Below, in pieces: positions 1 to 42,863 of a stretch of 42,863 bases of DNA (positions within the stretch are counted from its first letter, which is position 1; each line of letters opens with the position of its first letter). The stretch covers positions 1-42,863 of the forward strand of contig JAPKMT010000029.1 in assembly GCA_026645735.1 (NCBI GenBank), read 5' to 3'. The position numbers and the translations under genes are program-made. The notes under the pieces were generated by a model. That model was given only the letters and a program-made list of their open reading frames with translations. It did not search any database and had not been told where the DNA came from. This DNA is from Flexilinea sp. Lineage in GTDB: Bacteria; Chloroflexota; Anaerolineae; Anaerolineales; Anaerolineaceae.

Positions 1-2
1 TC

Positions 3-68
3 GATTTAGGTGTACATCACAGCAAAGCCGGTCGCTTCTCTTACCCGCCGGTTAAAGAAATTAAGTAA
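3..68 (+). CDS. C-terminal end of an unidentified gene (partial)
   Basis: The window opens inside a reading frame that closes at TAA (66-68). The last 21 residues include VHHSKAGRFSYPPVKEIK. This is too little to assign a family. The next gene starts 44 bases downstream on the same strand with its own ribosome site, so the two may be co-transcribed. Confidence 0.5.
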   Translation, partial: DLGVHHSKAGRFSYPPVKEIK

Positions 69-112
69 CAAATATTTCTAAAACAACGTTTAAGTATGAA
101 AGGATTATAAAT

Positions 113-1183
113 ATGATTAATTTAACGCGTGGTGTTCCTCCTGTTGATGTTTTCCCAATTGAAGATCTGATTCGAGCTTCTGAAAAGAATTTGCGAGAAG
201 ATGGCAAACGTGTTTTGCAATATCTTCATGCACCTGGATATCCTCCGCTGGTTGAGTATTTGGCAACTAAACATGAGGTTGGCAATGACCAGGTCGTGTT
301 AGGCAACAGTTCGTTGGAGCTGTTACAATTTGTCACCCTGACAGAAATGAAACCCGGAGACTATGCTTTCATCGAATCCCCTTCGTATGACCGGGCTAAC
401 ACATTATTGAAACGATCCGGTGCGAACGTTGTAGGAATCCCACTGGACACTGACGGTGTAAATCTGGAAGTTTTTGAAAAAGAGCTGAAGAAAAATGCCC
501 CCAAGTTGTTCTACATTATTCCGGATTTTCAGAATCCGATGGGAACAACGACCAGTCTGGAAAAACGAAAACAAATTGCACAATGGGCTGTTGAATATAA
601 TTTCCTCGTGATTGAGGATGCTCCATATCGTGAACTGCGCTATCATGGTTCAGCAGTTCCATCCATTCGATCATTTGCCCCTGATCATGTCGTAACGCTT
701 TCATCATTTTCAAAAACACTGGCTCCGGGACTTCGTATGGGCTACTTGTATGGTCCGAAAGAAATTGTCAAGAGAGTAACGGCATGGGAAGTGGATACCT
801 ATATTGGTACCGTAACACCTACACAGGGTCAGGTTTTTGAATATCTTAAACAAGGTTCTTTCGAACCAAATTTGAAGAAACTTTGCGATTTATACCGACC
901 ACGTTTGGATACATTATTGGAAACCTTGAAAGAATATCTGCCGAACGCTGTTTATCCACAACCGGAAGGTGGCTTCTTTGTAGGCGTGACACTCCCGGAA
1001 GGAAATTCAATGGAAAAACTATTACCGGCAGCGGCTGAAGCAGGATTTAAGTTAACAGACGGTCGTGGTTTCTATTTAAACCCGCAAGATGGTGATCGTT
1101 TCCTGAGAATTCCATTCTGCAGTTTAACACCGGAAGAAATTCGGAATGCAATGGAAAGTTTAACAAAAATTATCGTCCACTAA
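113..1183 (+). CDS. PLP-dependent aminotransferase, class I/II (LysN/MocR-like fold)
   Basis: A 356-aa fold-type I aminotransferase predicted to move an amino group between an amino acid and a 2-oxo acid in the cytoplasm. The Schiff-base lysine is K201 in SSFSKTLAPGLRMGY. PDFQNPMG and VIEDAPY carry the usual Asn and Asp contacts to the cofactor, and RIPFC near the C-terminus should hold the substrate carboxylate. There is no N-terminal GntR/MocR DNA-binding domain, so it is an enzyme, not a regulator. It is shorter than the usual 390-400 aa, mainly at the N-terminus. An AAAGGA site lies just before the ATG. The downstream branched-chain-type transporter on the other strand fits amino-acid metabolism, but the substrate (2-aminoadipate, aromatic or branched-chain) cannot be read from sequence. 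Confidence 0.85.
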   Translation: MINLTRGVPPVDVFPIEDLIRASEKNLREDGKRVLQYLHAPGYPPLVEYLATKHEVGNDQVVLGNSSLELLQFVTLTEMKPGDYAFIESPSYDRANTLLKRSGANVVGIPLDTDGVNLEVFEKELKKNAPKLFYIIPDFQNPMGTTTSLEKRKQIAQWAVEYNFLVIEDAPYRELRYHGSAVPSIRSFAPDHVVTLSSFSKTLAPGLRMGYLYGPKEIVKRVTAWEVDTYIGTVTPTQGQVFEYLKQGSFEPNLKKLCDLYRPRLDTLLETLKEYLPNAVYPQPEGGFFVGVTLPEGNSMEKLLPAAAEAGFKLTDGRGFYLNPQDGDRFLRIPFCSLTPEEIRNAMESLTKIIVH

Positions 1184-1240
1184 ATAATTTAATTATTCAA
1201 ATCGCTCGTATTGAATCACAACATTTATGATTCGTGTTTG

Positions 1241-1372
1241 ACGATTCGGAATATACAGTGATTTGAGATAAGTGTAAAATTATTCGTAAAGGTGGTGTTT
1301 TTGCGCAATGCGCAAAAACACCACCTTTCGATTGCAATTGCTTATTTCATAACGCTAAATAATAATCGAATT
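1241..1372. repeat. Divergent hairpin element (copy D)
   Basis: This occupies most of the 350-base gap between the aminotransferase and livF. The left edge ACGATTCGGAATAT matches the terminal repeat of the copies at 8384 and 16254, and AAAATTATT precedes the stem as in those copies. The core is a perfect 16-bp inverted repeat (1291-1306 with 1310-1325, loop AAT) ending in GTTTTTGCGC, the same stem tip as the 8384 copy. The right edge (about 1365-1372) is decayed and no target-site duplication was found. The stem is followed only by TTT, so it could terminate the aminotransferase transcript. Confidence 0.55.
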
Positions 1373-1374
1373 CA

Positions 1375-1417
1375 TAAATAAAAAAAGCAGGAAGGTCTGG
1401 TTGGATCTTCCTGCTTT
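1375..1417 (-). terminator. Rho-independent terminator of the liv operon
   Basis: Read on the minus strand, a 14-bp stem (1404-1417 with 1384-1397, one G-T mismatch, 6-nt loop) is followed by a run of seven Ts. It lies about 120 bases after the livF stop. Confidence 0.8.
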
Positions 1418-1533
1418 GCATGAGAGAGGAATTTTCTAAAGGTTTCGTTGATGGAAATGCAACAGCCACCTTTTTTGCATGAATTGCCTTATAATTTTTG
1501 CAATTCTACTTATTGATTTCTCTTGTCCACCGA

Positions 1534-2241
1534 TTAACTGCCCAGGTAAGCTTCCTTCACACGTGGATCAGTCAATAAATCGCTTGCTGGACCTTCAATA
1601 GTGATGTTACCTGTTTCCAGAACATAGGCACGATTGGCGATGCTCAGCGCCATAAAGGCGTTTTGTTCATTCAATAATATTGTTTTACCTTCCTTGTTCA
1701 TACGTTGGATAACTTCAAAAATTTCATCCACAATTTTTGGAGCGAGTCCCATGGAAGGTTCATCCAATACAACCAAATCTCCGCCGGTTACGATAGCCCG
1801 TCCGACAGCCAGCATTTGCTGTTCACCGCCGGACAAAGTAATCGATGGCTGTGAACGACGTTCTTTCAATCGTGGAAAAAGTTCAAAAACTTCTTCATAA
1901 GATGCTTTTTTGCCTTCGGGATCTTTTCTCAGCAATGCAGCCATTTTTAAATTTTCCATGACGGTTAGATTCGTGAAAATCCGTCTTCCTTCTGGAACAT
2001 GTGTAATACCCATTTCGACGATTCTATGAGGAGCTATGTTGGTAATGTCCTTATCTTTAAAATGAACAGTCCCATTGGCAGCACGTTCTAAACCGGTTAT
2101 GGTGCGTAATGTGGTCGTCTTACCGGCGCCATTGGCTCCGATCAGTGTGACAATTTCGCCTTTATCGACGTAAAATGAAATTCCTTTTACCGCTTTAATG
2201 GCGCCATAATTTACATGCAGATCTTTAATTTCGAGAAGCAT
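1534..2241 (-). CDS. livF: Branched-chain amino acid ABC transporter ATPase LivF
   Basis: A 235-aa cytoplasmic ATPase of the HAAT (LIV-I) uptake family. It has Walker A GANGAGKTT, signature LSGGEQQMLAVGRAI and Walker B LVVLDEPSMGLAP. Family length and the C-terminal VKEAYLGS ending are typical. The first 17 bases overlap the end of livG, so the two ATPases are translationally coupled. It is the last gene of a five-gene minus-strand set (binding protein, livH, livM, livG, livF). LivF pairs with LivG to drive the LivH/LivM channel. The substrate could be Leu/Ile/Val, another amino acid, or an amide such as urea. Confidence 0.95.
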   Translation of the reverse strand: MLLEIKDLHVNYGAIKAVKGISFYVDKGEIVTLIGANGAGKTTTLRTITGLERAANGTVHFKDKDITNIAPHRIVEMGITHVPEGRRIFTNLTVMENLKMAALLRKDPEGKKASYEEVFELFPRLKERRSQPSITLSGGEQQMLAVGRAIVTGGDLVVLDEPSMGLAPKIVDEIFEVIQRMNKEGKTILLNEQNAFMALSIANRAYVLETGNITIEGPASDLLTDPRVKEAYLGS

Positions 2242-3004
2242 TTGCGTGACCTCCTAAGTAAGCCTCAATGACTTTCGGATCATTTTGCACTTTTTCAGGT
2301 GTACCTTCGGAGATTGTTTCACCGAAATCCAGAACTTTGATATACTCAGCAATTTTCATGACCATCTTCATGTGATGTTCAATCACTAAAATCGCTTTCC
2401 CCAAATCTTTCTGTACACGCAGGATCAAACTTACCACATCGTCAATTTCATTCGGATTCATTCCTGCAGCTGGTTCGTCCAATAAGATTACTTTCGGTTC
2501 TGTAGCCAGGGCTCGTACAATTTCTAATTTTCGCTGTTCACCATAAGGAAGATTATTCGCAAAGAAGTTCTTTTTATCCTGAAGATCGAACATCTCCAAC
2601 AATTCCATCGATTTTTCGGTAATGCGTTTCTCCTCAGCATGATATTTTCCGGTACGGGACAACATATTAAAGAAGTTGTAATCCGTTTTGAAGGAGTGCG
2701 CCATTTTGACATTATCCAACACGGTTGCACCGTGGAATAAACGAATATTTTGAAACGTACGGGCCAAACCTGCCTCAGTAAATTGATAAGGTTTACAACC
2801 AGCCATCAATTTCCCGTCGATGTAGATACTGCCTTGTGTTGGCTGGTAAATACCGGTTAGCATATTAAAAACGGTTGTTTTCCCTGCTCCATTGGGTCCG
2901 ATGATTGCATACAATTCTTTTTGCTCAAGGTCTAAGGAAAAATCATTTACAGCTTTCAAACCGCCAAATTGAATACTAATGTGATCAGCTTTTAAGATAC
3001 TCAT
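2225..3004 (-). CDS. livG: Branched-chain amino acid ABC transporter ATPase LivG
   Basis: A 259-aa ATPase, partner of LivF. Walker A is GPNGAGKTT and Walker B is VILLDEPAAGMNP. The signature reads LPYGEQRKLEIVRAL instead of LSGGQ, which is normal for LivG. The ATG overlaps the livM stop in an ATGA arrangement, indicating tight translational coupling. The C-terminus ends VIEAYLGGHANASRN, as in LivG relatives. Confidence 0.95.
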   Translation of the reverse strand: MSILKADHISIQFGGLKAVNDFSLDLEQKELYAIIGPNGAGKTTVFNMLTGIYQPTQGSIYIDGKLMAGCKPYQFTEAGLARTFQNIRLFHGATVLDNVKMAHSFKTDYNFFNMLSRTGKYHAEEKRITEKSMELLEMFDLQDKKNFFANNLPYGEQRKLEIVRALATEPKVILLDEPAAGMNPNEIDDVVSLILRVQKDLGKAILVIEHHMKMVMKIAEYIKVLDFGETISEGTPEKVQNDPKVIEAYLGGHANASRN

Positions 3005-4035
3005 CGGGAAGCCTCCTCATTAGCAACAATTGTTTTCTTCGTTTTTCGCTGAAACAAATTGGAAAAGCCGATGTGTTGAATACCGCCGGTCTTTAACTTG
3101 AGGAAAGCAAACTCTTTGCCTCCAAACATGCCTACCGGTCTGAACAGGATTATGATCACCAGCAAACCGCCATAAATGACCAGACGCCATTCATTCATGA
3201 AGCGTAAAACTTCCGGTAATGCCGTCAGGATAAAGGCACCAAGGATGGATCCGCTGATACTGCCTACACCGCCTGCATAAAGATAAACCAGAAAATCTGT
3301 AGATTTTGTGTAGCTGAAAACATCCGGATGTAGATAGCGGAGTGTGTGTGCATACATACTTCCTGCGATCCCAGCAATGAAAGCAGAAGTGACAAAAGCC
3401 TGAACTTTATATTTTGAGGTGTTGATACCCATCGTATCAGCGGCGACTTCATTGTCGCGAATCGCCAAACACCCTCTGCCATAGGCAGAATCCATATAAT
3501 TACGGCAGATGTAGATCGTAATAACGACAAACACAAAAATCCAGAATAAGCTTGCCAGTTTAGGAATGCCGGTCAAACCACGTGCAGCACCAACTGCCGG
3601 TGTAATCCGGATAATCGACCGAATCACTTCGCCAAAACCCAACGTCACAATAGCCAGGTAATCACCTTTCAAACGCAGCGTCGGCATACCAATCAAGAAA
3701 CCGAATATTGCTGCTCCGATACCGCCCGCGATTGTGGCAAGCAGGAAAAAGATGGTCTGCATGGTTGGAGGCATAGCAGCAGCGTTGAAAATGATTTTAG
3801 AAAATAATGCTGACACATAGGCACCTACAGCCATAAAACCGGCGTGTCCAATGGAATTTTGCCCGGTCATGCCGTTTACCAGATTCAATGATTGGGTCAT
3901 AATGATATTGACACCGGCCAGCATGATAATCTGGATAACATAATTGTTGAGAATTTTATTTTTCTGCAGTAAGAAAATCACTACATAAATTAAAGGGAGA
4001 ATGATTACTTCTGAATTCTTTCGCAGCCAGTTCAT
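3001..4035 (-). CDS. livM: Branched-chain amino acid ABC transporter permease LivM
   Basis: An integral membrane permease of about 344 aa with 8-10 hydrophobic segments, one of the two channel subunits. The conserved LivM loop GDYLAIVTLGFGEVIR and the segment GLTGIPKL are present. I start it at the ATG at 4035 (MNWLRKNS) because AAGAGG lies 8 bases upstream. The frame could also open at the ATG at 4041 or a GTG at 4044, but those leave almost no spacing. The ribosome site lies across the end of livH, only a few bases upstream, so translation is probably coupled. Confidence 0.93.
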   Translation of the reverse strand: MNWLRKNSEVIILPLIYVVIFLLQKNKILNNYVIQIIMLAGVNIIMTQSLNLVNGMTGQNSIGHAGFMAVGAYVSALFSKIIFNAAAMPPTMQTIFFLLATIAGGIGAAIFGFLIGMPTLRLKGDYLAIVTLGFGEVIRSIIRITPAVGAARGLTGIPKLASLFWIFVFVVITIYICRNYMDSAYGRGCLAIRDNEVAADTMGINTSKYKVQAFVTSAFIAGIAGSMYAHTLRYLHPDVFSYTKSTDFLVYLYAGGVGSISGSILGAFILTALPEVLRFMNEWRLVIYGGLLVIIILFRPVGMFGGKEFAFLKLKTGGIQHIGFSNLFQRKTKKTIVANEEASR

Positions 4036-4047
4036 TTTCATCACCTC

Positions 4048-4950
4048 TTATACTTTCTCAATCATCGGCTTCCCAAGCAATCCTTCAGGCTTCAGAAGCA
4101 GAATAATAATCAGTACTACGAAAGAAATTCCGTATGCCAGTTCAGAATAGACGGATGAAATCATAATTTCGATAACACCCATGATGAATCCACCCAAAAC
4201 AGCTCCACGGATATCACCAATACCACCAATCACCGCCGCAATAAATGCTTTGTTTCCCAGCGTTGCACCCATCGTCACTGTCAATACTGGATAATTGTTG
4301 GCATAAAAAGCGCCGCTGATCGCAGCAAGCCCTGCACCGATGAAAAATGTAGCAGAAATGACACGGTTTACATTGATCCCCATTAAGGAGGATGCATCTT
4401 TGTCACAAGAAGCAGCGCGCATTTCCATTCCGATTGTCGTTTTCATGATAATAAAATAGAGAACGCTCATAATCACAATCGACAGAATGATGACAACGAT
4501 TCGCACTAAGCTTAGTTGGATTGGTCCCACATAAAACAGTACATCCTTCAACAATTTTGGGAATGTTCGCGGATTTGGACCAATAAAAGGAATGGCTCGA
4601 AAAAAGTTTTGCGTAAAAAGCGAAACGCCAATCGCGGCAATCATGCTGGAGATCTTCGGTCTGTTGCGCAGAGGTTTATACGCAATCCTTTCCACACCGA
4701 CACCAATAAAACCGGTGATACTTGCACCGGCAAGAATGACAAAAAGAGCAATTGCAGGCCCAAGCATTTGATCCGCAAAGAATAGGCTTACGATGAAGAA
4801 GACAGCATAAGAACCCATCATCAGGAAGTCGCCATGCGCCATATTGATCATGCGGATGATACCAAACACCATCGTATATCCAATCGCTAACAGGGCATAG
4901 ATACTTCCAAGTTGAAGTCCGTAAACCAGTAGTTGAATAAATTTTTCCAT
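4048..4950 (-). CDS. livH: Branched-chain amino acid ABC transporter permease LivH
   Basis: A 300-aa permease that forms the channel with LivM. It has the typical N-terminal stretch YGLQLGSIYALLAIGYTMV, then GIIRMINMAHGDFLMMGSY, and the conserved loop KPLRNRPKISSMIAAIGVS. A strong GGGAGG site precedes the ATG. It follows the binding-protein gene after a 74-base gap that holds a 12-bp hairpin, which likely lowers permease expression relative to the binding protein. Confidence 0.95.
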   Translation of the reverse strand: MEKFIQLLVYGLQLGSIYALLAIGYTMVFGIIRMINMAHGDFLMMGSYAVFFIVSLFFADQMLGPAIALFVILAGASITGFIGVGVERIAYKPLRNRPKISSMIAAIGVSLFTQNFFRAIPFIGPNPRTFPKLLKDVLFYVGPIQLSLVRIVVIILSIVIMSVLYFIIMKTTIGMEMRAASCDKDASSLMGINVNRVISATFFIGAGLAAISGAFYANNYPVLTVTMGATLGNKAFIAAVIGGIGDIRGAVLGGFIMGVIEIMISSVYSELAYGISFVVLIIILLLKPEGLLGKPMIEKV

Positions 4951-4973
4951 TATCCTCCCTCAAAATTTAACCA

Positions 4974-5003
4974 ATCTGGCACAAGCTTTCACTTGTGCCA
5001 GAT
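4974..5003 (-). terminator. Intercistronic hairpin between the binding-protein gene and livH
   Basis: A perfect 12-bp inverted repeat (ATCTGGCACAAG with its complement, 6-nt loop) lies just after the binding-protein stop. No strong U tract follows on the minus strand. It is therefore better read as a partial terminator or 3'-end stabiliser, a usual way to give excess binding protein. Confidence 0.65.
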
Positions 5004-5024
5004 GGAATTACTTACTGATAAAAA

Positions 5025-6182
5025 TTATTCAGCAGGGGAAACACTACCTACATATTGTGCAACACCATCGCGAACCTGAAGAATAATTCCAGATTTAATT
5101 GGATTCCGGAATTCGTCAAATGTTACATGACCGGACGGAAGATCCAATGAGGTTTTCACCATTGCATCGCGTATGCCAGTGCCATCAATGGTTTCTGCAT
5201 TTTGAATCGCATTCAAAACAATATGAGCAGCTTCATAAGCCATAGCAGAGCAGAAGCTCGGGCGATATCCGGCTAAGTCGGTAAATGCTTTCACAAAATC
5301 CGCAGCGGTTTCTGCATCCGGAGAGAATCCTGTTACATAATACGCGCCTTCGATGACGTCTAAGCCGACTAATTCCGGCATTGCTGCATAATCCCAGGAA
5401 TCACAACCAAGCAGGGTTGCTTCGATGCCCATACCGCGAATCTGTTGCAGAATCAGCGGAATGTTGTCGATGTGAGCAGGAACGAAGACTGCCTCAGGAT
5501 TGGCATTCTTAATGTTGATGAGCTGGGCGCTGAAGTCTTTTACATCGGCACCACTGAATGCTTCGTTGGCTACGATTTCGCCGCCTAATGCTTCAAATGC
5601 ATCGACGAATGCTTTGTCAAGTCCGGCGCTGTAGGTATCAGCGTTGTCATAGATCACAGCGGTTTTTCTTAAGCCAAGGTTTTCATAAGCAAATTGAGCA
5701 ACAACTTTTCCCTGGAACGGATCAATGATACAAGCGCGGAAAACATAATCACCGACTTTTGTTACTGCTTCATTAGTACCTGTATTGGTAATTTGCGGAA
5801 TTTTTGCAGCCTGGCTGATTTCAGCGGAAGCAATGGTATCGCCGGAGTTATTAGGTCCAACAATGGCTAAAACACCATCCTGCTCAATAAGTTTTTGAGC
5901 TGCATTCACTGCAATTTCTGGTTTTGCTTCGCAGTCTTCGATAATCCAGTTGATCTTGACCTTTTTGCCATCGACATCAAGACCGCCATTGGCTTCCAAC
6001 TCTTGCTGGACCAATCGAATGGCATCAGTCATGTTCTGACCATCAATCGCCTGCGCACCGGAAATGGTGCTGATCATACCGAGATTGATTTCATCCGGTA
6101 TTACTTTCTCAGCGGAAACTGCACTAATTCCCATTACGAGTGACAACGTTAAAACTACCATCAGTAATACAAATTTCTTCAT
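5025..6182 (-). CDS. Branched-chain amino acid-type ABC transporter substrate-binding protein
   Basis: A 385-aa periplasmic/extracellular binding protein of the LivJ/LivK type (Peripla_BP_6). A signal peptide of about 25 residues ends VSA, with cleavage expected before EKVIPDEINLG. There is no lipobox cysteine. The body has the family start INLGMISTISGAQAIDGQNM, then VDGKKVKINWIIEDCEAKPEIAV and GPNNSGDTIASAEISQAAKIPQ cut into its usual positions. A GGAG site precedes the ATG. It is the first gene of the liv operon. The ligand is not determined by sequence; the neighbouring racemase raises the option of an acidic or hydantoin-derived amino acid. Confidence 0.92.
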   Translation of the reverse strand: MKKFVLLMVVLTLSLVMGISAVSAEKVIPDEINLGMISTISGAQAIDGQNMTDAIRLVQQELEANGGLDVDGKKVKINWIIEDCEAKPEIAVNAAQKLIEQDGVLAIVGPNNSGDTIASAEISQAAKIPQITNTGTNEAVTKVGDYVFRACIIDPFQGKVVAQFAYENLGLRKTAVIYDNADTYSAGLDKAFVDAFEALGGEIVANEAFSGADVKDFSAQLINIKNANPEAVFVPAHIDNIPLILQQIRGMGIEATLLGCDSWDYAAMPELVGLDVIEGAYYVTGFSPDAETAADFVKAFTDLAGYRPSFCSAMAYEAAHIVLNAIQNAETIDGTGIRDAMVKTSLDLPSGHVTFDEFRNPIKSGIILQVRDGVAQYVGSVSPAE

Positions 6183-6292
6183 CTCTATTTCTCCTTATGT
6201 TTGATTTTAAAATCATCGTTTTTGTGTATCGACGATTCTAATGGACCTATTTATTTTGTTCTCATCAATTCGTTTTGTACGTTTTCAATCAA

Positions 6293-6374
6293 ATTATATC
6301 AATTTTGTATAGTTGTTAAGATAATAAAACCTGCGCTTTTTGATTTTAACGTTCAAAGTCATTTTTGTATAGTT
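6293..6374 (-). promoter_or_regulatory. liv operon promoter region with two copies of a 16-bp motif
   Basis: The 327-base gap 6183-6509 holds no gene. On the minus strand a TATAAT -10 box lies at 6298-6293. A weak -35 (TCTTAA) sits 17 bases upstream. Two copies of one motif, AACTATACAAAATTGA (6299-6314) and AACTATACAAAAATGA (6359-6374), start exactly 60 bases apart. The nearer copy directly abuts the -10 box. A third copy lies ahead of the racemase unit at 7947. A small GGAGAA/TTCTCC hairpin at 6438-6450 lies after the racemase gene. Confidence 0.55.
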
Positions 6375-6509
6375 ATTCATATTAATTTACAAATTTCCGT
6401 TCCATTCATTATGCAGTCAGGCATTTTCTCATAAATTGGAGAATTTCTCCCAAAATGAAAAAAAATTGATCTAATTTCATCCAAATATTTCGAAATTATC
6501 TCAGATCCT

Positions 6510-7202
6510 TCAAGCCGGCGTTCCACTGTATCTACGTTTTTTGCTGATGGATAAACCAGCCTTAACCAGACCGGTTACAATCATTAAAGCGCAGACGATG
6601 CTGTCCAACACTGGAACTTCTAATTCGCGGCTCAGGTTTTTATCCAGCCCGCTTAAACCCGCGCATCCCAATACAATCACCTCGGCCAAATCTTCATCCA
6701 GCGCTGCCTTTGCCGTATCCAGGAAAATTTCTTCGTCAGAAAGTGATTCCTGTACATTTTTTGGAGCGCGCACGGAAGCGTTATACGCTTCCAAATGGTA
6801 ATTCCGGATCATCGCCTGCTTATTGGGAATTGAATGAACGGCTGTTGAAACAACAGAAAATGAATGTCCCAACATTGTCGCAAGTTTCATCGATGATTCA
6901 CCAATTCCGACAACCGGTTTGGTCGTAATTTCTTTCAGCAGATCCAGGTTGGGATCACTGTGGCAGGCTACGACAAATCCATCGTATTGGCTCTCATTTT
7001 CCAGAAACAGTTTCAGCATTCCGGGTGCAGCTTGGGCACTATCCATGTAGTAGTCAATAAATTCAGGTGCACCGGGCGTGGAGATTGTGTGAACAATAAA
7101 ATCGCCATCAGCATATGCCATGGCAGTCTGTTGTATCGCTTCTGTCATCTTTTGGCTGCTGTTCGGATTAATAATCAAGATTTTTACATCATGCATTTTC
7201 AT
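6510..7202 (-). CDS. Asp/Glu/hydantoin racemase family protein
   Basis: A 230-aa cofactor-independent racemase or isomerase of the HyuE-like Asp/Glu racemase superfamily. Both catalytic cysteines are present: C80 in ACHSDP and C180 in VLGCAGLSGL. The N-terminal IINPNSS phosphate/substrate loop is typical. Such enzymes racemise 5-substituted hydantoins, allantoin or acidic amino acids. It sits 9 bases after an unknown 154-aa gene on the same strand and ahead of the liv operon, so product uptake and conversion may be linked. The ATG at 7202 has only a weak GAGAT site; a second ATG two codons later would also work. Confidence 0.85.
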   Translation of the reverse strand: MKMHDVKILIINPNSSQKMTEAIQQTAMAYADGDFIVHTISTPGAPEFIDYYMDSAQAAPGMLKLFLENESQYDGFVVACHSDPNLDLLKEITTKPVVGIGESSMKLATMLGHSFSVVSTAVHSIPNKQAMIRNYHLEAYNASVRAPKNVQESLSDEEIFLDTAKAALDEDLAEVIVLGCAGLSGLDKNLSRELEVPVLDSIVCALMIVTGLVKAGLSISKKRRYSGTPA

Positions 7203-7211
7203 ATCTGATCT

Positions 7212-7676
7212 CTATTTATCCTCCGATTGCAGAACAAAAGGATTGATTCGCTCTATACTGTCAACCCGTTTCCGAATAATGTCATCAGGATAACTTAATA
7301 GTTTCCCAAACGCGACAGATATCTCTCGGCGTTCAACGCCATCATAGCAACCCTTTGCTTCTAATTCCCCAGCCCGTTGTTTCAGTGATAAATATTCCTG
7401 AATAACCGCGTCATTTGCATAATAAAGAATAGAATTTTTACCTTTCGTAAATTCAGCGCTTTGAATGTCGGTAATTAACAACGACTCTTCAACATAATAG
7501 CTGGTTCCGAAGCCTTCACTAATTTCTTTCGAAGCTTGAACAAGTAAATCCAAATTTTGCGGATCGATCGGAGGACTGATGGCCAATTTTTTGACACCAC
7601 AAGCAATCATTTCGATAAAACAATTGATCATACCGAGTTCGAAAGAAATTTGATCGATTTTATAAGAAATTGCCAC
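7212..7676 (-). CDS. Hypothetical protein of 154 aa upstream of the racemase
   Basis: I do not recognise this family. It looks soluble, with no signal or membrane segment. An N-terminal part contains ACGVKKLAISPPIDP, a middle part TSYYVEESLLITDIQSAEF, and a charged C-terminal helix-rich part RREISVAFGKLLSYPDD. A GAGGAG site lies a few bases before the ATG. It is the first gene after a strong promoter and a long 5' leader, and is very likely co-transcribed with the racemase 9 bases downstream. A role as a racemase partner or a small metabolic enzyme is possible but not shown. Confidence 0.75.
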   Translation of the reverse strand: MAISYKIDQISFELGMINCFIEMIACGVKKLAISPPIDPQNLDLLVQASKEISEGFGTSYYVEESLLITDIQSAEFTKGKNSILYYANDAVIQEYLSLKQRAGELEAKGCYDGVERREISVAFGKLLSYPDDIIRKRVDSIERINPFVLQSEDK

Positions 7677-7993
7677 TGAATCTCCTCACAATTTTTCGCA
7701 CAGTTGATGGTCCATTAAAAACATGAATAAACAATAAACCCTAAAAAAGGTGTTTAAAATCAATAAACAAGCAAACCGCAGTTTGCTTATCCTGAAAGGG
7801 CAGCTATTGCTTTAGACGAACTCGTATAATTTGAACGGTTGGGAAGCTGTTGGAAAGCAATCGATTAAATAACAAAATATCTGCAACCAAAAGATCAGAT
7901 TTATTCGTTAATCTGATACAGTTATCTAATTCATTGTATTTTGTTATCATTTTTGTATAATTTTTCCCTTAATATGGATTACAAATTATTCAT
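7677..7993 (-). other. Long 5' leader of the unknown/racemase operon
   Basis: About 317 bases separate the predicted start of transcription from the first gene. It holds an 8-bp hairpin ATCAGATT/AATCTGAT (7894-7917), a second 8-bp hairpin AAGCAAAC/GTTTGCTT (7769-7788) and the motif AATTATACAAAAATGA (7947-7962). A 48-codon frame (7950-7804) opens right at the motif but has no usable ribosome site. I recognise no riboswitch class. Confidence 0.4.
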
Positions 7994-7999
7994 TAAGAA

Positions 8000-8028
8000 A
8001 TTCTACATATAAAAAAAGTGGATGTCAA
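8000..8028 (-). promoter_or_regulatory. Promoter of the unknown/racemase operon
   Basis: On the minus strand, TTGACA (8028-8023), a 17-base spacer and TAGAAT (8005-8000) form a near-consensus sigma-70-type promoter. The predicted start is near 7993. Confidence 0.7.
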
Positions 8029-8383
8029 GCAACAGTTCCAGTCATAAAAAACGACTAATTGTTATTCTGTCGCTTTTCGTTGCAGAGGTAAAAAGATTAT
8101 AACCCGGATTTTTTAATCAGTTGTCATGGTTATTTGACTGTCTGTTATTTTAGGTCGCGGATTTCATTAAGGTTGCTAATGATTCTTTTCTTGAAATGGT
8201 TCATGTAAAATATTGAGATTAACGACAAACTATAAAACTTTTTTTTCTTCAGGTTTGTGCAATACAAAGAGATATATTGATCACTGTAATTTTTTTGTAC
8301 AAAGCAGGAAAACACTACAACACTGATTATTTTTCTTTTTGTCTGAATGGTTATTCAAATTTTTGTATTGCTTTTTTCCAATA

Positions 8384-8506
8384 CAGCGATTCGAAATATG
8401 GGGAGAATTATTTGTTATTGTGTTGTTTTTGCGCGGAGCGCAAAAACAACACAATAACAGGTTTTCTCTTTTTTCTCAAAAGGTTTTTCCAAATTTCGAA
8501 TTACTG
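8384..8506. mobile_element. Hairpin MITE-like element, copy A, with 9-bp target duplication
   Basis: A 123-base non-coding element. The left end CAGCGATTCGAAATATGG and the complement of the right end agree at 15 of 18 positions. The direct repeat TTTCCAATA flanks it exactly (8375-8383 and 8507-8515), as expected for a 9-bp target-site duplication. The centre is a perfect 22-bp inverted repeat (8413-8434 with 8438-8459) with a GGA loop. The stem is followed on the plus strand by T-rich sequence, so it could act as a terminator. It shares ends and interior with the copy at 16254. No transposase is encoded. Confidence 0.85.
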
Positions 8507-8523
8507 TTTCCAATAATCTTGAT

Positions 8524-8551
8524 TTGTAATTTTGAACGCTGATAGTATAAT
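8524..8551 (+). promoter_or_regulatory. Promoter of the PPC/DUF296 gene
   Basis: TTGTAA (8524-8529), a 16-base spacer and TATAAT (8546-8551) lie 32 bases before the start codon. The -35 begins 18 bases after the right end of hairpin element A. Confidence 0.65.
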
Positions 8552-8583
8552 CTTTCTACCAAATAAAAATAAAGAGGGAAAAA

Positions 8584-9138
8584 ATGTACAATCAATCAGA
8601 TTTACCAGCATGGCAGCAGGATGCCACATCGCCAGACCAGTATCATTGCTGTGAAACCAGACGCGGCCGTGAATTCATCATCCGTCTGATGACTGGCGCC
8701 GATCCGGTTTTGGCAATTGAGAATTTTGCGAAAGAACAAAATATTCGTTTTGGTAAAGTACATGCTACATTCATGGGTGGTTTTCAGCCATGCCGATATT
8801 ATGTCTGGGTTCCTGATACTGTTCACCCGGATAACTGGCACCTCGAAGGTGAAGCAACTAATACGAATCTGACCATGCTCAGTGCGATTGGCGGTATGAT
8901 TGGGCAGCGTCCAACACCGGACGGCAAAGAAGAACCGTTCGTTGCCATGCATTTTGTCGCCGGCGGCGCGTGGGACTGTGGAACCATCGCCGGTCATCTG
9001 CTGGAAGGAACGCGAGTAAAAGGTTGTATGCAGTGTTTTATTACAGAGCTTCTCGATATTGAAGTTCTCAAACCCGTCGACGTCTTTGGTGAAGCTTATA
9101 CGCATCCGGAAAACTTTTATCGCAATATTGCAAAATAA
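8584..9138 (+). CDS. PPC domain (DUF296) protein
   Basis: A 184-aa stand-alone PPC/PCC (DUF296) protein. The family core is visible: the start RRGREFIIRLMTGADPV, the strand IRFGKVHATFMGGFQP, HLEGEATNTNLTMLSAIGGM, and the metal-site-like region PFVAMHFVAGG plus GHLLEGTRVKGCMQCFITEL. Bacterial PPC proteins form trimers and may bind metal; in plants the domain is joined to AT-hooks. No DNA-binding motif is seen here. The biochemical role is unknown. GAGGGA lies 5 bases before the ATG. It is monocistronic, with its own promoter and a terminator shared with the convergent transporter. Confidence 0.85.
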   Translation: MYNQSDLPAWQQDATSPDQYHCCETRRGREFIIRLMTGADPVLAIENFAKEQNIRFGKVHATFMGGFQPCRYYVWVPDTVHPDNWHLEGEATNTNLTMLSAIGGMIGQRPTPDGKEEPFVAMHFVAGGAWDCGTIAGHLLEGTRVKGCMQCFITELLDIEVLKPVDVFGEAYTHPENFYRNIAK

Positions 9139-9208
9139 GAAGAAAATCTGATTTTGTGAAATCGCTGCTTCTTCAGAAAGCTCATATTTCAATAAATCGA
9201 ATTGCAAA

Positions 9209-9243
9209 AAAAGGAGGGCGCAATAGTTTTGCACCCTCCTTTT
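9209..9243. terminator. Bidirectional terminator between the DUF296 gene and the oligopeptide permease
   Basis: A stem AAAAGGAGGG with CCCTCCTTTT, continued by GCAA/TTGC after one mismatch, lies between two convergent genes. A or T runs on each side let it work in both directions. Confidence 0.8.
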
Positions 9244-9253
9244 ATACTTGCTG

Positions 9254-10297
9254 TTATGATTTGCCTCTCATTTGCGGGTCCAAAGCATCCCGTAAGCCAT
9301 CTCCAAGAAAATTGAAAGCGAACATCGTTAACGCCAGCATCAAAGCAGGAAAAATGGTTTGGTTGGGATAGGTTCTTACCACTTTTGAACCATCTGAAAT
9401 CATCGAGCCCCAGGAAGGTGTCGGAGGATTTACACCAAGTCCAATAAATGATAAAAATGCCTCGGTATTAATATAGCCGGGTATTGCAAGCGTTTCGCTG
9501 ATTACGAGCGGCCCGATAATATTCGGAAGTATGTGTTTGAACATAATTCTGCTATCTGTACTTCCGATAGAACGAGCAGCTTCAACAAATTCTTTCTCTT
9601 TAATCGAAAGTACTTGTCCACGTGTTAAGCGTGCCATCGTCTCCCATGCCGTCAAACCTATACCGATGATAATGAACAGCATTCCCCCCAGACTGTTATC
9701 AAGAAAAGATAATGCCTCTCCAAATGTTCCCGGATCTGGTTTCGATAATGCCGTTCGGAAAAATGTCATCAGTAAAATTGTAAAAAGCAATCCGGGAAAT
9801 GCGTAGAGAATATCCACTATACGCATCATGAAATTATCGACTCTGCCGCCGAAAAAACCGGCAATACAACCATACAATACACCGATAATCAAACTGATCA
9901 AAGGCCCGATAATGGCTATGATCAGGGACACTCTTGAACCGTAAATAATACGGCTTAATAAATCCCGTCCGACATAATCCGCTCCAAGAATGTATTTATT
10001 CGGATTATCTACAGGCGGTTTCGCATACGGTTCCATCACAGGAAATAATTTTGTCAGCCACGGGGGAACTGCATTTTGTTCCGACAGAACTTGTGTTGCA
10101 TAATCATATGGTGCAATTTTGTCTGCAAAAATCATCATCAGATAAAGCAAAATGATAATGATACCACCGATCACAGCCGCTCTGTTTTTCAATAAACGAC
10201 GAAACGCGTCTTTTGTCAGTGATTCTGATTTTTGTGATAACGGATTGCCGCCATTTCCGGATTTTTTTACTGCCTCACTTAAATCTGCTGCCATCAT
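9254..10297 (-). CDS. Oligopeptide/dipeptide ABC transporter permease (OppC/DppC type)
   Basis: A 347-aa inner-membrane permease. After a soluble N-terminal stretch there is a first membrane segment (IIIILLYLMMIFADKI), then the DppC-type periplasmic loop ILGADYVGRDLLSRIIYGSR and the five-segment permease core. The EAA loop VEAARSIGSTDSRIMFKHILPN contacts the ATPases. It pairs with the OppB-like permease 25 bases upstream. GGAGGG is almost directly joined to two consecutive ATGs (10297, 10294); the second has better spacing. Last gene of the peptide transporter set. Confidence 0.93.
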   Translation of the reverse strand: MMAADLSEAVKKSGNGGNPLSQKSESLTKDAFRRLLKNRAAVIGGIIIILLYLMMIFADKIAPYDYATQVLSEQNAVPPWLTKLFPVMEPYAKPPVDNPNKYILGADYVGRDLLSRIIYGSRVSLIIAIIGPLISLIIGVLYGCIAGFFGGRVDNFMMRIVDILYAFPGLLFTILLMTFFRTALSKPDPGTFGEALSFLDNSLGGMLFIIIGIGLTAWETMARLTRGQVLSIKEKEFVEAARSIGSTDSRIMFKHILPNIIGPLVISETLAIPGYINTEAFLSFIGLGVNPPTPSWGSMISDGSKVVRTYPNQTIFPALMLALTMFAFNFLGDGLRDALDPQMRGKS

Positions 10298-10322
10298 CCC
10301 TCCAGTTTTTCAGCAATCCATT

Positions 10323-11378
10323 TTACTCAAAACGAATTCGCGGATCAAGGAATCCATAAACCAGGTCCACAATTAAATTACAGAGTACCAAAAAAATCGC
10401 ATAGATCAATACAGTTCCCATAATCACCGGATAATCACGGTTGGTAATACTGTTGACAAAATATCTGCCCATTCCTGGAATACCAAAGATTGTCTCTGTA
10501 ACAAAAGTACCCGTTAACAAACCGGCAAACATTGGTCCCATAATCGTGATGACCGGGATCAATGAGTTTTTCAATGCATGTTTAACCACAATACTGCGTT
10601 CGCGTAATCCTTTTTCGCGAGCGGTCCGTATATAATCTTCGCGAATCACTTGCAGCAAACTTGCCCTCGTCAGACGGGCTATGGAAGCCGAGGATGACAA
10701 GCCAAGCGCAAACATCGGCATGATGGCATATTGCCAGTACTTCCAGCCATGTACTGTTGAAAATATTCCCAGTGCAAAAGGTGGTTTTGAGCCCCAGCCA
10801 GTTACCGGAAGTACTTTTAACGAAACTCCAAAAATCCAGACCAGAATCGGGCCCAGCACAATTACCGGAACAGAAACGCCAAAAATTGCCATGGTCATGC
10901 TGGTATAGTCCACCCAGCTATTTTGTTTCAGAGCAGCAAGAATTCCTAATGGCATACCAATTAACACTGCAACACTAAACGCCAGAAAGCCTAATTGAAT
11001 GGATATCGGGAGCTGATCTCGCAGCATGTCATTCACGGTTCTTGATCGTGAAGAATAAGAAGGGCCAAAATTTACCCAGCGTATGTAATATTTTCCAATT
11101 TTAAATTTAAATAAGGCATCTGCATCAATGGAGTTGGGAAATTTGGTTGTGCTGATGCGGGGAACTGCCAAATCTTTTAAGTACTGCAGATATTGAACCG
11201 GAAGCGGCTGGTCTAAATGATAACGTTTTTCAAGATTAGCAATAATCTCTTTGGGAAGCGGTTTTTCTTTGTCGAAGGGGCCTCCGGGAACCGAATGCAT
11301 CAAGCCAAATGTGATGACTGATACAACAAGGATTACCAGAAACATGTAAAGAAGCCGTCTGATGATGTATCTCCCCAT
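10323..11378 (-). CDS. Oligopeptide/dipeptide ABC transporter permease (OppB/DppB type)
   Basis: A 351-aa permease starting MGRYIIRRLLYMFLVILVVS, the classic OppB N-terminal membrane segment. VPGGPF and RYHLDQPLPVQYLQYL follow as in the family. The EAA loop reads TAREKGLRERSIVVKHALKN. The segment ISTTKFPNSIDADALFKFKIG, between the first helix and the core, is longer than in DppB. GGAGG precedes the ATG with good spacing. It forms the channel with the OppC-like gene downstream. Confidence 0.93.
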   Translation of the reverse strand: MGRYIIRRLLYMFLVILVVSVITFGLMHSVPGGPFDKEKPLPKEIIANLEKRYHLDQPLPVQYLQYLKDLAVPRISTTKFPNSIDADALFKFKIGKYYIRWVNFGPSYSSRSRTVNDMLRDQLPISIQLGFLAFSVAVLIGMPLGILAALKQNSWVDYTSMTMAIFGVSVPVIVLGPILVWIFGVSLKVLPVTGWGSKPPFALGIFSTVHGWKYWQYAIMPMFALGLSSSASIARLTRASLLQVIREDYIRTAREKGLRERSIVVKHALKNSLIPVITIMGPMFAGLLTGTFVTETIFGIPGMGRYFVNSITNRDYPVIMGTVLIYAIFLVLCNLIVDLVYGFLDPRIRFE

Positions 11379-11528
11379 AATTTTTCCTCCGATGCTTTAT
11401 ACTTTTCTATCTCCCGGATTTTTCATTCTTGAAGATAGTATTCAAATAAAGGCGATCGTCTTTCGGAAACTTCCTCCGGAAAAAGTTTTCCCAATTTGAT
11501 TTTCATATTCAAAAATATATTACTGCGA

Positions 11529-11712
11529 ATTGCCTCGTGGCAATATATTTCGGGATATAAAAAACCGTCTCGGATATTTCCTGCGAACGATTTCTTTTAT
11601 GATGGCAGCTGTAAATCCAAACGAATCATCAGATGTCTGGATATCATTTTTTGTTACGATCCATCCTGCTTTTTCAAAAACTTTTTGAAGGGGCTGCTTT
11701 TGCAGCCCCTTC
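11529..11712 (-). terminator. Hairpins in the gap between the peptide-binding protein and the permeases
   Basis: The 360-base gap 11379-11738 has no gene. An 11-bp perfect GC-rich hairpin GAAGGGGCTGC with its complement (11687-11712, loop of 4) lies 27 bases after the binding-protein stop. It probably attenuates or processes the message so that the binding protein is made in excess. A weaker ATTGCC/GGCAAT hairpin sits at 11529-11544. The rest shows nothing I can name. Confidence 0.65.
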
Positions 11713-11738
11713 CTGATTTTTCTTAGAAATCAATAGTA

Positions 11739-13763
11739 CTAATCGTTTCCGGCGCGTTCCTGTCCTTCAGGAAGAATATCCCATTTATTAAAGGATTCCT
11801 TGCCTCCCATGACAGAGAATGTACGTTCGACATTCATCTTAGCAAGCTGGACACTGGTATACCAGTAAATCGGTGCCATCACGGCATCATCATAAACCAG
11901 GATTTTTTCAGCTTCTGCATAGAGTTCAGTCCGTTTTGCAGTATCCGGTTCGACAAGTGCCTGATTCACCAGGTCTTCGAATTCTTCGTTATACCACATA
12001 AATCCGCCTTCCGGTTTCGAACCAGCCAAACCATCCACGGTCGGATTGCTTGAACCACCGGAGGAAGCCTGATCATCAGCAAAGTTTGCTGCATCCGGGT
12101 AATCCTGGCACCAGCCAAGACGCCAGACCTGTGGTGTCGCTTCGGTTCTGATTGTCTTCAGGTAAACAGCCCATTCCTGATTTTGAACGGATGCGTCAAT
12201 CCCAAGAACATCTTTCCACATCTGTTGGATGGCAACAGCAATTTTGTTGTGGCTTTCACTGGTGTTGAACATCAATTCGATCTTAATTTCAGAAGGATCT
12301 GTAATTTTCTTCTCATCCATATAAGATTGCAGCTCTGCTTTGGCTTTCTCAGGATCATATTTAATACCCAGATCCGGATATTCTTCCATTGTCGGAGCAG
12401 CTACCAATCCAGGACGTGAGAACCATTGAGCAGGAATCTGGCCGCCTTTGACGACATTATCAATCAATGATTGACGATCAATTGACATGGATAAGGCGTG
12501 GCGAACACGGGCGTCATCAACAAATTCAGCCTGTGTGTTGAATCCATAGAAATAGGTGCAGAAGTTTGGTCCGATGGAGAGTTCTTTGCCCATAACCGGA
12601 TCCGCTTTAATACGATCCATTTCAGCAACCGGAACCTGATACATACCGAATAAATTGCCGGATTCATATTCTGCCAGACCGGCGGATTCACTGATAATAC
12701 GGAAGACAACTTCATCAATCTTTGACTGTGGAATACTGGCAATATCAGCCGGCCAGAAAGGGTTCTTCATAATGGTCAGATGATCATCATGCAGCCATTC
12801 TTTGACGGCATAAGGTCCGTAAGTCTGGACAACTTCCGGATCGATCCAGCGATCTGCCATCGCTTCGGTGCAGGCGTCGCCTTCAATCAACCATTGCGGG
12901 ACGGCATAAGTAACCCACAGACCTGGAATCATGGTATTGGTCGCAATATCACGCAGATAGGTGATCTCAAGTGTTTCATCATCCACTGCTTTTACAGCAA
13001 CATCATCAGCAGTTGCTTTAGGTTTTTCGACTGCATCAGCTGGAGAAGCTTCTTCAGTTGTCTCTTCTTCAGCAGCTTCTTCTGCGGCACCGCTGGCATA
13101 GAATTCAGCTGCACCTACAATATAACCGGTTACCATGAATGCATAATCAGAGGCAGTAGCTGGATTCGCAGTACGTTTTATTGCATATTCGAAATCTTTA
13201 GCGGTTACATAACGAACATTTCCGTCACAATCCTTCACTTCTTCGACTTCGTCGGTTTCAGCATTGTATCTTACCCAGGGGATGTCAGTCCGAAGTTTGT
13301 AAGTGTAAGTCACAGTCCCATCCGCATTAACTTCGCCTTTGGTAACTTCTTTTGCCATGCCATTTTCAAATTCAGCAGTGACTTCGTTCTGATTCATAAT
13401 ACCGGCAAAAACCAGCATATTCACCTGGTTGGAACTTGTATCTGTCGAAAGTGCCGGATCAATTGTTGGGATATCTGTCTCACCAAGGGACCAGGACATG
13501 ATCTTCTTTTCAGCCGGTTTTTCTGCTACGGGTTCTTCCACTGCAGGAACTTCTGTCGGCGGTACTTCAGCAGTCGGTTCTTCGACAACCGGTACTTCCG
13601 TTGGTGGTACTTCAGCAGTTGGTTCTTCGACAACCGGTGCTTCTGTAGCCGGAACTTCTGTGGGTGGAACCGCGGTTGGAGTCGCTTGTTTTGCGCAGGA
13701 ACTCAAAACCACACTCAGAATCAACATGACACTTAACAAGATAACTAGATTCTTTGAACGCAT
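11739..13763 (-). CDS. Peptide ABC transporter substrate-binding lipoprotein (SBP family 5)
   Basis: A 674-aa extracellular lipoprotein of the OppA/DppA family. The start at 13763 (MRSKNLVILLSV) is chosen because GAGGAGG precedes it and a signal peptide ending LSSC follows; a longer frame to 13835 lacks these. After the lipobox Cys comes a Pro/Thr/Glu/Val linker with a 15-residue repeat, then the SBP5 body (from WSLGETDIPTIDPALSTDTS). VRHALSMSIDRQSLIDNV is a typical family block. An acidic low-complexity insertion (AAEEAAEEETTEEASPADAV) interrupts the N-terminal lobe. It captures oligopeptides or similar ligands for the adjacent permeases and ATPases. Confidence 0.93.
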   Translation of the reverse strand: MRSKNLVILLSVMLILSVVLSSCAKQATPTAVPPTEVPATEAPVVEEPTAEVPPTEVPVVEEPTAEVPPTEVPAVEEPVAEKPAEKKIMSWSLGETDIPTIDPALSTDTSSNQVNMLVFAGIMNQNEVTAEFENGMAKEVTKGEVNADGTVTYTYKLRTDIPWVRYNAETDEVEEVKDCDGNVRYVTAKDFEYAIKRTANPATASDYAFMVTGYIVGAAEFYASGAAEEAAEEETTEEASPADAVEKPKATADDVAVKAVDDETLEITYLRDIATNTMIPGLWVTYAVPQWLIEGDACTEAMADRWIDPEVVQTYGPYAVKEWLHDDHLTIMKNPFWPADIASIPQSKIDEVVFRIISESAGLAEYESGNLFGMYQVPVAEMDRIKADPVMGKELSIGPNFCTYFYGFNTQAEFVDDARVRHALSMSIDRQSLIDNVVKGGQIPAQWFSRPGLVAAPTMEEYPDLGIKYDPEKAKAELQSYMDEKKITDPSEIKIELMFNTSESHNKIAVAIQQMWKDVLGIDASVQNQEWAVYLKTIRTEATPQVWRLGWCQDYPDAANFADDQASSGGSSNPTVDGLAGSKPEGGFMWYNEEFEDLVNQALVEPDTAKRTELYAEAEKILVYDDAVMAPIYWYTSVQLAKMNVERTFSVMGGKESFNKWDILPEGQERAGND
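13549..13638 (-). repeat. 45-bp tandem repeat encoding the lipoprotein linker
   Basis: Two adjacent 45-base units (13549-13593 and 13594-13638) differ by a few mostly silent changes. They encode a 15-residue unit of the type PVVEEPTAEVPPTEV, a flexible spacer after the lipid-modified cysteine. Confidence 0.85.
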
Positions 13764-13890
13764 TTTTTTCCTCCTCGTTAGGAATAAAAATTTGGTATTG
13801 CACAAATTTTTTAATAAACTGCCGGATGTGTTCATAAGTGAAAACTGTCGGCAGCATACACGAACTGTTTACGGGTTTGGTCAAACCTAT

Positions 13891-14877
13891 CTACGAAATA
13901 TCAAAATGACAGGCAACAAAATGGTCTTTTGCAATTTCCCGAAAAGCAGGTTTTTCCTCAGCGCAAATCTCTTTCGCATATTGGCAGCGGGTTCGAAACC
14001 GACAGCCAGATGGTGGATTCACCGGTGAGGGGACATCACCTTCCAAAATGATCCTTTTCCGTTTCTCTTCGACAAAGGGATCAGGAAACGGAACTGCAGA
14101 CAGCAGCGCTTGCGTGTATGGATGCCGCGGATTGGAATACAATTCATTGCGGTCAGCCAACTCAACGATGATCCCAAGGTACATAACAGCAACGCGGTCA
14201 CTGATATGTCGGACCATCGAGAGATCATGTGCAATAAAAAGATAGGTCAGTCCCAGTGTGGACTGTAGATCTTCCAATAAATTTACTACCTGAGCTTGAA
14301 TCGAAACATCCAATGCGGAAATCGGCTCATCGCACACAATCAATTTGGGTTCCAATGCCAATGCACGAGCGACACCAATTCTTTGCCGCTGGCCACCCGA
14401 AAATTCATGGGGATAGCGATTGGCAAATGCACCATTTAAACCAACCAGCTGCAACAGCTCCTGTACCCGTTTGCTCTGCGCTGCACCTTTGTACGTTCCA
14501 TGGATTTCCATCGGTTCACCAATGATCTGTCCAACTGTCATACGCGGGTTTAAACTGGCATAAGGATCCTGGAAGATCATCTGCAGATCACGTCGTTTCC
14601 GCCGCAGATTTTCCCCTTTCAATTTTGCCAGATCTTCTCCATCAAAAATTACACTGCCTGAAGTTGGGCGATATAATTGCAGGATTGTTCTGCCGGTAGT
14701 AGATTTTCCACATCCGGATTCTCCTACCAAACCCAAAGTTTCTCCGTTGTAAATATTGAAGGAAATGCCGTCCACCGCATGGACAGATCCGGTCTGTTTG
14801 GAAAAGATAATTCCTTTTTTAATCGGGAAGTGTTTATAGAGGTTTTCGACCTGTAATAAAACTTGTTTTTCAGTCAT
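13891..14877 (-). CDS. Oligopeptide ABC transporter ATPase (OppF/DppF type)
   Basis: A 328-aa ATPase with Walker [12 protein letters not shown], signature [15 protein letters not shown] and Walker [15 protein letters not shown]. The C-terminal oligopeptide-transporter extension has the cysteine pattern [15 protein letters not shown], a zinc or Fe-S type cluster site in this family. Its ATG shares one base with the stop of the upstream ATPase gene. It works as a heterodimer with that protein. Confidence 0.94.
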
Positions 14878-15866
14878 TAATACTCCTTGCCTGTTTTTGG
14901 ATTGACCCAGCAGGCCGTAAAATGACCGTCTCCTTCTACTTGCATCAATCCCGGGTTTTCTTTTCGGCAGCGCTCTTTCGCATAATGGCAGCGAGGCTCA
15001 AAAGGACAATAGGCAGGTTTCTCCAGAAGTATGGGAGGAAGTCCGTCGATAGAGGTCAGCCGCCTGTACCCTGTCTCATCCATGCGTGGCAGACTTCCTA
15101 ACAGACCGATAGTATACGGGTGTTGAGGATTTTTATAAATATCCTTGACCGGAGCAGTCTCAATGATATAACCGCCATACATAACATTGACACGATCTGC
15201 CAAACCGGCAATAATCCCCAGATCATGAGTAATCCAGATAATAGCCATCCCTAATTCATCCCGCAGACGCTTTACCAGTTCGATAATCTGGGCTTGAATC
15301 GTCACATCCAGAGCAGTTGTCGGTTCGTCCGCAATCAGAATCTGTGGTTCACAAATCAATCCCATGGCAATCATCGCGCGCTGTCGCATTCCGCCAGAGA
15401 ATTGATGTGGATAATCATTTAATCTTTCCCGCGCATTGGGAATTCCGACCAGGTCTAAATATTTAACCGCACGTTCCAAAGCCTCTTTTTTTCCGGCTTG
15501 ATGATGGACACGGTATGGTTCTGAGACCTGGTCTCCAATCGTCAGCACTGGATTGAACGAGGTCATCGGATCTTGAAAAACAACACTGATTTTCGCTCCG
15601 CGGATGTTTCGGATACTTTCGTCAGTCATGGTCAATAAATCGTTTCCTTCAAAGAGCGCCTTTCCGGCAACCACTTTACCCGGAGGACTCGGTATTAATC
15701 GCAGCATGGACATCATGGAAACACTCTTTCCACATCCGCTTTCTCCGACAATTCCCAGCGTTTCGCCTTCCTTTAAATTGAAAGAAACTCCATTTACAGC
15801 ATGTATAACGCCCTCTCGAGTTTGAAAATGCGTCTCGAGGCCTTCAACTTTTAATAATTCGGCCAT
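14877..15866 (-). CDS. Oligopeptide ABC transporter ATPase (OppD/DppD type)
   Basis: A 329-aa ATPase, first gene of the peptide transporter set. Walker A is [10 protein letters not shown], the signature [15 protein letters not shown] and Walker [15 protein letters not shown]. The C-terminal segment [15 protein letters not shown] matches the family's cysteine-containing tail. A GGAAGAG site precedes the ATG. The order D-F-A-B-C differs from the common A-B-C-D-F order. A possible promoter (TTGACC, 17 bases, CATTAT) lies on the minus strand around 15910-15945. Confidence 0.94.
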
Positions 15867-16040
15867 GAAACTCTTCCTTTGATGTTAATTTTCGGGAAAT
15901 CTTGTATATTGATAATGACATTGATCATCATTGAGGTCAATTTTTCGATAAGTATTTTTGCATTCCGTTTAAGAATTATCGTAAAAGTATAAATGGGGGT
16001 TTTCAAATTGTCAATTCTCGAGAATCAGGCAATGACAAAA

Positions 16041-16094
16041 CCACTCGTAAAAACCACTCGTAAAAAACCACTCGTAAAAAACCACTCGTAAAAC
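16041..16094. repeat. Short tandem repeat, four copies of 13-14 bases
   Basis: Four consecutive units begin at 16041, 16054, 16068 and 16082, each reading CCACTCGTAAAA plus one or two further As. The units abut without spacers, so this is not a CRISPR array. It lies in the 616-base gene-free stretch 15867-16482, ahead of hairpin element B. Confidence 0.9.
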
Positions 16095-16253
16095 ATGCTC
16101 TTCTTATGATAAACGATCGATTTCCAATAATTCCGTTGCAGATTCTGATGCTTCATCTGATTTTTTTCCAGCGAAATTCCATATTGCTGTTTTTCTTCTG
16201 GAGTTATCCTTTAAAATATTTATACTACAATTGATGAAATAAACGTTGAAGAG

Positions 16254-16373
16254 CAGCGATTCGAAATATGGGGAAAATTATTTGTTGTTGTGTAGTTTTT
16301 GCGCTTTGCACAAAAACTACACAACAAGTTTTCAATTTTTTCTCAAAAGGCTTTTTCAAATTTTGAATTACTG
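16254..16373. mobile_element. Hairpin MITE-like element, copy B, with 9-bp target duplication
   Basis: A 120-base element with the same 18-base left end as copy A (CAGCGATTCGAAATATGG) and a matching right end (complement CAGTAATTCAAAATTTGA). Flanks GTTGAAGAG (16245-16253) and GTTGAAAAG (16374-16382) are a 9-base direct repeat with one mismatch. The central stem (16285-16304 with 16308-16327, loop TTT) has 20 positions with one mismatch. Relative to copy A, two base pairs changed on both arms together. T-rich sequence follows the stem. Confidence 0.85.
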
Positions 16374-16406
16374 GTTGAAAAGCTAGTCAATGCATGCAAG
16401 ACTTCA

Positions 16407-16436
16407 TTGCATGGATTCATGAATCGTTAATATAAT
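16407..16436 (+). promoter_or_regulatory. Promoter of the DUF4180 gene
   Basis: TTGCAT (16407-16412), an 18-base spacer and TATAAT (16431-16436) lie about 45 bases before the start codon. The -35 begins 34 bases after the right end of element B. Confidence 0.6.
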
Positions 16437-16482
16437 TAGAAAACCTATTTTTATAAATCTAAAGTTTTCATATAATAAGGTA

Positions 16483-16875
16483 ATGACGGTTTGTAAAGAA
16501 GGAGACACCATACAGCTTCAAATTTTCCAACAAGAAAACTCCAAAGTCGTATTCGTTGAAAGTGATGATCTGTTATTAACGGATGTTCAATCAGCTATTC
16601 AATTCATTTCAGATATATATGAAGAAAGCAGCTGCAGCAAGATTATCATCAAAAAAGAATCGATCCCTGAAGAATTCTTCGATCTGAAAACAAAGCTGGC
16701 AGGGGAAGTTTTACAAAAATTTGTCAATTATCAAACCAAGCTTGCCATCGTAGGTGATTTTCAATCGATTACCAGCAAAAGCCTGCATGATTTCATCTAT
16801 GAAAGCAACAAGGGACGTGATTTTTTCTTTGTTGCCACAATAGAAGAAGCGTTAGCCAGGCTTCATCGCTGGTAG
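16483..16875 (+). CDS. DUF4180 domain protein
   Basis: A 130-aa soluble protein matching the DUF4180 pattern. It has IIIKKESIPEEFFDLKTKLA, then GEVLQKFVNYQTKLAIVGDF, then SKSLHDFIYESNKGRDFFFV and a C-terminal EEALARL. The function of the family is unknown. AAGG sits only two bases before the ATG, which is poor. A better GGAG motif lies inside the gene, followed by an ATA codon, so the true start is uncertain by about ten residues. The gene stands alone between hairpin elements B and C. Confidence 0.8.
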   Translation: MTVCKEGDTIQLQIFQQENSKVVFVESDDLLLTDVQSAIQFISDIYEESSCSKIIIKKESIPEEFFDLKTKLAGEVLQKFVNYQTKLAIVGDFQSITSKSLHDFIYESNKGRDFFFVATIEEALARLHRW

Positions 16876-16936
16876 AACAATCTTCTGACCCTTTTTTTAT
16901 TCTAAAATTCCATTCACAATTTCACTTTGCTGCATG

Positions 16937-16990
16937 ATGCCAATGATTCGAAACCATCGAAAAGAAGATTCTTTTTCGAATGTCTGGCAT
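16937..16990. terminator. Imperfect palindrome after the DUF4180 gene
   Basis: ATGCCAATGATTCGAAA (16937-16953) pairs with 16974-16990 at 14 of 17 positions, with a nested CGAAAAGAA/TTCTTTTTCG hairpin. It probably ends the DUF4180 transcript. It also contains ATTCGAAA, a word found in the hairpin-element ends. Confidence 0.45.
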
Positions 16991-17056
16991 TACCCCAGTC
17001 ATTCCTGCGAAGATTGAATTCAATTTTCATTATCGGATGTGAAATTTCTTTCATCT

Positions 17057-17175
17057 GCTGTTCAAAATATGAAAAGAATTCATTGTTGTTCTTATGGTAT
17101 TGAGCTTCGTTCAATACCATAAGAACAACAAATTTTCTTTCTTAATTCGAAATGCCAATCCAAATTTCGAATAGC
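17057..17175. mobile_element. Hairpin element, divergent copy C, upstream of copA
   Basis: A 119-base relative of copies A and B. The ends GCTGTTCAAAATATG and the complement GCTATTCGAAATTTG agree at 12 of 15 positions. Interior words flanking the stem (TTGTTGTT, AACAACAA, AATTTTC) are shared. The stem itself is unrelated in its inner part, yet perfectly paired for 21 bp (17083-17103 with 17111-17131, loop GCTTCGT). No clear target duplication. The short frame 17120-16914 only reflects this palindrome. Confidence 0.65.
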
Positions 17176-17209
17176 ATGAATCACCCCCAATCTGAATCAC
17201 TCCCAATCC

Positions 17210-17239
17210 TTGACATATTGGATATTCAGCGTTTATACT
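17210..17239 (+). promoter_or_regulatory. copA promoter
   Basis: TTGACA (17210-17215), an 18-base spacer and TATACT (17234-17239). Transcription should begin near 17246, inside the CsoR-type operator. Confidence 0.8.
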
Positions 17240-17242
17240 TCT

Positions 17243-17266
17243 AATACCCCTCTATGGAGGGGTATT
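17243..17266. promoter_or_regulatory. CsoR-type copper operator
   Basis: A perfect palindrome, AATACCCCTC with its complement around TATG. This is the known CsoR site form (TACCC...GGGTA) found before copper-export genes. It covers the predicted transcription start of copA, so bound repressor would block initiation. A csoR gene lies at the end of the same unit. Confidence 0.85.
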
Positions 17267-17279
17267 AAGGAAGCTAACT

Positions 17280-19823
17280 ATGGAAAAACAAAAATTCGAT
17301 ATCCAGGGAATGTCCTGTGCAGCTTGTTCTGCAACAATTGAAAAAAAAGTCAAAGCTTTGGAAGGTGTCTCTAAAGTTGACGTTTCACTCCTGACCAACA
17401 GTATGACCGTAGAATTCAATCCATCTTTTTCCGATGCAAAAAAAATTATTCAGTCAGTAGAAAAAGCCGGATATCAGGCTGCAATTCAAAATGATCCAAT
17501 TGTCCATCAAAATGTTCATTCAAGAAATTTAATGGATGATGAAATCAACACGATGCAAAAGCGGTTGATAGTTTCTTTTGTGTTCCTGATCCCGCTCCTT
17601 TATCTTTCCATGGGGCATATGTTGCATTTTCCGTTGCCTTCCTGGGTACATGGACAGAGTAATGCCATCACCTTCTCGTTTTCGCAGTTTTTGCTGACTC
17701 TGCCGATAGTCTATATCAATCGAAAATTTTTCAGCAACGGTTTCAAAGCGCTGATGCATCGCTCGCCGAATATGGATTCGCTGATAGCGATCGGTTCTTC
17801 AGCAGCTTTGGTTTACAGTATCTATGCCATTTATAAAATCGGTTGGGGACTCGGTCACAATGATCCGGACATGATTAATATGTTTACAATGAATTTATAT
17901 TTTGAATCCGCTGCGACGATCTTGTCCTTAGTAACCACCGGTAAATTTCTTGAAACCCGGTCGAAGAAAAAAACTTCCGATGCCATTACCAAATTAATGG
18001 ATCTTGCTCCGAAAACCGCTTCGGTACTCAGAGATGGAATTGAATTAGCGATTCCTGTTGACGATGTCCGGGTTGGAGATATCGTCATCATTCGTCCCGG
18101 TCAAAGAATTCCGGTTGACGGGACTGTTTTCGAAGGTTATTCTGCAATTGATCAATCTGCAATAACAGGAGAAAGCATACCGGTTGAAAAGAAGCCAGGT
18201 GATAAAGTAATCACAGCCACGATGAATCAATCCGGATCGATTTCATTTCGGGCTGACCGTGTCGGAAAAGACACAACATTGTCAAAAATTATCGAACTGG
18301 TGGAAAACGCCAACACAACCAAAGCTCCAATCGCAAAAATCGCAGACAAAATCAGTGCGGTTTTCGTTCCGATCGTAATTCTCATCGCCGTCATTTCTGC
18401 TGTGTTGTGGCTGTTGCTGGGGAAAAGTTTTGAATTTGCATTAACTACAGCCATCTCTGTTCTCGTTATTTCCTGCCCCTGTGCATTAGGTCTTGCAACG
18501 CCGGTTGCCATCATGGTCGGAACCGGAAAAGGAGCATCCAACGGAATTCTGATCAAAAGCGGAGAGGCCTTAGAAATTGCGCACACAATTGAAACTGTTG
18601 TATTGGATAAAACCGGAACGATTACGGAAGGAAAACCAAAAGTAACGGATATCCTTCCTTCTGAAAATTATACAAAGCATGATTTTTTATCGATTGCAGC
18701 ATCATTGGAAAAACTGTCTGAGCATCCACTGGCTGATGCTGTACTTCAGAAAGCGCATGAATCAGGAATCCAATTAAGAAAAGCCACTGATTTCCAGGCA
18801 GTACCTGGACAGGGAATTTCTGCTCAGATCGATGGATTGCGATATTCTGCCGGAAGCAGAAAATTTATGGAAGCCTCCTCAGTATCGTTATCTTCCTGGT
18901 CGGATATGTCCAATAAATTGTCGGGGGAGGGTAAATCGCTGCTTTATTTTGCAGCAGAGAAATCCCTGATAGGATTAATCGCAGTCGCTGATTCGATTAA
19001 ATCTGAAAGCAAGGAAGCAATAACGCTGTTTAAAAAAATGGGGATTCACGTCGTCATGCTGACCGGTGACAATCAACTCGCTGCCGAAGCGATTCGCAAG
19101 CAGCTTGCAATCGACGAAGTGATCGCAGAAGTATTGCCGCAGGAAAAAGATGAGGTGATTCGAAAAATTCAGAGCTCGGGTAAAAAAGTTGGCATGATCG
19201 GTGATGGTATCAACGATGCTCCGGCTTTAGCCAGAGCTGATGTAGGCATAGCAATCGGTGCAGGGACCGACATTGCCATTGAATCTGCCGATATTGTCCT
19301 GATAAAGAACAGCTTATTGGATGCAATCACGGCCATTCATCTCAGCAAATCTGTGATCAAAAACATTAGAGAGAATCTTTTCTGGGCATTCTTTTACAAT
19401 ATCATCGGTATACCTTTAGCTGCAGGATTATTCTTTCCTTTGACCGGATGGACTTTGAATCCGATGTTTGCAGCCGCCGCGATGAGTTTGAGCTCGTTAA
19501 CCGTGGTGTCCAATGCATTAAGACTCCGTTTTTTTCGTCCTGAAACAGAAAAAATATTAATGACAAAAAACACTACATCTACAATGATGAAAGAGGAAAT
19601 AAAAATGATAAAAAAAACAATTCAAATCGAAGGTATGTCTTGTGCGCATTGTAAAGCCAGAGTCGAAAATGCGCTCCAAAAAGTAGACGGTGTCAGCAGT
19701 GTTATTGTGGATCTTGAAGCAAAAAATGCAACCTTAGAATTATCCAAACCAGTCGATAATCAGTTATTAACCGACGCGATTTCTGATGCCGGTTACGAAC
19801 CTGGTCTGATTCATGAGGGATAA
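17280..19823 (+). CDS. copA: Copper-exporting P1B-type ATPase with a C-terminal CopZ-like domain
   Basis: An 847-aa Cu(I) pump. The N-terminal HMA domain carries GMSCAACS (C13, C16). Then come eight predicted membrane segments with ITGESIPVEK, the CPC site at 399-401 (SCPCALGLATP), phosphorylated D443 in DKTGT, SEHPLADAV and GDGINDAPALARADVG (about 640). Near the end MSLSSLTVVSNALRLR is the CopA membrane signature. Unusually, about 22 linker residues are followed by a second HMA domain (GMSCAHC) at the C-terminus, about 776-847. AAGGAA precedes the ATG. The CsoR operator lies over its promoter and csoR follows 5 bases later, giving a self-regulated copper-efflux unit. Confidence 0.96.
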   Translation: MEKQKFDIQGMSCAACSATIEKKVKALEGVSKVDVSLLTNSMTVEFNPSFSDAKKIIQSVEKAGYQAAIQNDPIVHQNVHSRNLMDDEINTMQKRLIVSFVFLIPLLYLSMGHMLHFPLPSWVHGQSNAITFSFSQFLLTLPIVYINRKFFSNGFKALMHRSPNMDSLIAIGSSAALVYSIYAIYKIGWGLGHNDPDMINMFTMNLYFESAATILSLVTTGKFLETRSKKKTSDAITKLMDLAPKTASVLRDGIELAIPVDDVRVGDIVIIRPGQRIPVDGTVFEGYSAIDQSAITGESIPVEKKPGDKVITATMNQSGSISFRADRVGKDTTLSKIIELVENANTTKAPIAKIADKISAVFVPIVILIAVISAVLWLLLGKSFEFALTTAISVLVISCPCALGLATPVAIMVGTGKGASNGILIKSGEALEIAHTIETVVLDKTGTITEGKPKVTDILPSENYTKHDFLSIAASLEKLSEHPLADAVLQKAHESGIQLRKATDFQAVPGQGISAQIDGLRYSAGSRKFMEASSVSLSSWSDMSNKLSGEGKSLLYFAAEKSLIGLIAVADSIKSESKEAITLFKKMGIHVVMLTGDNQLAAEAIRKQLAIDEVIAEVLPQEKDEVIRKIQSSGKKVGMIGDGINDAPALARADVGIAIGAGTDIAIESADIVLIKNSLLDAITAIHLSKSVIKNIRENLFWAFFYNIIGIPLAAGLFFPLTGWTLNPMFAAAAMSLSSLTVVSNALRLRFFRPETEKILMTKNTTSTMMKEEIKMIKKTIQIEGMSCAHCKARVENALQKVDGVSSVIVDLEAKNATLELSKPVDNQLLTDAISDAGYEPGLIHEG
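19605..19823 (+). CDS. Candidate internal start giving a separate 72-aa CopZ-like chaperone
   Basis: Within copA and in the same frame, AGAGGA (19592-19597) lies 7 bases before an ATG at 19605. Translation from there would give exactly one HMA domain (IKKTIQIEGMSCAHC onward), 72 aa, the normal size of a CopZ chaperone. The codons before it encode an unconserved-looking linker. The gene may thus yield both a pump-chaperone fusion and free chaperone. This is inference from the ribosome site and domain boundary; no product is demonstrated. Confidence 0.45.
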   Translation: MIKKTIQIEGMSCAHCKARVENALQKVDGVSSVIVDLEAKNATLELSKPVDNQLLTDAISDAGYEPGLIHEG

Positions 19824-19828
19824 AGCAA

Positions 19829-20101
19829 ATGGTAGCCGATAAAAAGAAAATTTTGAGGTTGTTGAAAACTGCCCGGGGTCAAATTGACGGGTTAATAAAA
19901 ATGGTTGAAGAGGATCGTTATTGTATCGATATCTCCAATCAACTATTGGCATCACAGGCAATTCTTCACGCAGCAGACAAAGAAATTATTCATGCACATT
20001 TAAAAGGGTGTGTGAAAGATGCATTTGACAACGCGGATGAAGCGGAAAAGCAGCAAAAGATTGAGGAAATAATTCAAATAATTGACAAAATAGCAAAATA
20101 A
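19829..20101 (+). CDS. csoR: CsoR-family copper-sensing repressor
   Basis: A 90-aa all-helical DUF156 repressor. The family core KTARGQIDGLIKMVEEDRYC is followed by HAHLKGC. The Cu(I) ligands fall at C32, H57 and C61, with the same spacing (25 and 4) as C36, H61 and C65 of the Mycobacterium tuberculosis protein. This favours copper over the RcnR/FrmR types. A GAGGG site overlaps the end of copA and the gap is 5 bases, so it is co-transcribed. It should bind the palindrome at 17243 and release it on Cu(I). Confidence 0.92.
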   Translation: MVADKKKILRLLKTARGQIDGLIKMVEEDRYCIDISNQLLASQAILHAADKEIIHAHLKGCVKDAFDNADEAEKQQKIEEIIQIIDKIAK

Positions 20102-20141
20102 AATTCAAACAAAAAATATCTGAATCCTTTTTCAGAATAGG

Positions 20142-20183
20142 ACAAAATCTCATGCTCTCTTATGTCGAGACATGGGATTTTGT
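20142..20183 (+). terminator. Terminator-like hairpin after csoR
   Basis: A 13-position stem, ACAAAATCTCATG with CATGGGATTTTGT (one G-T pair), lies 40 bases after csoR. A smaller ATGTC/GACAT hairpin sits in its loop. A T-rich stretch follows. It separates the copper unit from metF. I see no SAM or cobalamin riboswitch in the 220-base gap. Confidence 0.65.
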
Positions 20184-20321
20184 TCTTAAGAAGGAATAAT
20201 TTTTTTTAATCAAAACATCCAAACCACGAACCGGTATGGTATAACAAATTTGATCTAAAAGCAAATATTTTCTCTTTGGAGTGTTTTAAAGTATTAAAAA
20301 CATCAATGTGAACGGTGGATT

Positions 20322-21218
20322 ATGAATATTTCGGATTTTTTCAAAATTAAAAAAGTAGTCTTTTCTTTGGAAGTATTTCCGCCTAAAAAAGACAACTCGG
20401 TCAACATAATCTACAATACGCTATTAAAACTGCGCGGTTTACCGGTTGATTTCATCAGTGTCACGTATGGTTCCGGTGGAAACATTTCACAACGCGAAAA
20501 GACCTGTGAGATCGCTTCTCTGATTCGATCAGCCTATCACATTGAACCGGTGGCTCATCTCACTTGTATTAATTCCAATGAAGATGAAATCAGAGAAACT
20601 TTAACGAAACTGAAAGAGAACCAAATTCAAAACATACTAGCCTTACGGGGCGATATCAACCCCGAAATTCCTTCCCAAAGAGTTTTTCAGCATGCCAGCG
20701 ATCTGGTCAGATTCATCAAGGAAACAGATCCGGATTTTAATATCATAGGTGCCTGTTATCCGGAATGTCATTATGAAAGCAATTCTATCGATGAGGATAT
20801 TGAAAATTTAAAGAAGAAGATTGATCAGGGCGTGACACATTTGATAACGCAACTCTTTTTTGACAATCACAACTTCTATGCATTTCTGGAGAAAGTCCGT
20901 CAGGCTGGTATCACAGTGCCGATTGAAGCGGGGATCATGCCGATTGTCAATAAAAATCAAATAGAGCGGATGGTCAGCATGTGCGGTGCCAGTGTTCCTG
21001 CAAAATTAGCAAAAATCATCAACCGGTATTCAGATAATCCAATTGCCTTTAAAGATGCCGGAATTTTTTATGCGACAGAACAAATCATGGATCTGCTGGA
21101 AAACGGCGTTCAGGGGATCCATTTGTACACGATGAACAATGTGGAAACGGCAACCCGCATCAGCGATAACATACAAAACATTATCGCTGCTGAAAACAAC
21201 GAATCAGGAATCCAATAA
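20322..21218 (+). CDS. metF: Methylenetetrahydrofolate reductase (MetF family)
   Basis: A 298-aa TIM-barrel flavoprotein that reduces 5,10-methylene-THF to 5-methyl-THF, the methyl donor for MetH. Family blocks are FSLEVFPPKK (with the catalytic Glu), DFISVTYGSGGN, PVAHLTCIN, NILALRGD, IGACYPECHYES, QLFFD and GIMPI. The length is that of short bacterial MetF. It begins a three-gene set with a MetH reactivation protein and metH. A weak start site is used; the upstream GGTGGATT stretch may act as the ribosome site. Confidence 0.94.
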   Translation: MNISDFFKIKKVVFSLEVFPPKKDNSVNIIYNTLLKLRGLPVDFISVTYGSGGNISQREKTCEIASLIRSAYHIEPVAHLTCINSNEDEIRETLTKLKENQIQNILALRGDINPEIPSQRVFQHASDLVRFIKETDPDFNIIGACYPECHYESNSIDEDIENLKKKIDQGVTHLITQLFFDNHNFYAFLEKVRQAGITVPIEAGIMPIVNKNQIERMVSMCGASVPAKLAKIINRYSDNPIAFKDAGIFYATEQIMDLLENGVQGIHLYTMNNVETATRISDNIQNIIAAENNESGIQ

Positions 21219-21220
21219 AC

Positions 21221-21916
21221 TTGCTGCAAACCATCCCCCGACTCTCATACGGCGATATTCTTCGATATCTCGGATATCGTAACACTGATATTCCAGAAAC
21301 TCTCGAGAATCTGATCAGAAATTGTATTGATTTAACGTTGCAGACTATTCAAGCAAAATCCATTTTCCACAGATACCCGATTTCTGTTTTACCGGAAGGA
21401 ATCGCTGTGTCCGGTACAAATTTAATATTAGAGGGACAATCCATCCGAACTCATCTACAGCAATCCCAGGAAATTTTTCTTCTTGCGGGCACGATCGGAG
21501 TCGAAATTGATAAACTGATACGGGCCAAAATGGTCGTTGCCCCGGATGAAGGCGTCATTTTGGACAGTTGCGCAACCGTTGCTATTGAAACTCTGATGGA
21601 TATGACGGAGGAAAACATTCGCGATGGGTGCAGTCGAAATGAAGAGAGCATCACCTGGCGTTTTAGTCCCGGCTATGGGGATCTACCATTAGATACCCAC
21701 ACCAATCTGCTTGCAGCATTAGATGCATTCAAAAAAATCGGTTTGACAGTCAGCCGCAGTTTGATGTTGATTCCATCGAAATCTGTCACTGCTATCATCG
21801 GAGTTACCCAAAAAGTCATTAAAATACCTCAAAATCGTTGTGATACATGCAATAAAAAATCGAATTGTATGTTTCAGAAAGCAGGCTTTTCATGTTCGAG
21901 TCAGATCAAAGCGTAA
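21221..21916 (+). CDS. Stand-alone methionine synthase reactivation-domain protein
   Basis: A 231-aa protein resembling the C-terminal AdoMet-binding reactivation domain of MetH, as in Thermotoga TM0269. The signature RFSPGYGDLPL corresponds to the MetH RxxPGY loop, and SLMLIPSKSVTAIIGV follows. The family re-methylates oxidised cob(II)alamin using AdoMet and an electron donor. The C-terminus has cysteines in a CX2CX5CX8C pattern (CDTC, NC, FSC), a possible metal or Fe-S site. The start is a TTG three bases after metF, with GGAA upstream. It overlaps metH by 25 bases. Confidence 0.85.
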   Translation: MLQTIPRLSYGDILRYLGYRNTDIPETLENLIRNCIDLTLQTIQAKSIFHRYPISVLPEGIAVSGTNLILEGQSIRTHLQQSQEIFLLAGTIGVEIDKLIRAKMVVAPDEGVILDSCATVAIETLMDMTEENIRDGCSRNEESITWRFSPGYGDLPLDTHTNLLAALDAFKKIGLTVSRSLMLIPSKSVTAIIGVTQKVIKIPQNRCDTCNKKSNCMFQKAGFSCSSQIKA

Positions 21917-24276
21917 TCCTGTTAGATGGAGCAATGGGTACCGAACTTCAGTCCATGGGATTGATGACTGAGAGAATACCTGAAGCGGTAAATCGAACAA
22001 ATCCGGAAGCTGTTATCCATATTCATCGCCGCTACATCCAAAGCGGAGCGGAAATTATCTATACCAATACGCTGGGAGTAAACCAATACAAATTAAACGG
22101 CAGCGGCTATCTTGTCAAAGATCTGATTCAGGCGGCAGTTGAAAATGCGAAAACAGCAGTTGCTCAGGAAAAAAATTTTTTAAACAGTTCAAACCGTTCC
22201 GTAAAAATTGCTCTTGATTGTGGACCAATTGGCACCATGCTGAAGCCAAACGGCGATCTTTCTTTTAATGAAGCCTATGCAATATTTCAAGAAATCGTAA
22301 TATGCGGCAAAGATGCAGGTGCAGACCTGGTCGTTTTTGAAACTTTCACGGACCTCCTGGAAATCAAAGCAGCCATACTCGCGGCAAAAGAAAACTCGAA
22401 TCTTCCAATTTTCGCTTCAATGACATTTGAAGAGAATGGACGAACTTTCTCAGGTGTTTCCATCCCCAGCGCTGCAATTACATTAACTGCTTTAGGGGTA
22501 AATGCACTGGGAATCAATTGCTCTCTTGGACCTGATCAGATTTTCCCGCTTGCAGAAGAGATGACAACCTGGACCAATTTGCCGATATTGGTCAAACCTA
22601 ACGCGGGAATGCCCAATTTGTACACCGGGAAATACGATATTTCACCAGATGATTTTGCTGAATCCATGAGCAGGTTCCCTGAAATTGGAATTCATCTGAT
22701 TGGCGGATGCTGCGGAACGACACCGGAGTTTATCCGAAAAACAAAAGAGAAGGTACAAACCGGCCAATATGCGAAAATATTAAATCAAGAGAGGACAGTT
22801 CTCTGCAGTTCAGTCAAAACGGTCGTGGTGGATCAGGTACGTATTGTCGGTGAACGCATTAATCCGACAGGCAAGAAACGGTTTAAAGCTGCTATCGCTG
22901 ATCATGATATCGCCTATATTTTAAATCAGGCAATCGAACAAATCAATGCCGGTGCTGAAATATTGGATGTGAATGTAGGAATGCCTGGAATTGATGAGCC
23001 GGCATTGATGGCTGAGGTTGTGGAAGCAATTCAAAGCGTCTGCGATGCACCGCTGCAAATTGACTCATCCGATCCGAAAGCGATTGAGGCTGCTTTGCGG
23101 ACTTATAACGGAAAACCGCTGGTGAATTCCGTGAATGGTGAAGATAAAATTCTACATACGATTCTTCCGCTCGTGAAAAAATATGGAGCAGCCGTCATTG
23201 GTCTGACTTTGGATGAAAATGGAATTCCACAGACCGCCAACGATCGTGTCCGCATCGCAGAAAAAATTATCAAAACAGCAGCAGTCTATGGCATTCCAAA
23301 ACAAGATGTCATCATTGACTGCCTGACGTTAACTGTCTCTGCCCAACAAAACCAGGCGTTAGAAACTTTACAGGCAGTACATCTTGTCAAAGAAAAATTG
23401 GGAGTTAAAACGATCCTTGGTGTATCCAATGTCTCTTTTGGCCTCCCTGAACGAGAAATTATCAATACAGCTTTTCTGACCATGGCATTAACCAATGGTT
23501 TGGATTTGCCTATCATGAATCCCAATAATGCCCTTATGGTCGGTGCGGTGGATGCGTTTCGAGTTCTTTCCAACACCGATCTGAATGCTGTCCAATACAT
23601 TGCAGCTCACAATACTGTTCAAACTGCGGAACCGATCCTAGTTCCATCTACGCTTTCATTGGAGCAAGCAGTAGAAAATGGAATTAAACAGGCGGCTGCA
23701 GAAATGACCGCGGTATTGCTTCGTTCGATGACTCCATCACAAATTATCGACCATTTTTTGATTCCATCCCTTGAGAGAGTCGGAAACCGGTTTGAAAGAG
23801 GCGAGATTTTTCTACCGCAGCTCATACAATCCGCCACTGCAGCGCAGGCAAGTTTTGAAGTGATCAAAAAAGAATTTTTCCAAAGTAAAACTGAGCAAAA
23901 TACGCTCAGTAAAGGGAAAATTGTTCTGGCTACAGTGAAAGGTGATATCCATGATATCGGGAAGAATATTGTAAAAGTAGTGCTGGAAAACTCCGGTTAC
24001 GAGATTATCGATTTGGGGAAAGATGTGCCTGATGAGAAAATCCTCGAAACCATTAAGAACGAAAAAATCCAGCTTGTCGGACTCAGTGCGCTCATGACAA
24101 CCACAGTAAAAAATATGGAAACCACCATCGAAAAAATTCGAAAACAAACTCGATGCAAAATTGTAGTGGGCGGTGCTGTTTTAACCGAATCTTATGCGCT
24201 TTCAATCGGCGCTGATTTCTATGCAAAAGACGCTAAAGCAGCCATGGACATTGCAAAAAACGTGCTCGGGGGATAA
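21892..24276 (+). CDS. metH: Cobalamin-dependent methionine synthase lacking the reactivation domain
   Basis: A 794-aa MetH. I start at 21892 (MFESDQSV), just before VILLDGAMGTEL, with AGG upstream; a longer frame begins at 21865. Domains: homocysteine binding (1 to about 290) with zinc ligands C210, C273 and C274; pterin binding (about 310-570; RIVGERINPTGKKRFKA); B12 cap and B12-binding domains (about 590-794) with H687 in GDIHDIGKN as the lower cobalt ligand. The usual fourth domain is absent and is supplied by the preceding gene. It transfers the methyl of 5-methyl-THF to homocysteine. Confidence 0.95.
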   Translation: MFESDQSVILLDGAMGTELQSMGLMTERIPEAVNRTNPEAVIHIHRRYIQSGAEIIYTNTLGVNQYKLNGSGYLVKDLIQAAVENAKTAVAQEKNFLNSSNRSVKIALDCGPIGTMLKPNGDLSFNEAYAIFQEIVICGKDAGADLVVFETFTDLLEIKAAILAAKENSNLPIFASMTFEENGRTFSGVSIPSAAITLTALGVNALGINCSLGPDQIFPLAEEMTTWTNLPILVKPNAGMPNLYTGKYDISPDDFAESMSRFPEIGIHLIGGCCGTTPEFIRKTKEKVQTGQYAKILNQERTVLCSSVKTVVVDQVRIVGERINPTGKKRFKAAIADHDIAYILNQAIEQINAGAEILDVNVGMPGIDEPALMAEVVEAIQSVCDAPLQIDSSDPKAIEAALRTYNGKPLVNSVNGEDKILHTILPLVKKYGAAVIGLTLDENGIPQTANDRVRIAEKIIKTAAVYGIPKQDVIIDCLTLTVSAQQNQALETLQAVHLVKEKLGVKTILGVSNVSFGLPEREIINTAFLTMALTNGLDLPIMNPNNALMVGAVDAFRVLSNTDLNAVQYIAAHNTVQTAEPILVPSTLSLEQAVENGIKQAAAEMTAVLLRSMTPSQIIDHFLIPSLERVGNRFERGEIFLPQLIQSATAAQASFEVIKKEFFQSKTEQNTLSKGKIVLATVKGDIHDIGKNIVKVVLENSGYEIIDLGKDVPDEKILETIKNEKIQLVGLSALMTTTVKNMETTIEKIRKQTRCKIVVGGAVLTESYALSIGADFYAKDAKAAMDIAKNVLGG

Positions 24277-24408
24277 TTTTCCTGAAAATCTCTCAATTCC
24301 GATAGGCTCTCACAAGAAAAGGGTTGGATATATTTAAATCCAGATATTCTAAATATCGATTGATATTCTGTATTACCCAAGAACAATAAATTCTTTCGAT
24401 ATTTCCAG

Positions 24409-27400
24409 TTACTGATTTGAATCGTATACTGTTCTATGTTGCGCTTCAGGCAACCCTTTTTTCATATCAGGAGAATAGAAAACAAAACGGAAGTGACCAA
24501 ATTTCTTTGCCTGGTAAAGCGCGATATCAGCTGCACCATATAAATCGTCAAAGTTCGTGCCATCTTCATTAAACATGGATATTCCGACACAACAGGTGAA
24601 AAGGAACTGGCAGTCTTTGCAGAGCGACCCGCCTGCAGAAATATGACAGACACTTCGTCCATTTTCCTGAGTGTAATTTCGGAAGAACTCGCCTTTCATT
24701 AGATCAAAGAATGATACAATCTTCTGCCGAAGCTGGTTTTTTGACTTAATATTCTTGACAAAGACGACAAATTCATCACCGCCTATTCGTGCAACAATAT
24801 CATCACTGCGAAATGTCTTTAATAATACCTGTGCCAAACCCTGTAAGATCACATCGCCGTACGGGTGGCCGCAAACATCGTTTACTTTCTTGAACTCATC
24901 CATATCGATAATAATAAACGCATGATTGACACCATCCTCTGCGGATTGAATTTCCTTTGTAACCAGATATTCAAGTGATGATTTATTAAATAATCCGGTC
25001 AGGCTGTCCCGACGAGCTTCATTGGTCAGTTTTGAAATTCGCTTCTTCTCCTCATCGACATTGATGATTAAGCCAATACTCTGGATCGGAATACCATCAT
25101 CATCAAAAAGGATAGTTCCATTAATTCGATGCCATAGTAATTCACTCCCCGGCTCAAACGAATCTGCCAAACGAAATTCAATTTCTCGATTGGATCGGTT
25201 ATTTTGCAGATAAGAAACAATCCGATCATGATCTTCAGGGGAGAAATAATTGTTTTGCGTGATATTTTGACAGAAAGCCGGGATAGTGATGGATTCGGGA
25301 ATTTGTCCCTGCGGTGTGGTTTTTTTATAATTGAAAAGCATCAAGTCTCTCTTGTAATCATATTCATAAACAATCGCTTCCGTACAATCCACCAGAACCT
25401 GATAGCGATTTTTTTCCAGCTCCAGTTCCTCCTGTGCTTTTTTCCTTTCAGTAATGTCCATCAGCACTGCCAGTACAGCATCCATCCCATTTTTCGATCT
25501 TATACGTCTGCCGCGATTCCGAAGCCAAAGCAAACTGCCATCATTTTTCACACAGCGAATATCCAATTCATATTCATGTTGCTCAGGGGTATTAATAATT
25601 GTCTGCCAAAGTTTCTTACGGTCTTCCTCTAGAACGAGATTTACCAGTCCATCCTTGGATACTTCACGAAACTCCTCAATTGGAAAGCCGAATAAACTCA
25701 ATAACTGCGGATTAAAAAAGAAAAGCGGATAATTTGGCTTCAGATAGAATCCAATCACACATCCCGGGAACTGCTCACTTAACAAATTAAAACTGGTTCT
25801 TTCATTGATAACATTATCCACCTGTAAATCTTTCTTCAGATCACTGATATAAGAGATATGAAGCGTTTCAATGTAAGATTTTCCACTAATATTGGTGATT
25901 GACGCTGACATACAAAGTTTTGTCTTGTTCGAATCAGCAGTAATATTTAACTGGTCAACCGAAAGCACGGCAAAAATATCCTCACTGCCATCCGGTGTCG
26001 TTTTTTCGCTGAATCGTTCAATTTCATAAATATAGGGCATCACATTATTTTCAAGCTGCTTTGTAATTTGAGCTCCAAATTCTGCTTTGGTTAATACACC
26101 TTCTGAAGAAGTCGGATCATAAATATACACATCAGAAGCTAAAAAGAGCAATGCTTTTTCCGAATTTCGTTCAATATACATCGCATTTAAGAAAGATTCA
26201 AACATCTTTCTGACGGTTGTTTTTAGTATCTTGGCAGATGAAGCTGTTTCATTTTCCACTTGATACCCATAAACCCATTCATTTGTACTGGTTGAAGAAG
26301 CATCCAGTTTCTTCTCAAAATCAGCTTGCGATACAGGCCTTGAGTAGTAAAATCCTTGTGCATACAGACAACCGGCACTCATGAGGAAATCTGATTGTTC
26401 CTTTGTCTCAATCCCCTCACAGATCACCTGAATATTTAAGGTATGCGCCATTGCAACGATATGCGTCAGGATATCCTTCGTTCTTTTCGATATATAGGTC
26501 TCTGTAAGAAAGTTCCGATCTAATTTCAAAATATCAAACTGGACAGAATTCAACAGCGTCAGTGAGGAGTATCCGGAACCGAAATCATCAATGGAAGTCA
26601 GATATCCGATATCGCGCATCAGGGACATGACTTCTTGTGCATTTTCCGTCTCAGCCAGAGCTGTCTCGGTTAATTCCAGCTCAATCAGATATTTTGGAAT
26701 ATGATATGTTTCAAGAAAGAATTTCAACCGCTCAATATAATGTTCTTCCGCCAGATGCGCACGGGATTGATTGACAGAAATCGGCACGATCTTTTGCCCG
26801 TTCAAAGAGCGTCGGCGAATCATCTTGCAGGTTTCTTCCAGTACATAATCATCCAGCTGCAGAATAAAACCGTTCCGTTCAAACAACGGAATAAAGACAC
26901 CGGGAAGCATAAATCCTTTTTCTTTGCTGTTCCATCTGACAAGTGCTTCTGCACCAATGATTGAACCGGATTTCATATTAAATTTGGGCTGAAAAAAGAC
27001 TTGAAATTCATGATCCCGCAATGCCTGATTCTGAATATCTTCCAGTGTTTTCTCAAAATTTAATTTTTCCTGCATCGTCTCATCGTAAAAAGTGACGAGT
27101 GAGGATGATGTCTTGGATTCCATTCTCGCAATCTCTGCCCGATTGATCGCCGTAGTGATGGGCTGATCATGAGCCGGAATCAGATAAACTCCGAAATTCA
27201 TGTGCAGCGTAATCGAAGTATCGCCTTTGCGATAGGCGCTGCAATTATGATGCAGATACAAAAGGTCCCGATTCAATGAATCCATACTCAGGTATGGGAT
27301 CAGACTGACAAAATGATCCGCTTTCACCCTCACCGGGACAAGACCATAATCGGACTCTTTCTGCAGGACATGAGCCGTATGCCGGATAATATCATCTCCG

Positions 27401-29172
27401 ATGGATCTTCCATAGCAATCATTAATGACATCAAACCGATCGACATCCATGGACAACACAGCATAATTGCGGTATCTGTTGGATTGAATAACTCCGTGTC
27501 CTTCTTTTTCGAGCCAGCGAATATTTTTCAGTCGGGTTAATTCATCCTCATAAGCCATTTTGTAAAGGGTTTTTTCTGTTTTACGCCGCTCAATGTAAAT
27601 CCATGCTGAGATAATCATAATTATCAGAAATAAAATGACATACAAAAATGGATTTTTTGTAAAAAATTGTATAACCGTCATCGGATCTTTTTGACCGACT
27701 GTGATGTCTGTGATGATGTCTGAAAGTATTTCCGATCCGAGCGATTGAATTTCTTTATTCAGGATACTGATCAGCAGCGGATTCTTTTCACTGTTGATTC
27801 CAAAACTGATCGGAATTGAAAAACCACTGCTGATATTTGAGACCAAATCTTTGTTTTCTGCTTCTTTCAGTAATAATTCTGTTTCATAAACACTGGCATA
27901 AGTGATATCCCGGGTACCATCTCGAACCGCCCGAATACAATCACTCAAAACCGTACAGATGGTCACTTTGTCATTTGGTTTCTTCAATATATATTTCACC
28001 GCGTAATTCAAGCTTGGATGTACGATAATTCGTGGATTATCCCCTTGAAAATTCTTACGGGAAATACTTAAATATGGCAGCGTTAGATAAGGAACTGTTT
28101 TCTTGATGGATGAATTGGAAGGCAATCCGGAATCATAGCTGATATCAATCATGATATCCGTCTCACCACTTTGTACTTTTTTGATCCGATCGACATACGA
28201 TGAAACTTCCACATATTGAAGTTCCATTCCAATTCTTTTAGCAATATGGGAAAGGATCGCGTTTTCAAAACCGGTATATGTTTTCGTTACCGGATCATAC
28301 GCGGATAATGGATATCGTTTTGAAGCTGCTGCCACAAGAAATGGACCGTGAGAAACGAGATAATCATTTTCTTCCCGGGTAAGCGCTATAGAAAAAGTAT
28401 TCTTTGAAACATAGTACTTTCCATATAACCGGCTTATAAACAAAGGATCGTCCAATTCAATCGCGTCAATCGCCTGATCGACCTGCTTTATTAATTCAGT
28501 GTTTCCTTCTTTAACAATCGCATAATAGGGATTGTAGCCGAATCTGGCGATCATTTTATAAGAGGAAGGTACCAGCTGGTCCGAAATCACAATTCCGTCA
28601 ATTTCATTAGCTTCAACGGCTGCCTGCATTTCTACGATGCCGGGATATTCGATTAATGTGACAGAAAAATTATTTTCGCGTGCAAATTCTTCAAGCTGCT
28701 GATATCGGATACTTCCTTTTTGAATTCCAACTCTCATCCCATCGAAATTTTTAAAATCATTATAAAAGAATCGGTTATCTTCTTTCTTTATCGATAAAGC
28801 CCCATACCCGTAACCCATCATTTTTTGTGAGTAATCATAAAATCGGTCACGTTCAGGAGAATAATCGGCATAAGTCAGCAGGTCAATTTCACCTTTTTTC
28901 AATTTCTCCAAACATTCACCCCACGAACAATTAACGTAGATGTAATCGAATTTGGCATAATCACTGATACGCTGCAGGAATTCATAACCATATCCGCTGC
29001 GCGTGCCATCTGGCGAAATGTCCTGATAATACTCAGAAATAAAAAAACCAACTCGGACCTTAATAGATTGGTCTGAGGGATAGGCTTGAGAAGAAAGATT
29101 GTGAAAAAAGAGGGAGAATAGGATAACCGAGAATATCAGGAAGACAAAACGCAAGTACTTTCGAATTCCCAT
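24409..29172 (-). CDS. Membrane c-di-GMP enzyme: 2x SBP_bac_3, GGDEF, EAL, NTF2-like, 2x PAS, GGDEF
   Basis: A 1587-aa sensor enzyme. I start at 29172 (MGIRKYLRF), where GAGGAA precedes the ATG and a signal anchor follows; a longer frame opens at 29226. Order: two periplasmic solute-binding type 3 domains (about 36-260, 275-495), membrane helix (about 505-527), degenerate GGDEF with KADHF at 617, an EAL domain with EAL at 742-744 and intact-looking ELTE, IDDFG, LKLD and EGIE motifs, an NTF2/SnoaL-like domain (about 975-1120), two PAS domains (about 1124-1390) and a canonical GGDEF (RIGGDEF, 1464-1468) with an I-site RSDD. It could both make and hydrolyse c-di-GMP in response to an amino-acid-like ligand. 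A Cys-rich insertion (1509-1528) interrupts the last domain. Confidence 0.92.
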   Translation of the reverse strand: MGIRKYLRFVFLIFSVILFSLFFHNLSSQAYPSDQSIKVRVGFFISEYYQDISPDGTRSGYGYEFLQRISDYAKFDYIYVNCSWGECLEKLKKGEIDLLTYADYSPERDRFYDYSQKMMGYGYGALSIKKEDNRFFYNDFKNFDGMRVGIQKGSIRYQQLEEFARENNFSVTLIEYPGIVEMQAAVEANEIDGIVISDQLVPSSYKMIARFGYNPYYAIVKEGNTELIKQVDQAIDAIELDDPLFISRLYGKYYVSKNTFSIALTREENDYLVSHGPFLVAAASKRYPLSAYDPVTKTYTGFENAILSHIAKRIGMELQYVEVSSYVDRIKKVQSGETDIMIDISYDSGLPSNSSIKKTVPYLTLPYLSISRKNFQGDNPRIIVHPSLNYAVKYILKKPNDKVTICTVLSDCIRAVRDGTRDITYASVYETELLLKEAENKDLVSNISSGFSIPISFGINSEKNPLLISILNKEIQSLGSEILSDIITDITVGQKDPMTVIQFFTKNPFLYVILFLIIMIISAWIYIERRKTEKTLYKMAYEDELTRLKNIRWLEKEGHGVIQSNRYRNYAVLSMDVDRFDVINDCYGRSIGDDIIRHTAHVLQKESDYGLVPVRVKADHFVSLIPYLSMDSLNRDLLYLHHNCSAYRKGDTSITLHMNFGVYLIPAHDQPITTAINRAEIARMESKTSSSLVTFYDETMQEKLNFEKTLEDIQNQALRDHEFQVFFQPKFNMKSGSIIGAEALVRWNSKEKGFMLPGVFIPLFERNGFILQLDDYVLEETCKMIRRRSLNGQKIVPISVNQSRAHLAEEHYIERLKFFLETYHIPKYLIELELTETALAETENAQEVMSLMRDIGYLTSIDDFGSGYSSLTLLNSVQFDILKLDRNFLTETYISKRTKDILTHIVAMAHTLNIQVICEGIETKEQSDFLMSAGCLYAQGFYYSRPVSQADFEKKLDASSTSTNEWVYGYQVENETASSAKILKTTVRKMFESFLNAMYIERNSEKALLFLASDVYIYDPTSSEGVLTKAEFGAQITKQLENNVMPYIYEIERFSEKTTPDGSEDIFAVLSVDQLNITADSNKTKLCMSASITNISGKSYIETLHISYISDLKKDLQVDNVINERTSFNLLSEQFPGCVIGFYLKPNYPLFFFNPQLLSLFGFPIEEFREVSKDGLVNLVLEEDRKKLWQTIINTPEQHEYELDIRCVKNDGSLLWLRNRGRRIRSKNGMDAVLAVLMDITERKKAQEELELEKNRYQVLVDCTEAIVYEYDYKRDLMLFNYKKTTPQGQIPESITIPAFCQNITQNNYFSPEDHDRIVSYLQNNRSNREIEFRLADSFEPGSELLWHRINGTILFDDDGIPIQSIGLIINVDEEKKRISKLTNEARRDSLTGLFNKSSLEYLVTKEIQSAEDGVNHAFIIIDMDEFKKVNDVCGHPYGDVILQGLAQVLLKTFRSDDIVARIGGDEFVVFVKNIKSKNQLRQKIVSFFDLMKGEFFRNYTQENGRSVCHISAGGSLCKDCQFLFTCCVGISMFNEDGTNFDDLYGAADIALYQAKKFGHFRFVFYSPDMKKGLPEAQHRTVYDSNQ

Positions 29173-29440
29173 CGTTTTCCTCGTGTTAAACACTTTCATT
29201 GGTTTTAGAATCCATTTTGCAGCCAATCATAATCTCTGCTCCAAAAGTCTTAGAATTCTGGAACAACTTTTCGATCCGTGCACTTGAAAATTGAAGGTTT
29301 CATTACAATTTTATAACCTTTGTTTAGGTTGATGCATGCTTAGATCAATGGACACTTCAAAAGAAAAAAGATTGGTTCAAATAACAAAGTGTTGCTTCGA
29401 TGCTCAAAAATAATCTTGAGAATAATTTAAAATGATCTTA

Positions 29441-29461
29441 ATGATAATGATTAATTATCAT
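29441..29461. promoter_or_regulatory. Operator-like palindrome upstream of the c-di-GMP gene
   Basis: ATGATAAT and ATTATCAT flank GATTA. The half-sites resemble Fur-family boxes (TGATAAT/ATTATCA), but the spacing is five bases rather than one. It is one of the few distinct signals in the 443-base gap 29173-29615, between aroQ and the c-di-GMP gene. Confidence 0.35.
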
Positions 29462-29502
29462 GAAATAATTATACAAGTGAAAGCACGAACTGGACAGATC
29501 AA

Positions 29503-29538
29503 CAACGATTCGAGGTATGGAAAAAAAGATCTTTTTTT
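29503..29538. repeat. Solo end of the hairpin element plus an A/T palindrome (copy E)
   Basis: CAACGATTCGAGGTATGG (29503-29520) matches the left end of elements A and B at 15 of 18 positions. It is followed directly by a perfect palindrome of seven As, GATC and seven Ts. No right end was found, so this is a remnant or chance match. The T run on the minus strand may help end the aro transcript. Confidence 0.4.
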
Positions 29539-29615
29539 CATCCAGAAATCGGAAAATCTGTCCTGAGCCTTTAAAATTCACATTAAAAAAAGATTTGTAA
29601 CCAGACAACGGAAAA

Positions 29616-30059
29616 TTAATTTGCTGTTTTTTCCAGATGTTCAAGCAGAATATCCATTGCCTCACTGTATCCGGGAATTCCGTGGCCTACAATAGCCGCG
29701 ATACAAGCCAATTCCGTTATGGAATGATGACGAAATGGTTCACGTTTCATATTATCAGTGATATGTACTTCAACCGCTGGAATTGATACTGATTTTAAGG
29801 CGTCTAAAATTGCGATACTGGTAAAAGTGTAACCGCCGGGATTAATAATAATGCCATCCATCTTTTGGTAGGCAGCCTGAATCGTATCGATAATGGAACC
29901 TTCATGATTTGACTGGAATAATTGCACATCAATACTTCTTTTCCTGGCTTCTTCCCGAATATAATCTTCCAGTTGCGTAAAGGTCGTATTTCCATACATA
30001 TGGGGTTCTCGGATTCCAAGCATATTTAGATTTGGACCATTTATCACTAATATTTTCAT
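29616..30059 (-). CDS. aroQ: Type II 3-dehydroquinate dehydratase
   Basis: A 147-aa dodecameric-type dehydratase that converts 3-dehydroquinate to 3-dehydroshikimate, the third shikimate step. Motifs: NGPNLNMLGIREPHMYG with the catalytic Tyr in the MYG segment, FQSNHEGSIID, INPGGYTFTSIAI, and VEVHITDNMKREPFRHHS with the catalytic His. Length is normal. Its ATG overlaps the aroE-aroK stop by four bases (ATGA). Last gene of the aro operon. Confidence 0.95.
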   Translation of the reverse strand: MKILVINGPNLNMLGIREPHMYGNTTFTQLEDYIREEARKRSIDVQLFQSNHEGSIIDTIQAAYQKMDGIIINPGGYTFTSIAILDALKSVSIPAVEVHITDNMKREPFRHHSITELACIAAIVGHGIPGYSEAMDILLEHLEKTAN

Positions 30060-31303
30060 TTTTTCTCCAATTTTTGCATAATTTGTTGAATTGTACTCTC
30101 AATTGAATGATCATTGATCACACGTTCATCACAGCAATCTTCATAAAACGGCAGCCGATACTGATACAACTGAGATAAAACAGTCGGATTGAGCGAAAGA
30201 GGTCGTCCATCCATCGATAAGGCTTCCAGGCTGCGCTCCAGAAAAATAACTTTTCCATTTTGGCGCAAAGCCATTCGGTTGCTCTTATCCAGAATTGCTC
30301 CACCACCAGTCGAAATCACCAGACCATTTTTTTTCCCATTTTCCTGAATCACATCTCTTTCAGCTTTCCGAAATACGGCTTCCCCGTCTTCAGAAAAAAT
30401 CCTTGAGATTTCTTTTCCAGATTGCTTTACGATCTCAATGTCTGTATCAACAAATATTCTTCCCATCCGATCAGCAATTTTTTTGCCGATGGTACTTTTT
30501 CCGCTTCCTGGCATGCCGATGAATACAATATTCTGCATTCGACGGATCATTTGTTCGACAGTACTATCAATGATTGAATCATCCGCTGTTCGATCCAGGA
30601 ACAAATCGGATGCGTATTTGGCCTGGGCTGTCAGCATAACAAGACCACTTCCATAAGCGATCTTTCGTTCCCGAGCCTGTAAAATCAGATTTGTACAAAG
30701 CGGATTATAAATAACATCCAATACACCTTCGCAATCAGGGAGACTCTCCAGGTCAATCAAGGTTTCGGCATTATTGGGATACATACCAACAGGGGTTGTA
30801 TTAATGACAATCTGAGAATCTGAATGCAGGTATAGATTCTGATAAGTAACCTCTCCGGAACGAGATACTACGATGACATCACGGGCACCCTGATCTTTAA
30901 CCGCAGCACAGACCGTTGCACTGGTGCCGCCTGTTCCAAGAATCAAAACTTTTTTCCCTGAAAATTCGATTCCTGCATGTCTTGCCATGTAAAGAAAACC
31001 GGCATAGTCCGTGTTATAACCGAATAAACCTTCCGATGCAGATAAAATGGTATTGACACTGCCTATCTTTTCTGCTTCCGGGGAAATTCCAGACAAATAT
31101 GGGATCACGGCTTTTTTGTATGGAATCGTAACGTTTAATCCTTTATACAACCGCTCCTTCAAAAAAGATTCCAGAGAATCCCGGGGAATTTCAATCAATT
31201 CATAATGGTATGCATTATTTGTGAGCAATTGGTGAATTAAAGCGGAATAACTGTGTCCTAATTTTTCCCCAATTAATCCAAACATATGCGTTTTTATAGA
31301 CAT
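30056..31303 (-). CDS. Shikimate dehydrogenase-shikimate kinase fusion
   Basis: A 415-aa bifunctional enzyme doing steps four and five. Residues 1 to about 245 are AroE: GEKLGHSYSALIHQ, GLNVTIPYKKAV with the catalytic Lys, VNTI, the NADP loop ILGTGGTSATV, and GSGLVMLTAQA. Residues about 258-415 are AroK: Walker A GMPGSGKST (about 261-269), FVDTDIEI, FRKAERDV and STGGGAIL, with the lid GRPLSL. Fusion order is dehydrogenase then kinase. The gene starts behind a 424-base gap; GGAGTAAGG precedes the ATG. Confidence 0.95.
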   Translation of the reverse strand: MSIKTHMFGLIGEKLGHSYSALIHQLLTNNAYHYELIEIPRDSLESFLKERLYKGLNVTIPYKKAVIPYLSGISPEAEKIGSVNTILSASEGLFGYNTDYAGFLYMARHAGIEFSGKKVLILGTGGTSATVCAAVKDQGARDVIVVSRSGEVTYQNLYLHSDSQIVINTTPVGMYPNNAETLIDLESLPDCEGVLDVIYNPLCTNLILQARERKIAYGSGLVMLTAQAKYASDLFLDRTADDSIIDSTVEQMIRRMQNIVFIGMPGSGKSTIGKKIADRMGRIFVDTDIEIVKQSGKEISRIFSEDGEAVFRKAERDVIQENGKKNGLVISTGGGAILDKSNRMALRQNGKVIFLERSLEALSMDGRPLSLNPTVLSQLYQYRLPFYEDCCDERVINDHSIESTIQQIMQKLEKK

Positions 31304-31473
31304 TTGCCTTACTCCAATTCCTGCGTAACAGCAGAATTCAAAAGAATCTTTAAAAAAATCTCATTGTTCTTTGACCTGAGTTTCTCACTTTTTGAAACAA
31401 AGTCCCTTTTTACACTCAAATTTGGAGATTTCAAGGCACTAAATCGCGATACTCAGGAGTACACACATAGCAA

Positions 31474-31632
31474 TTCGTCATTGCGAGGAGGGCATAAGCC
31501 CGATGAAGCAATCTCTTTTCGTGTGGCAATCTTTACACAATGGGACAGGGAGATTGCCACTCCCCTACGGAATAATATCAAGGACAGGATTCTCACCACT
31601 GTGTGGATTCGGATGGCAATCTGTAATTACGA
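31474..31632. repeat. Dispersed-repeat-like element in the aro operon gap
   Basis: The 424-base gap 31304-31727 holds a block beginning TTCGTCATTGCGAGGAGGGC, with GAAGCAATCTC and, inverted, GGAGATTGCCACTCC, and ending TGGCAATCTGTAATTACGAA. This composition (ATTGCGAG...GCAATCT, repeated in both orientations) is that of widespread intergenic repeats known in several phyla including Chloroflexota. The edges form an imperfect inverted repeat (TTCGTCATTGC, TTCGTAATTAC). It looks old and degraded. No gene is supported here. Confidence 0.6.
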
Positions 31633-31727
31633 AGATCATTCTACTTTCACACAACCCGTTTTTCTTTCGAATTGACAATCCGTAATGAGATATGATCTAC
31701 AAAACCCTGATATGAAACCACTATCCG

Positions 31728-32867
31728 CTAAATTTCTGAATAACTCCCCAAAAATTCGAACTGGTCCGGTCCTGTCTCCAAATCACTTAACAATTGGATC
31801 ACATCTTCCGAATAGATGGATGCATCAAAATCAAAATAAAACATAAATTCAAAATCTTTTCCGGGAATAGGACGGCTTTCCAATTTTGTCAGATTCAATC
31901 CCAGTGCAGCAAATTTTGCAATGGTTGTATACAATGAACCAGGACGATGAGGTAATGTCAGCATCAGGCTGATCTTATCTGCTCCAGGATAAATTTCCAG
32001 CTCCTTGGAAATACAAATAAACCTTGTGTAATTGATTTCGCTGTTTTGAATGGAATCATTCAATACAGTCAAACCGTACAGATCAGCGCAATTCTTTGAA
32101 GAAATTGCTGCAATATCAGAACGATCAGAATTTGCCACCATCTGTGCAGCTATTGCTGTATTCTCACAGACAGTTATTTTGATTTCCTTGTGTTCACGCA
32201 AAAATTCACTGCACTGACCGATTGCCTGTTCATGAGAAACAATCTCCGTAATTCTGTCCAATCTGGTTTCCGGTTTCGCCAACAATGTATGGGAGATCAG
32301 CATTTTCAAGCTTTTGGCGATATGAAAATCATATTTTTTCATCAGATCATACACCTTCGTCACAGATCCGTAAGAACTATTCTCGATCGGAAGGATCCCG
32401 TATCGGCACAATCCGTTTTGTACAGCTTGAAAAACTCCTTCAAAATGACGAAAATACAGGATATTTGGTAATGAAAAAATTCGATCACAAGCCATTTGGG
32501 AATACGCGCCCTCAATTCCCTGGCATGCTACGACAGCTTTTGACGGAAATTGTTTCGCAGTATTGATCAACGCTGCTGCAATTTCATCTGCCAGTTTTCC
32601 TTTATGAATGAGAATCCGGTTTTGATAACTCTTGCTTAAATCAAAAAGCGTTGAGAAAATAACTTTTGCATACCCTGCATATTCGTCACCAGCCAATTCG
32701 GCAGTTTGGACTAATATTTCACGTTCCCGCTTCCTGTCCAGCAGAGGAAGATGATGCGCCTGTTTATATTCAGCAACTTTTAAAGCCATCTCCATCCGCT
32801 GGATTACCAGATTCACAATCTGCTTGTCAATTTCATCAATTTGAGAACGAATCTCCTGAATTTCCAT
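31728..32867 (-). CDS. pheA: Bifunctional chorismate mutase-prephenate dehydratase
   Basis: A 379-aa P-protein leading to phenylpyruvate. Residues 1 to about 90 are an AroQ-class chorismate mutase (IRSQIDEIDKQIVNLVIQRM, YKQAHHLPLLDRKREREIL). Residues about 105-290 are the dehydratase (GIEGAYSQMA, LPIENSSYGSV, ENTAIAAQMVA, NYTRFICIS). The C-terminal ACT domain (LMLTLPHRPGSLYTTIAKFA, ESRPIPGKDFEFMFYFDF) should give feedback inhibition by Phe. It follows aroC after 15 bases. Confidence 0.96.
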   Translation of the reverse strand: MEIQEIRSQIDEIDKQIVNLVIQRMEMALKVAEYKQAHHLPLLDRKREREILVQTAELAGDEYAGYAKVIFSTLFDLSKSYQNRILIHKGKLADEIAAALINTAKQFPSKAVVACQGIEGAYSQMACDRIFSLPNILYFRHFEGVFQAVQNGLCRYGILPIENSSYGSVTKVYDLMKKYDFHIAKSLKMLISHTLLAKPETRLDRITEIVSHEQAIGQCSEFLREHKEIKITVCENTAIAAQMVANSDRSDIAAISSKNCADLYGLTVLNDSIQNSEINYTRFICISKELEIYPGADKISLMLTLPHRPGSLYTTIAKFAALGLNLTKLESRPIPGKDFEFMFYFDFDASIYSEDVIQLLSDLETGPDQFEFLGSYSEI

Positions 32868-32882
32868 AGTCCTTTTCCTTTT

Positions 32883-33959
32883 TTATAACAAATAATCTAA
32901 TAAAACAATGGCTATTGCCGCTTCAACAACCGGAACTGCACGCAAAACGACACAAGGATCATGTCGGCCTTGAATTTTCAGTTTCGTATTCTCTTTTCGT
33001 GAGAGACTGACAGAATCCTGTTCTTTCCCAATGGAAGGTGTGGGTTTGAAAGCAGCTCTCAGGATAATCGGCATTCCTGTACTGATTCCACCCAGAATTC
33101 CGCCATGATGGTTGGTTCGGGTTCGAATTTCTCCCTTTTCCGAAAAATAAAACGCATCATTATGCTCACTTCCACGCATCTTCGCCGATGAAAATCCGGC
33201 TCCGAACTCTAAACCTTTCAATGCAGGAATTCCAAAAAGAATCTGAGCGAGACGATTTTCCAATCCATCGAACATCGGATCTCCATATCCGGCGGGGAAA
33301 CCAATTGCACAAGCCTCGATAACACCTCCCACAGAATCCTGATCCGCTTTCGCCTCCTGAACTTTCACCTGCATATTTTCTCCTGCATTTTCATCCAATA
33401 CCGGGAAACTCCTGGCTAGCAAAGAATCCATCACAAAAGCATCCACACAAATGGGATCGAAAAGTAAATCCTGAACGTCAGCGATCGAAGCAATATGAGC
33501 CGCAATCTTTATACCCCGTTTTGCGAGGATCTGAAGGCACACAGCGCCTGCCAGACACAGTGGAGCTGTCATACGTCCAGAATACGGTCCACCTCCTCGA
33601 ATATCGTTAAAGCCGCCTGATTTCAGATAGGCAGGATAATCCGCATGCATCGGACGGGGAACATCCTGAATTTCCGCATAATCCTTCGAACGCGGATCGT
33701 GATTCTCAATCATCATGCATAAAGGAGCTCCGCATGTTCTCTCATTGTTAAGTCCCGAAAGAATCACAGGCAAATCAGGTTCGTTACGCGTTGTCGTCAG
33801 GGCATTTTTTCCAGGAGCTCTGCGCGCCATAAAATTCTCGACAGCCGAAAAATTAATCATTTCACCCGCAGGAATTCCCTCCATCACCACACCAATTGCT
33901 TTCGAATGTGACTGTCCGAAAATAGTAATATGCAGATGGTCGCCGATATTAAAGGACAT
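32883..33959 (-). CDS. aroC: Chorismate synthase
   Basis: A 358-aa FMN-dependent enzyme that makes chorismate from EPSP, the last shikimate step. I start at 33959 (MSFNIGDHLHIT) because GGAGG precedes it and the family begins here; the frame extends to 34067 without support. Signatures: FGQSHSKAIGVVMEGIPAGE, RRAPGKNALTTTRNEPD, GRMTAPLCLAGAV, MRGSEHNDAFY, NHHGGILGGISTGMPI and GRHDPCVVLRAVPVVEA. It overlaps the end of aroA by 11 bases. Confidence 0.96.
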   Translation of the reverse strand: MSFNIGDHLHITIFGQSHSKAIGVVMEGIPAGEMINFSAVENFMARRAPGKNALTTTRNEPDLPVILSGLNNERTCGAPLCMMIENHDPRSKDYAEIQDVPRPMHADYPAYLKSGGFNDIRGGGPYSGRMTAPLCLAGAVCLQILAKRGIKIAAHIASIADVQDLLFDPICVDAFVMDSLLARSFPVLDENAGENMQVKVQEAKADQDSVGGVIEACAIGFPAGYGDPMFDGLENRLAQILFGIPALKGLEFGAGFSSAKMRGSEHNDAFYFSEKGEIRTRTNHHGGILGGISTGMPIILRAAFKPTPSIGKEQDSVSLSRKENTKLKIQGRHDPCVVLRAVPVVEAAIAIVLLDYLL

Positions 33960-35217
33960 AATATTTTCCTCCCAGACTTTGAAAATCCCTAAAGAAATTT
34001 GGGTAACTTTTTCGGACAGAATCTGATCCAAGTATCGTAACTTGCATTTTACATAAAATACTGGCAATCGCAGCAGACATTACGATCCTGTGGTCACGAA
34101 ACCCATCCACTTCTCCCCCGGAAAGGCTGCCGCACCCTGTAATCGCCAATCCATCTGTTGTGATTCGGACATTCCCTCCCAGTCGGTTAATGCATTCGGA
34201 AATGGCAGTCAGCCGGTCGCTTTCTTTCAATTTCAGTCTTAATGCATTCCGAATAACCGTTTCCCCTCTGGCTGCACAAGAGGCTATTGCCAGAATCGGT
34301 ACGATATCCGGATACTCTGAAGCATCAATCTCAATCCCGGTTAACGCTCCGGGAAACACGTCAATTTTCTCCTGGTCTGACTGAATCCTGGCACCAAAAA
34401 GCTGAAGCAAAGACAAAATTGTGCGGTCAGGCTGAACACTTGTAAGGGACAATCCGGTAAGAGAAACTGGGTTGCCAATCGCTCCTGAAGTCAGGAAGAA
34501 AGAAGCATTGGACCAATCCCCTTCTGTCCTCACAAAACCGGGAGATTGGTAGCGTTGCCCGCCACGAATCCGATAAACCCCATCGCTGGTTTCAATCCGG
34601 ATGCCAAAATTTGAAAGTGATTTTATCGTCATGTCAATATAAGCCGCAGATTGAAGAGACGAGAGGATTCGAATTTCACTGTCCCCATCCAATAAAGGCA
34701 AAGCAAATAACAATCCGGAAAAGAATTGGGAACTGATATCGCCACGTAGTTCAAATGAACCGCTTTTTAATCCACCCCGCAATATGACAGGCAGTTTTGG
34801 AGATGAAAAGGTACATCCATTGGCTTCCATCTGCTCCCGCAACGGAGAGATCGGTCGTTCCGGCAGCCTGCCTGTTCCGGTCAGCGTTGTATTTTTACAA
34901 ACAACCGCTGCTACCGGCAGCAGAAACCGCAGCGTCGATCCACTTTCTGAACAATTCAAAACAGCCGAATCCGGTATATGGTCCCAAACAGGAAAAACTT
35001 GCCAGGTACCTTGATCTTCAGCAGATTCATTGATCACAGCTCCCATGTTTCGCAGACAATCCATCGTGGCCAGGATATCCTCATTCAGTCCCCCAATAAA
35101 AATGGTGGTAGGCTCATGGCTCAATGCTGCACAGATTAACAAACGGTGAGCATCTGACTTGGATGGTATTGCGCTTAATGTCCCAGACAGAGGTGAAGGA
35201 ATGATTTGGATATTCAT
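33949..35217 (-). CDS. aroA: 3-phosphoshikimate 1-carboxyvinyltransferase (EPSP synthase)
   Basis: A 422-aa two-domain enzyme that joins phosphoenolpyruvate to shikimate 3-phosphate. Visible blocks are the N-terminal PSKSDAHRLLICAAL (binding Lys), LNCSESGSTLRFLLPVAA, LPERPISPL, ISSQFFSGLLFALPLL, ALRLKESDRLTAI and DHRIVMSAAIA. Length is normal. The 5' end lies 6 bases after aroB and the 3' end overlaps aroC. Confidence 0.96.
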   Translation of the reverse strand: MNIQIIPSPLSGTLSAIPSKSDAHRLLICAALSHEPTTIFIGGLNEDILATMDCLRNMGAVINESAEDQGTWQVFPVWDHIPDSAVLNCSESGSTLRFLLPVAAVVCKNTTLTGTGRLPERPISPLREQMEANGCTFSSPKLPVILRGGLKSGSFELRGDISSQFFSGLLFALPLLDGDSEIRILSSLQSAAYIDMTIKSLSNFGIRIETSDGVYRIRGGQRYQSPGFVRTEGDWSNASFFLTSGAIGNPVSLTGLSLTSVQPDRTILSLLQLFGARIQSDQEKIDVFPGALTGIEIDASEYPDIVPILAIASCAARGETVIRNALRLKLKESDRLTAISECINRLGGNVRITTDGLAITGCGSLSGGEVDGFRDHRIVMSAAIASILCKMQVTILGSDSVRKSYPNFFRDFQSLGGKYYVL

Positions 35218-35223
35218 TCTGAA

Positions 35224-36288
35224 TTATTCCTTCCTGATTCCGTTATTCACAATTTCTTCCAGATCATCCAGATCAACAGAATGCAAAAAACAGTGCCCGA
35301 TTCTTTCCGGAAAAACCAGCTGGATCCAATCACCTGACCTTTTCTTATCCTGCATGGCTGCTCTGACAATCACATCAGCAGTATAGGAACAATCGGTTGG
35401 CAGCTGATACATTTCAAGGAGGGCTTTTAATGGTTCGACGACTGGTTCCTGACAGAATCCCATTTTTTGTGCTGCCCTCGCTGCTATCATCATACCGATT
35501 GCTATAGATTGCCCATGAGAAAACGAATAATTACTGCATTTTTCAATGGCGTGCCCAAATGTATGACCAAAATTTAATAACTGGCGAATCCCTGTATCCC
35601 GAGTGTCTCTGGCAACAAAATCCGCTTTAATCGTGATGTTTTGCAGGATGATATCCTCCCAATTATTCTCCGGATGAGCCTTCTGTAAGCGGATGAACAA
35701 CGTTTGATCAGCGATCATTGCATGTTTGATCATCTCAGCGATCCCCTCCGAAAAGACATCCGGAGGAAGTGTCGAAAAAGTCAGCGGATCGCACAGAACC
35801 ATTGAGGGCTGCCAAAATGCTCCTGCCAAATTTTTACCCGCTGATAAATTCACTGCTGTCTTGCCGCCTATTGAAGAATCCACTGCAGCCAATATCGTTG
35901 TCGGAACCTGAAGAAATCGGATGCCGCGCAAGTATACAGCAGCCGCAAAACCAGCCATATCCCCGCAAATACCGCCTCCAAGCGCCAGGATCAAATCACT
36001 GCGAGTCATTTGTTGTTCAGCTAAAAAGTTCAAAATTTGATGAACTGTCTGAAGATTTTTACTTTCTTCGCCGGGTTTAAAAATGAATTTCGCCGTGGTT
36101 ATTGTCGCTTTTTGCAGTGATTCCATGACAATATCCGCATAAATCCGGTCAACATTTAAATCAGTTATGACCGCAACTTTTTTTGCAAACATCGAAGCAT
36201 GAATCAGATTCCCGATGCGACCCAGCAATCCAGAATCAATAATCACATCATAATTTCCGCCGGATGAGTTGACCTGAAATTTTTTCAT
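35224..36288 (-). CDS. aroB: 3-dehydroquinate synthase
   Basis: A 354-aa NAD- and metal-dependent cyclase for the second shikimate step. Family blocks are GEESKNLQTVHQIL, ALGGGICGDMAGFAAAVYLRG, QVPTTILAAVDSSIGGKTAVN, the metal-site region ISEG-like FSEGIAEMIKHAMI, and LLNFGHTFGHAIEKCS plus SHGQSIAIGM. Its ATG overlaps the tyrA stop (ATGA). Confidence 0.96.
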   Translation of the reverse strand: MKKFQVNSSGGNYDVIIDSGLLGRIGNLIHASMFAKKVAVITDLNVDRIYADIVMESLQKATITTAKFIFKPGEESKNLQTVHQILNFLAEQQMTRSDLILALGGGICGDMAGFAAAVYLRGIRFLQVPTTILAAVDSSIGGKTAVNLSAGKNLAGAFWQPSMVLCDPLTFSTLPPDVFSEGIAEMIKHAMIADQTLFIRLQKAHPENNWEDIILQNITIKADFVARDTRDTGIRQLLNFGHTFGHAIEKCSNYSFSHGQSIAIGMMIAARAAQKMGFCQEPVVEPLKALLEMYQLPTDCSYTADVIVRAAMQDKKRSGDWIQLVFPERIGHCFLHSVDLDDLEEIVNNGIRKE

Positions 36289-37139
36289 TTTTCTTCAACC
36301 ATTTCTCCGTCAATGACTGCTTTTCTTTCCCGTCCTTCTTTCAATAATTCATACAGTTTTTCGCGATTACCGGTACGGATTGCATCTGCGTATTCCTCTA
36401 GATGTTGAATCAACAATTCAATTTCATTGGAAAGATGCTTCGGATTATCAAGAAACAACTCAGTCCACATTTTTTCATTCAATTTCGCCACGCGAGTCAT
36501 ATCTTTAAAACTTCCGGCAGAAAATCCGATGTGATCCAACGCCGTCGGACTCTTGATATAAGCACTGGAAACCACATGGGCCAACTGTGAAGTAAAAGCG
36601 ATCATTCGATCATGCTCTTCAGGAGTCGAAATCTGGATGTAACTGAAACCGATTTCTCTGCATAGTTCTTTTACGGATTGCACTGTTTCAATTCGCGTTC
36701 CATGAAAAGGAACTAAAATCATGGATGCATTTTCAAATAAAGATCCCATCGAATGTGAAAAACCGGAGAATTCCCTTCCCGCCATAGGATGTGCACCGAT
36801 ATAAATGAAATGATTCTTATGAGCTATCTCCAAGAGAGCCGGACAAACTGCCTCTTTGACTCCGCACAGATCCAACACCAGGCCATCCCGCTTAAAATAT
36901 GCTGCATTCTTTCTGGCAAATTCGATCGTATCACCTGGATACATAGCAAGGAAAACAATGTCACAATCCTTCATGGTTTCAATCGTCAGTTCTTCATCAA
37001 TCGCTTCCAGCAGACGTGCTTTGCATACAACCGATTCGATAATATCCATGCCCAGAACGGTATGTTCCGTATGTGTCTTGATCGCTTTCGCCATGGATCC
37101 GCCTATCAGACCAAGTCCTATCACCCCAATTTTCATCAT
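36285..37139 (-). CDS. tyrA: Prephenate dehydrogenase
   Basis: A 284-aa NAD(P)-dependent dehydrogenase making 4-hydroxyphenylpyruvate for tyrosine. It has the nucleotide loop GVIGLGLIGGSMAKAI, DLCGVKEAV, GAHPMAGREFSGF with the active-site His, and FTSQLAHVVSSAYI. There is no fused chorismate mutase or ACT domain, so feedback control probably acts elsewhere. Arogenate use cannot be excluded. It lies 37 bases after the DAHP synthase gene. Confidence 0.93.
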   Translation of the reverse strand: MMKIGVIGLGLIGGSMAKAIKTHTEHTVLGMDIIESVVCKARLLEAIDEELTIETMKDCDIVFLAMYPGDTIEFARKNAAYFKRDGLVLDLCGVKEAVCPALLEIAHKNHFIYIGAHPMAGREFSGFSHSMGSLFENASMILVPFHGTRIETVQSVKELCREIGFSYIQISTPEEHDRMIAFTSQLAHVVSSAYIKSPTALDHIGFSAGSFKDMTRVAKLNEKMWTELFLDNPKHLSNEIELLIQHLEEYADAIRTGNREKLYELLKEGRERKAVIDGEMVEEK

Positions 37140-37176
37140 TCCTCCAAGGTTCGCTTCAACTGAAGCAGATTTTCAA

Positions 37177-38187
37177 TTACCAGTGAAACGCAAATGGTAC
37201 AATCTGGCGGACACACTCTGATACATCGAGAAATGCTTCCGGGGTCAACGATTGTTTGCCATCAGAAAGCGCATGCGGAGGATCATTATGGACCTCAATC
37301 ATCAATCCATCTACACCACAAGCCACGGCTGCCATTGCCATCGGCTTCACCAGTTTTGATAAACCAGTTGCATGGCTTGGATCAACGATCACTGGCAAGT
37401 GGCTCATTTGTTTTAAGAGCGGTACTGCTGATAAATCCAACGTATTCCGTGTGGCAGTTTCAAAAGTCCGAATCCCGCGTTCACAAAGCATGACTTTTTC
37501 ATTTCCACTTGCCATGATATATTCGGCGCTCATAAGGAATTCCTCCAGAGTATTTGCCAATCCGCGTTTAAGCAAAATCGGTTTTCCGGAACGTCCCATT
37601 TCTTTCAGAAGCTCAAAATTTTGCATATTACGGGCACCGATTTGAATAATATCAATCTCATCAAAAAGTGGAAGCTGCGTGATATTCATAATCTCGGTCA
37701 CAATCGGGAGGCCTGTTTCCTTTTTTGCTTCCAGCAGCAGATCAATGCCTTGTCCGCCCAAACCTTGAAATGCATAAGGAGATGTTCTGGGTTTGAAGGC
37801 TCCCCCGCGCAGAATGGTAGCCCCGGATTCCTTGACGCTTTTTGCAATAAAACAAATCTGATCGCGTGTTTCGACTGAACAGGGACCAGCGAAAATCTGC
37901 ATGGAACCATCGCCAATTTTCAAGCCGTTTTCAAGTTCGATGATGGTATTGTCCGGATGAAACTTGCGATTTGCATTTTTATACGGTTCCTGAATGCGTT
38001 TCACATCTTCCACAATATCCAATGCCCGAATCAAGTCAATATCAACGGATGAGGTATCGCCAATCAAGCCCAATATCATATGGGCTGCGCCTACGCTAAT
38101 GTGAACGTCCAGATTCATGCTTTTCAGCCATTGAATCAAGTTTTCCAATTGCCTTTTTTCTGGATTATTCTTTAGAATAACTATCAT
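37177..38187 (-). CDS. aroF: DAHP synthase, type I-beta with N-terminal regulatory domain
   Basis: A 336-aa first enzyme of the pathway, condensing PEP and erythrose 4-phosphate. The N-terminal about 70 residues (VILKNNPEKRQLENLIQWLK) form a ferredoxin-like domain as in the Thermotoga enzyme, where it mediates Phe/Tyr inhibition. The barrel shows IFAGPCSVET, GATILRGGAFKPRTSPYAFQ, QIGARNMQNFELLKE, PILLKRGL, LCERGIRTF, VIVDPSHATG and MIEVHNDP. GGAGG precedes the ATG. First structural gene behind the Phe/Tyr attenuator. Confidence 0.95.
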   Translation of the reverse strand: MIVILKNNPEKRQLENLIQWLKSMNLDVHISVGAAHMILGLIGDTSSVDIDLIRALDIVEDVKRIQEPYKNANRKFHPDNTIIELENGLKIGDGSMQIFAGPCSVETRDQICFIAKSVKESGATILRGGAFKPRTSPYAFQGLGGQGIDLLLEAKKETGLPIVTEIMNITQLPLFDEIDIIQIGARNMQNFELLKEMGRSGKPILLKRGLANTLEEFLMSAEYIMASGNEKVMLCERGIRTFETATRNTLDLSAVPLLKQMSHLPVIVDPSHATGLSKLVKPMAMAAVACGVDGLMIEVHNDPPHALSDGKQSLTPEAFLDVSECVRQIVPFAFHW

Positions 38188-38209
38188 AATAAGACCTCCG
38201 ATGCAGGAT

Positions 38210-38250
38210 AAAAAAAAGGAGCTCCGCTGTGAATTTCACTGTGGAGCTCC
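38210..38250 (-). terminator. Attenuator terminator of the aro operon
   Basis: Read on the minus strand, GGAGCTCC (38250-38243) pairs with GGAGCTCC (38225-38218). Inside, GTG pairs with CAC after a small internal loop. A run of eight Us follows (38217-38210). It starts 22 bases after the leader-peptide stop and ends about 20 bases before the aroF start. Confidence 0.88.
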
Positions 38251-38305
38251 TTTAAGTTTCTTATAATTCTTTTTATTGCTCAGGATACCGACATACAGTA
38301 AAATT
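38232..38305 (-). promoter_or_regulatory. Predicted antiterminator helix
   Basis: On the minus-strand RNA, AAUUUUACUGU (38305-38295, leader codons 27-30) can pair with ACAGUGAAAUU (38242-38232). This makes 11 continuous pairs with one G-U. The second strand is the inner part of the terminator hairpin, so the two folds compete. Confidence 0.7.
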
Positions 38306-38383
38306 CAAATAAGCTTTGCGAGCATAATAATACGCAAAGCCAAAAAAGAAAAAATAAAAACTAAAGAATTTTACAGTATCCAT
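38273..38383 (-). CDS. Phe/Tyr-rich leader peptide of the aro operon
   Basis: A 36-codon frame with AAGGA 6 bases before the ATG. The peptide begins MDTVK, then FFSFYFFFFGFAYYY (residues 6-20), and ends YPEQ. It contains 9 Phe and 6 Tyr codons, 15 of 36. Seven Phe and one Tyr fall in residues 6-14. Between its stop and aroF stands a rho-independent terminator. This is the architecture of amino-acid attenuators such as enterobacterial pheA and trp leaders. Shortage of charged tRNA-Phe or tRNA-Tyr should stall the ribosome and allow read-through. Confidence 0.88.
   Translation of the reverse strand: MDTVKFFSFYFFFFGFAYYYARKAYLNFTVCRYPEQ
38313..38340 (-). promoter_or_regulatory. Pause hairpin within the leader
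   Basis: GCTTTGCG (38340-38333) pairs perfectly with CGCAAAGC (38320-38313). The 12-base loop contains the three consecutive Tyr codons. It corresponds to the 1:2 hairpin of classical attenuators, and a ribosome stalled at the Phe/Tyr codons would melt it. Confidence 0.75.
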
Positions 38384-38400
38384 TTTGTATCCTTGCAAGG

Positions 38401-38429
38401 ATCATAGCATGTCCGTTAAGTTTTGTAAA
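38401..38429 (-). promoter_or_regulatory. aro operon promoter
   Basis: TTTACA (38429-38424), a 17-base spacer and TATGAT (38406-38401). Transcription would begin near 38394, so the leader's ribosome site lies at the very 5' end of the RNA. Confidence 0.7.
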
Positions 38430-38597
38430 GGTATTCAAAGAAAATACTGATTTTCAAATAAAACCTGTATTTTTATGTTTTTATTGTTCTTGAACTTATG
38501 GCACCAGGTATTGAAATTTAATATCAAAGATTACTCCCTCATTTTTCGAAGAAACGATTTATGACAGGAAGGAAATTCAAGCCATCCAATCTGAAGT

Positions 38598-38627
38598 TTG
38601 GGAAAACCAGAATCCAGCGGTTATATT
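38598..38627 (+). promoter_or_regulatory. Possible promoter of the amidohydrolase gene
   Basis: TTGGGA (38598-38603), an 18-base spacer and TATATT (38622-38627) lie 47 bases before the start codon. The bases between 38430 and 38597 show nothing else I can name. Confidence 0.45.
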
Positions 38628-38673
38628 GTAATTTTTACATAAAAAAAATTGCCGGTTTCAACAGGAGGAATCA

Positions 38674-39873
38674 ATGTCGGACACTTTACAAAATCTGCAG
38701 GAATACAGCAAGAACCTGAAAATCATTAACACGCATTGCCATCATCTGCCAGATCGAGAGCATCAACACATCGGTTTGGATTTTATTTTAGACAGATCCT
38801 ACGTTTCCTGGTGCAAAGTGGATCCAGGAGATACATCCGAGAAAAAAAATGAATTTATCCGGCTTGTCCGAATGAACGCATATTTTCATTGGCTTGAAAA
38901 AGCGCTTCAAGAACTTTGCTGTATCCCGCAGAATTTAACTATCAAAAACTGGTCGGAATTTGATGAAAAAATCAAAATGTTACACCAGGATGAAAATTAT
39001 CATTTGGAAATTTTAAAAAATCGCTGCGGTTATGAAAAAGTAATCTTAGATCCATATTGGAATCCAGGATCTGATGAAGGCCATCCGGGTTTTTTTACTC
39101 CGACATACCGCATTAATATGTTTCTGTATGGATTTAATAAACAGGCGAAAGATCACAACGGCAACAATCCATTCGACGTGTACCAATGGCAAACCAATCT
39201 GACGTTTGATGAATTTCTGGCAAAGATGAAAGAGCAGATCATTCAACATATTCAATCAGGATGTGTGGCAATTAAATCCGCGCTGGCATATGACCGTGGA
39301 CTCGACTTTATTGAAACAAAAAAAGAAAATGCACTCAAAGGGTTTATGAATCCACAAGCAGATGCATCGGACATTAAAGCATTCCAAGATTATGTCTTTT
39401 ATGAAATATGCAGTATTGCAGCCGAGTATAACGTGCCTCTTCAATGTCACACCGGTCTTGGACAACTGGAAAAAAGCAACGCCATGCAGATGCAGGAAGT
39501 CATCTGTAAAAATCCGGAAACCCGATTTGTCCTTTTTCACGGCAGTTATCCCTGGATTCAGGATATTTGCGCATTAATCCACAACCATCCCAATGTCTAT
39601 GCGGATATCTGCTGGCTGCCTATTATTTCCGGGAACGCCTGCGAAAATCTCCTGAAAGAGTTGATCGAAGTCGGGACAACTGACCGGATCACCTGGGGAT
39701 GTGATACCTGGACCAGTGAAGAAAGTTTTGGGGCGATGTTGGCAGCAAAACAAATTGTTTCAAAAGTTTTCGCTGGGTATACAGACAGCTGCTATTTATC
39801 ATTGGCAGACGCACAGGATTTTATCCAGCAAATTTTTTATGGGAATGCAAAAAAGTTGTACTACAAATCATGA
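38674..39873 (+). CDS. Amidohydrolase-family protein (Amidohydro_2-like)
   Basis: A 399-aa metal-dependent hydrolase barrel. The first metal motif is NTHCHH (H21, H23). Further on are IKSALAYDRG (Lys region), PLQCHTGLGQLE with a His, RFVLFHGSYPW with a His, and WGCDTWTSEES with the conserved Asp after the last strand. This is the layout of Amidohydro_2 and uronate-isomerase relatives, but the substrate is not evident. GGAGGAA precedes the ATG. Its 3' end overlaps the convergent ACT-domain gene by 13 bases. Confidence 0.85.
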   Translation: MSDTLQNLQEYSKNLKIINTHCHHLPDREHQHIGLDFILDRSYVSWCKVDPGDTSEKKNEFIRLVRMNAYFHWLEKALQELCCIPQNLTIKNWSEFDEKIKMLHQDENYHLEILKNRCGYEKVILDPYWNPGSDEGHPGFFTPTYRINMFLYGFNKQAKDHNGNNPFDVYQWQTNLTFDEFLAKMKEQIIQHIQSGCVAIKSALAYDRGLDFIETKKENALKGFMNPQADASDIKAFQDYVFYEICSIAAEYNVPLQCHTGLGQLEKSNAMQMQEVICKNPETRFVLFHGSYPWIQDICALIHNHPNVYADICWLPIISGNACENLLKELIEVGTTDRITWGCDTWTSEESFGAMLAAKQIVSKVFAGYTDSCYLSLADAQDFIQQIFYGNAKKLYYKS

Positions 39874-40283
39874 GATTCATCTGAGAATCGATATCCCTGT
39901 TCAACCAGCGCTTTTGCGGCATATTCGAGATGCTCTTTTTTTATCAGAAAATAATCCGTATTGAATGTTGACACTACGAAGATTCCGATTTTAAGGTTTG
40001 CGAGTATATCAGCGATTCGTGCAATAATACCGATTTCAGAAAAATCCAGTTTACCGCATATGCGGATGCAAGACCATCCATCATCACGTTCAATCCAGTT
40101 GTGAGGCATTGATTCCGATTTGCAGACAATAGATATCTCCTCGTCGGTATATCCGATAAACATCGGAATTTGATGAAATTGAATCTCAGAAAAATCCCGG
40201 ATTTTACAGATTGAAAATTGATCTTTTAATTGTTCTAAAAGCACGGTTCTTACTCCGGATCTTGGATTTTCAACAATTCGCAA
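39861..40283 (-). CDS. ACT-domain protein (ACT_7/CASTOR-like)
   Basis: A 140-aa protein with tandem ACT-like folds. The pattern FIGYTDEEISIVCKSESMP, then a WSCIRICGKLDFSEIGIIARIADIL block and IFVVSTFNTDYFLIKKEHL, is that of the ACT_7/CASTOR family, which binds small ligands, often amino acids. The start is a TTG at 40283 with no good ribosome site; there is no better start without losing the family N-terminus. It lies 30 bases after the diguanylate cyclase gene and may be translated from that message. A ligand-sensing role is inference. Confidence 0.8.
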   Translation of the reverse strand: MRIVENPRSGVRTVLLEQLKDQFSICKIRDFSEIQFHQIPMFIGYTDEEISIVCKSESMPHNWIERDDGWSCIRICGKLDFSEIGIIARIADILANLKIGIFVVSTFNTDYFLIKKEHLEYAAKALVEQGYRFSDESHDL

Positions 40284-40313
40284 TTTTGTCGAATCTTTTA
40301 CCCAAATAAAAAA

Positions 40314-42311
40314 TTACTTTGTTTCTTCAGATTCGGAATCAGTTTTTTCCTGGTCAGTTTCTTCGACTGGCTGTGGTTCCAAGACAACGGCCGTTGTACT
40401 TTCTGCTTCCCCATCATAAACAAAACAACGATTTTTACCAAATCGTTTAGCATGGTATAAAGCTGAATCAGCCTTCTGATACAATTCGTGGAATGTATCG
40501 CCGTGCAGAGGAGCGAACGCAATCCCGATCGAACACGATACCTCAACAACATCCTGATGCCCCTGGAGGTACTGATTGGCGGCGATGCACAAATCTTCCG
40601 ATTTTTCCATCACAAACTGCGGTGAATTCATCTTTGGCAAAAAGATCAGAAATTCATCACCTCCCAGTCTGCAGATTGTGTCTGTTTTACGAAACTTTTT
40701 CGACAGCAAATCTGAAAACTTGACCAGCAGTTGATCACCAACCAAATGGCCCAGCGTGTCATTGACCAGTTTAAAGTTATCCATATCAATGAGCAGTACA
40801 GCATGCACTTCATTTTCCATTAATATCTGGCTGGCAGGATCCATCAAAACTTGATCAATTCGCTGAATGGCAGCCTTTCGATTATATAATCCGGTCAGGG
40901 AATCATGTTCAGCGCGAATCAACAAATCTTTTTCAACGTGTTTTTGCTGAGAAATATCTTCAATTGTACCCACCGCATGTATCGGATTCTTTTCTTCATC
41001 CAAAATGCTTGTCAATTTTATTTTGTACCATTGTGTCGTTTCATTCGCTTGTGTTGCACAGATAATACAGGATTCTGTTTCGATGCCCATGTCAATATTG
41101 CGAAAAATCTCTTTGATCAATTCACTCTCTTTTTGTGGAAGATCATCAATTTTCAGTAATTTTTGCGGAAAAACAGGATCTTGAACATCCAGGATCGTCT
41201 TAAAACCGCTCTGATCGGAAAGTGAAATCCTTTTCGTTAAAATATCATAATCAAAAATCGTATTTGCAGTCATTGAGGCAGCAATACGAAATCGCTGTTC
41301 ACTGAAAATCAGTTCGCGATTCGTAGAAGAAATGCGCTTTTGAAAAATGTGTTTGCAAACTACTGTCGATAAGAAGAATAAAAACAGAAATCCGATGATT
41401 TTGGTTGTCAGCGCCATCACCATTTGATTGACTGATGAGGAGGTGTTTACCAAATCCGTCTTCCTGATCGTTGTTACGGCATACCATTGGTTGAACCCGA
41501 TGGGTTCATAATACAACAGATGTTGTTCCCCATCAATCAATATTTTTTCGAACCCGCTATTGCCATCGCGCATTTCCTGCTGAATTTTCGTACTGGATCC
41601 TTGATCTTCAAATTGAGCATTTTCGATATTATTCCAAAAATTTCCTGAAGCAAATAAAACATTGGTTGTCACAGGGGATAAAAGAAAACTTCCCTTCTGG
41701 TCAATCAGCGTTGTTACTTCATTTTCATTTTGCTGATCGATTGATGATATAACCGCAAATTTTTCCGGATTATAAAATCCATATAGAACACCTTGGGTTT
41801 GTTGGTTCCAATCCAAAATCGGGCTGGCAAAACTGATCATCGGTTGATTATAAAGAACAGAATACGGAGTTACATCGGAAATATTTCTCTTTCCTTGCAT
41901 GGCTTGCTGAAAGGAATCGTAGGCAGAAATATCCAAAACTGCTGTATCGGAGGAGTAAAGCCAGCCTTTAGAATCAGCATAGAATACTGCATCAAAGGAT
42001 CCCTCACGAAGCACCAGATTCAATACCTCTTTATTTTCTGCTTTCCCACTTTCAGAAAGTTCAGAATACCAAACTGCGCTATGCGAAAGTAATTCCAACG
42101 GTTGTTCTAGTTTTGATTTGAGCAAAGCCGCATTTTTTGCAGAGACTTCTTTAATATACTGTTCTGTTTCTGTTTTCTTGATTTTATTGTAATTATCTGA
42201 AAAATCTTTCAATAACAGGAATACAAATAGTATCCCAAGAATAAAAAACATGGAAATAATTATGGCCTGGTAATCTTTTGGTTGCCTGTGTTTTCTCTCG
42301 AACACACTCAT
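40314..42311 (-). CDS. Membrane diguanylate cyclase (dCache-like sensor, PAS, GGDEF)
   Basis: A 665-aa c-di-GMP synthase. I start at the ATG at 42311; a TTG one codon earlier is less likely. Helix 1 (about 18-38) and helix 2 (about 292-312) enclose a periplasmic Cache-like sensor with FDAVFYADSKGWLYSSD and SFASPILDWNQ. A PAS domain follows (EQRFRIAASM to GTIEDISQQK), then GGDEF at about 550-554 (RLGGDEFLIF) with an intact inhibitory site RKTD. The short C-terminal tail is acidic and Glu-rich. There is no EAL domain. GGGGA lies upstream of the start. Confidence 0.92.
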   Translation of the reverse strand: MSVFERKHRQPKDYQAIIISMFFILGILFVFLLLKDFSDNYNKIKKTETEQYIKEVSAKNAALLKSKLEQPLELLSHSAVWYSELSESGKAENKEVLNLVLREGSFDAVFYADSKGWLYSSDTAVLDISAYDSFQQAMQGKRNISDVTPYSVLYNQPMISFASPILDWNQQTQGVLYGFYNPEKFAVISSIDQQNENEVTTLIDQKGSFLLSPVTTNVLFASGNFWNNIENAQFEDQGSSTKIQQEMRDGNSGFEKILIDGEQHLLYYEPIGFNQWYAVTTIRKTDLVNTSSSVNQMVMALTTKIIGFLFLFFLSTVVCKHIFQKRISSTNRELIFSEQRFRIAASMTANTIFDYDILTKRISLSDQSGFKTILDVQDPVFPQKLLKIDDLPQKESELIKEIFRNIDMGIETESCIICATQANETTQWYKIKLTSILDEEKNPIHAVGTIEDISQQKHVEKDLLIRAEHDSLTGLYNRKAAIQRIDQVLMDPASQILMENEVHAVLLIDMDNFKLVNDTLGHLVGDQLLVKFSDLLSKKFRKTDTICRLGGDEFLIFLPKMNSPQFVMEKSEDLCIAANQYLQGHQDVVEVSCSIGIAFAPLHGDTFHELYQKADSALYHAKRFGKNRCFVYDGEAESTTAVVLEPQPVEETDQEKTDSESEETK

Positions 42312-42832
42312 CAAATAAAATCCCCATTAAATTTCTGAACAAAACAATTAGATCAGCAGCGCTTGTCTGTTCTTTATATTCCAATGGCAGTATTTTTTAT
42401 TTCGAAAGAAATTTATTTAGAATATATTTTCCTGTTTATAAAAAAAGTAATTCAGGTTAAGTTTATGATCATGCGAAATACCGCTAATGAAATAATGCTC
42501 ATGCATAGAATTCTGTAGTCAATTGCAAGAGGTCCGCATAATCATTGTTAAGGAATGTATTCTCTTTCTTCTTTTTTTCTGCCGATGTGGACAATTCACC
42601 ACACAAATTTTCTGATTTTAATGAATATGAATTCATCTGTGGAAGATCACTCATTGCGATATGCGGCGCAAAATCTATGAAATTTCACTTACTTGCCACA
42701 CCATCGAACTTGATGACCATCAAAACGGGAAATATTTTTTTTGATTATATTTCATATCCTTCATTTTTGTAAATATATTTTTTTATATGTAAGAGCAACA
42801 TGATAATGTCCTATAGTAGCAAAATAGAAATG
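42312..42832. other. Gene-free stretch near the right edge
   Basis: About 520 AT-rich bases after the cyclase start hold no frame with a convincing ribosome site or recognisable protein. The 75-codon frame at 42545-42772 looks like chance. ATGTCCTA occurs twice near the end (from 42806 and from 42830). Confidence 0.5.
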
Positions 42833-42863
42833 TCCTAATTATCATTAGGAGCTATGAAATGGA
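42833..42863 (+). other. Start of a truncated gene with a hairpin over its ribosome site
   Basis: AGGAG (42847-42851) lies 7 bases before an ATG at 42859; another ATG is at 42854. TCCTAAT (42833-42839) pairs with ATTAGGA (42844-42850), so the ribosome site sits in a hairpin. With the ATGTCCTA repeats, the layout recalls the left edge of an insertion sequence, but the coding part is cut off and this cannot be settled here. Confidence 0.35.

Follow-up and report, generated by a model that had tools for sequence, protein, structure and literature searches.

A putative leader-peptide attenuator with Phe and Tyr codons before the shikimate operon of a Flexilinea genome and its relatives in other phyla

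The leader and operon in the window

The window, by which we mean the whole stretch of DNA analysed here (42,863 nt), is contig C21 of a 3.35-Mb draft genome of Flexilinea sp. (G000; 92% completeness). Its minus strand carries eight genes in the order aroF-tyrA-aroB-aroA-aroC-pheA-aroEK-aroQ, which together provide all steps from DAHP through chorismate to the last precursors of Phe and Tyr (Table 1). The products of tyrA, pheA and the aroE-aroK fusion have the right domains despite scores below the equivalog cut-offs, and the true start of aroC is probably near 33932 because its family match begins only at residue 46-47. Long single matches to the aroE-aroK fusion occur in genus relatives as well. 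The only long gap of the operon, 424 bp between pheA and aroEK (31304-31727), holds no clear gene. Close to the operon are a 1605-aa ORF that by eye is sensor-like with cyclic-di-GMP domains (24409-29226) and a 666-aa diguanylate cyclase of the GGDEF type (40314-42314).

Table 1 Features of the leader and operon (window coordinates)
Feature	Position	Strand	Details and basis
Promoter-like site (candidate)	38401..38429	-	TTTACA 38429-38424, 17-nt spacer, TATGAT 38406-38401, extended -10 (TG); consensus match
Ribosome-binding site AAGGA of leader ORF	38390..38394	-	Sequence
Leader ORF, 36 codons, MDTVKFFSFYFFFFGFAYYYARKAYLNFTVCRYPEQ, 9 Phe and 6 Tyr	38273..38383	-	Sequence; genus comparison; shuffles
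Segment 1 (ATACTGTAAAATTC), off-state partner of segment 2 (protector helix)	38366..38379	-	Fold; permutation test, 41 loci
Pause-type hairpin, 9 bp	38312..38341	-	Arms GGCTTTGCG 38341-38333 and CGCAAAGCT 38320-38312; fold, covariation
Segment 2, antiterminator 5' strand (TGAATTTTACTGT; leader codons L-N-F-T-V)	38295..38307	-	Covariation with segment 3
Segment 3, antiterminator 3' strand (ACAGTGAAATTCA), within upper stem and loop of terminator	38230..38242	-	Covariation
Intrinsic terminator	38210..38250	-	Arms GGAGCTCC 38250-38243 and 38225-38218, 17 nt between, T8 38217-38210; fold, 14-bp register covariation
aroF, DAHP synthase, 336 aa, first structural gene	37177..38187	-	ncbifam NF006421 477.9 bits, cut-off 335
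tyrA, prephenate dehydrogenase	36285..37139	-	Best 174.5 bits, below equivalog cut-off
aroB, 3-dehydroquinate synthase	35224..36288	-	TIGR01357 371.4 bits, over cut-off
aroA, EPSP synthase	33949..35217	-	TIGR01356 344.8 bits, over cut-off
aroC, chorismate synthase	32883..33932	-	ORF-list start 34067
pheA, chorismate mutase-prephenate dehydratase	31728..32867	-	206.8 bits, below equivalog cut-off
aroE-aroK fusion, shikimate dehydrogenase and shikimate kinase, 415 aa	30056..31303	-	Residues 3-252 aroE-like, 256-414 aroK-like; below equivalog cut-offs
aroQ, type II 3-dehydroquinate dehydratase	29616..30059	-	Over cut-off

A sequence-only reading of this DNA had described a promoter, a ribosome site, a 36-codon leader with 9 Phe and 6 Tyr codons, a hairpin, an antiterminator and a terminator before aroF, and we found all of these between 38429 and 38210 on the minus strand. 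The candidate promoter has 10 of 12 matches and was the best of six such sites on both strands of 801 bp (shuffles, 2.7 +/- 1.5 sites). The loop of the pause-type hairpin, TATTATTATGCT, reads TAT TAT TAT GCT and includes three Tyr codons (Tyr18-20). The antiterminator had been given as 11 bp, a figure that needed correction: it comprises 13 pairs, one of them G-U, between 38307-38295 and 38242-38230, and it occupies the upper stem and loop of the terminator, not the GGAGCTCC arm. We also identified a fourth helix, previously unnamed, in which the start of the ORF (38379-38366) pairs with 38307-38295, the same segment that serves as the antiterminator 5' strand. Segments 1 and 2 and the pause hairpin all lie inside the leader ORF.

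The 241-nt leader RNA folded at -62.4 kcal/mol (z -4.2), and none of 200 dinucleotide shuffles folded as well. The terminator stem forms 12 of its 14 pairs; a simple terminator scan, which takes loops of 3-8 only, returned 0 sites in the leader stretch, where the stem has two mismatches. The locus thus combines the features of an attenuator of the trp/phe type: a codon-rich ORF with a ribosome site, a position before matching biosynthetic genes, an intrinsic terminator and an antiterminator pairing.

Conservation and covariation of the leader

Fourteen genomes of the genus, including that of the window, were examined for aroF of the window's subclass, which was full-length in ten, a fragment in one and absent from three. 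A Phe/Tyr leader precedes nine of the ten full-length loci, which form two groups: clade A (the window, G010, G003 and G001), with aroF 79-96% identical to the window's, and clade B (G013, G005, G012, G007 and G006), with aroF 64-66% identical. Under a strict rule (SD within 16 nt, ATG start, 10-60 codons and at least six F/Y in 12 residues), all nine leaders passed compared to 0 of 450 of their shuffles. The tenth locus, in G004 (aroF 71% identical to the window's), has no leader upstream of aroF, and this looks like a loss because its aroF pairs with that of leader-bearing G001 in both of the trees described below; G004 is therefore a candidate for natural loss of the attenuator. This locus lies near position 745909 of G004:C1 (L087 and L143, the same place), and its pheA match covers only 86 aa. 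In G009, the stretch G009:C83:40223-40498 (L113, L149) holds only an aroF fragment with two stops, with relatives of aroEK and aroQ still nearby.

The leaders of the genus differ considerably in sequence. Rewriting of the terminator within clade A has affected its arms but spared the inner AGTGAAATTCA with its partner GAATTTTACT/GAATTTTGCT; in G001, both sides of the pause hairpin are rewritten. The helices of clade B consist mostly of different letters and follow the same plan. The leader ORF extends past segment 2 in clade A but stops directly after the pause hairpin in clade B. Clade B operons (L144-L148) have the order aroF-aroB-aroA-aroC-aroEK-aroQ, and their leaders keep both Phe and Tyr codons; no match to tyrA or pheA was found in the fetched stretches, which makes the sensing of two amino acids less obviously apt there.

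Beyond the genus, we analysed the best 80 of 591 relatives found by pattern, a sample from which near relatives of the window may be absent. By record title these comprise 66 Bacillota, 6 Spirochaetota, 4 Lentisphaerota, 3 Planctomycetota and 1 unplaced sequence. Strict leaders precede aroF in 51 of the 80, mainly Clostridia; 16 of 4000 shuffles of the upstream regions and none of the 80 reverse strands gave one. A relaxed rule, which accepts ATG, GTG or TTG starts and does not require an SD, identified leaders in 66 of the 80 and, together with the nine in the genus, a total of 75. The 66 were distributed over Bacillota (58/66), Spirochaetota (2/6; L061, L064), Lentisphaerota (3/4; L046, L063, L074), Planctomycetota (2/3; L008, L021) and the unplaced L032. 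The strict rule, applied to the 80 best relatives, leaves just L063 and L032 outside Bacillota and Chloroflexota. Fourteen of the 80 had no leader even by the relaxed rule; L080 offered just 151 nt upstream. The aroF found in the rest of the window's family and order is of another subclass, 49-55% identical in the fetched loci, and a strict leader was found in 0 of 20 of these loci. The idea of a leader peculiar to Chloroflexota is not borne out: the same layout is frequent upstream of aroF in Clostridia and is also seen in further phyla.

Both F and Y occur in each of the 75 relaxed leaders, and W in 7 of them. Codons for F and Y made up 32.6% of the reading frame compared to 9.4% and 15.4% of the other two frames, an excess that is partly built in, since in-frame F/Y served to select the leaders. 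A hairpin-plus-T site at -8 kcal/mol or better was found for 69 of the 75, and in 68 of these it ends past the stop codon. No fixed order or number of F and Y is kept from leader to leader, and peptide length and the remaining residues vary widely. At L048 and L051, leader and terminator lie 484 and 430 nt upstream of aroF, and an intervening small gene may be the first one regulated.

We evaluated the helices in a MAFFT alignment (A2) of 41 rows picked by eye for a common terminator core from the 67 loci having both leader and terminator (of the 75 leaders). For the antiterminator (12 pairs), 83.3% of 454 cells were paired, both sides had changed at 10 of 12 pairs (reached by 1 of 500 shuffles) and the covariation score was 0.353 versus 0.196 in shuffles (reached by 0/500), with slid registers only 29-45% paired. 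The terminator (14 pairs) was 90.7% paired, with both sides changed at 13 of 14 pairs (5/500 shuffles) and a score of 0.587 versus 0.275 (0/500). For the pause hairpin (9 pairs), 86.2% of cells were paired and the score was 0.377 versus 0.207 (0/500), although its 6 of 9 double-change pairs were matched by 79 of 500 shuffles and the register slid by +1 was still 62.5% paired. To remove the by-eye choice of rows, the count was repeated on all 67, giving 77.8% paired versus 66.7% in shuffles for the antiterminator, 83.2% versus 69.8% for the terminator and 75.9% versus 67.1% for the pause hairpin; for each of the three helices, 0 of 300 shuffles matched the paired cells or the double-change cells.

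Because the pairing of segments 1 and 2 is not alignable across clades, this protector helix was tested by permuting partners among the 41 loci. Own pairs averaged -12.1 kcal/mol compared to -9.0 +/- 0.4 kcal/mol for permuted ones, with 0 of 2000 permutations as low, and 0 of 5000 after thinning to 29 loci. The same test applied to segments 2 and 3 gave -16.6 versus -11.6 kcal/mol (0/2000). Relatedness inflates the significance of such shuffles and permutations, but the thinning and the separate rewritings argue against relatedness as the sole cause. The energies of single antiterminator duplexes were unexceptional compared with shuffles (p <= 0.05 in 24 of 68 loci, median z -1.5), so the case for this helix rests on covariation. 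The conserved frame and covarying helices that the sequence-only reading had proposed to test for in relatives were found in the genus and the named loci, in the 41- and 67-row counts and in the permutation of the protector helix. In sum, comparison among loci showed an ORF with its frame and codon bias, four helices, their position and their covariation.

These observations bear on one alternative, a constitutive terminator that happens to follow an unrelated gene for a hydrophobic micro-protein. T-rich DNA easily yields F/Y-rich ORFs and the terminator is strong, as this alternative would have it. It is nonetheless most improbable: leader ORFs are far more frequent in real than in shuffled upstream regions of the best relatives, the antiterminator and protector helices co-change, and the peptides differ widely in length and in residues other than F and Y.

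We also built a covariance model (R1) from 29 rows, covering the pause hairpin and terminator, and ran it over the window and 90 loci. It scored the window at 95 bits and recovered aroF leaders on which it had not been trained, both near copies of training rows (L044, 96 bits; L018, 83; L047, 78) and more distant ones (L060, 65.5 bits; L069, 61.9; L009, 52.7); L008 (69 bits) and L046 (61 bits) are themselves training rows. Scores were low at L021 (31.5 bits), L061 (25.0) and L064 (23.9), and the search found nothing at the leaders of L063 and L074, so at these five loci the case consists of the leader ORF and the terminator. Applied to 24 whole genomes of named loci, R1 gave a match at E <= 0.01 in 11 and was silent in 13, some of which have relaxed leaders (the five loci just named). 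Among 301 genomes drawn from the window's order, 8 had matches, the convincing ones being four genus members among the matches listed. Matches in G109, G124, G183 and G208 (37-41 bits, outside the genus) were attributed to chance, as their neighbouring genes by eye are not aromatic, and so were a match in L017 (29.9 bits) far from aroF and those on the opposite strand, mostly on the palindromic terminator.

Predicted mechanism and its alternatives

The window leader is very probably a transcription attenuator of the ribosome-mediated kind. It would respond to the charging of tRNA-Phe and tRNA-Tyr and thereby determine read-through into the eight genes of the shikimate/Phe/Tyr operon. From the arrangement of its parts we infer the pausing, the stalling, the coupling, the direction of control and the exclusion of terminator and antiterminator through their shared segment 3. 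RNA polymerase would make the leader and pause at the hairpin (38341-38312) while a ribosome starts the leader ORF. With ample Phe and Tyr, the ribosome would reach the stop codon and leave, segments 1 and 2 would pair, segment 3 would stay free and the terminator would form, ending transcripts near 38210. When charged tRNA-Phe or tRNA-Tyr is short, the ribosome would instead stall in the Phe and Tyr codons, mask segment 1 and hold the pause hairpin open; segment 2 would then pair with segment 3 and the polymerase would read on into aroF. The 2:3 pairing should preclude the terminator because segment 3 cannot simultaneously serve as its upper stem and loop. The default state would be off, since the 1:2 helix and the terminator are expected to form without any translation. 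In clade B, where the stop codon adjoins the pause hairpin, segment 2 would be covered by the very ribosome that has reached the stop, so that in both clades complete translation would lead to termination.

The sequence-only reading had also singled out the sensing of two amino acids by one leader. Such dual sensing is likely, given the presence of F and Y in every relaxed leader, though other leaders, such as those of ilv and thr, also respond to more than one amino acid. Control by Tyr may be weaker than control by Phe: the Tyr triplet is a good way downstream of segment 1, and a ribosome stalled at Tyr18-20 of the window may therefore leave that segment uncovered.

Could the RNA itself be the sensor, as in a T-box or small-molecule riboswitch that binds uncharged tRNA or an amino acid, with the F/Y-rich ORF incidental? 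Aromatic genes in Bacillota are often under T-box control, and the window genome does use T-boxes, with six matches at E <= 0.001 of which two exceed the gathering score. However, no Rfam family, including the T-box (RF00230), reached its gathering score in the window or in the 39 aroF locus ids scanned (20 loci plus 20 ids, 16 without a relaxed leader; L003 is in both sets, and L087 and L143 are the same place). The leader ORF has moreover been kept despite large sequence change, and it encloses segments 1 and 2 and the pause hairpin of the window. We regard an RNA sensor as very unlikely. When Rfam results for the window were listed by E value, all of the 14 rows except Phe_leader were taken as chance, including the top row, mir-761, which falls on the terminator palindrome on the other strand.

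An arrest peptide, in which a specific nascent chain stalls the ribosome on binding free Phe or Tyr (TnaC-like) and codon starvation plays no part, has in its favor a G-K-A-like motif after the F/Y run, present as a loose pattern in 36 of the 75 relaxed leaders. The motif is encoded just where the 3' arm of the pause hairpin lies, which means that RNA pairing would explain it, and the free variation in the order and number of F and Y speaks against a specific chain. This explanation is scarcely more credible to us than an RNA sensor, and attenuation by codon starvation remains the preferred account.

Origin, known relatives and significance

A careful, hand-thinned tree of 58 aroF proteins placed clade A with a Planctomycetia MAG (L008; support 99/90) and clade B with Oscillibacter and kin (100/98), and a topology holding the ten genus rows together was rejected (p-AU 0.0044; the bootstrap had not settled). 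A quick tree of 98 rows gave the same placement (87 and 98), with a single genus clade not rejected (p-AU 0.257). The latter tree requires 15 state changes of the relaxed leader label, implying that losses, missed leaders or several gains are many. Clade B and Oscillibacter have in common the GGCTG/CAGCC form of segments 2 and 3. The better of the two trees points to two separate gains of the operon, leader included, by the genus; this is a leaning and not proof. The leader most likely came with the operon, because the aroF found in the rest of the family and order is of the other subclass, leaderless in the loci fetched, and because of the trees. From trees and distribution together, we infer that the leader family moves with the aroF operon between phyla.

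A Clostridia-like operon in a draft genome raises the question of contamination. We searched 16S genes for the sites of the probes GNSB-941, CFX1223 and CFX109. The first two match the full-length 16S of G010, G004 and G013 without mismatch; CFX109 had three mismatches in each of the five 16S looked at. GNSB-941 and CFX1223 are described in PMC3935151 as phylum probes for Chloroflexota. The 16S of the window genome is a fragment that ends before the probe sites, which explains why the probe search of it found nothing; it is 95.8% identical to the G010 16S over 1028 columns. Contamination was rejected for the genus because G010:C1 (522 kb) and G013:C27 (77 kb) each carry aroF on the same contig as a 16S that matches both Chloroflexi probes. 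Anatomy, covariation and the 16S of genus-mates support the earlier proposal of a ribosome-mediated Phe/Tyr attenuator before a whole chorismate-to-Phe/Tyr operon in a Chloroflexota genome.

Among known systems, the enterobacterial pheA attenuator has a leader peptide rich in Phe codons, alternative hairpins and a terminator; it responds to Phe only and controls one gene, whereas the window leader has Phe and Tyr codons and precedes an operon for the complete pathway. The Rfam model of this class, RF01859 (Phe_leader), aligns over its full length with 38377-38211, scoring 25.3 bits (E 0.051), below its gathering score of 55. The nearest published thing we found, compared by description only, is the uORFC-13-1 motif, a uORF before Acholeplasma aroF with 24 examples from Acholeplasma and environmental sequences only, as given in the accessible portion of PMC8632094. 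Like the window leader, it is a short uORF with Phe codon(s) before aroF, with a possible promoter and RBS and an adjoining intrinsic terminator, and attenuation through the speed of Phe incorporation was proposed. It differs in requiring at least one Phe codon and in having one further helix, and that portion of the paper does not mention Tyr or describe an operon-wide role or spread across phyla.

Leader-peptide systems had, according to a 2010 statement in the accessible sections of PMC2965389, been shown only in Proteobacteria and Actinobacteria; the same source adds a His leader before hisS paralogs in bacilli. That leader and the Leu-rich ilv-leu attenuator of Staphylococcus aureus (PMC5794164, in the text available) resemble the window leader by description, as leader-peptide attenuation outside those two phyla, and differ in amino acid and operon. 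In the open literature, with most subscription papers outside the scope of the search, we found no description of a Phe/Tyr leader family before aroF, and PMC4833913, as far as its available text goes, does not bear on it. The family is apparently an undescribed one of a known kind, pheA/trp-like attenuation. Its novelty is moderate in kind and larger in its spread across phyla.

The T-box shares with the window leader an RNA-based sensing of aminoacylation before amino-acid genes, and it needs no translation. In the window genome, T-box matches lie before trpB (G000:C44:93583-93839, over the gathering score) and a trpB-like gene (G000:C77:89696-89955; 91.7 bits, just under 93). The remaining T-box matches precede genes that, as far as reading the sequence tells, encode Ile- (over the gathering score), Thr-, Val- and Ser-tRNA synthetases. 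Within Chloroflexota, trp genes preceded by T-boxes had already been reported from Dehalococcoides (PMC2494555). The genome would combine T-boxes for trpB and a trpB-like gene with a leader peptide for the Phe/Tyr/chorismate operon, so that branches of the same pathway would be sensed in two different ways.

Phe/Tyr leaders before aroF are now seen to form a whole family in Clostridia, Chloroflexota and other bacteria, apparently passed on together with the operon even from phylum to phylum. We consider it an even bet that these leaders constitute a portable, self-contained module, that is, a single ancestral family of Phe/Tyr attenuators that was carried with the shikimate operon across at least five phyla (Bacillota, Chloroflexota and Lentisphaerota and, by the relaxed rule only, Planctomycetota and Spirochaetota), entered one Chloroflexota genus twice and works in each new host, for which it would need only a ribosome closely following RNA polymerase. 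PMC7858274 discusses expression without such coupling, in Bacillus subtilis and perhaps in bacteria at large. Phe/Tyr leaders allow transcription-translation coupling to be tested directly in organisms other than the usual models, and if the portable-module reading is true, the leader would mark lineages, many Clostridia included, in which transcription and translation are coupled at least here, unlike in Bacillus subtilis.
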